This document shows, piece after piece, positions 1-64,000 of a stretch of DNA of 64,000 nucleotides. Below the pieces are notes generated by a model. It had not been told where the DNA came from and made no database searches. It was given only the letters and a program-made list of their open reading frames with translations. Location: the NCBI GenBank assembly GCA_039804165.1, contig JBDRZZ010000001.1:154962-218961 (forward strand), in the 5' to 3' direction. The DNA comes from a candidate division WOR-3 bacterium. GTDB lineage: Bacteria; Hydrothermota; UBA3072. A program made the translations under genes and the position numbers. Position 1 is the stretch's first letter. Each line of letters begins with the position of its first letter.

Positions 1-260
1 AAAATAATTTCCCACATTTTAGAGGTTTCGTAATTTTTAGGCTTATTTTTCTCGTATTCATATTGTTTTTTTAAGTTCAGTAAAACTTTCTCAATTTGAT
101 CTTCATACTTAAGATATTCTTTAGTTCCTTTACCCATTAGCTCCAAGGTTTCTACCTTAGCAGAGATAGTCTCTTTGTATGAATAACTGTCAAAATAGGA
201 GATTGTTGGAGCACATTTAATAAAGAAAATGCTGAAAAAAAGAAAGAAAAAATTTTTCAT
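1..260 (-). CDS. Lipoprotein, C-terminus cut by window edge
   Basis: The frame is open from an ATG at 260 to the left edge (86 codons). The product starts MKNFFFLFFSIFFIKC, a short hydrophobic signal ending in a cysteine at residue 16, consistent with a lipoprotein. The rest is charged and probably helical (KETISAKVETLELMGKG, then YEDQIEKVLLNLKKQY). The ATG overlaps the TGA of the upstream gene by four bases (257-260), so the two are probably translationally coupled and this is the third gene of the operon starting near 3608. No family is recognised. The haem-propeller neighbour suggests an envelope role, but the function is unknown. Confidence 0.6.
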   Translation of the reverse strand, partial: MKNFFFLFFSIFFIKCAPTISYFDSYSYKETISAKVETLELMGKGTKEYLKYEDQIEKVLLNLKKQYEYEKNKPKNYETSKMWEII

Positions 261-1759
261 CTTACTATTTTTGTGGCACCTGATAGAGCATCTATATTAA
301 CTGTTGAATCAAACATTGTTTCTAAGGGTGTTTTTTTGGTAACCTTCAAAAGCTTCCAATGACTAATTTTTATAGGTCCTTTAATCAATTCTGGGACATT
401 ATAATTTTTAATGTAAGTGTCGTAAAATGTTGGATCTTTTTGTGGCATTAAAAATGGCTTATAGGCATTTCCAAGAGAATCAACATAACTGAAATATAAT
501 CTGGAGCAAAGACCATCTTCTCTTTTACTTGCAAAAACAAACCAATGACTATTACTTGACCAACTATGATAGCTTTCGCTTTGTTCGCTATTTATATTGA
601 GTTTCCAATACTTTTTTGTTTTAAGATCCAACATATAAAGATCACTGGATTTAAAATGTATTGAAAAATATCCATAATCACTCATACAGAATAGTAAGAA
701 TTTCCCGTTAGGGGAAATTCTTGGGAAAGAAATGCTTTTTCCTGTTTCTTTTGAAGTGAGAACTGGTTCCACTTCCCCCCATTCATTTTTTTCGAAATCA
801 TAGGGAATTCGCATAAGATCATATTTCAATTTTAATTCTTCTTTTCTTTTAAATTCTGGGGCACTAGTGAAATATAAATATTTCCCACAAGGGCTCCAGG
901 TCGGTGTATTCTCTAATCTTTTTGTTGAAACTTTTGGGGATGTAGTTATTGTATTTGTTTTTATATTGTAAATAATTATATCAGAAGCCTTATCCCAAAC
1001 ATAAATGCTTTTGTCTTTTTGAGCATGGAATGATTGATATATTTTGTTAACCGAAAATGCAATGAGATTTCCATTTGGATGCCAGGAAGGATAAACCCCA
1101 GGAGACATTGTGTATTTTGTGCTAGTGTTTATTTTATTTATGCTACCATTTTTTACTAAAATTGTTCCAGGAAAATCGCCTCTTATATGGAAAATCATTT
1201 CCTCAGGGTTATTATTACAAAAAGAATGACAATTTATACAATTATGTTTTATAGCTCTATTTGTGAAAATTGGAGTTTCCTTAAAATTTTCAAGATTGCG
1301 CTCATAAATGCCCATTTCCCACCACAAAACATAGCCAGGATTTATTAATCTATAGACTACATAACTATCAATTTCTTCTTTTGCAATTTTGTTCTGAATT
1401 GTTTGAAACTTGCTCCATTTATTATTTTTACTTTTCAAGTATATATCTATATATAGCTCTTTTCCCCGATTCTCAGACAAAAGTTTTTTCCATTTTTTTA
1501 TCGGAATCTTTACAATATTTTTATGGGTTTTTATCCAGATATGCTTTTTATTCTCTCCATAAATATCTATAAAGAATTCTAAACCTTCTTCTTCAATCTT
1601 GAAATTTAAAGGGGCGATATTTGGAGGAATAATTATTTCAGTGTAATCAGGGCTAATATGGGGGGGACGGTTATTCTCTATGTAATTTGAAATAGACTTG
1701 GTACAACTAAAGACAAGGGTTATTAGGAGTGCTATTATTAATTTACAAAATATCCTCAT
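257..1759 (-). CDS. Haem-c-type PD40 beta-propeller lipoprotein
   Basis: 500 residues. The N-terminus (MRIFCKLIIALLITLVFSC) is a lipoprotein signal with Cys19. One CxxCH haem c motif (CINCH, Cys174-His178) sits between an N-terminal beta-rich domain and a C-terminal TolB/PD40-like propeller. Propeller signatures are PSWHPNGNLIAFS, PTWSPCGKYLYFTS, PRISPNGKFLLFCMS and HSWSSNSHWFVFAS. Similar proteins with one haem c motif and PD40 repeats occur in Bacteroidetes, often beside a DUF6057-type membrane protein, as here. The ATG is preceded by GGAG about 11 nt upstream and lies inside the end of the upstream gene (17-nt overlap). Role inferred: envelope-anchored electron transfer or sensing; substrate unknown. 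Confidence 0.7.
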   Translation of the reverse strand: MRIFCKLIIALLITLVFSCTKSISNYIENNRPPHISPDYTEIIIPPNIAPLNFKIEEEGLEFFIDIYGENKKHIWIKTHKNIVKIPIKKWKKLLSENRGKELYIDIYLKSKNNKWSKFQTIQNKIAKEEIDSYVVYRLINPGYVLWWEMGIYERNLENFKETPIFTNRAIKHNCINCHSFCNNNPEEMIFHIRGDFPGTILVKNGSINKINTSTKYTMSPGVYPSWHPNGNLIAFSVNKIYQSFHAQKDKSIYVWDKASDIIIYNIKTNTITTSPKVSTKRLENTPTWSPCGKYLYFTSAPEFKRKEELKLKYDLMRIPYDFEKNEWGEVEPVLTSKETGKSISFPRISPNGKFLLFCMSDYGYFSIHFKSSDLYMLDLKTKKYWKLNINSEQSESYHSWSSNSHWFVFASKREDGLCSRLYFSYVDSLGNAYKPFLMPQKDPTFYDTYIKNYNVPELIKGPIKISHWKLLKVTKKTPLETMFDSTVNIDALSGATKIVR

Positions 1760-3608
1760 CGGCTATTTTACTCCTTAATTCAAGTTTTGTTCTTTTGGGG
1801 TTAAGATAAAGTAGGTAATACCAATAAGTGTTGTGAAATTCTTTCTCAAGATATTCTTTTGCCTTTTTGTCTCTTTTTGATTTAATTTTAGCTATATTGA
1901 AAAGTTTAAATTTTTCAATTGTCTCTGGACTGATTCTCCATTCTTTCATATTGATTTTTGATGGCGCACCAATCATAATTACTAAAATAGCTTCTTCTAT
2001 ATGACGAGGGAGTTTCTTATAACCTAAATTTTTAAATTTATCAAAATATTCCAATAGGTCTCCTAACCTTCCTTCCAGTAAATAATATGCAATTAAGTAT
2101 TCAAAAGCCATTTTGTTTTTTTCGTCTTGCTTTAATAATTTTATTAGATCAAGATTTGGAGTTTTATTAGTAATGAAGAAATCAAAGTCAGGCCTTTGCA
2201 TTCTTTTCAATTTAATCAAGCTGTCTTTTTCTATTAAGGATTTGTCAAAAATATAGTTTTTGTAATATTTGGCCCATTTTCTATGTAATATACTTTTATA
2301 AAGAAGATCTAAAAATTTCTTTGCGGCCACGTAATTTTCATTTATAATATTAGTTAAAGCCAATCTTTTTAAAACCCTTGGATTATATTTAAATTTTGTC
2401 TGAGCCTCATAAGCCATAACTTGAGATGCATTTATATGTCCTAAATCAAAATATAGGTCGCTTGCAGGGATTGCAACTTGACTTGCAATTATTCTGTCAA
2501 TAAATAAGCCATCACTTCCTAAAAGTTGAGGATAATCAAATAGTGAATCAAGTAATTCTCCTTTATGATATAATGCTCTATTTACATTGAAATTTACAAG
2601 CCTATCGTAACTTTTTATACTCTTGGAGATATTTAAGAGTTCTTTCCACTTACCTTTATCTGCGAGGTAATCAATTTGAATTTTCTTTTTTTCTTCTTCT
2701 TCAAAAGAGAAATAAAGGATAAGAAATCCAAAAAATATTATAAAGATCGATTGTGCTAATAAACTATGAGGTATTTTTGCCAATAATTTATTTTGCTTTC
2801 TCTTTTTGCTTTTTATATATTTCAAATAAACAAAAAGACCAATTTTCAAAATTGGTAAAGAAAGGAAAAACAGATAAAAATATAAACCTGGTTTAAATAG
2901 AAAAGGTTCACGATAGAATTCATAAGGAGCAATGTAAAAATAAGCTTCTTTAAGAGTAATTATAAAGAGAAATTTTGCAGCAATGTAAGGGTATAAGAGA
3001 CATCCTATAAGATTGAAAATAATGTTAATATATTTTCTTCTTTCTTTTGAGAAAAGTATTTCGTGTAAAATAGATAGAGCCACAAAAAATAAAAATACCC
3101 ATCCTCCTAAGAAATAATAAATTAAAAAAGAAGGAAGAATCATAAATATTCTGTATCTATTTGGAATTTTTATGTAAAGGGAGTAAAAGAGAAGAGCAAT
3201 AAAGAATTTAAAACTTATTACAAAAGGGAAATTGTAACGGTTTTGTCCGATAAGGTAAAATATAATAGGAAAGAAAGAGAGAATTAAGGAATATTTGAAA
3301 TCTCCAAATTTTTTAATAAGGTTATAGATAATAATGAAAATAGATAAAGAAAGGATAGAAATTATTATTGACCCAACCAGATTAAAATATAAGAATTGGG
3401 AGAAGAATTGAGCAATCCAATCTGATAATCCTCCAGGATACATAATAAATTCTCTCAAGAATGTGTTCTGAAAGAGAAAAATAGGTTGATAAAGATGATA
3501 GAATAGAGATGGTTTAAAGACAATGAGAAAGTAAAAAAATATTAAAAGAAAGAAAAAAATAAAAAAGGAATTTGGATTATAGATTAATTCTTTTAACTTC
3601 ATAATCAT
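1743..3608 (-). CDS. Polytopic membrane protein with helical C-terminal domain, DUF6057-like
   Basis: About 621 residues from the ATG at 3608 (MIMKLKEL...); an ATG six bases later (3602) is also possible. The frame stays open upstream to 3692, but that segment lies over the promoter and has no ribosome site. The first half has roughly ten very hydrophobic segments, with a PGGLSDWIAQFFSQF loop after the first ones. The last 280 residues are soluble and helical, TPR-like. This layout and the PGGL motif recall DUF6057 proteins of Bacteroidetes, from memory only. It is the first gene of an operon with the haem-propeller lipoprotein. No Shine-Dalgarno is visible and a TTGACT-16-TAAATT promoter ends four bases before the ATG. 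Confidence 0.6.
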   Translation of the reverse strand: MIMKLKELIYNPNSFFIFFFLLIFFYFLIVFKPSLFYHLYQPIFLFQNTFLREFIMYPGGLSDWIAQFFSQFLYFNLVGSIIISILSLSIFIIIYNLIKKFGDFKYSLILSFFPIIFYLIGQNRYNFPFVISFKFFIALLFYSLYIKIPNRYRIFMILPSFLIYYFLGGWVFLFFVALSILHEILFSKERRKYINIIFNLIGCLLYPYIAAKFLFIITLKEAYFYIAPYEFYREPFLFKPGLYFYLFFLSLPILKIGLFVYLKYIKSKKRKQNKLLAKIPHSLLAQSIFIIFFGFLILYFSFEEEEKKKIQIDYLADKGKWKELLNISKSIKSYDRLVNFNVNRALYHKGELLDSLFDYPQLLGSDGLFIDRIIASQVAIPASDLYFDLGHINASQVMAYEAQTKFKYNPRVLKRLALTNIINENYVAAKKFLDLLYKSILHRKWAKYYKNYIFDKSLIEKDSLIKLKRMQRPDFDFFITNKTPNLDLIKLLKQDEKNKMAFEYLIAYYLLEGRLGDLLEYFDKFKNLGYKKLPRHIEEAILVIMIGAPSKINMKEWRISPETIEKFKLFNIAKIKSKRDKKAKEYLEKEFHNTYWYYLLYLNPKRTKLELRSKIADEDIL

Positions 3609-3612
3609 TTTA

Positions 3613-3640
3613 AATTTATTAGGGCTCAGAAAAAAGTCAA
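3613..3640 (-). promoter_or_regulatory. Promoter of the haem-propeller operon
   Basis: On the minus strand TTGACT (3640-3635) and TAAATT (3618-3613) are 16 bases apart. The expected transcription start falls at or inside the two candidate start codons (3608, 3602), giving a leaderless or nearly leaderless mRNA. The divergent deacetylase promoter begins at 3686. Confidence 0.5.
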
Positions 3641-3685
3641 GCTTTATGATCAAATTTAAATTGGGTTTCCCAAAGTTGTAAGGCA

Positions 3686-3713
3686 TTGACAAATTTTTTA
3701 TTTTTTTTAAATT
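3686..3713 (+). promoter_or_regulatory. Promoter of the CE4 deacetylase gene
   Basis: TTGACA (3686-3691), 16-base spacer, TAAATT (3708-3713). Start expected near 3720. The short leader carries TAGGAGGT just before the ATG at 3736. Confidence 0.6.
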
Positions 3714-3735
3714 CCATAGAAAAATAGGAGGTTTT

Positions 3736-4479
3736 ATGAAAAAATTTTTTATAATCTTTTTGTTTTTTTGCTTTTTTCTGTTGACCTGTGGTTCTTCTAA
3801 TGAGGTGCCTACTCAACCAGAGCCAGATACTACACAGCCAGACACTACACAACCTGCACCTAAGAAGCTTTGTGCTCTTACCTTTGACGATGGACCTGAT
3901 TTGGTTAAGACTGCTTTAGTCTTAGATAAGTTGGAAAAACATAATGTTGTGGCTACTTTTTTTGTTATAGGAAATAAGGTAAATAAAAATACGAAGTCTG
4001 TCTTAGAACGCGCTGTTTTGAGGGGGTGTGAGATAGCAAACCATTCTTTTGAACATGCAACTATGACCTCCTGGAAGCCAAAACAGATTAAAGAGTCAGT
4101 CCAAAAAACCAATGATTCTGTATATAAGTATGCTAAAGTTCTTCCTAAGTTCTTTCGTCCTCCAAACCTTGCTGTAAATAACACAATGTTTGAGGCAATA
4201 GATCTTCCTTTTGCTGAGGGTATTCTTGGATATGATTGGGCAGCATGTAATACCACAGCTTCAGAGCGAGCGGATAGCATTCTCAAATATATAAGAGACG
4301 GTGCTATAATTCTGCTTCACGATTTTCAACCTGATCCTCATCCAACACCCGAAGCGTTGGATATTCTTATCCCTGCTCTTAAGGACCTTGGCTATGAGTT
4401 TGTTACGTTGAGTGACTTATTTAGTAGAAAAGGGATAAATCCTTTTGTTGAATACAAAATGTGGAAATATGTAGAATAG
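3736..4479 (+). CDS. CE4 polysaccharide deacetylase lipoprotein
   Basis: 247 residues. A lipoprotein signal ends at Cys18 (FFLLTC), followed by a linker with the repeat PDTTQPDTTQP and then a NodB homology domain. The CE4 motifs are visible: TFDDGP (catalytic base and metal Asp), HSFEH (metal histidines), FRPPN and ILLHD. Family enzymes remove N- or O-acetyl groups from chitin oligomers, peptidoglycan, xylan or other polysaccharides; the substrate cannot be told here. The protein should sit on the outer or inner membrane surface. It ends 12 bases before the convergent GH43 gene, which may hint at xylan, but convergence is weak evidence. Confidence 0.85.
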   Translation: MKKFFIIFLFFCFFLLTCGSSNEVPTQPEPDTTQPDTTQPAPKKLCALTFDDGPDLVKTALVLDKLEKHNVVATFFVIGNKVNKNTKSVLERAVLRGCEIANHSFEHATMTSWKPKQIKESVQKTNDSVYKYAKVLPKFFRPPNLAVNNTMFEAIDLPFAEGILGYDWAACNTTASERADSILKYIRDGAIILLHDFQPDPHPTPEALDILIPALKDLGYEFVTLSDLFSRKGINPFVEYKMWKYVE

Positions 4480-4491
4480 CAGTTTTCTTTT

Positions 4492-6759
4492 TTATCTAAT
4501 TAAAATCATTTTTTTCGTCTCAGAGAATTTTTTGTCTTTTGCTTTAATTATGTAGAAATATACACCGTTGGGTAATTGCGATGCATCAAATTTTGCAGAA
4601 TAAATTCCTGGAGATAACTCCTCTTCTCTAAGGACTGCGACTTCTTCACCAAGAAGATTATATACTTTCAAGGAGATAAAAGATTTTTCAGGAACTCCAA
4701 AATTAATAGTCGTATAAAGAGAGAAAGGATTAGGATAGTTTTGCTCTAAGATGTAGGTTTTGGGAATTTTAGATGAGAAATCCTCTTCCACATAGGAAAG
4801 AGAGGTATCTCCTTCGATTAAAAACTTGATAGTTTTAAGTTGGAAAAGTCTATCCGTGCCACTTCCTTTGAATTTTAAATAAACGTCGTGGTTACCAGAA
4901 ACAGGATCTACTTTTGTCTTAAATACCTTAAAAGTTTGCCAGTCACCTGTAGTGGTAATCTCACATTCTGCAATTTTTCTCCCAGTGTCAAGAGAATCAA
5001 GCCAAACTTCAATAATTCCACCAGAAGTTGCGGATGAGGCTGAAAATCCAAGAGAATCCGGGGCTTTTGGATAATCAGAATTTCCTCCAAATTCAACCCC
5101 TGCATATAAAGCCCAGTCATTATTATGAATGCTATCTAAGAATTGGGGTCTTCTATAAGTTCCAAATTGGTTTGCTGGGCAAGCAGCCATCATTGGTGTG
5201 TATGCATCTCGATAAATATATAGATCAAAAAATGCAGGAGTATCCCCTTTAACATATAATCCCTGCCTTGTTCCAGTGAATGTCGTGTAGTCAGAATATG
5301 AATCAATTATAGAAATATTAATGTTTCCCCCCAGTTTTATCCAATTGATTCCATCTTCGCTGTAAAAACCACTAATGTTGTGGTTATTCCTAATAATTCT
5401 GAGCCATAAAGTATCTCCTATTAAATTAGGGACTTCGTATTTTGTATTTTCAAAACTAAATACAATTACTTTTTCTCCATTATCATTTACAGAGCTATAT
5501 AATTTTAAAAACTTTGTTTCATCTCCTCTCATAATCCAGAGTCCTGCCTCATCATTTTGTGATTGTGGAGTAAAGTCAAGGCGGGTTATAAGTGAATAAT
5601 TATGTTCTCCATCATTCTTTATAATTGTGGTTGGTTTTGAACTGCTCTTAGGAGATAACCGCAACCATCCAGGACGTTCAGTAAGAGAATGTTTTTCTTC
5701 TGGGGTGTAACCTAAAAATGACCATTCTGGATTTAACTCTAGAGAATCAAAGAAATCAGAATGTGGGACCATCCATGGAATGCCACTACTTGGCAGATTT
5801 GGTGCGGTGAAATAAGTATTTATGGGATAATCGGCGGTGGGTTTTAAATTTTCGTCATAATGAACTTGATTTAAAAGTCCTTGTCGCCCTTGTCCTTTCC
5901 AATCATCTTTTGCATAAAGAGGATGGAGAACCCAGTGGGTGCTATCATCAAGCATTACAACAGGGGAAGCGTGATTTGGTCTTGTAAAAAGAGAAGTGTT
6001 TTTCTTAGGGTCATTCTCATTGAAAAAATCACCCAACATTTCCCATGAGGAAGAATCATCAGTAAGAATAGGGCTTCTCATTACATATTGCCCTCCACCT
6101 AAATCCCTCGCAAATGAATAATAGTAATAACCTTTATATTTCCACATTACAGGTCCTTCTGCCCAACTGTATGGGTAATTAGGTGCTGGATTTAACCAGG
6201 ATAGATTATAAACCACACCTGTAGGTTGTCCCGTAGAGTCCAATTCTACAATTGCATTATTCGGTTGGAGATTTTTTACAAGAAGATACCATTTACCATC
6301 ATCGTCAATGAATATTGAATTGTCATAGCCTAATGTGTAGGGAAGTTGTGGAGGATCGTTAATTGTTACTGGATCGCTCCAAGGTCCTCTGGGGTCCTCT
6401 GCTGTCACATAGCGCATATGCCCTCCAAGAGAGAAGAAATGCCAGTATTTACCTTTATAGTAAACCATATGACCTCCCCAACATCCACCCCCAGGTTGAT
6501 CCCCATACTCTGGCCAGGAGGCCCTTACAGGTTGAGCAATTGCTTCCCAATGAACTAAGTCTGTAGAGTGATAAATAACTGGTGTTACGTTAAAAGAGGA
6601 GCCTGTTGTATAAAAATCGTTTCCAACTCTTGTTAAAGTGCAATCCGGATGGTCTCCAGGGATTACAGGGTTTATATAAGTTTGAAAAGATGGCGACCCC
6701 CCATATCCATATATTCCGATAATTAAATAACAACTTACTAATACAAAAAATCTTTTCAT
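4492..6759 (-). CDS. Secreted GH43 beta-xylosidase/arabinofuranosidase with CBM6-like and sorting domains
   Basis: 755 residues with a cleavable signal. A GH43 five-bladed propeller follows: INPVIPGDHPDCT gives the catalytic Asp (D39), GYDNSIFIDDDGKWYL the pKa-tuning Asp, and SWAEGPVMWKYKG the general-acid Glu. A beta-sandwich as in GH43 xylosidases (about 340-520) comes next, then a CBM6-like module (about 545-655, with SGGIIEVWLDS and GNHDVYLKFKG) and a C-terminal sorting domain (ILEQNYPNPFS, LKVYNLLGEEV, NGVYFYIIKA). The family removes xylose or arabinose from xylan side chains or ends. The sorting domain predicts surface anchoring or release. It has its own promoter and a strong AAGGAGG site. 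Confidence 0.88.
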   Translation of the reverse strand: MKRFFVLVSCYLIIGIYGYGGSPSFQTYINPVIPGDHPDCTLTRVGNDFYTTGSSFNVTPVIYHSTDLVHWEAIAQPVRASWPEYGDQPGGGCWGGHMVYYKGKYWHFFSLGGHMRYVTAEDPRGPWSDPVTINDPPQLPYTLGYDNSIFIDDDGKWYLLVKNLQPNNAIVELDSTGQPTGVVYNLSWLNPAPNYPYSWAEGPVMWKYKGYYYYSFARDLGGGQYVMRSPILTDDSSSWEMLGDFFNENDPKKNTSLFTRPNHASPVVMLDDSTHWVLHPLYAKDDWKGQGRQGLLNQVHYDENLKPTADYPINTYFTAPNLPSSGIPWMVPHSDFFDSLELNPEWSFLGYTPEEKHSLTERPGWLRLSPKSSSKPTTIIKNDGEHNYSLITRLDFTPQSQNDEAGLWIMRGDETKFLKLYSSVNDNGEKVIVFSFENTKYEVPNLIGDTLWLRIIRNNHNISGFYSEDGINWIKLGGNINISIIDSYSDYTTFTGTRQGLYVKGDTPAFFDLYIYRDAYTPMMAACPANQFGTYRRPQFLDSIHNNDWALYAGVEFGGNSDYPKAPDSLGFSASSATSGGIIEVWLDSLDTGRKIAECEITTTGDWQTFKVFKTKVDPVSGNHDVYLKFKGSGTDRLFQLKTIKFLIEGDTSLSYVEEDFSSKIPKTYILEQNYPNPFSLYTTINFGVPEKSFISLKVYNLLGEEVAVLREEELSPGIYSAKFDASQLPNGVYFYIIKAKDKKFSETKKMILIR

Positions 6760-6795
6760 TTTTCCTCCTTTTTTCTTCCTAATACCCTTTTTATA

Positions 6796-6823
6796 ATTAT
6801 AAATATTATTCCAGATTTGTCAA
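6796..6823 (-). promoter_or_regulatory. Promoter of the GH43 gene
   Basis: On the minus strand TTGACA (6823-6818), 16-base spacer, TATAAT (6801-6796): a consensus promoter. The transcript would start near 6789 and carries AAGGAGG before the ATG at 6759. Confidence 0.75.
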
Positions 6824-6865
6824 GATTTTTATTATTTGGATAAAAAATTAAGTCAATCAAAAAAG

Positions 6866-6900
6866 TTCCAACTTGACATATTGGAAATAAAATCTAATAT
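6866..6900 (+). promoter_or_regulatory. Leaderless promoter with flanking dyad, rpe-guaA operon
   Basis: TTGACA (6873-6878), 16-base spacer, TAATAT (6895-6900). The ATG of the first gene is at 6907, six bases after the -10 box, so the mRNA should start at the start codon. An inverted repeat, TTCCAA (6866-6871) and TTGGAA (6881-6886), brackets the -35 box and could be an operator. Confidence 0.6.
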
Positions 6901-6906
6901 TCCTAT

Positions 6907-7152
6907 ATGGATTTAGTTATTAGGGTAGTTAAGAAGAGATACTTTCCTAAGTTTGTATGTAAATTATTGATAAAAGAGAGTCATAAGATTGAAAGTAAGA
7001 TTTCTCTCTCCTTATTGTTTTTTGCTTCTATTTTGCCTTATTATAAGGTTTTTTTGAAAGGAATCTCTCTCAAAGAGTTTTGGCTTGGAAAGAAGGATTC
7101 TATTTTTGGTCAAACTTTAGATCTTTTGAGTTTATTGAAGGAGGAACTGTAA
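6907..7152 (+). CDS. Small basic protein of unknown function
   Basis: 81 residues, basic at the start (MDLVIRVVKKRYFPKF), with a hydrophobic central stretch (ISLSLLFFASILPYYKVF) that might contact the membrane. No family is recognised. It is read from a predicted leaderless promoter and lies 18 bases before rpe, so it is the first gene of the rpe-guaA operon. The frame fills the space between promoter and rpe, which supports it being real, but it has no motif that would confirm this. Confidence 0.5.
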   Translation: MDLVIRVVKKRYFPKFVCKLLIKESHKIESKISLSLLFFASILPYYKVFLKGISLKEFWLGKKDSIFGQTLDLLSLLKEEL

Positions 7153-7170
7153 CAATGGAGATCTTTAAGA

Positions 7171-7818
7171 ATGGATAGAGAAATTCATGTTTCAGTTTCT
7201 ATTCTTGCTGAGGATTTTTCTAAACTTGGAGAGATTTTAAGAATAATAGAAGACTCTGGAGGAGATTCTGTCCATCTTGACGTGATAGATGGGGTTTTTG
7301 CTCCAAACATTACTTTTGGGCCAGTTGTAATAAAAGGGATTAGAAAATTATCAAAGCTCCCTCTTCATGCTCATTTAATGATAAAATATCCTGAAAAATA
7401 TCTTGAAGATTTTGTAAAAGCAGGGTGTTCTTGGATTTATTTTCATCTTGAGGCAGAAGGTGAACCTTTAAATATAATAAACAAATTAAGAAAAATGAAT
7501 GTTAAAAGTGGAATTGTATTAAATCCAGATACTTCAGTTGAAACTGTAAAGCCTTATTTAAGGGAGGTCGATTCTATCCTTGTTATGAGTGTTTATCCTG
7601 GTTTTTCAGGTCAGAAATTTATTCCTGAAGTTCTCAAGAAGATAAAGGAACTTAGGCAAAGTTCTCCTACTCTTGATATAGCTGTGGATGGGGGAATTAA
7701 TGATGAGACAATCGATTCGGTGCTTAGTGCAGGAGCGAATGTAATAATTGCAAATTCTTATATATTTTCTTCTAAGGATAGAGCTTATGCCATAAGGCGA
7801 CTTAAGGGGTTAAAGTGA
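7171..7818 (+). CDS. rpe: Ribulose-phosphate 3-epimerase
   Basis: 215 residues, the usual length. It interconverts ribulose 5-phosphate and xylulose 5-phosphate in the pentose phosphate pathway in the cytosol. The TIM-barrel signatures are present: SILAEDFSKLGE, HLDVIDGVFAPN (metal His35, catalytic Asp37), HAHLMI (His68), VYPGFSGQKF (phosphate loop) and VDGGIN (second catalytic Asp). The start is supported by GGAG ten bases upstream. The stop overlaps the GTG start of guaA by four bases (GTGA), so the two are coupled. Confidence 0.93.
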   Translation: MDREIHVSVSILAEDFSKLGEILRIIEDSGGDSVHLDVIDGVFAPNITFGPVVIKGIRKLSKLPLHAHLMIKYPEKYLEDFVKAGCSWIYFHLEAEGEPLNIINKLRKMNVKSGIVLNPDTSVETVKPYLREVDSILVMSVYPGFSGQKFIPEVLKKIKELRQSSPTLDIAVDGGINDETIDSVLSAGANVIIANSYIFSSKDRAYAIRRLKGLK

Positions 7819-9332
7819 AAGAAAGAATTGTAATTCTTGATTTTGGCTCTCAATATACTCATTTAATTGCAAGGAGAGTTAGGGAATTAAAGACTTATGC
7901 TGTGATTCTACCTCCGGACACTCCCCCAGAAGATCTCGCTGACGCTAAAGGAATAATCCTCTCTGGAGGACCTTGGAGTGTTTTTGAAGAAGGAGCTCCT
8001 TTCCCTCATAGAGAGATTTTTGAGTTAGGTTTGCCAATTCTTGGTATTTGTTATGGATTACAGATTTTGGGTAAAGTTTTTGGTGGGGAAGTTTTAAGTT
8101 CTAAATTAAGAGAATATGGAGGAGCAGAATTTTTCCCCGGAGAAGATCCGATTTTTAAAGGATTGTCAAAAAAAACAATTGTATGGATGAGTCATGGAGA
8201 TAAATTAACTAAAATTCCTCCTGAATTTAAGGTTATTGGGAAAACACTTAACTCAGAATTTGCAGCAATAAAAAAGGGAAATATTTATGGGCTTCAGTTT
8301 CATCCTGAGGTTACTCATACTAAGGAAGGGAAAAAAATTTTAAGAAATTTTCTTTATTCAATTTGTAAGGTTGAGGGTGAGTGGACTTCTTCTTCTTTTC
8401 TTAAAATTGCTAAAGATACAATAGTAAACGGATATAAAGGAGATGGTAAAGCTGTTTTGGCTTATAGTGGTGGGGTTGATTCTACAGTTTGTGCTGTCCT
8501 TGCAAGGAAAATTTTGGGAGAAAAATTTATTCCAATATTTGTGGATACTGGTCTACTAAGGAAAGGGGAAAAAGAGGAAATAAAAATGATGGCCGAAAGA
8601 TTGAGCCTTGGAATAAGAGTTATAGATGGAGAGAAGACCTTTTTGGATGCTTTAAGAGGAATTGTAAATCCTGAGGAAAAGAGAAGAATTATAGGAAAAA
8701 AATTCATAGAACTTTTTGAAGAAGAGGCAAGAAAAATAGGAGCTAAGTATCTTATTCAAGGGACCTTATATCCAGATAGAATAGAGAGTATGCCGAGTGT
8801 AGGACCTTCTCATACGATAAAAACCCATCATAATGTAGGAGGTCTTCCAGAAAATCTCAATCTTATTTTGATAGAACCCTTAAAAGATTTCTTTAAAGAC
8901 GAGGTGAGGAAGATTGCCAAACTTTTGAAGATCCCAAAAGAGTTTTACAAAAGGCATCCTTTTCCAGGACCAGGTCTTGCTGTTAGAATTATAGGTGAAG
9001 TAACTAAGGAGAGATTGGAAATTTTAAGAGAAGCTGATTATATATTTATAAATACTTTGAAAAGTCTAAATCTTTATAACTCAATATGGCAAGCTTTTGC
9101 AATTTTTGTTCCTGTTAAGACTGTTGGAGTAATGGGAGATACAAGGACCTATGAGAATCTAATAGCTCTTAGAGCTGTAAAGAGCTCTGATGGAATGACT
9201 GCCGATTGGTTTCCTTTTAAGAAGGAAGCTCTTAGTAATATTGCCAGGCGAATAATGAATGAGGTTCCGGGAGTTAATAGAGTTGTTTATGATGTAAGTT
9301 CAAAGCCTCCAGCTACTATTGAATGGGAATAA
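7815..9332 (+). CDS. guaA: GMP synthase (glutamine-hydrolysing)
   Basis: 505 residues, full length. It converts XMP, ATP and glutamine to GMP. The class I amidotransferase domain has the nucleophile in GICYGLQ (Cys79) and the partner residues in FHPEV (His163, Glu165). The ATP-pyrophosphatase domain has the PP-loop SGGVDS (218-223). The C-terminal dimerisation domain has HPFPGPGLAVR and ends PPATIEWE as usual. It begins with GTG at 7815 overlapping the rpe stop, and its end overlaps the next gene by ten bases. Coupling of a pentose-phosphate enzyme to GMP synthesis fits nucleotide supply. Confidence 0.96.
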   Translation: MKERIVILDFGSQYTHLIARRVRELKTYAVILPPDTPPEDLADAKGIILSGGPWSVFEEGAPFPHREIFELGLPILGICYGLQILGKVFGGEVLSSKLREYGGAEFFPGEDPIFKGLSKKTIVWMSHGDKLTKIPPEFKVIGKTLNSEFAAIKKGNIYGLQFHPEVTHTKEGKKILRNFLYSICKVEGEWTSSSFLKIAKDTIVNGYKGDGKAVLAYSGGVDSTVCAVLARKILGEKFIPIFVDTGLLRKGEKEEIKMMAERLSLGIRVIDGEKTFLDALRGIVNPEEKRRIIGKKFIELFEEEARKIGAKYLIQGTLYPDRIESMPSVGPSHTIKTHHNVGGLPENLNLILIEPLKDFFKDEVRKIAKLLKIPKEFYKRHPFPGPGLAVRIIGEVTKERLEILREADYIFINTLKSLNLYNSIWQAFAIFVPVKTVGVMGDTRTYENLIALRAVKSSDGMTADWFPFKKEALSNIARRIMNEVPGVNRVVYDVSSKPPATIEWE

Positions 9333-10258
9333 TAAATTTTATTTTATCAATTTCTGAGTTAATTCTTCCTTCTGGTGTTCAAATTTTTAAAGACGAAGAG
9401 TGTTCTGTTCCAAAGATTTCTGTGGGTTTTGAGCTAAGCCCAATAGCTAAAATTATTCAAGATAAGATAGATCTTTTCGAGAGAGATGGATATAATTATT
9501 ATTATCTCAAAAATCCTCAATCTATTTATAGCTTTTCTGAGTTTATTTCTTTACTTTGTAAAGGGGAAATTTTTTTTGTTGAGAAAATTGAAGAACCTAT
9601 AAATCTTCTTAGACTTGTCCTTAAGGATTTTCCTCATTGTTCTTCTCCTATTGTGAATCTATCAATAGGGATTACTGGAGATATAAATGAGGAGGAAGTT
9701 ATAGAATTGGCAAGATTAATTCCGGATTCAATTATTTCTTTACATAATTCATATTATAATTTGGAGAGAGTTTTTGGAAAACACATATATAGAGGCAAAG
9801 AAAATTTTATTGCCAATTTTTCTCCTCCCCCTTATTCAGAAGATTTCTGTTCTTTCCTGGTTTTTCTTAAAGTTATGAATAATAGAGAATTTAGAGTTAG
9901 GTTTTCTCCAGAGACCGCTCCCTCTCCTTTTTTTATTTATCTATCTATAGAGAAAGTTCCTTTTCTGACTTTATATCCCTCAGAAAAAGAAATAAAAAGG
10001 GCTGCTTTAGACTTGTTAGGTTGGGTAGTTAGTTTAACAAAAGAAGAAAGTAGAAGTAAACTTTTAGTTTTTATGGCCTCAATGGGTGTTGAAATGGACA
10101 CTTTTAAAAATTGGATTCTTGAACTTGAAAGTTTGGAAGAAGAGAAAGTTATTAATATGTGGAAGAGATATTTGATGGATGGATTTGTGGCTTGTTGTGA
10201 TTCAATTCTAATTAAAAAGCTTAAGGAAGTTTTTCCTGAAAGTGAAGTTTTAGAATGA
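9323..10258 (+). CDS. Degenerate M16-peptidase-like protein (tentative)
   Basis: 311 residues with no signal peptide. The start (ELILPSGVQIFKDEECSVPKISVGF) recalls the opening strand of M16 zinc peptidases (LxNGLxV...PxVSVGxW), and LSIGITGDINEEEVIELAR (near residue 115) recalls the M16 strand-turn-helix where the family reads VVVGDxxPEEVxxLA. The HxxEH zinc motif is absent and the protein is shorter than one M16 unit pair, so it would be catalytically dead. This is a pattern judgement from short matches. It overlaps guaA by ten bases and the VWA gene by four (ATGA), so it is firmly in this operon. Confidence 0.4.
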   Translation: MGIINFILSISELILPSGVQIFKDEECSVPKISVGFELSPIAKIIQDKIDLFERDGYNYYYLKNPQSIYSFSEFISLLCKGEIFFVEKIEEPINLLRLVLKDFPHCSSPIVNLSIGITGDINEEEVIELARLIPDSIISLHNSYYNLERVFGKHIYRGKENFIANFSPPPYSEDFCSFLVFLKVMNNREFRVRFSPETAPSPFFIYLSIEKVPFLTLYPSEKEIKRAALDLLGWVVSLTKEESRSKLLVFMASMGVEMDTFKNWILELESLEEEKVINMWKRYLMDGFVACCDSILIKKLKEVFPESEVLE

Positions 10259-11826
10259 AAATAAGGCTAACTCAATGGTTTATTTTGTTTCTTCTTTTAA
10301 TAGGAATTTTTCATCCCGTTTTTCTTTTTAAGAAAAAAGTTCCTATTTATGGGGTATTGCTATTTGATAGAAGTGAGTCAATGAAAGGTGCTAAAGATGT
10401 TGAGATTGTTTCTCAATACCCACTAAAAAAGGTTTATTTTGGGGAGGGGAGAGAGGGGACGGATATTGGAGAAGCTCTTCTTGATGTAAAAAGAAAATAT
10501 GAAGAGGCGAGGTTCATCATTCTTTACTCTGATGGTTCTAATACAAAAGGAGAAAATCCTGTTGAAGTGGCAGCAAGACTTGGGATTCCTGTTTATTTTT
10601 TAATTCCAGAGTTTGATAAAGGTGTTTCTGGATTTATTTCGGTTTATGGCCCTTCTTCTAGTACCTTTGGAGATTCTGTTAAGCTTACATTATACTATTA
10701 TAATGTTGAACCAAAAGCTTTATTAGAAATAAATTATAACGGAACGATTGAAAGAAAAGAGGTAAGAAAAGAAGGAATCTTTGATTTTTCTTTTTTCCCT
10801 TTTGTTGGGGAAAATAATATTGAGATTTTTCTTTTGAGTGGAAAAGACACTGTGGATAAGGTTAGTTGGACGGTTAAAGTTAAGGATAAGAAAAAGCTTC
10901 TAATTGTGGAAGAGGTTCCTTATTGGAACCATAAATTTATAAAGAGATATTTTGAAGATAAAACTTGGAAAGTAGAGGAAGGGAGAAATTTCAAGATAGA
11001 TAACGATAAATATGATATTATTTGTATTTTGGAAGATCCTTCTAAATATATTGAGGAAATAGAAAGGTATCTTGGGAAAGGAGGGAATGTTATTATTGTA
11101 AGTGAGGTTCCTGTAGAACTTAATTTTTTACCTGTGATTGCCGGAAATTTAAGTAAGTCTTCTGGGAAGCTTCCTGAAAGTTTTTGCATAAAACCCGGAG
11201 GAATAAAAAGGGCTTCGAAAGAGATTGAGGTGGAAGGGGAGATTGTGGGCTATAAGATGCTTTTTAAAAGAGGAATGGTTATTCAGTTTACTTATCTTGA
11301 ACTTTGGAGGCTTGCTATTTTAGGAGGTCTACAAGAGGAAAATCTTTTTAGAAAGGTAATGGATAATTTAGTGCGGGAGTTGATAGAGGAGGAACCAAAT
11401 TTTTCTTATTCTAAGAAAATACTTGAAGGGGATGATTTCATTCTCCGTTTTAATAAGCCTCTGGAAGGTGTCTATTCCTTTTTCTGGGATGGGAAGAAAA
11501 AATTGTTAGGGGGCGATTCGGTAATAGTTAAGAGTCTAAAAAGAGGAAAACACTATTTTAAAGTTGAATATGATGGTGGGGTAATGGAAGATGAGATAGA
11601 AGTTGTGGAAAGAAAGAAGGATAAAATTGGGATAGATACTTTTCTCCTCTCTGGGATAGGGAAAGTTAGTGGAGGTGGAGAATGGAAAGGGGAGGTAAAA
11701 ATGGAAGATTTTATGTTTAAAGAGAGGGAAATTTTAATAAATCTTCGTCACAACTGGTTTTTTATTTCTTTTTTAATCTTGCTTTTGTTTTTCGATTGGT
11801 TTTTGTGGCTAAAGGAAAAAAGTTAA
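10255..11826 (+). CDS. VWA-domain membrane protein
   Basis: 523 residues. A transmembrane helix (about 8-26) is followed by a von Willebrand A-like domain with the metal-site motif FDRSESM (DxSxS), GTDIGEAL and LYSDGSNTKG. The middle of the protein (about 120-210) is beta-rich. A Rossmann-like segment (KKLLIVEEVPYWNHKF to GGNVIIVSEVP) resembles the glutamine-amidotransferase-like fold found in such proteins. A second helix lies at the very end (NWFFISFLILLLFFDWFLW). Proteins with this layout occur in Bacteroidetes-type genomes near aerotolerance-like VWA genes; their role is not established. The start overlaps the previous stop (ATGA). Confidence 0.65.
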   Translation: MKIRLTQWFILFLLLIGIFHPVFLFKKKVPIYGVLLFDRSESMKGAKDVEIVSQYPLKKVYFGEGREGTDIGEALLDVKRKYEEARFIILYSDGSNTKGENPVEVAARLGIPVYFLIPEFDKGVSGFISVYGPSSSTFGDSVKLTLYYYNVEPKALLEINYNGTIERKEVRKEGIFDFSFFPFVGENNIEIFLLSGKDTVDKVSWTVKVKDKKKLLIVEEVPYWNHKFIKRYFEDKTWKVEEGRNFKIDNDKYDIICILEDPSKYIEEIERYLGKGGNVIIVSEVPVELNFLPVIAGNLSKSSGKLPESFCIKPGGIKRASKEIEVEGEIVGYKMLFKRGMVIQFTYLELWRLAILGGLQEENLFRKVMDNLVRELIEEEPNFSYSKKILEGDDFILRFNKPLEGVYSFFWDGKKKLLGGDSVIVKSLKRGKHYFKVEYDGGVMEDEIEVVERKKDKIGIDTFLLSGIGKVSGGGEWKGEVKMEDFMFKEREILINLRHNWFFISFLILLLFFDWFLWLKEKS

Positions 11827-11839
11827 AAGGAGGATTATT

Positions 11840-12244
11840 TTGCATGAATGGGCTTTAGCAGAAGCTATTGTAAATACTGTTTTAAGATACAAAGAAGAAA
11901 ATAGGCTTTTAAAAGTTAATAAGGTTCTTGTTAAGCTTGGAAGTTTACAAGAGATAGAGAAGGAAGTTTTAATTTCCGCATTAGAAGAATTTTTAAAGAT
12001 GAAAAAATTAAAAGTGCAATTTATAATAGAGGAAGAGGAAGCTTCTTTTAAATGTAGAATTTGTGGAGAAAAATGGAATTTCAGGGGAAGTCCCTTAAAT
12101 GAGAGTGAGAGAGAGAGAGTTCATTTTATTCCAGAATTGATTAAAATTTATTGTAAGTGCCCTTCCTGTGGGAGCTCTGATTTTGAGGTTTTAAAAGGAA
12201 GAGGAGTTTGGATTGAGTGGATAAAAGGAGAAAGTCTACCTTAA
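11840..12244 (+). CDS. hypA: HypA nickel-insertion metallochaperone
   Basis: 134 residues. HypA delivers nickel during [NiFe]-hydrogenase (or urease) maturation. The start codon is TTG at 11840, because HypA must begin Met-His-Glu: the frame then reads MHEWALAEAI, where His2 is the nickel ligand, and AAGGAGG lies six bases upstream. An ATG at 11843 is out of frame. The zinc site is visible as CRICG and CPSCG. It lies 13 bases after the VWA gene and 12 before an Mrp-type ATPase. No hydrogenase subunit or other hyp gene is in the window. Confidence 0.9.
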   Translation: MHEWALAEAIVNTVLRYKEENRLLKVNKVLVKLGSLQEIEKEVLISALEEFLKMKKLKVQFIIEEEEASFKCRICGEKWNFRGSPLNESERERVHFIPELIKIYCKCPSCGSSDFEVLKGRGVWIEWIKGESLP

Positions 12245-12256
12245 AAATTTATTTTT

Positions 12257-13006
12257 ATGGATCCAAGATTTAATATTATTGATGAGAGACTTAAAGAAGT
12301 AAAAAGAATAATTGGTATTACAGGAGGAAAGGGAGGTGTTGGGAAGAGTTCGGTTGCTTCTCTTATGGCTCTTCTTTTTAAAGATCTTGGAAAAGAAGTT
12401 GGGCTTTTAGATCTGGATTTTAGTAGTCCAGCTCTTCACATAATTCTTGGATTTGAAGACGTTTTCCCTAAGGAAGAGAAAGGAATTATTCCACCCATTG
12501 TAAAAGGAATTAAATTTATGTCTATTGTTTATTTTGTAGGAGATAACCCTTTACCTCTTAGAGGGGAAGATTTCTCCAATGTTTTAATTGAACTTATGGC
12601 AATAACAAGATGGGAGAAGCTTGATTATCTTTTTATTGATATGCCTCCTGGAATTGGAGACTTAATGTTAGATGTTATTAGGGTGATAAAAAATATAGAA
12701 TTTGTTATGGTTGGGAATCAGTCTAAGTTGAGTTTTGAAACTTTGAGGAAAGTTCTATTAGTATGTGAGAAGCTAAGTAAAAAGGTAATTGGATTAATTG
12801 AAAATATAAATCTTCCGAAAGTAAGTTATGAAGAAAACAAATTGAATTTACTTAAAATACCCTTTTTGGGAAGAATAAATTTTGATAAAGAATATGAAGA
12901 ATGTTTTGGCGATCCCGAAAAACTTCTAAGTACAAATTTTGCAAAGGATTTGAGAAAGATAATTAATATGAGTTTATTGAAAAATTCTTCAAAACTGGGG
13001 ATATAG
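12257..13006 (+). CDS. Mrp/MinD-type ATPase, candidate HypB-AT partner of HypA
   Basis: 249 residues. The deviant Walker A is GGKGGVGKSS (Lys30) and the Mrp signature is IDMPPGIGD; the fold is SIMIBI-class. Ordinary Mrp proteins carry Fe-S clusters, but the CxxC expected near the C-terminus is absent: only Cys at CEKLS and ECFGD are present. Directly following hypA, it matches the arrangement in Thermococcales, where an Mrp/MinD-type ATPase (HypB-AT) replaces the GTPase HypB and loads nickel onto HypA. That function is inferred from context. No Shine-Dalgarno is visible, so translation may depend on coupling with hypA. Confidence 0.7.
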   Translation: MDPRFNIIDERLKEVKRIIGITGGKGGVGKSSVASLMALLFKDLGKEVGLLDLDFSSPALHIILGFEDVFPKEEKGIIPPIVKGIKFMSIVYFVGDNPLPLRGEDFSNVLIELMAITRWEKLDYLFIDMPPGIGDLMLDVIRVIKNIEFVMVGNQSKLSFETLRKVLLVCEKLSKKVIGLIENINLPKVSYEENKLNLLKIPFLGRINFDKEYEECFGDPEKLLSTNFAKDLRKIINMSLLKNSSKLGI

Positions 13007-13197
13007 AGAATCTCGTAAAAGAGCTTTTAGGAAATAACCTTTATTATTGAATGGGATAAAAATCCAGCCTTTTTGACTTTTGATGTAGAATTTTTGGGTG
13101 GACAACTATTCCTTTGCACTTGACAAAAATATAAAATATGATACTTTCAAACAAATATATTTTTAAAGGGCGCTTTTCGGACCTAAAAGGAGGAAAA

Positions 13198-14730
13198 ATG
13201 CCTGATAAAGTTTATGTTTTTGATACAACCCTTAGAGATGGTGAGCAGGCCCCAGGGTTTAGTATGAATGTAGATGAGAAAATAAAAATGGCTCTCCACC
13301 TTCAAAAATTAAATGTAGATTGTGTGGAAGCAGGTTTTGCAATTGCTTCAGAAGGAGATTTTGAAGCGATTACAGAAATTTCGAAAATTTTGAAGGGTCC
13401 GGAAGTAGCCAGTCTGGCTAGGGTAAAAGAAGTAGACATTGATCGCGCTTGGGAGGCTTTAAAATACGCTAAAAGACCCCGTATTCATGTGTTTATAGCA
13501 ACATCTCCTATTCATATGAAGTATAAGTTAAAAATGGAGCCTGAGGAAGTTCTTGAAGCAGCTGTAAAAGGTGTTGAATATGCAAAGAAATACACAGATA
13601 ATGTTGAGTTTTCTGCAGAAGATGCAACAAGATCAGAGCCAAAATTTCTTGCAGAAATTTGTAGGGCTGTGATAAGGGCAGGGGCAAGATATATAAATAT
13701 TCCTGATACTGTTGGATATACAACTCCAGATGAGTTTGCCAATTTGATTTCTTTTCTTAAAGATGAGATAAAGAATGAGGCAGTTATAAGTGTTCATTGC
13801 CATAATGATCTTGGGCTTGCTGTAGCGAATTCTATTGCAGCTGTGAGAAGAGGGGCAAGACAAGTTGAATGCACAATTAATGGGATTGGAGAAAGAGCAG
13901 GAAATGCTTCTATGGAAGAGATTGTAATGATAATTAAAACAAGAAAAGATATTTTTGATGTTAAAACAGATATAAACACAAAGCAAATTTATCCTGCAAG
14001 TAGAGCACTTTCTTTAATTACAGGCATTCAGGTTCAGCCTAACAAAGCTATTGTTGGGCGAAATGCTTTTGCCCATGAGGCAGGTATTCACCAGGATGGA
14101 GTCCTTAAAGAAAGAAGCACATATGAGATAATAAAGCCTGAGGATATTGGACTTCCTTCGAATAATTTAGTTCTTGGAAAGCACTCAGGTAGACACGCTT
14201 TTAGGAAAAAATTAGAAGAGCTTGGGTATCAATATTCCGATGAGAAAATAGACGAACTCTTTAAAAGATTTAAGGATCTTGCTGATAGTAAGAAGGAAAT
14301 ATATGATGAAGATATTGAAATGCTTGCAGCTTCTGAGCTTTTTGTAAAGAAGGAAAAATATAAACTTATTTCGGTTAGTTTTTATGGGGGAACAAATATT
14401 ATTCCTTCTGCTACTGTGGAACTTGAGGTGGAAGGAAAGTGTTTTAAGGAAACCGGTTCTGGAGATGGTCCTGTTGATGCGGTCTATAATGCTATTCGTA
14501 AGATCGTTCGTGATAAGGTTACTCTTAAGCAATTTAGTGTTAGTGCAATAACTGGAGGTTCAGATGCTCAAGGAGAAGTTACTGTTCGTATTGAAGAAAA
14601 AGGGATTGATTCTGTAGGAAGAGCTGCGAAAACTGATATTGTTATTGCAAGTGCTGAGGCTTTTGTTAATGCTTTGAACCGTCTTGAGATAAAAAAGAAA
14701 ATGAGAGAAAAAGAAGGAGAGGGAGTTTAA
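13198..14730 (+). CDS. leuA: 2-isopropylmalate synthase
   Basis: 510 residues. It condenses acetyl-CoA with 2-oxoisovalerate, the first step of leucine synthesis. [16 protein letters not shown] is the HMGL-like signature with the metal Asp; HCHNDLG provides metal histidines; GIGERAGNA is the second signature. The C-terminal regulatory domain (about 385-505, with [15 protein letters not shown]) indicates leucine feedback. The frame is open from 13138, but the start at 13198 is chosen because AAAGGAGGAAAA lies just before it and the product starts like the family. It heads leuA-leuC-leuD-ilvD. Citramalate synthase is the alternative within the superfamily. Confidence 0.9.
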
Positions 14731-14733
14731 TTT

Positions 14734-15993
14734 ATGGGGCACACAATAACGGAGAAAATTCTTGCTGCACATGCTGGTTTGGAAGAAGTTAATCCTGGAG
14801 ACCACATTTTTGCTTCCGTTGATTTTATGGTGGCAAATGATATTACTGCTCCATTAACAATTGATATTATAGAGAAGATAGAAACAAAAAAAATAAAAAA
14901 TGATAAAATTGCTCTTACTCCAGATCATTTTACGCCTAATAAGGATATAAAATCTGCGGAAAATGTGAAAAAACTTAGGGAGTTTTCGAGAAAGTGGGGG
15001 GTTAAATATTTCTTCGAAACAGGTAGATGTGGAGTTGAACATTGTCTACTTCCTGAGTTAGGTCTTGTTGTCCCTGGAGATCTTGTAATAGGAGCTGATA
15101 GCCATACTTGCACATATGGAGCTCTTGGATGTTTTGCAACTGGTGTTGGTAGCACTGATCTTGCAGGAGCGCTTTTGACAGGGAAAATCTGGCTTAGAGT
15201 TCCTGAGACAATTAAAATTGAATATACGGGAAAGTTGAAAAAATGGGTTTATGGTAAGGATTTAATTCTTATGACACTAAAAGAGCTTGGAAATATTTCT
15301 GGAATATATAAAGCTTTGGAGTTTGGGGGTGAGGTAGTTTCATCTCTGAGCATATATCAGAGACTCACAATGAGTAATATGGCAGTAGAAGCAGGAGCGA
15401 AAAATGGAATATTTATTCCGGATGAAGTGGTTGAGGAATATGTAAAAGGAAGAGCAAAAAGGGAATATAAGTTCTATAAAAGTGATCCTCAAGCTAAGTA
15501 TTCGGAGATAAAAAATTTTGATGTTTCCGAACTTGAACCTCAAGTTGCTTTACCTCATCTTCCTTCTAATGCAGAAAGTGTTTTAAATATAGGGAAGATA
15601 GAAATTGATCAAGTATTTATTGGTTCTTGCACAAATGGTTGGTATGAGGATCTTGAAATAGCTGCTAAGATTCTGAGAGGTAAAAAAGTTGCTCCCTCTG
15701 TTAGGTTGATAATAGCACCTCCAACACCCGATATTTATCTTAAAGCTCTTAAGAATGGATTACTTGAAATTTTTGCCGAAGCTGAAGCGGTAATTGGTCC
15801 CCCAACTTGTGGACCTTGTCTTGGAGGTCACTTTGGAGTTCTTGCTGAAGGTGAAAGAGCTCTCGCAACCACAAATCGTAATTTTGTGGGAAGGATGGGT
15901 CATTATAAAAGTGAAGTTTATCTTTCCAACCCCGCAGTTGCAGCAGCTTCTGCAATTGCAGGAAGAATTGTTCATCCTGAAGAGGTTGTATAA
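14734..15993 (+). CDS. leuC: 3-isopropylmalate dehydratase large subunit
   Basis: 419 residues, matching the shorter (archaeal/thermophile) type of LeuC rather than the 466-residue enterobacterial form. With LeuD it isomerises 2- to 3-isopropylmalate. Motifs for the [4Fe-4S] cluster are GSCTNG and CGPCLGGHFG; GADSHTCTYGALG is the aconitase-family signature. It starts three bases after leuA and its stop shares one base with the leuD start. The short form is also used for homoaconitase, but the leuA and ilvD neighbours favour leucine synthesis. Confidence 0.9.
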   Translation: MGHTITEKILAAHAGLEEVNPGDHIFASVDFMVANDITAPLTIDIIEKIETKKIKNDKIALTPDHFTPNKDIKSAENVKKLREFSRKWGVKYFFETGRCGVEHCLLPELGLVVPGDLVIGADSHTCTYGALGCFATGVGSTDLAGALLTGKIWLRVPETIKIEYTGKLKKWVYGKDLILMTLKELGNISGIYKALEFGGEVVSSLSIYQRLTMSNMAVEAGAKNGIFIPDEVVEEYVKGRAKREYKFYKSDPQAKYSEIKNFDVSELEPQVALPHLPSNAESVLNIGKIEIDQVFIGSCTNGWYEDLEIAAKILRGKKVAPSVRLIIAPPTPDIYLKALKNGLLEIFAEAEAVIGPPTCGPCLGGHFGVLAEGERALATTNRNFVGRMGHYKSEVYLSNPAVAAASAIAGRIVHPEEVV

Positions 15994-16517
15994 TGAATAG
16001 AATAAAAGGCAAAGTCTGGAAATTTGGAGATAATATAGATACTGATGTTATAATTCCAGCTCGTTATCTTAATATCACAAATCCAGAAGAGCTTGCGACA
16101 CACATTTTTGAGCCTCTTAAAGGGGAGAACTTTAATAAGGTGATCGCAAAGGGAGATATAATAGTGGGAGGAGATAATTTTGGTTGTGGTTCTTCAAGGG
16201 AACATGCTCCTATTGCTATAAAGGAAAGCGGGATTTCGTGTATTATAGCTAAAACATTTGCGAGAATTTTCTATAGGAATTCTTTTAATATAGGGTTGCC
16301 TCTTATAATTCATCCTGAAGCTTCCCAGGAAATCCAAGAAGGAGAAGAATTAGAGATTTCTTTTGAAGAAGGAAAAATTCTCAATAAGTCTCAAGGGAGA
16401 GAATACTCTTTTCCACCATTTGGGGATATGATTTTAGAACTTATAAAATGTAACGGATTAATTCCGTATATTTTAAAGAATTATCCTGAAATTAAAAGAG
16501 ATTGGAGGGAAAGTTGA
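15993..16517 (+). CDS. leuD: 3-isopropylmalate dehydratase small subunit
   Basis: 174 residues, the short type that pairs with short LeuC. It forms the swivelling aconitase domain closing the active site. Signatures are [17 protein letters not shown] at the start and [14 protein letters not shown], which holds the substrate-binding serine and arginine. The ATG shares its first base with the leuC stop (TAATG). The stop overlaps the likely TTG start of ilvD. The extension [15 protein letters not shown] is slightly longer than usual. Confidence 0.93.
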
Positions 16518-18166
16518 GAAGTGATGCAATAAAAAAAGGTATTGAGAGAGCTCCTGCAAGAGCTCTTCTTTATGGATGTGGATTTGATCCTAAGGATATA
16601 GATAAACCTTTTATTGGAGTCATTTCTTCTCTTACTAATATAATTCCGGGGCATATCCATTTGAGGGATATTCAAGAAGCTGTTATAAATGGTATTTATG
16701 CAGGGGGTGGAGTTCCTTTTTATTGTTCTGTTCCTGGAATTTGTGATGGAATTGCAATGGGGCATAGTGGAATGAGTTACAGCTTACCTTCAAGAGAGTT
16801 AATAGCTGATTTTGTTGAGACTTTCATAAATGCTCATCAGCTTGACGGTATTGTCCTTATTACTAATTGTGATAAAATTACTCCAGGTATGATAATGGGT
16901 GCTGCAAGACTTAAATTACCAACAATAGTTGTAACAGGTGGTCCTATGTTAAGTGGAAGATATAAAATGAGGAAACTTTCTCTTGTTCGCAATACTTTTG
17001 AAGCAGTTGGTGCTTATAAAGCAGGTAAGATCACTCAAGAGGAACTGTTTGCTCTTGAGAAAGAAGCTTGTCCTGGAGCAGGATCCTGTCAAGGCTTATA
17101 TACTGCAAATACAATGGCTTGTCTCACCGAGGCTATGGGTCTTTCTTTACCTGGTTGTGCCACAGCTTTAGCTGTTTCTGCTGAGAAAAGGAGAATAGCT
17201 TATCGCTCTGGAGAAAGGATTGTTGATTTAGTTAAGAATAATGTCACTATTGATAAAATTTTAACAAGAAAGTCTATAGAGAATGGGATCAAAGTAGATA
17301 TGGCTTTAGGAGGTTCTACAAATACAGTTTTGCATATTCCTGCTATTGCATACGAAGTGGGTATAGATTTGCCATTAGAAGTTTTTGATGAGATAAGTAA
17401 AGATACACCAAATATAGTTAAGATTGAACCAGCAGGAGATTATTATATGGAGGACTTAAATTATGCTGGAGGGATTCCTGCCGTTCTCAAAGTCCTTAAA
17501 TCGAAGATAAATGATTGTATCACTGTTAGTGGACTTACCACAAAGGAAATAGCAGAGAATGCTGAGGTTTATGATAGTAATATAATTAGGTCAATTGATA
17601 ATGCTTATGGTCAAGAAGGTGGGATTGCAATTTTAAGGGGTAATCTTGCTCCTGGAGGAGCTGTTGTAAAACAATCCGCTGTAGATGAGTCTATGAGATG
17701 TTTTACTGGGAGAGCAAGAGTTTTTAATTCTGAGGAAGAGGCAATCGAAGCTATTTTAAATAGGAAAATTAGAGAGGGTGATGTTGTTGTAATTAGATAC
17801 GAAGGTCCAAGAGGTGGACCTGGAATGAGAGAAATGTTAAATCCTACTTCTGCAATTGCCGGTATGGGTCTTGAAAAGTCAGTTGCTCTTATAACTGATG
17901 GAAGATTTTCAGGAGGGACAAGAGGTCCTGCTGTTGGACATATTTCTCCTGAAGCTGCTCTCGGAGGCCCAATTGGACTTCTTAAGGAAGGGGATGAGAT
18001 AAAGATTGATATTCCTAACAGAAGGATTGATGTTTTAGTGGAAGATGCTGAACTTGAGAAGAGGAGAAAAAAATTTAAGCCTTTGAAAAAACCTCTTTCC
18101 CGTGGATACCTTGAGAGATATTCCAAGATGGTTAAATCTGCTGGAGAGGGTGCAGTTTTTGAATAA
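16514..18166 (+). CDS. ilvD: Dihydroxy-acid dehydratase
   Basis: About 550 residues. It dehydrates dihydroxy acids to 2-oxo acids in valine, isoleucine and leucine synthesis. The Fe-S cluster motifs are NCDKITPG and [15 protein letters not shown] and RFSGGTRG also match. The start is taken as TTG at 16514 rather than TTG at 16502: GGAGG at 16504-16508 lies five bases before 16514, and the product then begins [14 protein letters not shown], as the family does. The TTG overlaps the leuD stop (TTGA). It closes the leu-ilv operon; ilvC and ilvBN are not in the window. Confidence 0.93.
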
Positions 18167-18297
18167 AAATAATTCATAAAAAATACCCCTTGCATTTCTT
18201 TAAAGTGTGTATATTTTGTGGGCGTTAAAAATAAGATTGTCTTTTAATTTAATGTAAATTAATTTGTTTTTCCAAAGCAAAAAAGGAGGAAAATGAG

Positions 18298-20958
18298 ATG
18301 GAAAAAATGGTGTACTTCTTTGGTGATGGGAAAGCAGATGGTAATATTAAAATGAAAAATATCTTGGGAAGTAAAGGGGCGGGGCTTGCAGAAATGACAA
18401 ATATTGGAGTTCCTGTTCCCCCAGGTTTTACAATCACAGCAGAATGTTGTATTTATTATGAAAAACATAAGAAATATCCTGAAGGTTTGGAAGAACAGAT
18501 AGAAGAGAATTTAAGGAAATTGGAAAAAGTAATGGGACAGAAGTTTGGATCTGAGGAGAATCCTCTCCTTGTTTCTGTTCGCTCTGGTGCGGCTATTTCA
18601 ATGCCAGGGATGATGGATACGGTTTTGAATCTTGGATTGAATGAGAAAATAGCAAAAGCTCTTGCCGAAAAGGTGGATCCAAGATTTGCTTATGATAGCT
18701 ACCGCCGCTTGCTTCAAATGTATGGAGATGTTGTTATGGGAGTTGATCATGATGATTTTGAAGAAATCATTCAGAAAAAGAAAGATGAAAAAGGTGTGAA
18801 GTCTGATTCTGAGCTAAAAGGAGAAGACTGGAAGGAAATTGCCGAGAAATTTAAGGCTCTTATTAAGGAAAAAACAGGGAAAGATTTTCCGGAAGACCCA
18901 AAGGAACAACTTAGAGGAGCAATTAACGCTGTTTTTGCCTCTTGGGATAACAAAAGGGCAAGAGAATATAGAAGAATTCATAATATTCCGGAAAATTTGG
19001 GAACGGCTGTAAATGTTCAGGCTATGGTTTTTGGTAATAAGGGAGAAGGGAGTGGAACTGGGGTTGCTTTCACAAGAAATCCCGCAACAGGAGAAAATAC
19101 TTTTTATGGAGAATATTTGCTTAATGCTCAAGGAGAAGATGTGGTCGCAGGTATTAGAACTCCAGGGCCAATTACTCATAAACAGAAGATAGAGTCTGGT
19201 TCTCCTATAGAGGCTCTTGAAGACCTAATGCCAGATATATATGCTCAGCTTGAGGATGTTAGAAAGAAGCTTGAAACTCACCTAAAGGAGATGCAAGATC
19301 TTGAATTTACAATAGAAAATAATAAACTTTGGGTTCTTCAGACAAGAACAGGTAAAAGAACAGCGATGGCAGCTGTAAGGATTGCTGCGGATATGGTAGA
19401 AGAAGGGCTCATTACTAAGGAAGAAGCTATTATGAGGATTAGCCCTGAGCAGATTGATCAATTACTCCATCCGATGATAGATCCAAAAGCAAAGGTAGAG
19501 GTTATTGCGAGGGGACTTCCAGCTTCTCCTGGAGCGGCTTCAGGAGAGGTTGTTTTCACTGCGGAAGAAGCCGTGGAAAAGGCTAATAGTGGAAAAAAAG
19601 TGCTCCTTGTGAGGCATGTGACGTCTCCTGAAGACATTGCTGGGATGCACGCTGCTGAAGGGATATTAACTTCCAGGGGTGGAATGACGTCTCATGCAGC
19701 TGTGGTTGCGAGAGGAATGGGTAAACCTTGTATTGTTGGAGCAGAAAGTATAAGTATAGATTATAATAGTAAAAGTTTTAAAGTTAAAGATATTGTCGTA
19801 AAAGAAGGAGATTTTATAACAATTGATGGTAGCACAGGAGCTGTGATGTTAGGCGAAGTTCCTACAATAGAACCTGAAATTTCTGGAAGTTTTCAAAAAA
19901 TAATGGAATGGGCTGATGAAATTAGAAGACTTGGGGTTAGGGCAAATGCTGATACTCCTACGGATGCTAAAAAAGCGAGAGATTTTGGAGCGGAAGGAAT
20001 TGGACTTGCAAGAACAGAACATATGTTCTTTGGAGAAGATAGAATTCCTGCTATGAGAGAGATGATTTTATCTGAAACTCCAGAAGAAAGAGAAAGAGCC
20101 TTAAAGAAAATTCTTCCAATGCAAAGAGAAGATTTTGAAGGCTTATTTAGGGTTATGGATGGTTATCCTGTTATAATAAGGCTTCTTGATCCTCCTTTAC
20201 ACGAATTTTTGCCAGAGGATCCTAAGGCAATAGAGGAACTTGCTCAAAATATGGGTATTTCAGTGAAGAAAGTTGAAGAAAAGATAAAAAGTCTTGAAGA
20301 AGCTAATCCGATGTTAGGACTTCGGGGTTGCCGCCTTGGAATTTTAATGCCTGAAATTACAGAAATGCAAGCAAGAGCAATTTTGGAAGCAGCTGTAAAT
20401 GTGGCTAAAGAGAATGTGAAAGTTCTTCCTAAAATTATGATTCCTCTTGCGGCAAGGAAGGAAGAAGTAGCTTCTCAAAGAGAAATCATTGATAAAGTAG
20501 CTAAACAAGTTTTTGAAGAAAAAGGTATGAGTGTGGAGTATCAAGTTGGGACGATGATAGAACTCCCAAGAGCAGCTTTGACAGCAGATGAGATTGCAGA
20601 AGTTGCTGATTTCTTCTCTTATGGGACAAATGACCTTACTCAGACAACCTATGGATTTTCCAGAGATGATGTTGGTAAATACACTCCTGAATATATAGAA
20701 AAGGGTATTCTTCCTAATGATCCTTTCCAAACATTGGACCAGGAGGGTGTTGGGCAGTTAATTGAAATTGGTCTAAAGAAAGGGAAAAAGACAAATCCAA
20801 AACTTGAGGTTGGTATCTGTGGAGAACATGGAGGAGATCCTGCATCAATTGAGTTTTGTCATCGTATAGGTCTTGACTATGTGAGTTGCTCACCATTTAG
20901 GGTTCCTGTTGCAAGACTTGCTGCAGCTCAGGCTGTTCTGAAAGAGAAAAATAAATAA
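18298..20958 (+). CDS. ppdK: Pyruvate, phosphate dikinase
   Basis: 886 residues, full length. It interconverts pyruvate, ATP and phosphate with PEP, AMP and pyrophosphate, serving glycolysis or gluconeogenesis. The N-terminal nucleotide-binding domain has GSKGAGLAEMTN. The swivelling domain has the phosphorylated histidine in GGMTSHAAVVARG (His466). The PEP/pyruvate barrel has GLRGCRLG and the catalytic Cys864 in DYVSCSPFRVP. AAGGAGG lies seven bases before the ATG. The gene stands alone between a 131-base gap and a strong terminator, so it is probably monocistronic. Confidence 0.96.
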   Translation: MEKMVYFFGDGKADGNIKMKNILGSKGAGLAEMTNIGVPVPPGFTITAECCIYYEKHKKYPEGLEEQIEENLRKLEKVMGQKFGSEENPLLVSVRSGAAISMPGMMDTVLNLGLNEKIAKALAEKVDPRFAYDSYRRLLQMYGDVVMGVDHDDFEEIIQKKKDEKGVKSDSELKGEDWKEIAEKFKALIKEKTGKDFPEDPKEQLRGAINAVFASWDNKRAREYRRIHNIPENLGTAVNVQAMVFGNKGEGSGTGVAFTRNPATGENTFYGEYLLNAQGEDVVAGIRTPGPITHKQKIESGSPIEALEDLMPDIYAQLEDVRKKLETHLKEMQDLEFTIENNKLWVLQTRTGKRTAMAAVRIAADMVEEGLITKEEAIMRISPEQIDQLLHPMIDPKAKVEVIARGLPASPGAASGEVVFTAEEAVEKANSGKKVLLVRHVTSPEDIAGMHAAEGILTSRGGMTSHAAVVARGMGKPCIVGAESISIDYNSKSFKVKDIVVKEGDFITIDGSTGAVMLGEVPTIEPEISGSFQKIMEWADEIRRLGVRANADTPTDAKKARDFGAEGIGLARTEHMFFGEDRIPAMREMILSETPEERERALKKILPMQREDFEGLFRVMDGYPVIIRLLDPPLHEFLPEDPKAIEELAQNMGISVKKVEEKIKSLEEANPMLGLRGCRLGILMPEITEMQARAILEAAVNVAKENVKVLPKIMIPLAARKEEVASQREIIDKVAKQVFEEKGMSVEYQVGTMIELPRAALTADEIAEVADFFSYGTNDLTQTTYGFSRDDVGKYTPEYIEKGILPNDPFQTLDQEGVGQLIEIGLKKGKKTNPKLEVGICGEHGGDPASIEFCHRIGLDYVSCSPFRVPVARLAAAQAVLKEKNK

Positions 20959-20988
20959 AAACTATTTTGTTTCTCGTACACCTCTAGC

Positions 20989-21025
20989 AAAACAAGGGCA
21001 AGGGAGCCCTTGTTTTGTTTTTATA
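20989..21025 (+). terminator. Terminator between ppdK and thyX
   Basis: An 11-bp perfect stem (20989-20999 with 21006-21016, AAAACAAGGGC) and a 6-base loop, followed by GTTTTTAT. The A-rich left arm gives a U-tract on the other strand too, so it can serve both convergent genes. Confidence 0.88.
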
Positions 21026-21656
21026 GGCCTAAATCTTCATATAAAATTCGGTGATTTAGAGGGATTGATTCATACATAAGAAAAGCAAGCTTTCTGATTT
21101 CCCAGAGAGCATTTTTACTTGTTCTTAACTGGAGAAAATTTCTGAAACTCCGCACATTTATACTCATAACTAACTCGGTTTTGAAAGATTCGGGTAGAAG
21201 ATACTTTGCAATGTCATTAGGGATTTTGTACTTATTTAGAAATAAAAAAATGGACTTTAAATTCTGAGCGGTTGTCTTATAAAAACTTTTTAGAATTTTT
21301 TCTGGTAATTCTGGAACAACACAATATCTCTCAACAATTTTTTTATAGTCATTAAAGCTCTTTGCTTTTCCTATTTCTTCATCTTTTATAAGATCTTTTA
21401 AGGTGTATCTTGTTGAACGAACAGTATAACTTGCCATTCTATGTCGAACAAGCTCTTGGAGAAGAGCCCGTGAAACTCCTTCTATCTTAAAAGTATAATT
21501 ACAGTGTTCAAAAATAGAGGTATGTCCCCATTTTATTAAATTCTTAATTAGATTTTTATCTTTTGGCCCCATATTGTCTGAGGTTGAACCGTGAGAAGTC
21601 CTTGCAGCTATTATGCATTTTTCTATTGGATCTGAGTCTATTAGAGAAACTTTCAT
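21021..21656 (-). CDS. thyX: Flavin-dependent thymidylate synthase
   Basis: 211 residues. It makes dTMP from dUMP with methylene-tetrahydrofolate, FAD and NADPH. The defining ThyX motif RHRx7S is present as RHRMASYTVRS (71-81). A second conserved segment, NVRSFRNFLQLRTS followed by ALWEIR, supplies nucleotide contacts. It begins two bases after the end of hisG with no visible Shine-Dalgarno, so translation is probably coupled. Pairing with hisG is an unusual gene order. Confidence 0.94.
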   Translation of the reverse strand: MKVSLIDSDPIEKCIIAARTSHGSTSDNMGPKDKNLIKNLIKWGHTSIFEHCNYTFKIEGVSRALLQELVRHRMASYTVRSTRYTLKDLIKDEEIGKAKSFNDYKKIVERYCVVPELPEKILKSFYKTTAQNLKSIFLFLNKYKIPNDIAKYLLPESFKTELVMSINVRSFRNFLQLRTSKNALWEIRKLAFLMYESIPLNHRILYEDLGL

Positions 21657-21658
21657 TT

Positions 21659-22648
21659 TTATTTAACAAATTGCTTTATTTCGTTTCTGACAATTGCAGA
21701 TATTTTGTAAGTTTTTTTTAAATCACTCAAGACCAAAGGAAATCTTTCTTTGGTAATTAAGATATTGACTTGAGAAAATTTTTCTCCTTTTATTATTGTT
21801 GGTTCATCAGCGCATAATTTGTTAGAAATTAGATAATTTCTAACTTTCTCAATGTTATTATTTGGAACATTAAATTTCACATCAAAATATTTTTTTGCCA
21901 CAACTGCTCCATACAAATTTTGGAATATATCCTCAGCTTTTTTCCTTTTCCATTCTTTACAGGTTGGCCCTCCATAAAGTCCTGCAGAAGATTGCATAAT
22001 TTCCTCTATTTCTTTCAGCCCATATTCTTTAAGTGTTTTTCCACTTTGGGAATTGTCTACTATAACATCTGCACCTTTTGCGATGTAACCTTCTGTTACT
22101 CCATCAGAGTTAATAATCTGAACCATTTCATTTTCTCCTTCTACAAGACCTCTAATTTGGACGATTGGGCTTTTTTCTCCATAAATTGAGGCATATGCTT
22201 CATTTTTTAAAATATAATCTCTTGTGATGTTTATGTATTCGGTAAAGCACAAAATTGGTTCATTTTTTCTCATATAGAAAAGTTCTTTAAATGAGTTATA
22301 TGGTTTCTCTTTTGGAACAGCTGCAACCATTCTTATTTTTCCATATTCGAGATCTCCTATTTTAAAAACATTGTTTTTAGAATTTGCAAGACTTTCTTCT
22401 CTTACCCAGTCTTCTCCCACAATTGCTATGTCTAAGAGCCCTTTATTTAATTCAACTGGAGCACTTTGAGGTCTTACAAGATAAACTTCAATTTCTGGAT
22501 CATTTAAAATTTTTAGATTTTTGTCTGATTCTTTTCCAGGTTCATACCCCCTTATTTCATAACCTGCGTCTACGAATAACTGATATGTGTTACCTCTATC
22601 TACACTATTTAAACTTCCTTTTGGAAGCCCCAATCTAATCTTATTCAT
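21659..22648 (-). CDS. hisG: ATP phosphoribosyltransferase
   Basis: 329 residues, with a C-terminal regulatory ACT-like domain (about 250-325), so the long, histidine-inhibited form. It joins ATP and PRPP in the first step of histidine synthesis. Signatures are LGLPKGSLN, VGEDWVREES and the PRPP loop EGYIAKGADVIVDNSQSG. The frame is open from a TTG at 22669, but the start at 22648 is chosen because AAGGAG lies inside that upstream extension, seven bases before this ATG. No other his gene is in the window. It has its own divergent promoter. Confidence 0.9.
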   Translation of the reverse strand: MNKIRLGLPKGSLNSVDRGNTYQLFVDAGYEIRGYEPGKESDKNLKILNDPEIEVYLVRPQSAPVELNKGLLDIAIVGEDWVREESLANSKNNVFKIGDLEYGKIRMVAAVPKEKPYNSFKELFYMRKNEPILCFTEYINITRDYILKNEAYASIYGEKSPIVQIRGLVEGENEMVQIINSDGVTEGYIAKGADVIVDNSQSGKTLKEYGLKEIEEIMQSSAGLYGGPTCKEWKRKKAEDIFQNLYGAVVAKKYFDVKFNVPNNNIEKVRNYLISNKLCADEPTIIKGEKFSQVNILITKERFPLVLSDLKKTYKISAIVRNEIKQFVK

Positions 22649-22670
22649 TTTCTTCTCCTTATTTTTCAAA

Positions 22671-22699
22671 ATATTAATTGTTTAGATCAGTATTGTCAA
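22671..22699 (-). promoter_or_regulatory. Promoter of hisG-thyX
   Basis: On the minus strand TTGACA (22699-22694), 17-base spacer, TAATAT (22676-22671). The leader contains AAGGAG before the ATG at 22648. It is back to back with the DUF362 promoter, with only ten bases between the two -35 boxes. Confidence 0.7.
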
Positions 22700-22709
22700 G
22701 TTCCAATTG

Positions 22710-22738
22710 TTGACTTTTTATAAAATTATTGTTATTAT
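22710..22738 (+). promoter_or_regulatory. Leaderless promoter of the DUF362-polyferredoxin pair
   Basis: TTGACT (22710-22715), 17-base spacer, TATTAT (22733-22738). The ATG at 22747 is eight bases after the -10 box and has no Shine-Dalgarno. Confidence 0.65.
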
Positions 22739-22746
22739 TTATTCAA

Positions 22747-23661
22747 ATGAATAGGAGAGATTTCTTAAAAAAGTTATTTTCTATAGCAGTAATTGCAGGG
22801 GTTTCTTCTACTTTTAAAGGAAAATCTTTATTCGCAGAAGAAAGAAAAGAAGAGGTTTTCCCAGATCTTGTTGCGGTTAAAGGTGGGAGTCCTGAAAAAA
22901 TGTTTGATGAAGGAATAAAAGCTCTTGGAGGGATGAGGAGATTTGTAAAAAAAGGAGAAATTGTTGTAGTAAAGCCAAATATTGCCTGGATTGCAAAACC
23001 TGAGAGTGCGGCGAATACAAATCCAGGATTGGTTAAAAGAATTATTGAGCATTGTTTTTGGGCAGGCGCAAGAAAAGTTTATGTTTTTGACCATACTTGT
23101 GATGACTCTTTTACAACCTATAAGATTAGTGGAATCGAGAGTGTAGCAAAAGAAGCTGGTGCCACTATTGCTTATGCAAATAAAGAGTCTTATTATCAGG
23201 AGGTAGTGATTCCAGAAGCTTATATTCTGAAGAAAGTGAAAGTTCATGAGTTAATTTTAGAAAGCGATGTTTTTATAAATGTTCCTATATTAAAACATCA
23301 TAGTAGCGCGAAGATGACTTCTGCCTTTAAGAATTTAATGGGAGTTGTGTGGGATAGATTTTATTACCATAGAACAGATCTTGATAGATGTATTGCTGAG
23401 TTTCCTTTATATAGAAAACCGAACCTCACAGTTGTGGATGCTTATAATGTGTTAAAAAATGGCCCAAGATTTCGTTCTATGGAGGATGTTTTGAAGAAGG
23501 AGATCCAGCTTTTAGGAGTAGATATTGTAGCTTTGGATGTTGCTTCTTCAAAAATATTAGGGGAGAATCCGGAAAACATAAAATATATAATTTATGGAGA
23601 AAAACTTGGTCTTGGTAAAACTAATCTTGAAGAATTAAATATAAAGAGAATCACCCTCTGA
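22747..23661 (+). CDS. DUF362 protein with Tat signal
   Basis: 304 residues from the ATG at 22747; the frame opens at a TTG at 22729, but the promoter -10 box overlaps that position. The N-terminus MNRRDFLKKLFSIAVIAGVS is a twin-arginine signal (RRDFLK), so a folded, probably cofactor-bearing protein is exported. The DUF362 core is recognisable in VVVKPNIAW, PGLVKRIIEHCFWAGARKVYVFDHT and VPILKHHSSAKMTSAFKNLMG. No cysteine cluster is in this protein; the Fe-S clusters are in the adjacent polyferredoxin. Tat-exported DUF362 proteins often pair with NapH-like ferredoxins, as here. The reaction is unknown. Confidence 0.85.
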   Translation: MNRRDFLKKLFSIAVIAGVSSTFKGKSLFAEERKEEVFPDLVAVKGGSPEKMFDEGIKALGGMRRFVKKGEIVVVKPNIAWIAKPESAANTNPGLVKRIIEHCFWAGARKVYVFDHTCDDSFTTYKISGIESVAKEAGATIAYANKESYYQEVVIPEAYILKKVKVHELILESDVFINVPILKHHSSAKMTSAFKNLMGVVWDRFYYHRTDLDRCIAEFPLYRKPNLTVVDAYNVLKNGPRFRSMEDVLKKEIQLLGVDIVALDVASSKILGENPENIKYIIYGEKLGLGKTNLEELNIKRITL

Positions 23662-23665
23662 TGGA

Positions 23666-25174
23666 ATGGTGAAAAATAAGTTAAGGTTTTTTCGTATTTT
23701 TTTTGAAATTTCTTTTTTTGTTTTTATAACCTCTTCTTTTTTTTGTTTTCCTTTAAGAGGGATACCTTCTAAAACTCAAATAGTTCCTATTTTATTTTCT
23801 GTTTTTAGTAAAGAGTTTTTCTTAAGTATTTTTTTTGTGATTTTTTTTATTTTTGTGACTTTCTTCTTCGGAAGAATATATTGCTCATTTTTTTGTCCTT
23901 TAGGAGGCTTTCAGGATATTTTTATAAGGGTTGGGAGATATATTAAAAAAAATAAATTTAAATATCAGAAGCCTTTGCTTTTTTTCCGTTTTACCATCCT
24001 TTTTTTCTTACTTATAAGTTTGTTTTCTGGTAGTTCTTATTTAATTAGTTGGCTAGATCCCTATAGTATTTTTGGAAAAATGATAAATTATTTAATAAAA
24101 CCAATTTTTGTTGTGATTAATAATTTGGGAGAGTTTTTTCTTAGAAAGAGAGGGTTTTATTTTTTTCGAATATTGGATTTTCCTGACTTTAATCTTTTTA
24201 TTATCTCAATCCTTGGGTTAATTTTAGGTGGAGTTATATATTTTTCTTTAAAAGAAGGAAGGTTTTATTGTAATTCTATCTGCCCTCTTGGGACTTTCTT
24301 AAGTTTGGTTTCTTTTCGGTCCTTATGTAGAATAGAGATAGATAAATTAAGATGCACTTCTTGTGGAATTTGTGAATTCAATTGTAAGGGAAGCTGTATA
24401 AATTCAAAAGAAAAAATAATTGATGATTTTTCTTGTATAAGATGTTTTAATTGCCTTTCTATATGTCCTTTTTCTGCGATTAGATTTAGATTTGTCTCAT
24501 TTATAAAGAAGAGAAAAGAAAAAAATATAGAAAGAAGGAAATTTATTCTTTATTTGACTTATATTTGTTTTTTAGGAATTAATTTGTTTTTGAGAGAAAA
24601 AGGCAAAAAACTTTCTAATTCTTCACCACCTACTCCTCCTGGTAGTATAAGTCTAAAGAGATTTCTTAGTAAATGCACTTCCTGCTATCTATGTGTAAAT
24701 AGATGTCCAACAGGTGTCCTTCGCCCTTCTTTATTTCAATACGGGATTTTCGGAGCTTTCGTTCCTTTTATGGATTTTAGAAGTGGTTATTGTTCTTATG
24801 AGTGTAATGAGTGTTTAAATATATGTCCAACCAATGCAATTTTACCTTTTAGATTGGAAGAGAAAAAGAAAATTCAAATAGGAAGGGTTAATTTCACTCA
24901 AGATTTTTGTGTTGTGTATAAAAACAAAACCAATTGCGGAGCCTGTGCTGAGATATGTCCTACAGAAGCCATCAGAATGGTTCCATATAAGGGTTTATTA
25001 TCAATACCTTTTACAGAGCCCTCAATTTGTGTTGGATGTGGAGGATGTGCGTTTGTTTGCCCGGCAACTCCAAAAGCAATTGTTATAGAGACAAACCTCG
25101 TACATAGAGAAGTAAAGAGCTTTGAGAGATCAAAGAACAAAAAGGAAAACAGAAAAGAAGAATTCCCCTTTTAA
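23666..25174 (+). CDS. NapH-like membrane polyferredoxin
   Basis: 502 residues. Five or so membrane segments lie in the first 200 residues, with two NapH-type motifs (CSFFCPLGGFQD, CNSICPLGTFLS). Cysteine motifs for about five [4Fe-4S] clusters follow: CTSCGICEFNC, CIRCFNCLSICP, CTSCYLCVNRCP, CNECLNICP, CGACAEICP and CVGCGGCAFVCP. A further membrane segment lies between the second and third motif (FILYLTYICFLGINLFL). The protein should move electrons through or along the inner membrane, probably to the exported DUF362 partner five bases upstream. A basic Lys-Glu tail ends it. Donor and acceptor are unknown. Confidence 0.85.
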   Translation: MVKNKLRFFRIFFEISFFVFITSSFFCFPLRGIPSKTQIVPILFSVFSKEFFLSIFFVIFFIFVTFFFGRIYCSFFCPLGGFQDIFIRVGRYIKKNKFKYQKPLLFFRFTILFFLLISLFSGSSYLISWLDPYSIFGKMINYLIKPIFVVINNLGEFFLRKRGFYFFRILDFPDFNLFIISILGLILGGVIYFSLKEGRFYCNSICPLGTFLSLVSFRSLCRIEIDKLRCTSCGICEFNCKGSCINSKEKIIDDFSCIRCFNCLSICPFSAIRFRFVSFIKKRKEKNIERRKFILYLTYICFLGINLFLREKGKKLSNSSPPTPPGSISLKRFLSKCTSCYLCVNRCPTGVLRPSLFQYGIFGAFVPFMDFRSGYCSYECNECLNICPTNAILPFRLEEKKKIQIGRVNFTQDFCVVYKNKTNCGACAEICPTEAIRMVPYKGLLSIPFTEPSICVGCGGCAFVCPATPKAIVIETNLVHREVKSFERSKNKKENRKEEFPF

Positions 25175-25246
25175 AAATGGGTTGATTTTTAGAGATTATT
25201 TATTAGATTGATTTAATTAAGATTAAAAGTTTTTAAGGAGGAGTTT

Positions 25247-26170
25247 ATGAGTTTTGGTGAAGGAAAAATTTGGTTTGATGGTAAATTTGTAGATTGGGAA
25301 GAAGCAAAGATCCATGTTTTGTCTCATGTGGTTCATTATGGTTCGAGTGTTTTTGAGGGAACCAGATGTTATAATACAAAAAAAGGTCCTGCTATTTTCC
25401 GGCACAAAGAGCATCTGAAAAGATTATATGATTCTGCGAAAATATATAGAATGGAAATTCCTTATACAATGGAGGAATTTGGAGATGCGATAATTGAAAC
25501 CATTAGGGTTAATAAGCTCAAAGAGTGTTATATAAGGCCAATTATATTTAGGGGTTATGGACCAATGGGAGTTAATCCTTTAAAGAACCCAATTCATTGT
25601 GTTATAGCTGTTTGGGAGTGGGGGACCTATCTTGGAGAGGGAGTCCTTGAGAAGGGAATTTCGGTTCAGGTTTCTTCTTGGAATCGTTGTGCTCCAAATA
25701 CAATGCCTTTTCTTGCAAAAGCTGGAGGAAATTATCTTAATTCTCAGTTGATTAAGATGGAAGCCACTATGAATGGTTTTGATGAAGGGATTGCTTTGGA
25801 TTCTTATGGGTATGTCTCTGAGGGTTCTGGAGAGAATATATTTGTTGTAAGAAATAATGTGATTTATACTCCTCCCTCCAGTTCTTCCATTTTGCCAGGG
25901 GTGACCCGTCATAGCATTTTTATTCTTGCAAGAGACCTTGGCATCCGGATTGAGAAACATTTTATTCCCCGGGAAGCTTTATATATTGCAGATGAAATAT
26001 TTCTTACAGGGACAGCAGCAGAGATAACTCCTGTTACTAAGGTGGATAATATAGTGGTGGGAGATGGAAAAAGGGGGCCAATTACAAAAAAGCTTCAAGA
26101 TGAATTTTTTGGGATCGTGAGGGGTGAGAAAGAAGATCGACACAATTGGCTCACGTTTGTTTATGAATAA
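25247..26170 (+). CDS. ilvE: Branched-chain amino acid aminotransferase
   Basis: 307 residues. It transfers the amino group between glutamate and the branched-chain 2-oxo acids, using PLP. The fold-type IV signature is clear: [20 protein letters not shown], the PLP lysine in [13 protein letters not shown] (Lys158), [17 protein letters not shown] and [16 protein letters not shown] precedes the ATG. It lies apart from the leu-ilv operon and just before a binding-protein gene, 10 bases after its stop. A D-amino-acid or aminodeoxychorismate enzyme is possible, but length and EGSGENIF favour IlvE. Confidence 0.92.
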
Positions 26171-26180
26171 GGAGGGAAAT

Positions 26181-28100
26181 TTGAAAAGGTCTTGTGCTCT
26201 TTTCCTTATAATTTGTCTTTTGTCCTTTTTCTGTAGCAAAGAAAAAGCCTCTTCAGTTACTCAAAGGGAAAATTTAAGCGAGGAAGATTTGATGGGAAAA
26301 TATGGACCAAAGGATCTTTCTAAGGAGAAAGTAGATAGTATTATTGAATCTATAAAATGGACAACCAATGAAAATCCAACAGTTCTTGGAGATAAAAATG
26401 CAAAAGAGGGAGGGACTTTAATTATAGGAGAGACAGGGTATCCTGCAACATTAAGGCCAGTAGGAGAAAATTCAAGTTATGTTTTTAATTCCTTACTTCA
26501 AATGTTAATTTATGAAACTCTTCTTGATTTAGATCCTATAACTTTGGAATATAAACCTGTTATTGCAGATAAGTGGTGTATTACGGATGATAAAAAAACT
26601 TATTTTTATCACATAAACCCTGAGGCGAAATGGGAAGATGGAACTCCAATAACAGCATTTGATTTTGTTGCAACCTGGGATCTTTTAACAAATGAAGGGA
26701 TAAAAGAACCCTTCCAAAATGATTTGTGGAATAAGTTTGAAAGGCCGGTTGCTCTTTCTAAAGAGATTTTAATGGTTAAGCCTAAGTTTCTTGAATGGAG
26801 ACTATTTTTGAATTTTAGTGTAAATTTTCCTGTTTTTCCTGAACGGATTTTAAGCTCAATATCTATCGAGGATTATATGAAGGAGTTTAATGATAAAATG
26901 ATGATGGGTTCAGGACCTTATGCTTTTGAGAAGGCGGAGATGAATCAGTTTGTGAGTTTAAGGAAGAATAAGTCCTGGTGGGGTAGGAATCTTAAGTGGA
27001 ATAAAGGATTATTTAACTTTGATAGAATTAAGTTCATTTTTTATACAGAAGAAACCGTTATGGATGAGAAATTTAAAAAAGGTGACATAGATGTGATTTA
27101 TGTAAGAGTTGCCAGAAAATGGGTTTCTGATTTTACTCCACAGAAAATAAATGCTATAAAAAATAACTATATTGTAAAACAGAAAGTTTATGATAACTCT
27201 CCAATTGGAATTTCAGGATTTCATTTTAATATGAGAGAAGAGCCTTTTAATGATATAAGGGTTAGAAAAGCTTTTTGTTATCTTTTAAATAGAGAAGAAA
27301 TGATGGAAAAGTTGTTCTTTAATGAATATGAATATTTAAACTCCTTTTACCCAAATTCTATTTATGAAAACAAGAACAATCCTAAGGTTAAATATAATCC
27401 TGAAGAAGCAATTAGACTATTAGAGGAAGCTGGTTATTCTGGGAAGAGTTTAAATGAAGAAGGGTATATTGTGAAGGATGGAAAAGTTTTTGAGTTAGAA
27501 TTAAATGATTATGATGGTGATACGAGAATAGAAACCATATTTCAGGAGGACCTTAAGAAAGTTGGTATAAAGCTTAATATAAAGAAAGTTACTTGGGCAA
27601 AACATATGAGAAGTCTGCATGAGTTTGATTTTAAAATAACAGGTATTGGCTTTTCTGGTTCTTTATTCCCAGATCCTGAGTTTGTATATCATTCTAAATA
27701 CGCTGATAAAAAGAATTCTAATAACATATGGGGTTTAAAAAACAAAAGAGTGGATGAGATTTGTGAAGAATATTCAAGAGAATTTGATATAAATAAAAGG
27801 GTGAAACTTCTTAAAGAACTTGATTCTATTCTGGTTTCTCAATATATGATGGCTATGTTTTGGTATTCAGATAATGTTAGAATTTTATACTGGAACAAAT
27901 TTGGAACTCCAGAATTTGTTTTGGATCGTTTTTCTGGTTCTTCCTATTGGGAACTTTCACCTATAAAATACTGGTGGTATGATGAGGATGCTCATAGTAG
28001 ACTAAAAGAAGCGATGAAGAGTAATATTCCTCTACCAGAGAAACCGAAAGAAGTAAAATATTGGTTAAAATATAAAGGAGAAAATTTTATTAAGAAGTAA
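26181..28100 (+). CDS. Peptide/nickel-type ABC substrate-binding lipoprotein
   Basis: About 639 residues, an SBP_bac_5 (OppA/DppA class) protein, long for the family. The start is set at TTG 26181, because GGAGGG sits four bases before it and the product begins MKRSCALFLIICLLSFFC, a lipoprotein signal; the frame itself opens at 26124 inside ilvE. Family features are LIYETLLDLDPITLEYKP, WEDGTPITAFDFVATWD, FNDIRVRKAFCYLLNREEM and YNPEEAIRLLEEAGY. No permease or ATPase gene is nearby, so it is an orphan binding protein or works with a remote transporter. Substrate unknown. Confidence 0.85.
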   Translation: MKRSCALFLIICLLSFFCSKEKASSVTQRENLSEEDLMGKYGPKDLSKEKVDSIIESIKWTTNENPTVLGDKNAKEGGTLIIGETGYPATLRPVGENSSYVFNSLLQMLIYETLLDLDPITLEYKPVIADKWCITDDKKTYFYHINPEAKWEDGTPITAFDFVATWDLLTNEGIKEPFQNDLWNKFERPVALSKEILMVKPKFLEWRLFLNFSVNFPVFPERILSSISIEDYMKEFNDKMMMGSGPYAFEKAEMNQFVSLRKNKSWWGRNLKWNKGLFNFDRIKFIFYTEETVMDEKFKKGDIDVIYVRVARKWVSDFTPQKINAIKNNYIVKQKVYDNSPIGISGFHFNMREEPFNDIRVRKAFCYLLNREEMMEKLFFNEYEYLNSFYPNSIYENKNNPKVKYNPEEAIRLLEEAGYSGKSLNEEGYIVKDGKVFELELNDYDGDTRIETIFQEDLKKVGIKLNIKKVTWAKHMRSLHEFDFKITGIGFSGSLFPDPEFVYHSKYADKKNSNNIWGLKNKRVDEICEEYSREFDINKRVKLLKELDSILVSQYMMAMFWYSDNVRILYWNKFGTPEFVLDRFSGSSYWELSPIKYWWYDEDAHSRLKEAMKSNIPLPEKPKEVKYWLKYKGENFIKK

Positions 28101-28134
28101 TTTTTTATTTTTTGAGAAATACACAATTTAACTA

Positions 28135-28162
28135 TTGACAAAATAGAGGTTTTTTTTATATT
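28135..28162 (+). promoter_or_regulatory. Leaderless promoter of the TPR-pepP-efp operon
   Basis: TTGACA (28135-28140), 16-base spacer, TATATT (28157-28162). The ATG at 28170 is seven bases after the -10 box and there is no Shine-Dalgarno. Confidence 0.7.
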
Positions 28163-28169
28163 TATATTA

Positions 28170-29501
28170 ATGGATAATGATTTAAAAAGAATAAAAGAAA
28201 GATTAGAACGAGATCCAAATTCACTTCTTTTTGCTCAATATGCAGATTTATTAAGAAGAGAAGGGAATATTGAAGAAGCCATAAAAGTTGCAGAGGAAGG
28301 TGTAAAAAAACATCCTGAATACGCTACTGGATTTTTAGTTTTAGGTAGGTGTTACAGTAAAAAGGGGGAAGTAGAAAAAGCAGTAGAAAATCTTGAAAAA
28401 GCTATAAGCCTTGACAAGCAAAGTATAATTGCTCTACAAGAATTAAGTAAACTTTATATAAAAACTGGGGAAAAGGAAAAGGCAAGAGAAACTCTTAAGA
28501 AGCAACTTGAGCTTGACCCTTTAGATAGAGATGCAAAAAGATTATTAAGGGAAATAGAAGAGGAAGAAAAAGAGGAAGATAGTGTGGGAACTCTTTCTTC
28601 TTTCTTTGAAGAAGAACTGGAAGAAGAAAAGATTTCTGGGGAAGAGAAAGAAGAAACTGAGGTTGAAGAAAGCTCTCCTGATATTGAAAAAGAGCTCGAG
28701 GAGATTTCTGAAGATTTAGAGTTTGAAAGTGTATCAAAAGAAGAATTTGAACTTGAGGGGAAAAGTGAGTTAGAAGAAGAAATTTCTGAAGAGGAAACGG
28801 AAGAAGAGGAAGAAGGAATTCCTAAAGAAGAAGTAGAAGAGGAATCTTTAGAAGAAGAGGAGGAATGGGAAGAGGAAGAAGAGGTTGATGAAAAAAGAAC
28901 TTCCGAGGAGGAAGAGTTAGAGGAGATAGAGGAAGAGGAGGAGGAGGAAGAAGAAGAAGAAGAAGAAGAAGAAGAAGAAAAAGAAGAAGAGCCGAAAGAG
29001 GAGATGGATATTGGAGAAATTTTCGGTAAGAGTAGAGAGAAAGAGACTGAAGCGGTTGAAGAAGAATTTTTTGAATTGGAAGAGGAAGCCCCTGAGGAAG
29101 TAGAGTTAAAGGAGATAGAAGAAGGACCTCTTGGCAAAGTTGAAGAGGAGCTAAGCGAAGAGAAAGAAAAAAGACTTAGGGAACTCGCTAAGATATATGA
29201 AAAACATGGGTTTAGAGAAAAGGCAATAAATATATACGAGAAGCTTTATCAAGCCACTAAAAATGAAGAGTTTAAAGAAAGAATAGAAAGAATAAAGAGT
29301 TCTAAGGCAGAGGGGATTTTACATTTAGAAACTGAGGAAGAAGAGAGAGGAGAAGAAAGCCTTTTTGAGGAGTTGGAGAGTGAAGCTCCGTTAGATTTAG
29401 AAGAAGAAAAGTTAGAGAAAGAAGAGAAAAGAGGCGAGGAAGAAATAGACGAAAGTTTTCGTGAATGGATTGAAGGTTTAAACGGAACATCAAGTGAATG
29501 A
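28170..29501 (+). CDS. TPR protein with a long glutamate-rich domain
   Basis: 443 residues, cytosolic (no signal). Residues 1-130 hold about three TPR units (EEAIKVAEEGVKKHPEYATG, VEKAVENLEKAISLDKQS, KEKARETLKKQLELDPLDR). Residues 130-320 are low complexity, mostly Glu with Ser, Leu and Val, including an uninterrupted run of about 18 Glu. Another TPR-like pair lies near 325-365 (KRLRELAKIYEKHGFREKA), then a second acidic stretch and the C-terminal motif SFREWIEGLNG. TPR proteins ending in a short FxxWxxGL motif occur in related candidate phyla; the role is unknown. It overlaps the next gene by eight bases. Confidence 0.75.
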   Translation: MDNDLKRIKERLERDPNSLLFAQYADLLRREGNIEEAIKVAEEGVKKHPEYATGFLVLGRCYSKKGEVEKAVENLEKAISLDKQSIIALQELSKLYIKTGEKEKARETLKKQLELDPLDRDAKRLLREIEEEEKEEDSVGTLSSFFEEELEEEKISGEEKEETEVEESSPDIEKELEEISEDLEFESVSKEEFELEGKSELEEEISEEETEEEEEGIPKEEVEEESLEEEEEWEEEEEVDEKRTSEEEELEEIEEEEEEEEEEEEEEEEEKEEEPKEEMDIGEIFGKSREKETEAVEEEFFELEEEAPEEVELKEIEEGPLGKVEEELSEEKEKRLRELAKIYEKHGFREKAINIYEKLYQATKNEEFKERIERIKSSKAEGILHLETEEEERGEESLFEELESEAPLDLEEEKLEKEEKRGEEEIDESFREWIEGLNGTSSE

Positions 29502-30561
29502 AAGGATAGAAAAGCTACAAGCCCAATTTGAAGAAGAACATATTGATAGTTTCCTTGTAACCTCAAAAGAAAATATTTTTTATTTGACTGGATTCAGAGG
29601 AGATGCTGGAATACTATTTATTACTCCAAGAAAAGTATTGTTAATCACTGATTACCGTTTTCAAGGGGAGGTCGTTAATAATTTAGGTGAAGTAGAAGTT
29701 TGTTTAACTAGGAAGGGTTATATAGAAGAATTAGCAAAACACCGAATTGTGAGGAGAAAAAAGAGAGTAGGTTTTGAATCCAAAAACATTAGTTATAGTC
29801 TTTATTGGGAAATGAGAGAAAAATTAAATTGGTTAAAATTTAAGGGGTTTGATTCTTTTGTTGAAAATTTAAGGATGATAAAAGATAAAGAAGAGATAAA
29901 AAAAATAAAAAAGGCTTCAGATATATTAGATAAAGCTTTTGTTGAAACACTTAATTATATAAAAGAAGGTTTAAGCGAAAAAGAAATAGCGATTGAACTT
30001 GAATATAGAGTAAGAAAGTATGGGGGTGAAAAAATCTCATTTGAAACAATAGTAGCATCTGGATACCGTTCTTCAATTCCACATGGGGTGGCTACTGATA
30101 AAAAGATAAAAAAAGGAGATTTTATAACGATTGACTTTGGAACCGCATATGAGGGATATAACGCGGATATGACAAGAACGACTTTTCTTGGAGAACCAAA
30201 AGAGAAAGATAAAGAGATTTATGAAACAGTATATAAAGCTCAGGAATTGGCAATTCAATCGATAAAAGAGAATATAAGAGCTAAAGATTTAGATAAGATT
30301 GTGAGAGATTTCCTTTCTAAGAATGGTTTTGGAGAATATTTCTTGCATTCTTTAGGACATGGGGTAGGTCTTGAGGTTCATGAACCACCTTATATTTCTA
30401 AAAAAGGTAATTATTCCCTAAAAGAAGGAATGGTCTTTACAATAGAACCTGGAATTTATTTGCCTCAATATCAGGGAGTAAGAATAGAAGATACAATTGC
30501 TCTTAAGGATAGTAAACCTATATACTTGACAGAAACTAAAAGAGAATTAATTATTTTATAA
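29494..30561 (+). CDS. Xaa-Pro aminopeptidase (M24B)
   Basis: 355 residues. M24 pita-bread metallopeptidase that removes N-terminal residues before proline. The metal ligands are in IDFGTAYEGYNADMTRT (two Asp), LGHGVGLEVHEPP (His), FTIEPGIY (Glu) and GVRIEDTI (Glu). The N-terminal creatinase-like domain begins MNERIEKLQAQF and carries FLVTSKENIFYLTGFRG. The start is GTG at 29494, inside the end of the TPR gene; a nearby ATG at 29498 is out of frame. Placement directly before efp is common in bacteria. Prolidase (PepQ) is the alternative. Confidence 0.9.
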   Translation: MNERIEKLQAQFEEEHIDSFLVTSKENIFYLTGFRGDAGILFITPRKVLLITDYRFQGEVVNNLGEVEVCLTRKGYIEELAKHRIVRRKKRVGFESKNISYSLYWEMREKLNWLKFKGFDSFVENLRMIKDKEEIKKIKKASDILDKAFVETLNYIKEGLSEKEIAIELEYRVRKYGGEKISFETIVASGYRSSIPHGVATDKKIKKGDFITIDFGTAYEGYNADMTRTTFLGEPKEKDKEIYETVYKAQELAIQSIKENIRAKDLDKIVRDFLSKNGFGEYFLHSLGHGVGLEVHEPPYISKKGNYSLKEGMVFTIEPGIYLPQYQGVRIEDTIALKDSKPIYLTETKRELIIL

Positions 30562-31121
30562 TGCCTACTATAACTGATATAACTAAAGGATTAATAATTA
30601 AATTTGAGAATTCTATATATGAGGTTTTGGATTTCCTCCATGTTAAACCTGGGAAAGGTCATGCTTTTGTGAGAACAAAAATGAGAAATTTAAGAGATGG
30701 AACTATAATTACAAAAAGTTTAAAAAATGGGGATTATTTTGAAATTATACCGGCAGAGGAAAGAGAAGTGCAGTTCTTATATAAGAGTGGAAAAGAGTAT
30801 TTTTTTATGGATCTTGAGACCTATGAGCAATTTCCTATTAGTGAAGAAATAATAGGTGAGAATAAATTTTATTTGAAGGAAGAGTTGAATTGTAAAATTA
30901 GAATTGCAAAAAATGAAATTTTAGGTGTAATTATTCCAAACTTTGTTACCCTTAAGATTGTATCTACAGAACCAGGGGTGAGGGGTAATACAGTTCAGGG
31001 CGGTTCAAAGCCAGCTCTTCTTGAGACAGGACTTAAGATTAAAGTTCCCCTATTTCTTAAGGAAGGAGAGGAAATCGTTGTTGATACAAGAACGGGAGAA
31101 TATATAGAGAGAAAACAATAA
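30561..31121 (+). CDS. efp: Elongation factor P
   Basis: 186 residues, full three-domain EF-P. It binds between the ribosomal P and E sites and rescues stalling at polyproline. The modification loop is VKPGKGHAFVRTK with Lys32 at the tip, the residue beta-lysylated or otherwise modified in other bacteria; no modification enzyme gene is in the window. The C-terminal OB domain has the signature GVRGNTVQGGSKPALLETG. The ATG shares its first base with the aminopeptidase stop (TAATG), so the two are coupled. Confidence 0.95.
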   Translation: MPTITDITKGLIIKFENSIYEVLDFLHVKPGKGHAFVRTKMRNLRDGTIITKSLKNGDYFEIIPAEEREVQFLYKSGKEYFFMDLETYEQFPISEEIIGENKFYLKEELNCKIRIAKNEILGVIIPNFVTLKIVSTEPGVRGNTVQGGSKPALLETGLKIKVPLFLKEGEEIVVDTRTGEYIERKQ

Positions 31122-31131
31122 GGAGGGTCTT

Positions 31132-31770
31132 ATGGAGAAGGTTAATGAGAGTATTGGATATGAAAGAGAATTGAAAAAGGGAGAGGTTTTATTTAAAGAA
31201 GGGGATACGGGAGAAGAGATGTATCTTATTAGGTCCGGGAAGATAAGGATTGTGAAGGAGATAGAGGGAAAAAGTAAAACACTTGCTATTATAGGCGAAG
31301 GGGAGTTTTTTGGAGAAATGGCTCTCTTGGATAAGAGTCCACGTTCTGCTTCTGCAATTGCTGAAACAGATGTAAAGCTTATTATAGTAGATAGAGAAGC
31401 TTTTTTAAATTCGGTTAATAAAAATCCTTTTATAAAATATATTATAGAAACTTTAACTAACCGATTGAGAAAAACAAACAATATGTTAAAGTATTTCTCG
31501 GTTCCAAACGAGAAGATGAGGGTGCTTTTATTTATTAAGGATAGATTGAGTAGGAATGAACCCCCAGATATGGATACAGGGTTAGATGCTGAGGGGCGAG
31601 AAATAGCAGAAGTTACTGGAGTTTCTTTGGATAAAGTAAAGGAGTATTTGGAAGAACTAAAAGAATACAATATTGCTGAATTAGGATCAACAATTACAAT
31701 AAAATCTCCTGAAAAACTTAAAAAATACGAAGAGTATATTGCGCTTCAAGAGGAATTTAAAAGAGAGTAA
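31132..31770 (+). CDS. CRP/FNR-type cyclic-nucleotide-binding regulator
   Basis: 212 residues. The N-terminal cNMP-binding domain has the phosphate-binding cassette FGEMALLDKSPRSASAIAE, with the Glu and Arg that contact cyclic nucleotide. A dimer helix (about 95-120) and a winged-helix region (GREIAEVTGVSLDKVKEYLEEL, about 148-170) follow. The recognition helix is less typical than in E. coli CRP. AAGGAGGG precedes the ATG. It lies ten bases after efp, so it is co-transcribed with it and probably with the transporter that follows. Target genes unknown. Confidence 0.85.
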   Translation: MEKVNESIGYERELKKGEVLFKEGDTGEEMYLIRSGKIRIVKEIEGKSKTLAIIGEGEFFGEMALLDKSPRSASAIAETDVKLIIVDREAFLNSVNKNPFIKYIIETLTNRLRKTNNMLKYFSVPNEKMRVLLFIKDRLSRNEPPDMDTGLDAEGREIAEVTGVSLDKVKEYLEELKEYNIAELGSTITIKSPEKLKKYEEYIALQEEFKRE

Positions 31771-31798
31771 GGAATAAAAATAACATTTTTGAATCAAA

Positions 31799-33106
31799 AT
31801 GGATAAATATAATTTTATTAGTTTTGTAGGGATTTTCATTTTATTAGGTTTTGCTTGGCTTTTTTCTAGAGATAAAAAGAATATGAATTGGAAGGTTATT
31901 TTTTGGGGTATAGGTATTCAATTTATTTTTGCCTTTTTTATTTTTGTTTTTCCTCCTGGTAGTAAAATATTTCTCCTTCTGAATAATTTAGTGGTTAAAA
32001 TCTTAAGTTCATCTACTAAAGGAGCAGAATTTATTTTTGGAAGATTAGCTCTTCCTCCAGGAGAAATGAATGAAACTGGTGAACAATCTTTAGGTTTTTT
32101 TCTTGCTTTTCAGGCATTTCCAACAATAATATTCTTCTCTGCTCTTATTTCTATTCTTTATTACTTTAACATTATGCAGTGGATTTTAAAAGGTTTTGCC
32201 TATGTTTTTACAAAATTGATGAGGCTTTCTGGAGCTGAATCTTTATGCACTGCAAGTAACATTTTTGTTGGGATTGAGTCTGTTTTAACTATTAAACCTC
32301 ATCTAAAAGAAATGACACAATCAGAATTATGCACAATTCTTACGGCAGGGATGGCAACAGTGGCTTCGAATGTTCTTGCTATTTATATCTTTAGCTTGAA
32401 AGAACAATTTCCATCTATTGCTGCGCATCTTATTTCAGCTTCTATTCTCTCTGCACCCAGCGCTCTTGTAGCTTCAAAGATTATTTTCCCGGAAAAAGAA
32501 TCTCCAAAGACACTTGGGGAATATGTTGATGTATATTATGAGAAAGAATCAAGCTTCTTTGAAGCAATAATAAATGGAGCAAATAGTGGAGTAAAATTAA
32601 TTGTAGGCATTGTTGCTTTACTAATAGCTGTTTTAGGTCTTGTCTCTTTGGTGGATTTATTTATTGGAGGACTTGGTAATAAGATAAATGCTCTTTTTGG
32701 CATTAATATTGATTGGAGTATTAAGGGGTTTCTTGGATATATTTTTTATCCTTTTACATTGATACTTGGCGTTCCTCCTTCAGATGCTTTAATAATATCT
32801 AAGATTATTGGAGAAAGGGCAATCCTTACAGAAGTTCCTGCATACCAACATTTATCTATAGCTATCTCTTCCGGGTTGATTAAGAACCCCCGTTCTATAG
32901 TAATTGCAACTTATGCACTTTGTGGATTCGCCCATCTTGCTTCTATGGCGATTTTCGTTGGAGGAATTGCTACTTTGATCCCGGAGAAAAGAAAAATTCT
33001 TGCAAAACTTGGACCTAAGGCTCTTCTTGGAGCTACTATAGCTTGTTTACTTACTGCTTGTGTAGCCGGAACATTTTTTACTAAAAATTCAATTCTAATT
33101 AGGTGA
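31799..33106 (+). CDS. Concentrative nucleoside transporter (NupC/CNT)
   Basis: 435 residues, polytopic inner-membrane protein. CNT carriers take up nucleosides with Na+ or H+. The family blocks are visible: GESVLTIKPH-like GIESVLTIKPHLKEMTQSE, AGMATVASNVLAIY, FVGVPLxxS-equivalent ILGVPPSDALIISKIIGE and the C-terminal CGFAHLASMAIFVGG. No Shine-Dalgarno is visible before the ATG, 28 bases after the CRP-like gene. With guaA and thyX elsewhere in the window it supports nucleotide salvage. Ion and nucleoside preference cannot be told. Confidence 0.88.
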   Translation: MDKYNFISFVGIFILLGFAWLFSRDKKNMNWKVIFWGIGIQFIFAFFIFVFPPGSKIFLLLNNLVVKILSSSTKGAEFIFGRLALPPGEMNETGEQSLGFFLAFQAFPTIIFFSALISILYYFNIMQWILKGFAYVFTKLMRLSGAESLCTASNIFVGIESVLTIKPHLKEMTQSELCTILTAGMATVASNVLAIYIFSLKEQFPSIAAHLISASILSAPSALVASKIIFPEKESPKTLGEYVDVYYEKESSFFEAIINGANSGVKLIVGIVALLIAVLGLVSLVDLFIGGLGNKINALFGINIDWSIKGFLGYIFYPFTLILGVPPSDALIISKIIGERAILTEVPAYQHLSIAISSGLIKNPRSIVIATYALCGFAHLASMAIFVGGIATLIPEKRKILAKLGPKALLGATIACLLTACVAGTFFTKNSILIR

Positions 33107-33176
33107 GTCTTAAAATCAAAAGTCGGAAACTCTTAATATCAGGACTTTAAAAGGTTTCTGGGCTCAAATCAAATAA

Positions 33177-33204
33177 TTGACAAATAATCGAAAATTAATA
33201 AAAT
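33177..33204 (+). promoter_or_regulatory. Promoter of the GH5-like lipoprotein gene
   Basis: TTGACA (33177-33182), 16-base spacer, TAAAAT (33199-33204). The ATG at 33215 is ten bases after the -10 box, leaving a leader of only about three bases and no Shine-Dalgarno. Confidence 0.6.
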
Positions 33205-33214
33205 TAAGAAGTGA

Positions 33215-35356
33215 ATGAGCAAGTTAAAGTTAATGCTTTTATTTTCAGTAACTTTGTTATTTGTTTCTTGTAGTAGAAACAAATCTTTAATTGTTGTGAA
33301 GTCAAAAACCAATACATTGTCAAAATTTGAAACTTTTTATATTGAATTTTTTTTAAAATCTTCTTTTGTTAATCCCTACGATCCTGAGGATATAAAAGTG
33401 GATGCGATTATAAGGACTCCTTCTGGCAATATATTAACCTTACCCTCCTTTTATAAATTTGGTTCAAGTGGGAACTCTATCTGGGAAGCCAGATTTACAC
33501 CAATGGAAGTTGGAACACATTCTTATCATATAGAGGTTGTAAGGGAGGGACAAACTTTTAAATCCGAAGAATTTTATCTTTCTGTAAAAGACTCTGATAA
33601 AAATGGATTTTTAAGAGTAAATAAAAATTCTCTTTATTCTTTTGTTTTTGACTCTGGGAAACCTTTCCGAGGTGTTGGAATAAATGTGGGATGGGAGGGT
33701 GGAAAGGGTTCAGATTATTCTTATGAGGCTTATCTTGATGCATTTAGAGAAAATGAGGCGAATTTATTTAGAACCTTAATGTGTCCTTGGAATCTTCCTT
33801 TGGAATGGACAAGATTTGTAAAAAGTTATGAGAATATTATTGTAGATGAGTTTGAAAATTGGAATAAAGTATTTTCTCATTCTGATGGATTAAAGATAGA
33901 GTTTAGTAAAACTCCATTTACAGAAGACGATACAAATAGAGTGCTGATTGACTCTACTCAAAACGAAGTGATAATTTATCAATTTAGAGATATAAAAAGA
34001 TTTAAGATTAAATTATTTTATAATAAAATTCTCTCCAAAGATATGATAAGATGTTATTATTCTTCGGATAATGTTATATATAAACCTATTAATGTTGAAT
34101 TTAGTGAAGTATGGGAAACTTCTTCAGGTTGGTATAGAATTTTTGTTGTTTATTTTTATGAACTTCCTTCTCAAGCAAATTATCTCAAGATAGAATTTTT
34201 GAAAGGGATTAAAGGTTCCCCACAAATTGGAAGTGTTGAGATTGAATATGGGAAGGAAAAGGAGGTTATTAATGCGCTAGGCCTTGGTAAGTATTACCAA
34301 GAAACAGCAGAGAGAGTGGATGAGCTTATTAGATTAGCAGAAGAAAGAGGGATTTATCTTATTCTAAGCTTTGATTATCATGGTATTTTTAATTCATTTG
34401 TTGACCGTTATGTTTCTAAGACAGAATGGAGAGAAAACCCTTATAATGTTGCTAATGGAGGACCTTGTGAGAATCAGGTGGATTTTTTTACAGATCCTAT
34501 TGCAAGGAAAATATATAAAAATAAACTAAGATATATTGTAGCAAGATGGGGTTATTCTACAAGTATTGCGTTATGGGAATTTTTTAATGAGATTGACAAT
34601 ATTATTGATAGGATGAATGTTTCACCTCAAGATGTAGTAAATTGGCATAGAGAAATGGCAAACTACTTAAAGGAAGTTGATCCTTATAAACATATGATTA
34701 CAACAAGTGTAAGAGATAAAGAAATAATAGAACTATGGGAGATTGAAAATATAGATGTTATTCAACTTCATATCTATGGTTCTACTGAGGAAATGAGAGA
34801 GATCCTCTTGAGAGACACCAAGAAATTTAAAAAGCCTGTTATTGTAGGAGAATTTGCTGTTGGAGATAGAGGTCCAGGAAGAGATTTCTCTTTTGAGTTT
34901 TATGAGAGTGCATTCCATGATGGCTTGTGGGAAGGAATTTTTTCTCCCACTCCTATTGTACCTCTTTCATGGTGGTGGGAATGGTTTTATCAAAAGGATC
35001 TTTTTTTTCACCTTAAAGGAGCCTCTATGTTCGTTTCTCTAATGTTGGAAAGCGGAGGAGATTTTGAGGAGATTTTTGTGGATGTTAAAGATAAAGAAGT
35101 GGGAGTGATAGCCCTTAAGTCTGGAAATGAGATATTTTTATGGTTCAAAAACTTGGGAAATAAAGATAAAAATAGTGTAGTTATTGATCTACCTGATTTG
35201 GATTATCCATTATACCTTCTTAGGTACTATAACCCTTGGCTTTGTGAATTTTCTGAAGATAGAGAGGTTAATATTTTGAATAATGAATTAAGATTAGAGA
35301 ATATTTCTCTGAAAATTGGAAAAGACATAGCTGTTTGGCTTAGGCCAAATATTTGA
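33215..35356 (+). CDS. GH5-like glycosidase lipoprotein with an inserted domain
   Basis: 713 residues. Signal peptide to Cys19 (LLFVSC), then a DUF5060-like Ig domain ([13 protein letters not shown], about 30-130) and a TIM barrel starting at [23 protein letters not shown]. The barrel is interrupted by about 140 residues (roughly 205-345, between LEWTRF and [14 protein letters not shown]) that look like a beta-sandwich ([14 protein letters not shown]). The clan A catalytic pair is in LWEFFNEID (Glu459, acid/base) and VIVGEFAVG (Glu546, nucleophile). A C-terminal beta domain closes it. Family assignment within GH-A is not certain; mannanase-like or DUF5060/GH140-type enzymes are candidates. 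Confidence 0.75.
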
Positions 35357-35369
35357 GTGGAGAGTACTG

Positions 35370-36332
35370 ATGCCTGCTAATTTACCTCAAATTTATCATA
35401 AAATAGAAGCAAGGCTCAAATTTGCAACAACGCCTGAGGAGAAAATTTCTATTTTGAAAGAAATGCTTGCTGTGATGCCAAAGCATAAAGGGACAGATGG
35501 TTTACGAGCAGAATTAAATAGCAAAATAGCAAAATTGAAAAAAGAAGCAAAGAAAAAACCTCAGGTTCAACGTCTTGATATATATAATGTTCCAAAGTTA
35601 GGAGTTGCACAGGTAGTTCTTATGGGTCCTCCAAATTCTGGAAAATCAACCCTCCTTTCTTACCTTACGAACGCAAAACCAGAAATAGCAGCTTATCCTT
35701 TTACGACGCAAAAACCGAATGTTGGTATGATTGAGTTCGAAAATATCCAAATACAACTTGTAGATACTCCTCCTCTTTGTGAAAGTTTTCACCCTCCTTG
35801 GCTTTTTGCGCTTGGGAGAAGTGCAGATATTATTATAGGGATGATAGATGGAAGGAGTGGAAGCCCGGAGGGAGAGCTTAATTCTCTTCTGAATAGATTA
35901 GAAGAGGGTAGCATCTTTCTTCAGTCTAAAGATATTTATAAAGGAGAAGAATTGATGAAGAAAAATGGCTTTATTGTGGTTTCTGGAGGTGAAAGAAAAA
36001 TTATTGAGAATTTGGAAAAATTATATGGAGCGAGATTAGATATATGGCACTTTAGTTTAACTTCGGATCCTCAACCATTGAAGAAGAAGATTTATGATTC
36101 TCTTCATATCATAAGAATTTATACTAAACCTCCAAGGAAGGAAGCGGATTTTACAGAGCCAATCGTTCTTCCTGAAAATTCTACAGTTCTTGATGCTGCT
36201 TATGAAATTCATAGAGATTTTGCAGAAAAAATGAAATATGCAAAATTATGGAGGGGGAGTAATAATCCTAGGCAAGTAGGTCCGGAAGAGATTTTGAAGG
36301 AAGGGGATATAATAGAATTTCATAACAAATGA
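35370..36332 (+). CDS. DRG/Obg-like GTPase with TGS domain
   Basis: 320 residues. An N-terminal helical region (1-70) is followed by a G domain: G1 [10 protein letters not shown]2 region [13 protein letters not shown]3 VDTPP. The C-terminal TGS domain (about 265-320) reads [17 protein letters not shown] and ends GDIIEFHNK. The layout is that of the eukaryote/archaeal DRG type rather than bacterial ObgE. G4 (NKxD) is not evident, so guanine specificity is weak or altered. Such proteins act on ribosomes or translation in other organisms. It lies 13 bases after the glycosidase gene and before two tRNA-Ser genes. Confidence 0.8.
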
Positions 36333-36347
36333 AAGTGTTTTTCGCTC

Positions 36348-36375
36348 TTGACTTTTTGAAAAGCCCTGGTAATAT
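36348..36375 (+). promoter_or_regulatory. Promoter of the tRNA-Ser pair
   Basis: TTGACT (36348-36353), 16-base spacer, TAATAT (36370-36375). Start expected near 36382, five bases before the mature tRNA. It lies inside a 54-base gap after the GTPase gene. Confidence 0.6.
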
Positions 36376-36386
36376 TGAGAATAGAA

Positions 36387-36472
36387 GGAGGGTTAGTCTA
36401 ATTGGTAAGGCACCGGATTTGAAATCCGGCGGGTTTTATAAACCCTTGGGGGTTCGAGTCCCTCACCCTCCG
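36387..36472 (+). tRNA. tRNA-Ser (anticodon TGA)
   Basis: An 86-base class II tRNA. The acceptor stem is GGAGGGT with ACCCTCC, discriminator G. The anticodon arm is CCGGA-TTTGAAA-TCCGG, giving anticodon TGA. The long variable arm (GGGTTTTATAAACCC) is the mark of tRNA-Ser. The T arm reads GGGGGTTCGAGTCCCTC. CCA is not encoded. Two bases separate it from the next tRNA. Confidence 0.96.
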
Positions 36473-36474
36473 TT

Positions 36475-36564
36475 GGAGAGGTGGCCGAGTGGCCGAAGGC
36501 AACCGATTGCTAATCGGTTGAGGGGTCAAAAGCTCCTCCCAGGGTTCGAATCCCTGCCTCTCCG
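36475..36564 (+). tRNA. tRNA-Ser (anticodon GCT)
   Basis: A 90-base class II tRNA. Acceptor stem GGAGAGG with CCTCTCC, discriminator G. The anticodon arm is ACCGA-TTGCTAA-TCGGT, giving anticodon GCT (AGC/AGU codons). A long variable arm and T loop GTTCGAATC follow. CCA is not encoded. It forms a two-gene serine cluster with the upstream tRNA. Confidence 0.96.
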
Positions 36565-36579
36565 TTAGAAAGGAGAAAA

Positions 36580-38061
36580 ATGCGGAAATTTGCTTTTTTT
36601 ACATTTTTTTTATTATTTTCTTTTAACTGTAAAGGGAGGTCAGAAATGGTGAGAAAACCAGTTTTCGCTGGAAGCTTCTATCCCAGAGATTCTTCCCTAC
36701 TTTCTGGAACAATTGATCAATATTTAAATCAAGCTGAGGTTAAAGTGGAAGAAGAAATTTTTGGATTAGTATCTCCTCACGCAGGTTATGATTATAGTGG
36801 CCTTGTAGCAGCTTTCGGTTATAAAGCATTGAAAGGGAAAAATAAAAAACTTGTGATACTTTTAGGACCATCCCATCGTTACTATGTTAAAGGCTTTTCA
36901 GTTTATGGAGGAGGTAAATGGGAAACACCTCTGGGGGTGGTGGAGATAGATAATGATTTTGCTTCAAGGATTGTTAGTCAGAGTAAATTGATAATTAATG
37001 AACCAGAGGCACATTCTCAAGAACATTCTCTTGAAGTCCAAATACCTTTTTTGCAAAAAATTCTTAATCGAGACTTTAAAATAGTTCCAATTGTTTTTAA
37101 TACTGAAGAGAATTCAAAACTTAAAGAACTTGTGAATGCTTTAGCCAAAGAATTAGAAGGTAGGGAAGACTGGATTATTATAGCTTCTTCAGATCTTTAT
37201 CATGGTTATGACTACGAGGAAGCAAAAGCGGTTACTGAAAGGGTAAATAATTATATAGAGAGGTTAGATTATAGAGGACTGCTTGAGTATGATAGATTGA
37301 AAAGAGAGGAGAGCACTTGTGCTGCTTGTGGTTGTTCTTCTATTGCTGTTTTGCTCCAGGTAATGGAAAAATTGGGGATGAAAAAAGTAAAACTTTTGGC
37401 TAAGACAACTTCAGGAGATGTAACAGGGGAGAAAAAAGGTTATGTTGTGGGTTATGGCAGTTGGGCTTTTTTGAAAGAGAAAAAAGGAGAAGAAGAAAGC
37501 AAAGAGTTGGAAAGTCTTGGATTTAATTTGACCTTAGAGGATAAGAAAATTTTATTAGATATAGCTCGTAAAACGATTGATGAATATGTAAAGAATAATA
37601 AAGTCTTAGAAGTTACGGTGAAAAGTGAGGTTTTAAAAAGACCTTGTGGGGCTTTTGTAACGTTAAAAAAGAAAGGGAATCTACGGGGATGCATTGGGAG
37701 AATAGTTGCAGATGAGCCTTTATACCTTGTAGTAAGAGATATGGCAATTGCCTCAGCTACGGAGGATCCAAGATTTCCTCCATTGGAGGTTTCCGAATTA
37801 AAAGATATTAAGATTGAAATATCTGTTCTTACCCCTATGCAGAAAGTTAATAATGTGGATGAGATAGAAGTTGGAAGAGATGGTCTTATGATAAGGAAAG
37901 GTTTTAGAAGTGGTCTTCTTCTTCCTCAGGTTCCTGTTGAGCAGGGTTGGGATAAGAAAACGTTTCTTGAACATACTTGTTATAAAGCGGGTCTTCCATC
38001 CGATGCGTGGAAAACTTCAGAACTTTGGAAATTTCAAGCAATTGTGTTCTCAGAGGATTAA
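36580..38061 (+). CDS. Memo-AMMECR1 fusion (AmmeMemoRadiSam system) with signal and alternative start
   Basis: 493 residues. Memo-like domain (about 25-300): VSPHAGYDYSG, LGPSHR, AHSQEHSLEVQIPFL, SSDLYHGYDY and STCAACGCSS, with the conserved histidines. AMMECR1 domain (about 320-490): LRGCIGRIVADEPLY and DPRFPPL. The two are separate proteins in many genomes and associate with a radical-SAM enzyme that is absent here; function unknown. The first ATG (36580, AAAGGAG upstream) gives a lipoprotein-like signal ending FSFNC (Cys17). A second in-frame ATG at 36646 has its own GGGAGGT five bases upstream and would give a cytosolic form starting MVRKPVFAGSFYP. Confidence 0.88.
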   Translation: MRKFAFFTFFLLFSFNCKGRSEMVRKPVFAGSFYPRDSSLLSGTIDQYLNQAEVKVEEEIFGLVSPHAGYDYSGLVAAFGYKALKGKNKKLVILLGPSHRYYVKGFSVYGGGKWETPLGVVEIDNDFASRIVSQSKLIINEPEAHSQEHSLEVQIPFLQKILNRDFKIVPIVFNTEENSKLKELVNALAKELEGREDWIIIASSDLYHGYDYEEAKAVTERVNNYIERLDYRGLLEYDRLKREESTCAACGCSSIAVLLQVMEKLGMKKVKLLAKTTSGDVTGEKKGYVVGYGSWAFLKEKKGEEESKELESLGFNLTLEDKKILLDIARKTIDEYVKNNKVLEVTVKSEVLKRPCGAFVTLKKKGNLRGCIGRIVADEPLYLVVRDMAIASATEDPRFPPLEVSELKDIKIEISVLTPMQKVNNVDEIEVGRDGLMIRKGFRSGLLLPQVPVEQGWDKKTFLEHTCYKAGLPSDAWKTSELWKFQAIVFSED

Positions 38062-38280
38062 TTAAGGATTGGTCTTATCTTCTTCTTTTTTCTCCCAACC
38101 CTTATAAATAAGAGAAACTGGTATTAAGATTGCATATCCAAGAACTAATAAGATGGGAGATAAAGTGAGAGAACCTCGAGCAAGAAATATATATCCCAAA
38201 ATTATTGAGAGAATCCCGCTTAAAAAAATAATTGAGTTTATTTTGCTCCAGTAAATATCAGCTTCTTTTTTCTTTTTCAC
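38062..38280 (-). CDS. Small two-helix membrane protein
   Basis: 72 residues, start GTG at 38280 with GGGAGGT four bases upstream. A basic N-terminus (MKKKKEADIYWSKIN) is followed by two hydrophobic helices (SIIFLSGILSIILGYIFLA and LSPILLVLGYAILIPVSLI) and an acidic-basic tail. The pattern resembles small DUF3098-like membrane proteins of the FCB group; that is a memory-based match. It begins ten bases after the LpoA-like gene, so the two form an operon. It ends directly against the AMMECR1 stop without an obvious terminator. Confidence 0.6.
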   Translation of the reverse strand: MKKKKEADIYWSKINSIIFLSGILSIILGYIFLARGSLTLSPILLVLGYAILIPVSLIYKGWEKKEEDKTNP

Positions 38281-38290
38281 AAAGACCTCC

Positions 38291-39769
38291 CTATTTTATA
38301 AGTTTAAAAGTCCCATTAGTTATGAGATAAAAACGAATTCCTTTTGATGCTTTAGAGAGATTGATAGAACCTGCAGTTAATGGAATATTATCTAATTTTT
38401 TGTTTGGATTTTCTAATAATTCACTCATTAAAATTGCGGCGTCATAACCAAGGCAGGCATATCTATCGGGTTCTTTTCTAAAGAGAAACTTAAACTCTTC
38501 TAAGAATGATTCAGACGGATTAAAAGGATTATCTGTTATTATAATTCCTTCCAAAGCACTTGGATCGACTTGTTGTTTAAAGATCTTTTCGGATTTCCAA
38601 CTGTCTGTACCAAGAATTTGGGATTTTATTCCACAATATTTTATATGACTGGCAATTGCAGGAACATCTTGGGTGCTTGCAGGAATATATATGGCTTCAG
38701 GTTCTGTGGATTTTATTCTGTTTAATTCGCTTTGGAAATCTCTTTCTCCTTCTCCATATGAAATAGAACTTACTATTTTCCCCCCAAGTTCTAAGATTTT
38801 ATCAGAAAATACACTTTCAAAAGTCTCTCCATAATCGGAGCGAGGATATAATATTGAAAAGGTTCTAAGACCTAACTCCTTAACAGCGTATTCTGCCATA
38901 GCAATAGCCTGTTGTTGGATCGTTTTATTAATTATAAAAACTTTTGGACCAACAGAGTCTATGAATTCCTTTGTTGCAGTTGGAGATATAAAAGGGATTC
39001 CTTTATAATCGGCAACGCAGGCAATAGCAAAACTATTTTTAGAAAGAAGAGGCCCAATAATTCCAGACACTTTTTCGTTTTCTATTAATCTTACTGCTTC
39101 TTTATAGCTTTTTAAAGGATCTTCTCTTGTATCTACATATATTGGAATAAACCTTTCTTTTGCCCCTATTTCTATTCCATTTTTTACAGAGGTTCCTTCT
39201 TCTATATAACTTCCTGAGAGAGGAAGTAATACTCCGACTTTCTTTTTCCCCTTAGGATAAGTAATATATTGGGCCTTTCTTGCATATTCGCTTTTTGGAA
39301 ATTCTATTATAATTTCTTCAAAGTATTTCTTACTTTCTTCTGTTCTCCCTTCACTTTGTAACTTCCTGCCGATTGTATATAAAAGAAAAGGCTTGAGTTC
39401 TTGGGATGCATAAAGAAGAGATTTCTTTAAAGAATTTTCGTCTACCAAGATTGCCAATTCTTTTACACTCTCGGTTGTATTTATTCCATATTTACTTGCA
39501 GCCACATAGTTTACAAGAGCTTCTCCATTATTTCCAATCGCTTTATTAATTTCTCCAAGGTAAAAGAAGGAATTTCCCATTAGTTCTCTTGGAGGATTTG
39601 TCTTAGTTACCTCTGCAAATAACTCTTTTGCTTTTTTGTAATTCTGATCTGTATAAGCTTTCATTGCTTTTTCATATAACTTTTTGCTATCCTCAGGGGG
39701 GCTCACCTCTGGGATGCAATTTAAGATAAGGAATAAAATCCCTATAGGAATTGATAATTTTGCCCTCAT
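38291..39769 (-). CDS. LpoA-like lipoprotein: TPR plus periplasmic-binding domain
   Basis: 492 residues. A lipoprotein signal ends at Cys18 (LFLILNC). Residues 25-170 form helical TPR-like repeats (NYKKAKELFAEVTKTNP, SFFYLGEINKAIGNNGEALV). Residues 175-490 are a Peripla_BP_6 type fold (KVGVLLPLSGSYIEEG, VSGIIGPLLSKNSFAIA, ILYPRSDYGETF). This two-part layout is that of the outer-membrane activator LpoA of PBP1A, and of LivK-like binding proteins. No branched-chain transporter genes are near. Role inferred: cell-wall synthase activation or ligand sensing. Confidence 0.72.
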   Translation of the reverse strand: MRAKLSIPIGILFLILNCIPEVSPPEDSKKLYEKAMKAYTDQNYKKAKELFAEVTKTNPPRELMGNSFFYLGEINKAIGNNGEALVNYVAASKYGINTTESVKELAILVDENSLKKSLLYASQELKPFLLYTIGRKLQSEGRTEESKKYFEEIIIEFPKSEYARKAQYITYPKGKKKVGVLLPLSGSYIEEGTSVKNGIEIGAKERFIPIYVDTREDPLKSYKEAVRLIENEKVSGIIGPLLSKNSFAIACVADYKGIPFISPTATKEFIDSVGPKVFIINKTIQQQAIAMAEYAVKELGLRTFSILYPRSDYGETFESVFSDKILELGGKIVSSISYGEGERDFQSELNRIKSTEPEAIYIPASTQDVPAIASHIKYCGIKSQILGTDSWKSEKIFKQQVDPSALEGIIITDNPFNPSESFLEEFKFLFRKEPDRYACLGYDAAILMSELLENPNKKLDNIPLTAGSINLSKASKGIRFYLITNGTFKLIK

Positions 39770-39777
39770 TTTAAGAG

Positions 39778-39805
39778 AATTTACTCGGTGAAGCTAATTT
39801 GTCAA
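39778..39805 (-). promoter_or_regulatory. Leaderless promoter of the LpoA-like gene
   Basis: On the minus strand TTGACA (39805-39800), 16-base spacer, TAAATT (39783-39778). The ATG at 39769 is eight bases after the -10 box and no Shine-Dalgarno is visible. Confidence 0.65.
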
Positions 39806-40113
39806 GATGAACTTTTTATTGGCTTATCTCTAAAATTTTTTTTCTCATTGCCTTAGGATCGAAGCTTCTTTCTCAGACTTTTTGATTAACGCCCATCCTT
39901 ATAATTATCACAGGAAAATAAAAATTATCCACTTATTTTAAGTTATGAGTCTCTTGGTGCTATAATGCTTTGAGTTTATAAAGGAATAGAGTCAAAATCC
40001 ATTTAAGCAAATTTCCTTTGTATTTAAATTAAATAACAATCCTTAATACAAATCTGTTTATTTTTAACATTTCTCTTTTTGAGGAAGAAAATAATTGAAT
40101 TGTAATCAATGGC

Positions 40114-40141
40114 TTGACATAGTTAAATTTATTTTTATAAT
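40114..40141 (+). promoter_or_regulatory. Promoter of the heparinase-like gene
   Basis: TTGACA (40114-40119), 16-base spacer, TATAAT (40136-40141): consensus. The ATG is at 40156, so the 5' leader is only about eight bases, with a weak GGA. Confidence 0.7.
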
Positions 40142-40155
40142 TAGCCGGAAGTTAG

Positions 40156-42984
40156 ATGAGAAAAAATTACATTGTTTTCCTGTTGGTAACAATTTTTATT
40201 GGAAAACTCAAAGGGGCTGATTCTCCCACAGGTCGCAACCCAATGTTGGCGTGGACACAAGACCAACAAGAGATATGGAATAGGATGAAAACTGATAATC
40301 ATATATGGTATCAGGCGGTAAAATATGTTGCGGATGCAAATGTTGGACAAATCTGGAATGATTATGGCCAAGCTAATGTAATGATGTACCAGATCACCGG
40401 CGATACTAATTATGCCAGAACAGCAATCCAAAAGATGCGAGCAACCTTGTTTACAATAAATTGGAGTCTTGATAATACAAGAGAGTGGTTCATACACTCT
40501 GTAATTATGTATGATTGGTTGAAACCTTATTTATCACTCCCATATCATACTGCGGATAAGAATGATTTTCTCAATTGTCTTAAAAAATTGGCTAATGCAG
40601 CTCGGTGGTCTTGGAGAGAATACAGATGGCCTTACTGGTATTTGGATACGGACCAGCTTATTGGTACATATTTTGGCACTATTCTTTATTACTATGCTAC
40701 AAAGGATGAAAATCCGCATGCAGATACGATCTATTCTGATCCCGTAGTGGGAGGAATACAAGCAACAGGATGCAATTTTGAAACAATGCGGAATACCATT
40801 GCAAAGTACTGTGAAATGGGAAAAGGTGGTGAGTTTATTCCAGGTAGTCAATATTCTAATGGAGATACAAGATTACTTATGATGGGATATTATGCAATAA
40901 AAACATGCTTAGGACAGGAGTATTTTCCAGAGGTTCGGGATTTTATCAGGGAGCTTGGTCTACAAAAAATATATTGTATGGCAGGCAATCTCGAGCATGT
41001 CTTTGTTTGGGGAGAGGCTGAAAGTGGCTATTGGGATTATGGCAAGTTTTCTCCAGATTCGTGGCTTGTAAGTGTTGCAATGGTTCAAGGTTTAACCCAA
41101 AACGATTTTCAGGTTGGACCATACCTTACTCAACTTATGGAGGATCTTACATCGAAGTATAGCTCGAATATAAAGAATTGGCTCAATTCCCGCGCTTTGT
41201 TGACTTACAACCCATATGCAAGTAAGTCAGACTGGCGAACGCTTCCTAAGTTCTATCAATCGCCTTCGCAAGGGTTAAATTATTTTCATAATGGTTGGAA
41301 TGCAAACAGCACTTTTGTTGGCTTTCATATGCGTCCAAAACAAATGGAAGGCATGGATCACGCGAACTATTTCTTCTCTGATCTGCAAATTTTCAGAAAA
41401 GGTGAATGGGCTTTTCATCACCCTTTATATTACTCTAGTGTAATTTCCCATAGTGAATTTGAAAATTCCATAATTATTGGTGGCTTACCAGCGATGGAGG
41501 AAAATAGGGTTGTGTATGCGAATGAATCGGGTGAAGATTATTTTTATGCATCTGGAGAAACTAGTGGACATTTTAGGCCTGAGACTTATGGCGAGTGGTA
41601 TCCAACACCGAATTTTGTCCCCGAATGGACAAGGAGTATGATATATCTGCCGTCTGGTGATGGAAAGTCGGAAACAGTTGTTTTACACGACAGAGCTAAT
41701 GTGCTTGATCCTCGTTCCATGCCAAATTTCAATAATTTCTGGTCAACCCATAAAACAAGAATACTTGAGGCGTTCGAAAATTTTTCAAGAAGCCAGCTCG
41801 TTTTTCACTCTCCTGTGCCTCCAACAAAATCATTTGGGAATACATATACATGGTCAACAAGTAGTGGCCAAAATGTAAAGGTCGTTAGTCTAATTCCTTT
41901 AATACCTAGAGATACAATAATAAATGAAAAATTACGATATACAAGTGATGATTGGGGATATATTGATACAGCATTACTTAAATGGCAATTTCGAATAATG
42001 CCAATAACGGAAAAAGTGTGGAATACTTTTTTAACAGTTGTTCAGGTGTTAGATAATGGGGTGTCTGTTACGAGCTCGTTGGTCAAAAGCTCTGATAACA
42101 AGTCAGAGGGAGTGCTAATTAAAAATTTTGGTAGAAATGATTGTCTTGTTATGTTTAATGCAGATTCATCCACAAGATTTTTAAATACTGGTTATTCTAT
42201 TTCGTGGGCTTCTGAGACAAGCACAGATGTCTTCTTAGCCCAACTGAATCCGGCTCGTGAATGGAATGTGTCTATAGATGGTTCCTTACCCATTCATATG
42301 TCGGTAAGTGAAGGCGGTTTAGGCAGAGTGACGGTGTCTGGGCAGGGTAACCATCAACTGGTTTTGAATCCGGGCAATGAAATTCCCTTACCTTCTGCAC
42401 CAACAAATTTAGAGATAAATTCGGTATCCGTGGCGAGTGTAGAACTCAGTTGGCAGGATAATTCCAACAATGAAACAGCTTTCTATGTTGAACGTTCTTA
42501 TGATGGGGCCAACTTTACAAAAATTGGAGAAACTTCTTCTAACGAAACGAGTTATGTTGATTCTTCTATTTCTCCTGGAAGTGATTACTTTTATCGGGTT
42601 AGAGCTCATAATTCAGCAGGTAACTCAGCTCCCTCTAACATCGTTCAAGTAACAACTCCTAGTGGTATTGATGATAAAGAAAAAGAGAAGGGCTCTTCTA
42701 AATTCTTACTTGGACAAAATTATCCCAATCCATTTAATTCAAGGACAACTATAAATTATAGTGTAGCAACAAAAAGTTATGTAAGTCTAAAAATATATGA
42801 TCTCTTAGGTCGTGAAATCGCTACACTTGTAGCTGGTGTAAAAGAAAGAGGAAAATACTCGGTAGAATGGGATGGGAAAAAAACATCTGGACAAGAGGTA
42901 GAGAGTGGGATATATTTTTATCAATTAAAGACAAATACCGGTTTTAGAGAAACAAAGAAAATGATATTTTTTAATAAGATTTAA
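40156..42984 (+). CDS. Secreted heparinase II/III-like polysaccharide lyase with FN3 and sorting domains
   Basis: 942 residues. Signal peptide (MRKNYIVFLLVTIFIGKLKGA), then an alpha/alpha-toroid region (about 30-350; WSWREYRWPYWYLDTDQL) and a beta-sandwich region (about 365-740; FHMRPKQMEGMDHANYFFSD). This order is that of heparinase II/III and alginate-lyase type enzymes; the substrate is unknown. An FN3 domain follows (about 755-840; APTNLEINSVSVASVELSW), then a C-terminal sorting domain (LGQNYPNPFNS, LKIYDLLGREI, SGIYFYQLK). The protein should be exported and surface-sorted. It is one of the first genes in a stretch that looks less AT-rich than its flanks. Confidence 0.7.
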   Translation: MRKNYIVFLLVTIFIGKLKGADSPTGRNPMLAWTQDQQEIWNRMKTDNHIWYQAVKYVADANVGQIWNDYGQANVMMYQITGDTNYARTAIQKMRATLFTINWSLDNTREWFIHSVIMYDWLKPYLSLPYHTADKNDFLNCLKKLANAARWSWREYRWPYWYLDTDQLIGTYFGTILYYYATKDENPHADTIYSDPVVGGIQATGCNFETMRNTIAKYCEMGKGGEFIPGSQYSNGDTRLLMMGYYAIKTCLGQEYFPEVRDFIRELGLQKIYCMAGNLEHVFVWGEAESGYWDYGKFSPDSWLVSVAMVQGLTQNDFQVGPYLTQLMEDLTSKYSSNIKNWLNSRALLTYNPYASKSDWRTLPKFYQSPSQGLNYFHNGWNANSTFVGFHMRPKQMEGMDHANYFFSDLQIFRKGEWAFHHPLYYSSVISHSEFENSIIIGGLPAMEENRVVYANESGEDYFYASGETSGHFRPETYGEWYPTPNFVPEWTRSMIYLPSGDGKSETVVLHDRANVLDPRSMPNFNNFWSTHKTRILEAFENFSRSQLVFHSPVPPTKSFGNTYTWSTSSGQNVKVVSLIPLIPRDTIINEKLRYTSDDWGYIDTALLKWQFRIMPITEKVWNTFLTVVQVLDNGVSVTSSLVKSSDNKSEGVLIKNFGRNDCLVMFNADSSTRFLNTGYSISWASETSTDVFLAQLNPAREWNVSIDGSLPIHMSVSEGGLGRVTVSGQGNHQLVLNPGNEIPLPSAPTNLEINSVSVASVELSWQDNSNNETAFYVERSYDGANFTKIGETSSNETSYVDSSISPGSDYFYRVRAHNSAGNSAPSNIVQVTTPSGIDDKEKEKGSSKFLLGQNYPNPFNSRTTINYSVATKSYVSLKIYDLLGREIATLVAGVKERGKYSVEWDGKKTSGQEVESGIYFYQLKTNTGFRETKKMIFFNKI

Positions 42985-43091
42985 CCTAAGTTGAGAGATT
43001 TTTGTCTTAATTTCCATAACTCAGCTTTGAAATAAATCCTAATCCCAGACTCGGGAACCAGAAATTTAATGGTTAGGTCTTATTTTCAACA

Positions 43092-43961
43092 ATGAAAGTA
43101 GGATTTATGTCTAAAAATAGTAAACCGAAGAAACTGTTGGTCTTTCTTCTCACATCTTTGATTTTAATCCTCGGATGTTCGGGCAACATGTTGGAAACCA
43201 AAAGTGTGTGGTTGAGAGGTAATATAAACATAGATGGCTCACTCGGGGACTGGGAAGAAATCCCTGTGGTTTCTGCCGACGATAATGGTATTTTTAACTT
43301 CAAATTATGCAATGATAACGACTATCTCTATGCGGCTTTCTATTCAAGAAATTTGCGGTTAGGAGGTCAGATAAAAATGATGGGCATGAAACTCTGGATA
43401 GATAGTGCCGGTGAAAAAAATAAAAGAATAGGACTTTTTTTCAGAGGAGGGCCAGAATTTTCCCAAAAGAGAGATTCGACTATGCCGAAGAAAACATTTG
43501 GAGGTAAGGGAATGGAATTCCCGGGAAAGAATGACCCAATCGAAAGAGAAACATTTGCCATAATAAATAACAAAGGTGATGCGGATTTTATTTTAAAAGA
43601 CGGTTCAAACGGTCCTGCAATAGAATACGGGATTTTTAATGGGGCTCTTGTTTATGAATTTAAAATACCCCTGAGGATAAAGAGTGTAGAAAGTTTTGCT
43701 ATTGGAGCTAATCCCGGAGATATTGTAAGTCTTTGTCTTGAACTGGAAGGAGGGAGACCCGAAGGTATGAGGCAAAGACCGGAAGGTGGACCACCAGGTG
43801 GATGGGATATGATGAATGAACAGATGGGAGGGGGTATGCCACCCGGAGGTGGAATGCATGGTGGTGGAATGCCGCCTGGAGAAAGCAAATCTTCGGGAAA
43901 AGAGATTTGGATAAAAGTCCATCTTGCTTCGAATCCTGAAGATTATAAAACAATTGATTAG
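43092..43961 (+). CDS. Lipoprotein with CBM9-like fold and Gly/Met/Pro-rich tail
   Basis: 289 residues; ATG at 43092, with an alternative at 43107 (MSKNSKPKK). The lipoprotein signal ends at Cys29 (SLILILGC). A CBM9/DOMON-like beta domain starts WLRGNINIDGSLGDWEEIP, similar to the DxDDW opening of the sugar-binding repeats at 62.6-64 kb. The C-terminal third is rich in Gly, Met and Pro, with repeated GGGMPPGGGMHGGGMPP-like units. Met-rich tails of this kind can bind copper, but no metal site is shown. No function is assigned. Confidence 0.6.
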   Translation: MKVGFMSKNSKPKKLLVFLLTSLILILGCSGNMLETKSVWLRGNINIDGSLGDWEEIPVVSADDNGIFNFKLCNDNDYLYAAFYSRNLRLGGQIKMMGMKLWIDSAGEKNKRIGLFFRGGPEFSQKRDSTMPKKTFGGKGMEFPGKNDPIERETFAIINNKGDADFILKDGSNGPAIEYGIFNGALVYEFKIPLRIKSVESFAIGANPGDIVSLCLELEGGRPEGMRQRPEGGPPGGWDMMNEQMGGGMPPGGGMHGGGMPPGESKSSGKEIWIKVHLASNPEDYKTID

Positions 43962-44028
43962 ATAAGTTTAAAGAGTGCTCTATTGAAATTTAATGATTCC
44001 TTAGAGCTTCTCGTTTCAAAAAATTTCC

Positions 44029-44056
44029 TTGACAACTAGGTTTTAATCATTATAAT
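44029..44056 (+). promoter_or_regulatory. Promoter of the propeller-repeat protein
   Basis: TTGACA (44029-44034), 16-base spacer, TATAAT (44051-44056): consensus. Start expected near 44063, at the base of the hairpin 44062-44104. Confidence 0.75.
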
Positions 44057-44061
44057 ATTTG

Positions 44062-44104
44062 AAATATTATTATAATCATATTTTTTATGATTATAATAAT
44101 ATTT
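44062..44104 (+). repeat. 18-bp inverted repeat at the predicted 5' end of an mRNA
   Basis: Perfect 18-bp arms (44062-44079 with 44087-44104) and a 7-base loop, all AT except one pair. It starts where the transcript from the 44029 promoter should begin and ends about 36 bases before the ATG, leaving AGGAGG free. Confidence 0.8.
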
Positions 44105-44140
44105 TGTATTTTAACCATTTAATAAATAGGAGGTATTATT

Positions 44141-46360
44141 ATGTTTAAATTTATTCTCGTAATCCTTGTTGTTGGGTTATCCCTAGTGGCGGAACAGTTG
44201 AAATTCGTTGAAACAATCGGTATCGGCCCATGGTACTACGAGAACGGAGCTCTGGAGATTATAAAAACTTCTGATGATGGTTATGCTATTGCTGGTAGAA
44301 CAAATTCTTATGGAGCAGGTGGGTATGATTTAATCCTCTCGCGATTTAACAAAATCGGTAAACATCTCTGGACCCGGATAATTGGAGGACCTGGAGAGGA
44401 AAGTCCTCTAAACTATGACGCTCTCTCATTGGTTGAAACAAAAGATAGTGGTCTCGTAATTGCGGGAGTAACCAATAGTTTTGGTGCAGGTGATTATGAT
44501 ATTTTGCTGGCGAAGTTTGACGCTTCTGGAAATTTTCTCTGGGCTAAGACAATCGGAGGAGCAAGTGGTGACGATACTCGGCACATAATTCAAACCGATG
44601 ATGGTGGTCTTATAATGACTGGTTATACTTGGAGCTTTGCCTATCGTCGCTCAGACATATTTGTTGTCAAACTTGATTCCCTATCAAACCTTTCATGGGC
44701 AACAAGCATACACTGGGAGTATTGGGATGAATGTGGTAATGCCATTGTTCAGACTCAGGACAATGGTTATGTGGTAGCCGGTGGTTCCTGGAGTTTTGGT
44801 TCTAACCATATGTGCCCGGTTCTCACCAAACTCGATAGTGCAGGTAACTGGGTGTGGTCCACACAGATAGACATCGGGGGAGGTGTTAATGTTAATTCTG
44901 CCAATACCATCCTGGAGGACCCTGACGGTAATTTGTTTATCGCAGGAATAACGGAAGAATTTAGTTCTGGTGGTGCAGCAGATTGCTTCCTTTCCAAGTT
45001 CGATGCCTCGGGAACATATCTCTGGACAAGAAGCTGGGGTGGTACCAATAAGGAAGAGGCATCCCATATGGTAATGACTCCTGATGGCAGAATTGTTATT
45101 ACGGGATATACCGAGAGCTATGGTGCTGGTTCGAAAGACATCTTTTTAAGTAAATTCGATACCGCCGGAAATCACCTATGGTCGAGGACTATCGGCGGAA
45201 TTTACTCAGATTATGGATACTCCGTTACCTTAGCCGGTGATAGTGGTCTTACAATTGCCGGATATGCCGTAGGTTTCGGTCCAGATTCTATTGATATGAT
45301 TCTGGTAAAATGTGATTCTCTTGGTATGACATGCATAGGCGATACCGTAACCCCTGTCGTGGGTTCCCCATCCCCCAATAACGGCTCGGATGCTCCTTAT
45401 ATAACAAACTCCACACCAACAGTGATGGATATAACACCAGAGGTAGCCGTTGTAACTCCCGATATCAACTTCATCTGCAAGGAGTCATCGCCACCAATTC
45501 CTTTTAACCTTATCTCTCCTCCAGATTCAACTGAGTTTGCAATTGCAAGACCAACATTTGTCTGGGAATCATCATTTGCTTTAAGTGGTCTGGCGAATTA
45601 TGAAGTGTATATTAGAGATACCTTGAGAGCAACAACTCTAGATACCTTCTGGACTTCGGATTACAATCTCAGCGAAGAGTTTAACGATTGGTATGTGATT
45701 GCTTATGATAATTTTGATAATCCAAGAAAATCCAATCAAACCTGGACTGTTATTGTTGATACCTCTGGTCCATTTATTGACTCTACAACAATATGGAAAG
45801 ACTCGACAACTTATAAAGGACCTTACCCGATATATACGAAAGTTACGGGACTAAATCAAATTAACAAGGTGAAACTTTGCTACAAAAGAAGAGGAGACCC
45901 AGGCTGGTTTTTCAAGGATATGACTCCGGGAGAGAAGAACTGGTACTACGAAGAGATTCCTGGTGTTTTGGAATATAACGATACAGTTAAATATTATATA
46001 TATGCGGTAGATAACTTACCGGACGAAGCAACCGACCCTAAAAAAGCTCCTTCAAATTACTACTCTTTTATTGTTGTGGAACCCTCCGGTGTAGAAGAGA
46101 ATGAAACCCCCGGAAAATTCTCACTCTCGGTCAATTCTCCTGCGAAAGACAAATTGCTTTTCAGATTTTCTCTACCGGAAAAAGCAAGGATTTCGTTGGT
46201 TGTCCGTGATGTAATAGGTCGAACTGTCTGGGGGGTAAAATCGTTTGAATACCCAGAAGGAGTTCACGAGATACCTTTTGTTCCTAAAAGAAAAGGTATT
46301 TATTTCTACGAGTTTAACTCTCCATTTAAGGTTATGAAAGGTAAGCTGGTTATCTTATAG
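44141..46360 (+). CDS. Secreted beta-propeller repeat protein with sorting domain
   Basis: 739 residues. A signal peptide precedes about six near-50-residue repeats (to about 420) of the form DGG-AGxTxSFGAG-D-LxKFDxxGNxLWxRTIGG, an SBBP-type beta-propeller. A beta-domain region follows, and a C-terminal segment resembles a sorting domain (ISLVVRDVIGRTVW, GIYFYEFNSPFKVMKGKLVIL). Such proteins are common exported proteins in WOR-3 and Cloacimonadota genomes with no known enzyme activity. TAGGAGG precedes the ATG. The N-terminal hairpin leader is unusual for its neighbours. Confidence 0.8.
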   Translation: MFKFILVILVVGLSLVAEQLKFVETIGIGPWYYENGALEIIKTSDDGYAIAGRTNSYGAGGYDLILSRFNKIGKHLWTRIIGGPGEESPLNYDALSLVETKDSGLVIAGVTNSFGAGDYDILLAKFDASGNFLWAKTIGGASGDDTRHIIQTDDGGLIMTGYTWSFAYRRSDIFVVKLDSLSNLSWATSIHWEYWDECGNAIVQTQDNGYVVAGGSWSFGSNHMCPVLTKLDSAGNWVWSTQIDIGGGVNVNSANTILEDPDGNLFIAGITEEFSSGGAADCFLSKFDASGTYLWTRSWGGTNKEEASHMVMTPDGRIVITGYTESYGAGSKDIFLSKFDTAGNHLWSRTIGGIYSDYGYSVTLAGDSGLTIAGYAVGFGPDSIDMILVKCDSLGMTCIGDTVTPVVGSPSPNNGSDAPYITNSTPTVMDITPEVAVVTPDINFICKESSPPIPFNLISPPDSTEFAIARPTFVWESSFALSGLANYEVYIRDTLRATTLDTFWTSDYNLSEEFNDWYVIAYDNFDNPRKSNQTWTVIVDTSGPFIDSTTIWKDSTTYKGPYPIYTKVTGLNQINKVKLCYKRRGDPGWFFKDMTPGEKNWYYEEIPGVLEYNDTVKYYIYAVDNLPDEATDPKKAPSNYYSFIVVEPSGVEENETPGKFSLSVNSPAKDKLLFRFSLPEKARISLVVRDVIGRTVWGVKSFEYPEGVHEIPFVPKRKGIYFYEFNSPFKVMKGKLVIL

Positions 46361-46397
46361 GCAAAGGCATTTAGAGTTATACTCTTAATCGAGAGAA

Positions 46398-46450
46398 AAA
46401 GAGGATAATTTGGTTTAAACCAAATTATCCTCTTTCCATATTTTTTACTT
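46398..46450 (+). terminator. Long palindromic terminator after the propeller gene
   Basis: 46398-46435 is a perfect 38-bp palindrome (arms AAAGAGGATAATTTGGTTT and its complement, no spacer), followed by CCATATTTTTTACTTTTT. A hairpin with a TTTAAA tip would end the transcript of the gene stopping at 46360. A protein-binding palindrome is the alternative. Confidence 0.75.
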
Positions 46451-46634
46451 TTTCCAGAATGGAGGGTCGAGCCGATTCCATCATTTCCCGAAAATCTTCA
46501 TACCTCATTGTTCGGCTTTCGAAAGTTCACTTCTCAAGAGCCGTAAGGAAACGGGCTTTGTAAGCATTGTTGGAGAGAAAGAGGTAAAAGATTGTTCTAT
46601 TTCGTATTTCCTCTTCTTTAAAATTACATAATTT
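46425..46634 (-). pseudogene. Decayed minus-strand gene remnant
   Basis: One minus-strand frame reads as a protein C-terminus (EEEIRNRTIFYLFLSNNAY, then KARFLTALEK) up to a TGA at 46527-46529, and in the same frame continues through MRYEDFREMMESARPSI to a TAA at 46425. No start codon precedes the first part (a TAA lies at 46635). It could be a gene interrupted by a nonsense change, or the end of one gene plus a small second ORF. The codons are compositionally protein-like, richer in GC than nearby spacer DNA. No family is recognised. Confidence 0.35.
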
Positions 46635-46688
46635 TTATATTTTAGGAAAAGACTAACCTCTTTTTCTGATTATTTGCAAAAAATTGGG

Positions 46689-46717
46689 TTGACAAAAATC
46701 AAAATTGAATTTATTTT
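46689..46717 (+). promoter_or_regulatory. Promoter of the YeaQ-like gene
   Basis: TTGACA (46689-46694), 17-base spacer, TATTTT (46712-46717). Leader about 30 bases with AAAGGAGGT before the ATG at 46755. Confidence 0.65.
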
Positions 46718-46754
46718 TGATTGAAAAATATTAAACTTAGAAAGGAGGTTTAAA

Positions 46755-47006
46755 ATGGGGATTTTGTCTTGGATTATTATGGGATTGGTAGTCGGTGCTC
46801 TCGCAAAGTTAATTATGCCTGGTAAGGATCCTGGGGGAATTATTATTACCATCCTGTTGGGAATTGCTGGTGCTTTTGTAGGAGGCTTTATTGGCTCACT
46901 TCTTGGTATTGGAAAGGTGACTGGATTTAATTTGAGAAGTTTTTTGCTCGCTTTGGGTGGAGCACTTCTCTTGTTAATTATCTATCGTGCTGTAAAAAGG
47001 AAATAA
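46755..47006 (+). CDS. GlsB/YeaQ/YmgE family membrane protein
   Basis: 83 residues, three hydrophobic helices. The family pattern is clear: MGILSWIIMGLVVGALAKLI at the start, then PGKDPGGIIITILLGIAGAF, GGFIGSLLG and a short basic tail (RAVKRK). Members are small inner-membrane proteins linked to stress response; the mechanism is not known. AAAGGAGGT precedes the ATG. It has its own promoter and is followed by a 223-base gap holding an inverted repeat (47049-47094). Confidence 0.93.
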   Translation: MGILSWIIMGLVVGALAKLIMPGKDPGGIIITILLGIAGAFVGGFIGSLLGIGKVTGFNLRSFLLALGGALLLLIIYRAVKRK

Positions 47007-47048
47007 GGCTTCTTAATCTCTTTCTATTGTCCTGCGATAATTAAATCT

Positions 47049-47094
47049 GTTAGGCGATTAATATTTCTGTTTTTAAGAGTTTTTAATCGCTAAC
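47049..47094. repeat. Imperfect inverted repeat after the YeaQ-like gene
   Basis: GTTAGGCGATTAA (47049-47061) and TTAATCGCTAAC (47083-47094) pair over 12 bp with one bulged G, around a 21-base loop. No T-tract follows on either strand, so a simple terminator is unlikely. Confidence 0.55.
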
Positions 47095-47193
47095 TAGAAA
47101 AAAGGAGATATTTTTTAATTTAGATAATTTGAGAATAATAGTTTTTCCTTTTTAAAATTCTAACTCTGTGAGCAAAATATTTTCTTTTTATCC

Positions 47194-47222
47194 TTGACAT
47201 TTTAATGGATTTTGTTTATTAT
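47194..47222 (+). promoter_or_regulatory. Leaderless promoter of the zinc-ribbon gene
   Basis: TTGACA (47194-47199), 17-base spacer, TATTAT (47217-47222). The ATG at 47230 is seven bases after the -10 box and no Shine-Dalgarno is visible. Confidence 0.7.
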
Positions 47223-47229
47223 TTTTATA

Positions 47230-47490
47230 ATGAAAGAATTTGAATGTAAAGGGTGTGGTAATTTTATATGGATTCCTGGAGAAAAAGAAAGAAGCCCAGT
47301 TTGTTCAGAGTGTCGAAGTGTTATGGAATTTGTTGAAAATGTAAAAAATTCTTCTTATCAAGAAAAAATTATATGCCCTGAGTGTAATGAAATATTTTTT
47401 GTGAAAAAGGGGAAGCTTCCTTATAAATGTGTTTTTTGTAACTACACTTTCTCGGTTTCACCGGGGTTAAAACAAAAAGAAAGGTTATAA
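47230..47490 (+). CDS. Small double zinc-ribbon protein
   Basis: 86 residues from the ATG at 47230. The frame opens at a TTG at 47212, but that lies inside the promoter spacer. Two zinc ribbons are visible: CKGCGNFIWIPG with CSECRSVM, and CPECNEIFFVKKG with CVFCNYTF. Such proteins bind nucleic acid or partner proteins. It is read from a predicted leaderless promoter. The next lipoprotein gene starts 19 bases after its stop with its own AAGGAGG, so the two may be co-transcribed. No specific role is known. Confidence 0.8.
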   Translation: MKEFECKGCGNFIWIPGEKERSPVCSECRSVMEFVENVKNSSYQEKIICPECNEIFFVKKGKLPYKCVFCNYTFSVSPGLKQKERL

Positions 47491-47508
47491 AATAAAAGGA
47501 GGTGTTTT

Positions 47509-48483
47509 ATGAAGTTTTGGAGAGCTTTTTTGGTAGTAGTTGGGCTCCTATTAGTTGTTACTTCTTGTGGGAAGAAGGAAGTCTCAAAAGATGAGACAGA
47601 AGAGTTTCTTGCGGGTCTTTCTACAACGTTTGCCCAAGCTATGATGAGTGAAGCCAATCAAGTTCTATATGATTTTACTCAATATGAACCACCTCTTCCT
47701 GGAGTAAGCAGTTATGTTCCTACATTAGAGGCGAGTCTAACCATGAAAAAGCTCAGAGGATTTAGACAGCCACCTGGATTTGAGTCACTTTATGGAACTT
47801 GGGAATATGATGTGGATTCAGCATGTTGGGTTCATAAAAATCCAAACAATCCTTCTAACGGTATTTTGTTCCTGTGGGTCTTTATAGATACAGTTGGTAA
47901 TTCTCATCCTGCAAGTCTTTTTGTAGATTCATTTGCTTTCTACCAGGATACTTTGCCAAAGAAAGTATGGGCGAAATTGGGATTGGATAATAAAGACCTT
48001 GCTTGGATAAAGTTCAAAGCTGAATATAATTCACCCGAAGAAATAAAAAATCTTTCCTTAATCTATGAAATTATTGGATGCTTCCAGATAGGTTTCTCAA
48101 TTTTGACTCCTATTGCTATAAATACACTTGACTCTGAATTTGTAGGAACCCTTCGTTTTTGGGCTATTAACAGAAAAAGCAATGATTATCGAGTTGATTT
48201 AACTCTTACCAGAAAAGAAGATGATTCTGGGGTTATTGTTCTTGAAGATTCGGATGATTGGAAAATGACGGTGAACATTTCAAAGCCTATTTATGAAGGG
48301 GATTATGAGAAAAGAACTGTGAAAGGAGAAATTACAAAAGACGGTGCTCATGCTGCGGATATAGAAGGAGTTATCTGGGATCCTGAGGATATGGAACATC
48401 AGTCTGTGGTAATGGTAATATTCTCAGATGGTTCTGAGGAACCTCTTGCAACTTATTTACCCATTGAAGATATAGAACTTTAA
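47509..48483 (+). CDS. Lipoprotein of unknown function
   Basis: 324 residues. The signal ends at Cys20 (GLLLVVTSC). The mature part is mixed alpha/beta with many Asp, Trp and Pro (ESLYGTWEYDVDSACW, GDYEKRTVKGEITKDG, DIEGVIWDPEDMEHQ). It has no obvious catalytic motif and no family is recognised. AGGAGGTG lies before the ATG. A strong terminator ends the transcript just after the stop. The neighbouring zinc-ribbon gene gives no clue to function. Confidence 0.65.
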   Translation: MKFWRAFLVVVGLLLVVTSCGKKEVSKDETEEFLAGLSTTFAQAMMSEANQVLYDFTQYEPPLPGVSSYVPTLEASLTMKKLRGFRQPPGFESLYGTWEYDVDSACWVHKNPNNPSNGILFLWVFIDTVGNSHPASLFVDSFAFYQDTLPKKVWAKLGLDNKDLAWIKFKAEYNSPEEIKNLSLIYEIIGCFQIGFSILTPIAINTLDSEFVGTLRFWAINRKSNDYRVDLTLTRKEDDSGVIVLEDSDDWKMTVNISKPIYEGDYEKRTVKGEITKDGAHAADIEGVIWDPEDMEHQSVVMVIFSDGSEEPLATYLPIEDIEL

Positions 48484-48500
48484 ATTAAGGGATCTATGAG

Positions 48501-48540
48501 AAGGAGGTAGGGTGTTCTTTACACCCTACCTCCTTTTTTC
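48501..48540 (+). terminator. Strong terminator after the lipoprotein gene
   Basis: Perfect 15-bp stem (48501-48515 with 48521-48535, AAGGAGGTAGGGTGT) and a 5-base loop, followed by TTTTTC. The left arm carries an AGGAGGT that would be masked in the hairpin. Confidence 0.9.
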
Positions 48541-48669
48541 AATTTTTTAGTTTTTAAAATCTAAGAAGTTCAAGAAGCTTAGCAAAATTTTTCTAAGAAG
48601 AAGTATTGGTTTCTTAATCCTAATTTCCTAATTATTATTAATTTCTTCTTTAGATTTAACTCTTTTGGT

Positions 48670-48719
48670 TCAGTATAAAGTAAAATATCTTGACTTAGAT
48701 ATTTTCTTTATTATACTGA
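48670..48719 (+). promoter_or_regulatory. Double-dyad operator over the A2M promoter
   Basis: The promoter is TTGACT (48690-48695), 16-base spacer, TATACT (48712-48717). Two nested 9-bp inverted repeats surround it: inner AAAATATCT/AGATATTTT (48682-48690, 48697-48705) and outer TCAGTATAA/TTATACTGA (48670-48678, 48711-48719). The -35 box is at the centre and the -10 box is in the outer right arm, as for a repressor site. Confidence 0.6.
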
Positions 48720-48745
48720 GCTTTGTAATAAATAAGGAGGAATTG

Positions 48746-51700
48746 ATGGAAAAGAATAATAGAAAAAAATCAAAAAAAACTACTAAGAAATCAAAAAAAT
48801 TAACAAAGATAAAGAGAGACAGGAAAAAAATTGTAGAAAAATTTAAACAGAAAAAAGTGTGGATTTTTGCAACTGTTATTATAGGCTTAATATTAATTGC
48901 ATTTTTGTTTTATCCGAAGATAAAAATCAACAAGAAACTGATACTTTCCAAAGAACCGGTAAGCGGAACAACTATTTCATCCAGAGAACTTACGGTAACA
49001 TCATACAATCCCAAAGGTGAAACATATGGACAGGTTCAAATAAGTATAAATTTTAACAATCCTTTAATACCCCTTGCTACTTTAAGTGATGCAAAGAGAG
49101 ATTCGATTTTGAGTCATTTCAGTCTTGAGCCTGCGGTTGAAGGCAAATTTAGAATTCTTGGAACTTCCGAAGTTGTTTTTGAACCTGAACACAGCCTACC
49201 AATGTCAACTCACTATATTGTGAAAGTTAAAAAGGGTCTTAGAGATATTTTCGGAAATGAACTTAAGGAAGATTTTACCTGGGAGTTTAAAACTCCATTG
49301 CCTCGAATAGAAGTCTATCCATCTGACAAATCTCATCATATTGACCTTGACCAAGAAGTTAGAATTACGAGTAACACCTCTTTAGATACAAGCTCTTTGA
49401 AAAGTAAAATAGAATTTTTCGAAACTGAAACAGAAGAAAAAGTTGTATATAAATTTCTCGAAGCAAAAGGGAATCCAAGAGATGAAGAAGATATTGGTAT
49501 GTATTACCTGAGATATAATTATATTCTAAAGCCAGTAAAAAATTTGAAAAAGGATACCAAATACACAGTCGTGCTTCATTCTGGAATTAAGACAAAAAGA
49601 GGGAATAGGCTGACAGAGCAGGAATACTCTTCGACTTTCAGAACTTATCCTCCATTTAGATTTATAGAGACCTCTTTCTGTGGACATTGTGGATATAAGC
49701 TTACAACAGTTCCTTATCTCTCTTTTACCAATACTCCTGATTGGGAAAGTGCAAAAATAAATATCTCTCTTTCCCCAAAAGGAGAAAAAAATCCATTGAG
49801 TGAATACTCTCCCTGTTGGGATGACTATTATTATTTTCTTGGACTTAACGAAGAATATCTGGAGCCAAAGACTAAATATAGAGTAATTATAGGTCCAGAC
49901 CTTATAGACATTTATGGTCAGAAAATAGAAAATCCCCAAGTAACTTCTTTCGTAACTGGAGAACTGACTCCGAAGATGTGGGGGCCATCTGGTTATCAAC
50001 TTATAACACCAAATATAGAGCCAAAACTTGGGGTAAAGACTGTTAATATAAATAAAGTTTTCTACGTAATGCAGAGGTTAGAACCTAAAGATATTCTTGT
50101 TAGAGAGAGACTTTCTTCTTACTACATTATAGATGAATTGATAAAAAATCTTAAGGTAAAAGAATCTTATAGGGATATAGAATTAAATGAGGAAAAGGTT
50201 GGGAAAATATATTTTGACCTTGCTCCATATCTAAGAGGAGGAAAATTTGGTGCGGTTGCCTATAAATTCACCTCCCCAGAAGTATTGTGCTATTCTCAAC
50301 CGATAAGATTTAATGGGTTAATTCTCCGAACGAACATTGGAATATACACTCAGTTTCATCCGACAGGGGGCATTGTTAAATTAAATCAGCTTACAGATGG
50401 GAAGCCTATTGCTGGGGCAAAAGTTAAAATATACAGAGAGGATGACCTACCAAGACTTGAAAAAATCTGGGATCTTATCACAGATAAAAATATAGATAGA
50501 ATATCTCCCTGTTATGTGGGGGCAACAGATGAAAAAGGAATGCTTATCCTTTCTGCTTCTGAGATGCAACGATGTACAAAAAGAAGGATAACTAATAAAG
50601 TGTTAAATGAACTTTATCCACCTGAGGCAGACCCTGATGATATTCTATACGACATTGAAAAATATGGATTCGCTGAACCTCCAACACTTCTTATCGTAGT
50701 AGAAAAGGATGATGATTGGACTTTTATCCATACGGAGGAATATGGGAATCCATCCCTTTGGGATTTTGGAATAGAACCTGACTGGGAAGCAGAAAGGCCT
50801 ATTTGTCGTGGAGTGATATTTTCAGATCGTCATCTGTATCGTCCAGGAGATACTGTTCGATTAAAGGGAGTCGTAAGATACCTCCTTTATGGAAAGTTGC
50901 ATACAGGGGAAGGATTATCCTTTACAGTGAAAGTAAGAGACCCACATGGAGGAGAAAAGGAGGTTACAGAGGTTAAGGTTAACGAATTTGGAACTTTTAA
51001 CTTTGAAATTCCAACAAAAGAGGATCAGCCTCTTGGTTATTATTATATCACTGCCGAAAACATAAGATACAACTTGAAAATTCATGGTAATTTTCGTCTT
51101 GCTGAATTTAGGGTTCCGGAATTTGAAGTCAAGATGAATGTGGGTAGAGAGATAGCAGTTCTGGGGGAACCCATTGAAATTTCATGGGAAGGAAAATATT
51201 ATTTTGGATCTCCTATGGGAGGTGCACTCTCTTCTCTTAACATAACCCGTAGAAAAACGGTCTTTATCCCAAAAGGTTGGGAAGAATTTTCTTTTGGAGT
51301 TCCGGATTACTTACTTGAGAGGCGTTCTTCTTTAAGTGCTACATATCTTAGAGAAACGAAAAAGCTGGATAAGAAAGGTAAGGGAGTTAAAACAATTATT
51401 TTTAGACCAGAAGATGTTCCTTGTTATATGAATTATCTTTTCGATGTGGAAGTTACAGATGTTTCAAATCAGACATCTTCAGCAAATAAAAGCATTACTG
51501 TTTTACCTGATAGAAGATTAATTGGCATAAAACTTAATAATTGGATAGTAGCCGCAAAAGACACATTTAAGGTAGACGTTATAGTTTCTTCTCCAGAAGG
51601 AAAGGCTCTTTCTGGAATACCTGTAACTGTAAAGTTAATTAAGAGAGAATACCATTCTGTTAAGACGCAAAACCCGGATGGTGAATTCAGAGTTGAAAAC

Positions 51701-54694
51701 ACAATGATAAAGAAAGTTGTTGCTATAAAAGAAATAATTAGTGATGACTCTCCAAAAGAAGTTAGTTTTTCGCCTGAAGAGGCAGGTTCTTACGCTGTAT
51801 TTGCAGAGCTAAGGGATAATCCGAATAGCGGAACTTCTGCAGCGACTTCGGTTTGGGTAGCAGGAGAAAGTTATGTTCCCTGGGAAGAAACAGGAGAGGA
51901 CAAACTTGAAATCATAATGGATAAGAAGGAATACAAAGTTGGAGATACGGCAAAGGCTTTCATAAAATCACCTTTCCCTCGTGCAGAACTTTTCATCACG
52001 GTTTCGAGAGAAAAGATTTTCCTTAAAGATTCAAAAGAAATTAAAGGTGGAGGTTTTACCTATACTTTTGTTGTAACAGAAGAGATGCTGCCAAATGCCT
52101 ATGTTGGGGCTGTGCTTTATCGTCTTGGAGAACCCATTGTTCCTGTGGAAGAAGAAACAGGGAAGCATCTTGAGAAGATTGGATTTTCGATATTTAAAGT
52201 CTCAATTGCCGATAGATATCTCAATGTAAAGATAACACCATCGAGCAAAAAACTCAGGCCTCAAGAAGAACTAAATGTCAATGTAAAAGTCACCCGTAAG
52301 GATAAAAAAGGACACAGGAGTGAATTGACTGTTATGGTCGCAGATGAAGCTATTCTTTCTTTAACCGGATACACTCCTCCTGACCTTGTGAAACTTGTCT
52401 ACGCTCATAGAGGTTTATCCGCGAGAATAACAGACAATCGCCCATTTATAATAACAAAAGAGGAACTTCTGCAAAAAGGTTATGGTTATGGAGGAGGAGC
52501 AGAAGCAATGGTTGGAGAACCCATAGTTCGAAAGAAATTCCTGAGATTGGCTTATTACAATCCGAGTCTGGTTACAGATAAAAACGGCGAGGCGTCTTTC
52601 CGATTTAAACTCCCGGATAATTTAACGACATGGAGAATAATGGTTGTTGCAGTTGGAGAGAATAATTTTTTTGGATATAAGGATGAGAAAATCGTTGTAA
52701 CTCAACCTTTTGTTTTGCGTCCTGTTCTTCCGAGATTTGCTCGTCTTGGAGACAGTTTCAAGGGAGGAGTTGCAATCACGAATTCTACAGAGGCAGAAGG
52801 CTCTGTTAAGGTTTCTGCTGAAATAGGAGGGAACTCGTTAATATTCAAACAGGATGAACCATTGATAAAAGAAATCTCTTTAAAGCCAGGACAATCAAAA
52901 TCGGTTCTTTTCCCCTTTGAGGCAGTTAAGAAAGGGGAAGCAATTTTAAAGTTTACAGCCTATTTTACCGGAACTTTTGGTGGAAAGGAAATAAAAGAGT
53001 CTGATGCGGTTGAGACAAAACTCGAAGTTCAGGAATTGCTAACAACTGAGACTGTAGTAGCTGTTGGAGAAACAAAAGATAAAGTAGAGGAGGCAATAAA
53101 AGTGGATGGGAGTGTTCGAAAAGATATGGGTGGTCTTGAGATAACTCTTTCAAGCACAGCTCTTGCTAATATAGGAGAAGGAGCAAAATATCTTGTTGAG
53201 TATCCCTATGGATGTTTAGAACAGACTTCAAGTAAACTCCTTGCTTTAATTATGCTTAAATATCTCTCTGATAAATATGGATTTGAGCTTAAGGCAGTGA
53301 AACCAGTAGATAGAGTAATAGAGGCAAACATAAGAAAAATTCTTTTGATGCAAAATTCGGACGGAGGGTTTAAATTCTGGCCAACAAGTCATGAATCGGA
53401 TTGTTACCTTTCTCCTTATGTTGCTTATCTTTTCAAAAGGTCAGAGGAATTGGGATACAAGATTCCGAGTGAGGTAAAGGAAAGTCTCCTCAAATTTTTT
53501 GAATATACCTTGAGAAATCCCTGTTATACTTTCTATTCCTGGCAATCTCTTGCAGAATACAGAATTAACATCTTGCTTGGTATGCATTACCTTGGGAAAA
53601 CCGATGAGACTTACTTTGAGGAATACTTCAATCGAAGAAAGGAATTAAGTTTTGGAGCGCAAATTTCTCTTGCTTATCTCCTTTATAAATCGGGAAGATG
53701 GGGAAGGGAAGCAAAAATACTCTTGAAAGAGATCAAAAATGGAATATTCGTTACAGCACAAACCGCTCATTTCGAAACTCCGAAAGACTTACCTCCTTCA
53801 TGGTTATTTATGTCTTCTCCTGTAATAACGACCTCCGAGGCTATAAAGTTATTTCTCGAAATGGAACCTGAAAGTGAATTCATTTCCAAATTTGCCCGTT
53901 ATATTCTAAATGCAAGGAAAAATGGAAAATGGAGATACACCTACGAAAATGCAAAAGCAATTGATGGGCTTGTTGAAATTTCTCTTAAGAGGGAAACAAA
54001 GCCTCCAAAATACTCGGCTGATGTTTTTCTTGCAGGAGAAAAGGTTCTATCGCATATGTTCAAAAGCTATCAGTATAAACCTTTTGAGGAATTTGTTCCC
54101 ATATCGAAAATACCTTCTGGGCTTAATAAGATTATCCTTTCCAAGAAAGGGGTAGGATATCTCTATTATGTTCTTTCTTACTCTTATAGATTAAAAGGGA
54201 CTCAGAGCTCACGAAATGAAGGTCTTACGATAAAAAGAACTGTGAGAAATTTAAATACAGGCACACTTATTGGTGAATATAAGAAAGAACCTCTTCCGAT
54301 GGTTAAAGTAAAAACTGGGGATATCCTTGAAGTGGAGCTTGAATTCAAAGTGCCACAGACTTCTTACCATCTCGTAATTGATGATCCATTACCTTCAGGC
54401 CTTGAGGTGATTGATGCTTCACTAAAGACAACCTCCATAAGATACAATATTAAATCGCAAGGAACAGTTACAAGAGGAGGTTCCTGGAATCCGATAAATC
54501 ATACGGAGTTGCGAGATGACAGAGTTGCACTTTTTGCGGACGAAGTAAGACCAGGGATATATAAATATAAATATCTACTCCGTGCCACCACTTCCGGTTA
54601 TTTTCTCTGGCCATTTGCAAAAGTTAGTTTAATGTATGAACCTGAACAATTCGGGACTTGTAGCGAGGGATTTATAGAAGTAGTGGGTGAATGA
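48746..54694 (+). CDS. Bacterial alpha-2-macroglobulin, membrane anchored
   Basis: 1982 residues from the ATG at 48746 (AAGGAGG five bases upstream); the open frame begins at 48665 inside the operator. Residues 1-37 are strongly basic (Lys/Arg-rich) and lie before a transmembrane helix (about 38-56), so the protein is anchored as an inner-membrane protein rather than as a lipoprotein. The rest is MG domains. The thioester motif is CLEQ (Cys1490 to Gln1493) in YPYGCLEQTSS, so the trap chemistry is intact. Bacterial A2M traps attacking proteases. The next gene is pbpC, the usual neighbour. The C-terminal domain ends CSEGFIEVVGE. Confidence 0.92.
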   Translation: MEKNNRKKSKKTTKKSKKLTKIKRDRKKIVEKFKQKKVWIFATVIIGLILIAFLFYPKIKINKKLILSKEPVSGTTISSRELTVTSYNPKGETYGQVQISINFNNPLIPLATLSDAKRDSILSHFSLEPAVEGKFRILGTSEVVFEPEHSLPMSTHYIVKVKKGLRDIFGNELKEDFTWEFKTPLPRIEVYPSDKSHHIDLDQEVRITSNTSLDTSSLKSKIEFFETETEEKVVYKFLEAKGNPRDEEDIGMYYLRYNYILKPVKNLKKDTKYTVVLHSGIKTKRGNRLTEQEYSSTFRTYPPFRFIETSFCGHCGYKLTTVPYLSFTNTPDWESAKINISLSPKGEKNPLSEYSPCWDDYYYFLGLNEEYLEPKTKYRVIIGPDLIDIYGQKIENPQVTSFVTGELTPKMWGPSGYQLITPNIEPKLGVKTVNINKVFYVMQRLEPKDILVRERLSSYYIIDELIKNLKVKESYRDIELNEEKVGKIYFDLAPYLRGGKFGAVAYKFTSPEVLCYSQPIRFNGLILRTNIGIYTQFHPTGGIVKLNQLTDGKPIAGAKVKIYREDDLPRLEKIWDLITDKNIDRISPCYVGATDEKGMLILSASEMQRCTKRRITNKVLNELYPPEADPDDILYDIEKYGFAEPPTLLIVVEKDDDWTFIHTEEYGNPSLWDFGIEPDWEAERPICRGVIFSDRHLYRPGDTVRLKGVVRYLLYGKLHTGEGLSFTVKVRDPHGGEKEVTEVKVNEFGTFNFEIPTKEDQPLGYYYITAENIRYNLKIHGNFRLAEFRVPEFEVKMNVGREIAVLGEPIEISWEGKYYFGSPMGGALSSLNITRRKTVFIPKGWEEFSFGVPDYLLERRSSLSATYLRETKKLDKKGKGVKTIIFRPEDVPCYMNYLFDVEVTDVSNQTSSANKSITVLPDRRLIGIKLNNWIVAAKDTFKVDVIVSSPEGKALSGIPVTVKLIKREYHSVKTQNPDGEFRVENTMIKKVVAIKEIISDDSPKEVSFSPEEAGSYAVFAELRDNPNSGTSAATSVWVAGESYVPWEETGEDKLEIIMDKKEYKVGDTAKAFIKSPFPRAELFITVSREKIFLKDSKEIKGGGFTYTFVVTEEMLPNAYVGAVLYRLGEPIVPVEEETGKHLEKIGFSIFKVSIADRYLNVKITPSSKKLRPQEELNVNVKVTRKDKKGHRSELTVMVADEAILSLTGYTPPDLVKLVYAHRGLSARITDNRPFIITKEELLQKGYGYGGGAEAMVGEPIVRKKFLRLAYYNPSLVTDKNGEASFRFKLPDNLTTWRIMVVAVGENNFFGYKDEKIVVTQPFVLRPVLPRFARLGDSFKGGVAITNSTEAEGSVKVSAEIGGNSLIFKQDEPLIKEISLKPGQSKSVLFPFEAVKKGEAILKFTAYFTGTFGGKEIKESDAVETKLEVQELLTTETVVAVGETKDKVEEAIKVDGSVRKDMGGLEITLSSTALANIGEGAKYLVEYPYGCLEQTSSKLLALIMLKYLSDKYGFELKAVKPVDRVIEANIRKILLMQNSDGGFKFWPTSHESDCYLSPYVAYLFKRSEELGYKIPSEVKESLLKFFEYTLRNPCYTFYSWQSLAEYRINILLGMHYLGKTDETYFEEYFNRRKELSFGAQISLAYLLYKSGRWGREAKILLKEIKNGIFVTAQTAHFETPKDLPPSWLFMSSPVITTSEAIKLFLEMEPESEFISKFARYILNARKNGKWRYTYENAKAIDGLVEISLKRETKPPKYSADVFLAGEKVLSHMFKSYQYKPFEEFVPISKIPSGLNKIILSKKGVGYLYYVLSYSYRLKGTQSSRNEGLTIKRTVRNLNTGTLIGEYKKEPLPMVKVKTGDILEVELEFKVPQTSYHLVIDDPLPSGLEVIDASLKTTSIRYNIKSQGTVTRGGSWNPINHTELRDDRVALFADEVRPGIYKYKYLLRATTSGYFLWPFAKVSLMYEPEQFGTCSEGFIEVVGE

Positions 54695-54742
54695 AGTTAG
54701 GATATAGGGAAAATTACCTAGATATAGATTTTAGATCTATTT

Positions 54743-57049
54743 TTGAAAGGGATGGCTTTTAGAACTATAAATAAGAGAAAATTACAGTTGATTATTCTTG
54801 GATGTATACTTGCTATAATTTTTGGCTTTCGTTTTACCCCTTTACTTATTCCCATTAGAGAAGAAGACCTCAAGAGAAAAAGTTTCCATTCCGTGAGATT
54901 CTATGATAGAAACGGGAAATTGTTGCAAGAAGTTCTATCAGAGAATTCGACTCACTCGGTTTCTGTTGATTTAGATAAGGTTTCGCCTTATTTTATTCAG
55001 GCAATTATAGCTTCTGAAGATAAAAATTTCTACTATCATAACGGTGTTGATTATAAGGCGATATTTAGAGCGTTCTTACAAAATCTAAAGGCGAAAAAAG
55101 TGGTTTCTGGTGCTTCAACTATAACACTTCAACTCGCAAGGATGGTTAGACCTGGGAAGAGAACTTTCCTTAAAAAGATAAAAGAAGCATACTTTGCTTA
55201 TCGCCTTGAGGCGGGATTAAGTAAAGAAAAAATCCTTGAGGCTTACGTAAATAGAATTCCTATGGGTGGAAATTTGTACGGTGTTGAAGCAGGTTCCAAA
55301 GCATATTTTGGTATTTCGTCTTCAGATTTAACTCTTGCCCAGGCTAGTTTTTTAGCTTCTATTCCCAATTCACCAACCCGCCTTAATCCTTATAAAAATT
55401 TGGAAGAAATAAGAAGAAGACAGAGATACATTCTTGAAAAAATGGCAAAAGGAGGGCTGATAGAGGAAGAAAGAATAGAAAGAGTCCTTAAAGAAGATAT
55501 TTCTTTATTGCCTCAAACAGCATCTTTTGCCGCGCCACATTTTGTTTTTACACTCCTAAAAGATCTACCAGAAGAAGTTCAAAATGTCAGAGTCCCGATT
55601 GATCTTGAATTGCAAAAAATGGTTCAGGAACAGGTAAATAGAGTGATAAAGGCCCTTTCTCCTTTTAATGTAACTAATGCGGCTGTTATTCTACTTGACA
55701 ACTTTACCGGTGAAGTTCTTGCCTATGTCGGTTCTGCAGATTTTTTTGATACAGAACACAATGGAGAATACGATGCTGTCCGGGCCCTTCGTCAACCTGG
55801 CTCTACATTAAAACCTTTTTTATATCTTCTTGCCTTTGAAGATGGTTTTACACCTGCCACAGTAGTTTCGGACATTCCAACTCACTACAGGATGCCAACA
55901 GGGATATACAGCCCCAAGAATTATTCTAAGGAATTTTATGGACCAATTAGAGTTCGTGAAGCCTTAGCAAATTCTCTAAATGTTCCTGCTACGAGAATTC
56001 TTGTAAAAGTGGGAATAGATAGATTTTTAAATCGCTTAAAGGAATACGAATTCAATTCTCTGGATAAAGATGCAGATTACTATGGTGTTGGTCTTGTTCT
56101 TGGAGGGGGGGAGGTTTCTCTATTTGAACTTGGAAGGGCTTATATGTGTCTTGCTAGACTTGGAAGTTTTATACCTATTAAAGAAATTCTTGAAATAGAT
56201 GGAGAAGAAAAAAAATACCCTGAAAGTAATAAAATTATCTCTCGACCAGAATTGAATTATTTGATAGCTGATATCTTAAGCGATAAATTTGCAAGGACCT
56301 CTGAATTTGGTTTTAATTCTGTGCTGAATTTCCCATTTCCCTGTGCTGTAAAGACAGGAACTTCTTTTCGTTTCTGCGACAACTGGACTGTTGGCTTTAC
56401 CGAAGATTATACTTTGGCTGTTTGGGTTGGTAATTTTGACCATACTCCGATGCAAAAAGTCTCAGGAGTTTCAGGAGCAGGCCCTCTTTTTGCAAATATT
56501 ATGTATCTCCTTTACAGTAGAAAAGATTTTCCTGAAAAAAAACCTTTACCTGAGGAACTTACTAGAGTTAAAATCTGTCCTCTTTCTGGTAAGAAACCAA
56601 CTCATTATTGTCCGTCTGTGGTTGAAGAAATAATCCCTATAGAGAATCTTATTGCGTATTACAAAGACAGTTGTGATATGCACAGTTTTGATAAAGGGAA
56701 AGTTTACACTGTTTTACCTGGTAAATACAAAGAATGGGTAGAGGGTTTTGAGGCAAAGAATACCTCAAATAAAATCATAGAGGAGGAAAGATTTAAAATA
56801 GTCCATCCCAAGGATGGAGCAATCTTTTACCGATTATCCAATGTAAAGCCTGAATATCAGTCCATAAAAATAGAACTTACAACCACAGAAGAAGGAAAAG
56901 TTCACTGGTTTTTAAACGGAAAACCATTAAAAGAAACCACTGGAGAACACAGCTTTCTCTGGCAGATAAAGCCTGGAAATTATTGCCTTCAGGCAGTATC
57001 AGATAAGGATAAAGATTTGTCAAGTCAGGTTAATTTTATTGTTAAATGA
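54743..57049 (+). CDS. pbpC: Penicillin-binding protein 1C
   Basis: 768 residues. A membrane helix near the N-terminus (LIILGCILAIIFGFRF) is followed by a GT51 glycosyltransferase domain (ASEDKNFYYHNGVDYKAI with the catalytic Glu, GASTITLQLARM). The transpeptidase domain has SxxK (GSTLKPF), SLN (ANSLNVPA) and KTG (VKTGTSF). The C-terminal BiPBP_C domain has CPLSGKKPTHYCP and ends in a beta module. The enzyme polymerises and cross-links peptidoglycan and, paired with A2M, may repair walls after protease damage. Start is TTG at 54743 or ATG at 54752 (MAFRTINKRK); the site is ambiguous. Confidence 0.94.
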   Translation: MKGMAFRTINKRKLQLIILGCILAIIFGFRFTPLLIPIREEDLKRKSFHSVRFYDRNGKLLQEVLSENSTHSVSVDLDKVSPYFIQAIIASEDKNFYYHNGVDYKAIFRAFLQNLKAKKVVSGASTITLQLARMVRPGKRTFLKKIKEAYFAYRLEAGLSKEKILEAYVNRIPMGGNLYGVEAGSKAYFGISSSDLTLAQASFLASIPNSPTRLNPYKNLEEIRRRQRYILEKMAKGGLIEEERIERVLKEDISLLPQTASFAAPHFVFTLLKDLPEEVQNVRVPIDLELQKMVQEQVNRVIKALSPFNVTNAAVILLDNFTGEVLAYVGSADFFDTEHNGEYDAVRALRQPGSTLKPFLYLLAFEDGFTPATVVSDIPTHYRMPTGIYSPKNYSKEFYGPIRVREALANSLNVPATRILVKVGIDRFLNRLKEYEFNSLDKDADYYGVGLVLGGGEVSLFELGRAYMCLARLGSFIPIKEILEIDGEEKKYPESNKIISRPELNYLIADILSDKFARTSEFGFNSVLNFPFPCAVKTGTSFRFCDNWTVGFTEDYTLAVWVGNFDHTPMQKVSGVSGAGPLFANIMYLLYSRKDFPEKKPLPEELTRVKICPLSGKKPTHYCPSVVEEIIPIENLIAYYKDSCDMHSFDKGKVYTVLPGKYKEWVEGFEAKNTSNKIIEEERFKIVHPKDGAIFYRLSNVKPEYQSIKIELTTTEEGKVHWFLNGKPLKETTGEHSFLWQIKPGNYCLQAVSDKDKDLSSQVNFIVK

Positions 57050-57073
57050 AAATACTTTCTTTAAGAAAAAGTT

Positions 57074-57733
57074 TTATTCTGAAAATAAATTTCTTAAAGA
57101 GCTCATCTTTAATGAACTGTATTTCTCAATAATAAAGTCGGCTTTTTTTAGATTCTGATTTCCTGAGTTTGGATTTTTAAATCCAATACATTTCATTCCC
57201 GCAGCTTTTGCAGCTTTAACTCCATTTTCCGAGTCTTCGATTACAACGCAATTTGCGGGTTCAACTTTCAAACGCTCTGCCGCTTTTAAAAAGATGTCTG
57301 GTGCAGGTTTACTTCTTTTCAATTCTTCACCCCCCACAATAGCAGAAAAATATTGACTTATTTTAAGTTTGTTTATTACAAGTTCAATCACTTCTTTTGG
57401 AGAAGAAGAGGCAATCGCCATTTTTATATTTGCTTTTTTGAGCCTTGAAAGCAAACTCACAACTCCTTCAATTCCTTCTATCTTTTCGTTCTTGATATAA
57501 TTGATGTTCCCACTAACCTGCATATTGACGAGTTCTGAAACTGCTTGCGGTAGGTTGTATTTTCTCTTTATTTTACTCCACATATATTCGTGACTGGTTC
57601 CTATATAACTTTCGTATTCCTTTTCACTCATATTTATTCCAAGATGGGCAAAAATTTTTTTATTTACCTCATAGTGAAAAGGTTCGCTGTCTATTATAAC
57701 ACCATCTAAATCGAAAATCACGGCTTTTAACAT
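57074..57733 (-). CDS. HAD hydrolase, beta-phosphoglucomutase-like
   Basis: 219 residues. Motif I FDLDGVIIDSE holds the nucleophile and acid/base Asp, motif II ASSSPKE the serine, motif III SKPAPD the lysine, motif IV VIEDSENG the metal acids. The cap (about 15-80) is of the helical C1 type. This fits beta-phosphoglucomutase or phosphoglycolate phosphatase-like enzymes; the substrate cannot be told from the sequence alone. It is convergent with pbpC (24 bases apart) and has no obvious neighbours in its own direction. Confidence 0.88.
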   Translation of the reverse strand: MLKAVIFDLDGVIIDSEPFHYEVNKKIFAHLGINMSEKEYESYIGTSHEYMWSKIKRKYNLPQAVSELVNMQVSGNINYIKNEKIEGIEGVVSLLSRLKKANIKMAIASSSPKEVIELVINKLKISQYFSAIVGGEELKRSKPAPDIFLKAAERLKVEPANCVVIEDSENGVKAAKAAGMKCIGFKNPNSGNQNLKKADFIIEKYSSLKMSSLRNLFSE

Positions 57734-57797
57734 AAATACATCTTATTTAAAATTTTGAAAACTTCAAGAGTCGTCAAAATTGACGGATTTTCCAAAA

Positions 57798-57827
57798 TTG
57801 TCGAAAAGATGGTTTGTAGGATATAAT
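57798..57827 (+). promoter_or_regulatory. Candidate promoter of the LGPxWF-protein gene
   Basis: TTGTCG (57798-57803), 18-base spacer, TATAAT (57822-57827). Two CAAAATTG units (57775-57782, 57793-57800) lie 18 bases apart over the -35 side. The -35 is weak, so this is tentative. The leader to the small ORF at 57933 would be about 100 bases. Confidence 0.4.
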
Positions 57828-57932
57828 ATTGAGGTATTTTATCTTCTTGGGATTCAAGGTCATATTGCTTTAAAAAATTTATTTTATAAAAATGGAACAG
57901 AACTTGTATATTAAGATAAAAAAGGAGTAAGT

Positions 57933-58010
57933 ATGGAAAGAGTTGAATTTATAAAAAAAAGAAAGGAGGTAAATTATGAAGAGGTTATTGTTGTTACTTA
58001 CAGTGTTTAG
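57933..58010 (+). CDS. Leader ORF overlapping the LGPxWF-protein start
   Basis: 25 codons (MERVEFIKKRKEVNYEEVIV...) from an ATG preceded by AAAGGAGTAAG. It contains the AAGGAGG of the next gene as codons 11-12, crosses the next ATG (57976) in another frame and stops at 58008-58010. Translation of this ORF would open or occlude the downstream start. It could be a chance ORF. Confidence 0.35.
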   Translation: MERVEFIKKRKEVNYEEVIVVTYSV

Positions 58011-58764
58011 TCCAATTTGGTTCCTTAGAGCTGCGGAGGTTGAACTTTTGGAAGATGAAGTTGCCATTGAAGGTGAAGTTATAGAGATAGAGGAAGTTTT
58101 GTCGCCTGAAAGTGAAGTTAGAACATTACAAGCGAAGATAAGAACGCAGGATGAGGAAATGGTTGAGGCTCATCTTGGTCCAGGATGGTTTTTAAATGAA
58201 GAGTTGGTAGTAGGGGAAAGGGTAAGGCTTTATGGGAAATTTGAAGGTTACAGGTTGAAAGTGCGAATAATGATAAAGAATGAACATAGATATGCTTTTA
58301 GAAATGAGAGATACGAGCCTCTCTGGGTAAGAACGAGACTTCATGAGAGGAGATACGTATACGATCCGAGAAAAGAGAAAAAGATTAAGGGAAAAATAGA
58401 ATTTTTGTATATTGATGGAAAAGCTCTTAAATTCGAAGCTTTAATAAGAGTTAAGGAAAGAGAAAGAGTGAGAGTTCAACTTGGGCCAGAGTGGTTCTTG
58501 CGAAATAAAATTAGATGTGGAGATGAGATAGAAGTAAGAGGTTCTGAAGTTGATTTTGACGGGGGGAAATTATTGCTTGTTAGAGAAATGAGAAACCTTA
58601 GAAATAGGGAAGAAGTGACTCTTAGAAATAGGGAAGGTTTTCCAGAATGGGTGGGGGAGGAACTCCGTAATAGAGTTAGAACTCAGGAAAGAGAAGGAAG
58701 CAGGGTAGGGGAAATGCAGAAGAAGAGAACGGAAGAGAAAATACATAAAGGAAAGGGAAAATAA
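57976..58764 (+). CDS. Exported protein with tandem LGPxWF (OB-like) domains
   Basis: 262 residues. Signal peptide (MKRLLLLLTVFSPIWFLRAA). Two copies of a module follow: VEAHLGPGWFLNEELVVGERVRLYGKFEG (about 60-90) and VRVQLGPEWFLRNKIRCGDEIEVRGSEV (about 155-185). The LGPxWF then G(D/E)xVxVxG pattern is that of small OB-like domains found in exported and magnetosome-type proteins. The last 55 residues are highly charged, Arg/Glu-rich. Function unknown. AAAGGAGGT precedes the ATG. The stop is one base before the next gene. Confidence 0.65.
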   Translation: MKRLLLLLTVFSPIWFLRAAEVELLEDEVAIEGEVIEIEEVLSPESEVRTLQAKIRTQDEEMVEAHLGPGWFLNEELVVGERVRLYGKFEGYRLKVRIMIKNEHRYAFRNERYEPLWVRTRLHERRYVYDPRKEKKIKGKIEFLYIDGKALKFEALIRVKERERVRVQLGPEWFLRNKIRCGDEIEVRGSEVDFDGGKLLLVREMRNLRNREEVTLRNREGFPEWVGEELRNRVRTQEREGSRVGEMQKKRTEEKIHKGKGK

Positions 58765-58765
58765 A

Positions 58766-59770
58766 ATGGGTAGGAGAATAAGTGATAAAGTGGTAGGAGC
58801 AATTATGTTGCTCCTACCACTTACTTTGTTTGGGAAGGTTGGCTTATTAATCTCTAATTTGTATACTAATAATTTGTATTTTATTAGTGAGATAGAAAAA
58901 GGTGGTAACAAGACCGAAATTTCTCCTTTTTTTAGTTATTCTGGATTCTTTGATCTTGATTATTTGGGAACCTTCTCAATGATTGAATTTAATTTGGATG
59001 ATATCTTTTTTGGAAATAAGATAAGTATTCAGAAGAAAATCAGTCTTCCGGAGCTTGGTAATAAAAATTTTGTATATATTGAGGGGTACAATTTTACTCC
59101 ATTGACTTATGAACAGTATAGATTAAATAAACTCTCTATCGGAGATTCCATTTTAGTGAATTTTGGGAGATATTTATTATTCGTTGGGACGGAAGTCAAG
59201 TTAATGAATTTTAATTCTGATTCTATTAAAGATTACGTTAAGGGCGGATTAAACTCATATGTATCAATTCCGATGCCTTTTTTCTATCTTGTATCTAGGG
59301 GAGGAATGGGTTTAATGTTATATGAAAACGAAAAATTACCTTACCGGATGTTTTCACTTGAAATGGACTTTCCTTTAACAGAAGATTTTAATTTCTCTTT
59401 ATCGGCTTTTTATTCTGTATTATCTGATCCAAAGGAATATCTTATTATAGATTCTCTTCTTTTAGACCCCTTCTTTGAGAGTGAAGGTGTTAAGAAAAAT
59501 ACGAATCTCACTTTTTTAATTAAAAAATCTTTTATTAAAGGAAAGTTTTATTTAGACCTGAGTTTAGATCTCTTTAGAAGAGATTTCTTTGAGATTGGTG
59601 AGATCCGACGTAAAGATTCAGGATGGCTTTTTGATTTCCAATGTAGGAGAATGCTAAGGGATAAATTTTGGTTATTTTTTGTTTTAAGTTCTATAGATAA
59701 CAACTCCACCATAGAAACTTTAAATTATACAGAAAATAGCTTTGGGGTAGGAATTCAATTGATTTTTTGA
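58766..59770 (+). CDS. Outer-membrane beta-barrel-like protein
   Basis: 334 residues. The N-terminus (MGRRISDKVVGAIMLLLPLTLFG) looks like a signal peptide; an ATG at 58805 (MLLLPLTLFG) is an alternative start. The rest alternates hydrophobic and polar residues in strand-like blocks (NFVYIEGYNFTPLTYEQYRL, FSLEMDFPLTEDFNFSLSAFY) and ends in an aromatic residue (SFGVGIQLIF), as outer-membrane barrels do. The family is not recognised. A perfect 15-bp hairpin (58788-58822) is embedded in codons 8-19. It is followed by a two-component pair. Confidence 0.6.
   Translation: MGRRISDKVVGAIMLLLPLTLFGKVGLLISNLYTNNLYFISEIEKGGNKTEISPFFSYSGFFDLDYLGTFSMIEFNLDDIFFGNKISIQKKISLPELGNKNFVYIEGYNFTPLTYEQYRLNKLSIGDSILVNFGRYLLFVGTEVKLMNFNSDSIKDYVKGGLNSYVSIPMPFFYLVSRGGMGLMLYENEKLPYRMFSLEMDFPLTEDFNFSLSAFYSVLSDPKEYLIIDSLLLDPFFESEGVKKNTNLTFLIKKSFIKGKFYLDLSLDLFRRDFFEIGEIRRKDSGWLFDFQCRRMLRDKFWLFFVLSSIDNNSTIETLNYTENSFGVGIQLIF
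58788..58822 (+). repeat. Perfect 15-bp hairpin inside a coding region
   Basis: AAGTGGTAGGAGCAA (58788-58802) and its exact complement (58808-58822) with a 5-base loop TTATG. It covers signal-peptide codons; the ATG at 58805 is in the loop. The following ACTTTGTTTGG is only weakly T-rich. Confidence 0.75.
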
Positions 59771-59792
59771 AGATTTTTATTAAATTTTTATA

Positions 59793-61238
59793 ATGAAATC
59801 AAAAATTTTAATTTTTGTTATATTGGTGGTAATAAGTGGGTTTGTTTTTACTATAGTAAGGATAACAAATAGAAATATAGAAGAGGCCTATAAAAATAGC
59901 TATAAAACAGCTTTTCAGTTATTAGCAGTGATGGCCGATAATTATTTAAAAGGCGAAAAAGAGTTAAATAAAGTAGAAATAAACAACTTGAAGGAAAAGG
60001 GATTTAAGATTCTTGAAGAATGGATAAAAGAAAAAAAAATATCTTTTCCGGAAGATATAGAGGGACTGTGGATTTTTAGAGATTCTGTGATTCTGGAAAA
60101 CTTCATTAAATTTCCTGATTTAGAAGAGCCTATCCTGGATTTCTACAAAAGAGAATTAATGAATAAGCTTTATGGAACTTTATTAAATATAGGAGAGAGC
60201 TCTTTCTATTTAGTAAATATAACTCAGAAAGATTATAACATTCTTTTATTATCAAAGAAAGATTATGGAAGAGGAGAAATTTCTGAAATTTTCGATTCGC
60301 TTGTCACTTCTTCTAATCTTCTTTATTTTTCAATCCTTGATGAAAATAATTCTCCTATTCTTTACAGTTCTATTTATGAGGAATTCCTTCCTCTTAAAGG
60401 TGAAGGTCTTCATATTTTAGAAACTCCAGTTGGCAAAATTTTTCAGATTGAAGGGAGGAAGAATGGGGAGAGAATAATTGCTGGTTTTTCTATGAAACCC
60501 CTTTTAGTAGTAACTTCAATTAATATGTTTTTGCTTATATTGATAATATTAACTTTTTCTGTTTTAATTATTTTCTTTTTATACAAATTTACAAAATTTG
60601 AAAATTTTAGAATTGATAAAGAAAGAGAGATTCGTCATCTTGAGGAACTAAGTGCCCTCTCTTCAGGTTTTTCCCATGAGTTGAGGAATTCTCTTAATAC
60701 TCTTTCTCTACTTGCTAAGCAAATAGAGAAAGAAGAGGGAAGGCTCCTTAAGGAAGAAGTTAAAAAAATGAATTTAGTTATGGATTCTCTAAGATTATTG
60801 ACGCTTTCTAAAATTGATAAGAAAATTGTAGATCTTGAAAGTATTATTAGAGAATCAATTTCTCTTGTGAATAATAAAAAAGAAGTAGTAAAGTTTGAAA
60901 TAGAGAGTTCAGGGAAATTAGTTGTGGAAGGTAATAGAGTCCTATTGGTTTCTGCTTTTTCTAATATAATAAAGAATGCACTTGAAGCAAAAGCAAGCAA
61001 GATAAAAATAATTTTAAAAAAAGCTGGAAATACTGGAAGAATCTTATTTGTGGATAATGGTAAAGGAATTGAGAAAGAGAAGATCCCTCGAGTATTTGAG
61101 CCTTTTTATTCGGATAAAAAACAAAGTGGGCTTGGTTTATATTTGACGAAGAAGATTATTGAGGCTCATGGGGGAAATATTAGGATTTCAAGTGGAAAAG
61201 AAACAATGGTTGATATTCTTTTACCTATAAATGGATAA
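59793..61238 (+). CDS. Membrane sensor histidine kinase (NtrB-like)
   Basis: 481 residues. A membrane helix (about 5-22), a periplasmic domain (about 25-230) and a second helix (about 240-263) are followed by the kinase. The H-box is FSHELRNSLNTLS (His295). The ATPase has N-box NIIKNALEAKA, G1 VDNGKGIEKEKI, F-box VFEPFYSDK and G2 SGLGLYLTKKIIEAHGG. Sensing domain family and signal are unknown. The start has no Shine-Dalgarno and the end overlaps the response regulator by eight bases. Confidence 0.9.
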   Translation: MKSKILIFVILVVISGFVFTIVRITNRNIEEAYKNSYKTAFQLLAVMADNYLKGEKELNKVEINNLKEKGFKILEEWIKEKKISFPEDIEGLWIFRDSVILENFIKFPDLEEPILDFYKRELMNKLYGTLLNIGESSFYLVNITQKDYNILLLSKKDYGRGEISEIFDSLVTSSNLLYFSILDENNSPILYSSIYEEFLPLKGEGLHILETPVGKIFQIEGRKNGERIIAGFSMKPLLVVTSINMFLLILIILTFSVLIIFFLYKFTKFENFRIDKEREIRHLEELSALSSGFSHELRNSLNTLSLLAKQIEKEEGRLLKEEVKKMNLVMDSLRLLTLSKIDKKIVDLESIIRESISLVNNKKEVVKFEIESSGKLVVEGNRVLLVSAFSNIIKNALEAKASKIKIILKKAGNTGRILFVDNGKGIEKEKIPRVFEPFYSDKKQSGLGLYLTKKIIEAHGGNIRISSGKETMVDILLPING

Positions 61239-62571
61239 AATAAATATTTTACTCATTGAAGATGAAGCCAATCAAAGAGAGTTATTGAGAAAGATTCTTC
61301 TTAAAGAAGGGTATTTTGTAGAAGAAGCCTCAAAAGGAGAAGAAGCAATTTCTATTTTTGGTAAAGGCTATTTTGATTTAGTTCTCCTTGATAGGAAGTT
61401 ACCAGATTTATCTGGAATAGAGGTCCTAAAAAAAGTTAAAGAAATGAATCCTTTAATTCCAGTTATAATTATTACTGCTTTTGCAGAGGTCGATAATGCT
61501 GTAGAGGCAATGAAAGAAGGAGCCTTTGATTATTTAACTAAGCCTATTGATGTGGATGAACTTATTGTTGTAATAAAAAAGGCTTTGGATAATCTAAATC
61601 TTAAAAGAGAGAACTTGGAACTCAGAGAATCTTTGAAAGAAAAATTTCAATATGATAGGATAATTTATAGTTCTGGAATAATGGAAGATTTAATGTCTTT
61701 TGTTTTTAGGGCTGCCAAAAGTGATGCAAATGTTCTTATAACAGGGGAAAGTGGAACTGGTAAAGAGCTCATTGCAGGTGCAATTCACAATCTTTCAAAA
61801 AGAAATGATAAATTGTTTGTTGTTGTCCATCTTGCGGCACTTCCAGAAACTCTTATAGAATCTGAATTGTTTGGCTACGAGAAAGGGGCTTTTACAGGAG
61901 CTGATAAAAGAAGAATTGGAAAGTTTGAATTTGCTTCTTTTGGAACAATATTTCTTGATGAAATTGGAGAATTGTCAAAAGACGTTCAGGTTAAGTTATT
62001 AAGGGTAATAGAGGAGAAAAAAATAACAAGAATTGGCTCTAATAAAGAGATACCTATTGATGTTAGATTAATTTCCGCTACAAATAGGGATATAGAGAAG
62101 GAAGTTGAAGAAGGAAAATTCAGGGAAGATTTATATTATCGTTTAAATGTAATTCGTATCCAGGTTCCACCTTTAAGGAAGAGAAAAGAAGACATTCCTT
62201 TGCTTGTGGACCATTTTATAAAAATAGAGGCGGAAAAAGAAGGGAAAGAAATTAAGGGAATAACAGAGGAGGCTTTAAAAAAACTTCTTTCTTATGATTT
62301 TCCAGGAAATGTGAGGGAACTTGAGAATATTATTAAAAGAGCAGTTGTTTTTTGTCGGGGGAAATATATTTCTATAGAGGATATTCCGCTTTCAGTGGAT
62401 AAAAAAATAAGGCATAGTGGAAAGTTAAGAGATGTAATTGAAAAAGTCGAAATGGAGATGATTTTAGAAGCTTTAGAGAGATACAGCTGGAATCAAAGTA
62501 GAGCTGCAAAAGAATTGGGTATTTCTGAAAGAGCGATTAGATACAAGATGAAAAAATATAGAATAAAATAA
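61231..62571 (+). CDS. NtrC-family sigma-54 response regulator
   Basis: 446 residues. Receiver domain with the phospho-acceptor in [13 protein letters not shown] (Asp54) and PVIIITAFA. The AAA+ domain has Walker A GESGTGKE, the sigma-54 contact loop GAFTGA and Walker B FLDEIGE. A Fis-type helix-turn-helix is at the end ([23 protein letters not shown]). It should activate sigma-54 promoters when phosphorylated by the kinase just upstream. No clear sigma-54 promoter (GG-N10-GC) was recognised in the window, so targets are elsewhere or not apparent. A terminator follows directly. Confidence 0.95.
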
Positions 62572-62605
62572 AAACCCGTGGCAGAAGCCACGGGTTTTTA
62601 TTTTT
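62571..62605 (+). terminator. Terminator after the response regulator
   Basis: Perfect 12-bp stem (62571-62582 AAAACCCGTGGC with 62587-62598) and an AGAA loop, followed by TATTTTT. The A-rich left arm lets it serve the convergent gene at 62615 too. Confidence 0.92.
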
Positions 62606-62614
62606 GGTCCTGAG

Positions 62615-64000
62615 CTATTTCAGGACCGTTATTTTCTTTGCTACTTCGCTAGAACCTGCTGTTAGTTTGAGTAGATATACACCATTTGCAAGATCACTTA
62701 CATCAAGCTCTGCTTCTTGTGTTCCAGCGTCCTTTACACCCTTAACAAGGGTCTTTACTTCCTGACCAACTAAGTTGTAAAGCTTCAAGTTCACAGAGCT
62801 TCTTGCAAGAATGGTGTATGAAATTTTCGCATTTGAATTAACAAGAGCTGGAGCAGAGAGTTTTACAGCAAGAGGAGCTTCGGCAACACCCAGAACTGAT
62901 AATACTGCAGTTCCAAATAGACTTGGATTCTGCCAGGAGTCGTTGCTGTAAGACCACCATTTTAGCATATTTTGACGGTTTCCACCATCGTTCTCATTTA
63001 TCTGGGCTTCCCAACCAATGATTTGTCCTTCTTGTAGAGGGAATAAGGGATTTCCATCTTTCTTGAGTGAATCAACTGGAATTACTAATTCAAGAGCCCA
63101 ACCGTCTGAGGTTGATGTCCAGGCTATTGTCCCACCTGATACACTACCAGGTCCAGGGTTTCCAGTCTCTTCGTTATAGACATATCTCCATTGGACATCG
63201 TTACCATCATAGGAAGCAGCTTTTTCATTTCCACCATCAAAGTAAATTTCCCAGGAGTCACGTTCCCAAGGATTTTGGTGTTGAGTGTCTATTGAGTCAT
63301 CAACAACTTTTCCATAGAAATAGATACCGTCTGCATTCCAAGCAATACGATAATATGAAGAAAGGTCAAATCTTCCTCCATCTGGATAGCTTCTTTCTCC
63401 ACCCACACTCATTGTTATTGCTGGAACACCTTCCCAATCATCATCAAAACCATCAATACTTGCAGGAGGAAGTTCAATATATGGTATCTGAAGTTTTACA
63501 TCATCATTAGCAAGTTTTGCAGTTCCAAATAGACTTGGATTCTGCCAGGAGTCATTGCTATTAGACCACCATTTTAGAATATTTTCGCGGTCTGCTCCAT
63601 CGTTATCATTTACCTGAGCTTCCCAACCAATGATTGTTCCTTCTTGTAGAGAGAATAGCGGAGTACCATTTTTCTGTAGGGAATCAGCAGGAATCCAAAG
63701 TTCAATAGCCCAACCATTTGAAGTTAGTGTTGTTACAAACTCACCAGGTCCAGGGTTTCCAGTCTCTTCTCCATAGACATATCTCCACTGGACATCGTTA
63801 CCATCATAGGAAGCAGCTTTTTCATTTCCACCATCAAAGTAAATTTCCCAGGAGTCACGTTCCCAAGGATTTTGGTGTTGAGTGTCTACTGAGTCATCAA
63901 TAACTCTTCCATAGAAATAAAATCCAGGGGTATCTCCATCGACCCAACCTGCAATATAAAAACCGGATAAATCAGCCGCTCCATCAGAGGGGACTTGATC
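62615..64000 (-). CDS. Secreted protein with tandem CBM9-like domains, N-terminus off-window
   Basis: At least 462 codons; the frame is open from 62615 to the right edge without a stop, so the ATG at 63412 is internal. Two CBM9/DOMON-like domains follow each other (DGFDDDWEGVPAIT; WERDSWEIYFDGGNEKAASY; NPGPG; LKWWS-NDSWQNPSLFGTA). A C-terminal sorting domain ends the protein (LKLYNLVGQEVKTL, NGVYLLKLTAGSSEVAKKI). The family binds sugars at glycan ends in other proteins. The protein should be exported. Convergent with the sigma-54 regulator; start and promoter lie beyond the window. Confidence 0.8.
   Translation of the reverse strand, partial: DQVPSDGAADLSGFYIAGWVDGDTPGFYFYGRVIDDSVDTQHQNPWERDSWEIYFDGGNEKAASYDGNDVQWRYVYGEETGNPGPGEFVTTLTSNGWAIELWIPADSLQKNGTPLFSLQEGTIIGWEAQVNDNDGADRENILKWWSNSNDSWQNPSLFGTAKLANDDVKLQIPYIELPPASIDGFDDDWEGVPAITMSVGGERSYPDGGRFDLSSYYRIAWNADGIYFYGKVVDDSIDTQHQNPWERDSWEIYFDGGNEKAASYDGNDVQWRYVYNEETGNPGPGSVSGGTIAWTSTSDGWALELVIPVDSLKKDGNPLFPLQEGQIIGWEAQINENDGGNRQNMLKWWSYSNDSWQNPSLFGTAVLSVLGVAEAPLAVKLSAPALVNSNAKISYTILARSSVNLKLYNLVGQEVKTLVKGVKDAGTQEAELDVSDLANGVYLLKLTAGSSEVAKKITVLK
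62907..63919 (-). repeat. Tandem near-identical domain-coding repeat
   Basis: Two copies, 62907-63322 and 63519-63919, of the CBM9-like domain code. A run of about 100 bases (63192-63291 and 63789-63888) is identical. Copy 2 lacks 15 bases relative to copy 1 between the first and middle blocks. This is recent duplication or gene conversion inside one gene. Confidence 0.85.

Follow-up and report, generated by a model that had tools for sequence, protein, structure and literature searches.

Memo and AMMECR1 proteins range from archaea to humans. In the AmmeMemoRadiSam system they accompany a radical SAM enzyme, and the three members are covered by the profiles TIGR04335 (AMMECR1), TIGR04336 (Memo) and TIGR04337 (radical SAM). 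Memo-Ammecr1 systems are the subject of Burroughs et al. (2019; cited in PMC7159879), and the biochemical role of MEMO1 is described as open in PMC11081632. Judged by titles and the openings of abstracts, the term AmmeMemoRadiSam otherwise appears in papers on other matters. Starts that drop a signal have been described in Salmonella: according to PMC11005335, PagC/OmpX have an in-frame downstream start yielding a short form without the signal peptide, and a short form that may lose its outer-membrane place has been suggested for the lipoprotein YfhG.

We analyzed a window of 64,000 nucleotides from a candidate division WOR-3 bacterium, which contains an ORF of 493 amino acids (see the table below). 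In this ORF, AmmeMemoRadiSam system proteins B (Memo) and A (AMMECR1) are fused. In particular, residues 27–294 match the Memo domain PF01875 with 204.3 bits (cut-off 27), and residues 327–490 match the AMMECR1 domain PF01871. The system protein B profile TIGR04336 is matched over positions 1–270 of 270 with 250.9 bits (cut-off 26), and the system protein A profile TIGR04335 with 191.5 bits (cut-off 99). The translation also contains LRGCIG, which we take to be a motif of the AMMECR1/TIGR04335 family. In 30 exported proteins, the source's among them, His67 and His99 never vary and Cys250 hardly does; presumably, these residues correspond to the metal ligands of human MEMO1. An AlphaFold model made from the 30 proteins (mean pLDDT 92.7) has a lone helix at residues 2–16, followed by a dip in confidence and then by the Memo fold, which is confident from about residue 21. 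Foldseek matched the model to MEMO1 (3bcz/7l5c) and to archaeal AMMECR1-like proteins (1zq7/1vaj).

The first-pass annotation had noticed two in-frame ATGs at the head of this gene, each behind its own ribosome site. Re-read from the sequence, the coordinates, the motifs AAAGGAG and GGGAGGT, and the spacing of exactly 22 codons are all exact. The first site is followed by a spacer of four A's and the internal one by five bases (CAGAA). The 3' end of the source genome's own 16S rRNA is ...GGATCACCTCCTTTCT, and hence the anti-Shine-Dalgarno (anti-SD) sequence is canonical. The long form begins with MRKFAFFTFFLLFSFNC-KGRSE-MVRKPVFAGSFYP. The second ATG had been called the normal Memo start, and this agrees with the homology to solved human MEMO1, which opens at residue 25, two residues past this ATG. 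As the modelled fold also lies after the signal helix, the short form would be the whole protein and, by the model, is a complete fold.

Features of the Memo-AMMECR1 locus (positions in the window; energies are those of the duplex with the anti-SD)
Feature	Position	Strand	Basis
tRNA-Ser (TGA), upstream neighbour	36387..36472	+	ARAGORN
tRNA-Ser (GCT)	36474..36565	+	ARAGORN; 3' end 14 nt before the first ATG
Ribosome site AAAGGAG, proposed long (exported) form	36569..36575	+	sequence; duplex energy -8.7 kcal/mol (ATG 36580)
Memo-AMMECR1 fusion, one stop, two proposed starts	36580..38061	+	PF01875, PF01871, TIGR04336, TIGR04335, Foldseek
Predicted signal peptide region and short linker, MRKFAFFTFFLLFSFNC-KGRSE, long form only	36580..36645	+	sequence; model helix 2-16
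C17, putative lipidated cysteine	36628-36630	+	sequence
Internal ribosome site GGGAGGT, proposed short (cytosolic) form	36634..36640	+	sequence; duplex energy -12.0 kcal/mol (ATG 36646)
Internal in-frame start ATG, proposed short form (MVRKPVFAGSFYP)	36646..36648	+	sequence; MEMO1 homology

The first ATG had been proposed to open a lipoprotein-like signal, and a basic MRK, a hydrophobic core and FSFNC with C17 are found behind it. The lipobox consensus is [LVI][ASTVI][GAS]C, after a basic n-region and a hydrophobic core. The box at C17, SFNC, is preceded by both of these elements and is atypical in having N at -1, a feature shared by five of the six genomes of the source family, the source included. 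In the same window, the ORF at 38291-39769 on the minus strand has a lipoprotein-like start ending in LILNC, likewise with Asn just before the putative lipidated cysteine. Asn at this position may be accepted in the group to which the source bacterium belongs.

The tandem of tRNA-Ser genes directly precedes the fusion gene in all six genomes of the source family (L002-L007). This means that the 5' end of the Memo-AMMECR1 mRNA may be set through tRNA processing (region 36387-36579). The leader in the window folds somewhat better than its shuffles (z -2.0), and the internal ribosome site is paired in this fold. We considered and dropped a switch between the starts by a conserved RNA structure, as the six family members have no common structure (-0.18 kcal/mol).

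We consider it likely that this dual-start gene supplies both an exported and a cytosolic Memo-AMMECR1, placing the AmmeMemoRadiSam system in two compartments. One mRNA would carry two initiation sites. Initiation at ATG 36580 would yield a signal-bearing, probably lipid-anchored, exported protein, and initiation at ATG 36646 the same two domains without the signal, kept in the cytosol. The radical SAM enzyme would come from separate genes and Memo-AMMECR1 from a single gene by way of its two starts, with each Memo form serving the radical SAM enzyme of its own compartment. From sequence features we infer the production of both forms, where each of them resides, the lipidation and the pairing with the matching radical SAM enzyme.

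To see how relatives compare, we searched 100 genomes of the phylum, including the source's. There was a match in 95 and a usable Memo in 93; the seven genomes without one are G023, G056, G064, G068, G071, G077 and G099. Distant matches of 23-27% identity, stand-alone AMMECR1 matches and second pieces of split genes were left out of the reading. From the 93 genomes we read 104 Memo N-termini; by hydropathy (cut 2.0) and motif, 57 carry an export signal and 47 do not. G059 (1.82) was counted as exported by eye for its hydrophobic stretch, Cys and strong internal start; the signal of G009 is above the cut but short and doubtful, and that of G085 is likewise short and doubtful. Internal starts were counted if ATG or GTG, leaving the TTG of G085 (-10.0) uncounted. 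In 46 exported genes, from 46 genomes in 15 families of the phylum, an in-frame ATG past the hydrophobic core lies behind a ribosome site; hence, relatives keep both the signal and the internal start. A single dual gene is found in 45 genomes, an exported-only gene with a separate cytosolic one in ten, a dual and an exported-only gene in G015, and only cytosolic Memo in 37. The earlier suggestion that one gene makes both forms gains support from this distribution, as only 11 exported genes have one start, each accompanied by another Memo gene.

The same N-termini could be read as using the internal start alone, with the upstream hydrophobic extension untranslated or fortuitous and the protein cytosolic. 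Indeed, most relatives have their stronger ribosome site at the internal start, and the internal Met is placed where cytosolic Memo genes begin. The site of the first start is often weak (median -2.4 across exported genes), and the long, exported form may thus be a minor product. However, a hydrophobic stretch is kept behind the upstream start in all 57 genes, with a Cys after it in 45 (loose search), whereas the in-frame sequence ahead of the 47 cytosolic genes, where scorable, has a hydropathy of at most 0.81. Moreover, of the 15 close pairs tried, two were too divergent, and in the other 13 the changes within the signal region concentrate on the third codon position (40/28/57, p 0.006; one pair includes bases before its start). 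Exclusive use of the internal start is, in our opinion, highly unlikely.

In favour of two products is the relation between the internal start and the other Memo genes of the same genome. The exported genes that are the sole Memo source found or, in G015, the sole possible cytosolic source all have an internal start behind a ribosome site (46/46). By contrast, an internal ATG or GTG with a site was found in 0/11 exported genes whose genome holds another potential cytosolic-form Memo gene (G010, where this second gene is in two pieces, G012, G015, G021, G027, G032, G036, G065, G070, G085 and G089); the difference has a Fisher p-value of 5e-12, which ignores kinship. As, in this phylum, the internal start is absent just where another gene could supply the short form, this suggests that the short form is wanted rather than noise. 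The 11 genes also argue against use of the internal start alone, since, in its absence, their signal is presumably translated. In one of them, the exported copy of G027 (L123, G027:C34), AAAGGAGG is kept and is followed by ATC instead of ATG, with a separate cytosolic Memo present in the genome. This copy possibly carries a fossil internal start.

The composition of the internal sites indicates that the internal start is not accidental. The 46 internal starts have a median duplex energy of -11.05 kcal/mol. For the remaining in-frame ATGs of the 57 exported genes, 380 in number, the median is -2.2, and only 8% of them reach -6.5. Depending on the lineage, the site is encoded through varied codons and residues (KGR, KEG, KGG, LEV, KEV, GRD). 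Random synonymous recoding of the same residues yields a mean of -6.2, compared with -10.1 observed, with 13 of the 46 genes individually below 0.05. Secreted-like control ORFs were drawn from the window and the fetched loci by the presence of a hydrophobic stretch at the N-terminus. Among these, a comparable internal start occurs in 2/99, one hit being a radical SAM ORF; radical SAM ORFs make up 48 of the set, which includes some Omnitrophota-type radical SAM loci. The 10 genomes of the f11/f30 group lack the Memo-proximal Met, and their internal start, with its own GGAG, lies about eight residues further upstream, within the end of the hydrophobic core, behind a weaker site (-6.5 to -6.9). 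The cut-off of -6.5 was chosen with knowledge of these weak sites; at a cut-off of -8, the internal start is retained in 36/46 genes, compared with 0/11, and in 36/36 without the f11/f30 group.

These sites bear on a second alternative, namely that the long form alone is made, with the internal site either pausing the ribosome to help targeting or left over from a cytosolic ancestor. For E. coli, Shine-Dalgarno-like pausing behind signal sequences has been suggested, and the G027 copy, with its site and no ATG, would suit such a role. On the other hand, all 46 dual genes place the site for an in-frame start, 43 of them at 4-9 nt ahead of it (crude motif search), and the f11/f30 genes do so at a different place. 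Moreover, the 11 split copies, which should need targeting equally, lack the internal start. Taken together with the Omnitrophota-type genes described below, this makes production of the long form alone very unlikely.

If Memo is present in two compartments, the location of the radical SAM partner is of interest. Among the matches listed, TIGR04337 matches were found in 97/100 genomes, with scores above the curated cut-off in 94; the listed matches reach down to about 270 bits, with full lists for 26 genomes, and all signal-bearing copies identified score above 300 bits. Many genomes have, among these matches, one copy with an N-terminal signal and one without. The signal is Tat-like in the source's family and a Sec/membrane-type stretch in others. 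Short signals in L075, L173, L198, L211 and L213, genes that automatic calling had placed with the cytosolic ones, were relabelled as Sec/membrane type, and the signal-bearing call for G033 depends on this. Tat substrates have a twin-arginine motif ahead of a hydrophobic stretch. In the source genome, three matches are above the cut-off, on C8, C16 and C9; the C8 copy is Tat-like (MNRREFLKTL) and the C16 copy is signal-less. The C8 copy (L064) is a predicted Tat substrate, having the twin-arginine motif in MNRREFLKTLSVLPLIGL before the hydrophobic stretch.

Among the matches listed, a signal-bearing TIGR04337 copy occurs in 50/54 genomes with exported Memo and in 0/33 genomes with cytosolic Memo only (Fisher 6e-20, kinship ignored); the exceptions, with exported Memo and no such copy found in these matches, are G008, G012, G030 and G052. 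The comparison omits G043, G092 and G093 (no usable radical SAM match), G088 (gene cut by a contig end), and G031 and G084 (no tree rows). This tracking of exported Memo by signal-bearing partners again argues against a Memo protein made solely from the internal start.

Sec-exported iron-sulphur enzymes are unusual, and therefore the membrane-type radical SAM copies may be anchored rather than exported. In one signal-bearing radical SAM gene (L190, G037:C2), there is an in-frame ATG past the hydrophobic core with a site-like stretch of -8.8 kcal/mol; possibly, the partner enzyme is also dual-start in this case. In addition, at 22729-25174 of the window, a Tat-like ORF (MNRRDFLKKLF) lies directly before a Cys-rich, ferredoxin-like ORF with hydrophobic stretches, which makes this region a further candidate for an exported iron-sulphur unit.

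Exported fused Memo genes also occur in a set that we call Omnitrophota-type, comprising 14 genes, of which 13 come from loci whose titles name Omnitrophota or Omnitrophica and one from a locus titled bacterium. None of these genes has the internal start (0/14). A separate unfused Memo is found in 10/14 of the genomes; nine of these are readable and none has a hydrophobic N-terminus. A signal-bearing radical SAM gene is present in 13/14 genomes and adjoins the exported Memo gene in 12/14. One of the Omnitrophota-type genes (in L038) contains AGGAGG with no start codon after it, which would fit a long form made alone; against this, the 14 copies need targeting as much as the dual ones and do without an internal start. 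In G104, G106, G110 and G113, whose genome completeness is not given, a second Memo was not found, so that each has one exported Memo and no internal start; three of the four hold a signal-less radical SAM gene. These genomes are possible counter-examples to the gene-split rule.

By a third alternative, the co-occurrence would reflect shared ancestry, with the signals on both proteins and the two starts unrelated to two compartments. Besides the four genomes that may break the rule, it is consistent with labels that are strongly clustered on the Memo tree (built without L133 and L167, which were too short), giving few independent contrasts. Still, the dual label needs eight changes on this tree, at least four of which well-supported branches make unavoidable. 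The dual G059 (83% complete, no further Memo found) groups with exported-only copies of f5 and f14. This provides a contrast within f5 (G059 dual vs. G010/G065 split), and another is provided by the sister groups f10 (dual) and f19 (cytosolic). The independent contrasts for gene splitting number two to three, all in the expected direction and too few for significance. For the radical SAM partner, tree-based pairs yield three contrasts at branches with good support, and their direction is nearly always the expected one. We regard shared ancestry as an unlikely explanation.

Returning to the two-compartment reading, a broader form of it is more tentative. A complete AmmeMemoRadiSam pathway, including a Tat- or Sec-type radical SAM enzyme, would operate outside the cytosol in two or more candidate phyla, alongside the cytosolic one, with the two Memo pools coming either from two genes or from one gene with two starts, and with lineages switching between these solutions. 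We would put the chances of this slightly below even. If the system does have two compartments, then whatever it acts on must occur, or be dealt with, on both sides of the membrane, and this would narrow the range of possible substrates. The case also provides a way to test dual translation starts by evolutionary comparison, and ordinary annotation would list just one of the two products.

In a literature search that took in a minority of subscription papers, we found neither dual starts nor exported forms described for Memo, AMMECR1 or the radical SAM partner. Compared with the known AmmeMemoRadiSam system, the locus is similar in having the B and A proteins, here fused, and a radical SAM member in the genome; unlike it, the locus has a predicted exported form with dual starts, and the radical SAM genes are paired as signal-bearing and signal-less. 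Human MEMO1 (3bcz, 7l5c, 7kq8) shares the modelled fold, with a TM-score of about 0.83 by target length and 23-24% identity, and, to our knowledge, has neither the AMMECR1 fusion nor a signal. The Salmonella proteoforms of PagC/OmpX and YfhG are similar in that one gene has an in-frame downstream start, with a short form that lacks the signal (PagC/OmpX) or may lose its outer-membrane place (YfhG). However, they come from profiling of one species, whereas the internal start described here is kept across 15 families and is absent where the cytosolic form could come from another gene. Thus, signal-dropping dual starts are already known in bacteria, and what appears to be new is a phylum-wide case in which they alternate with gene splitting.
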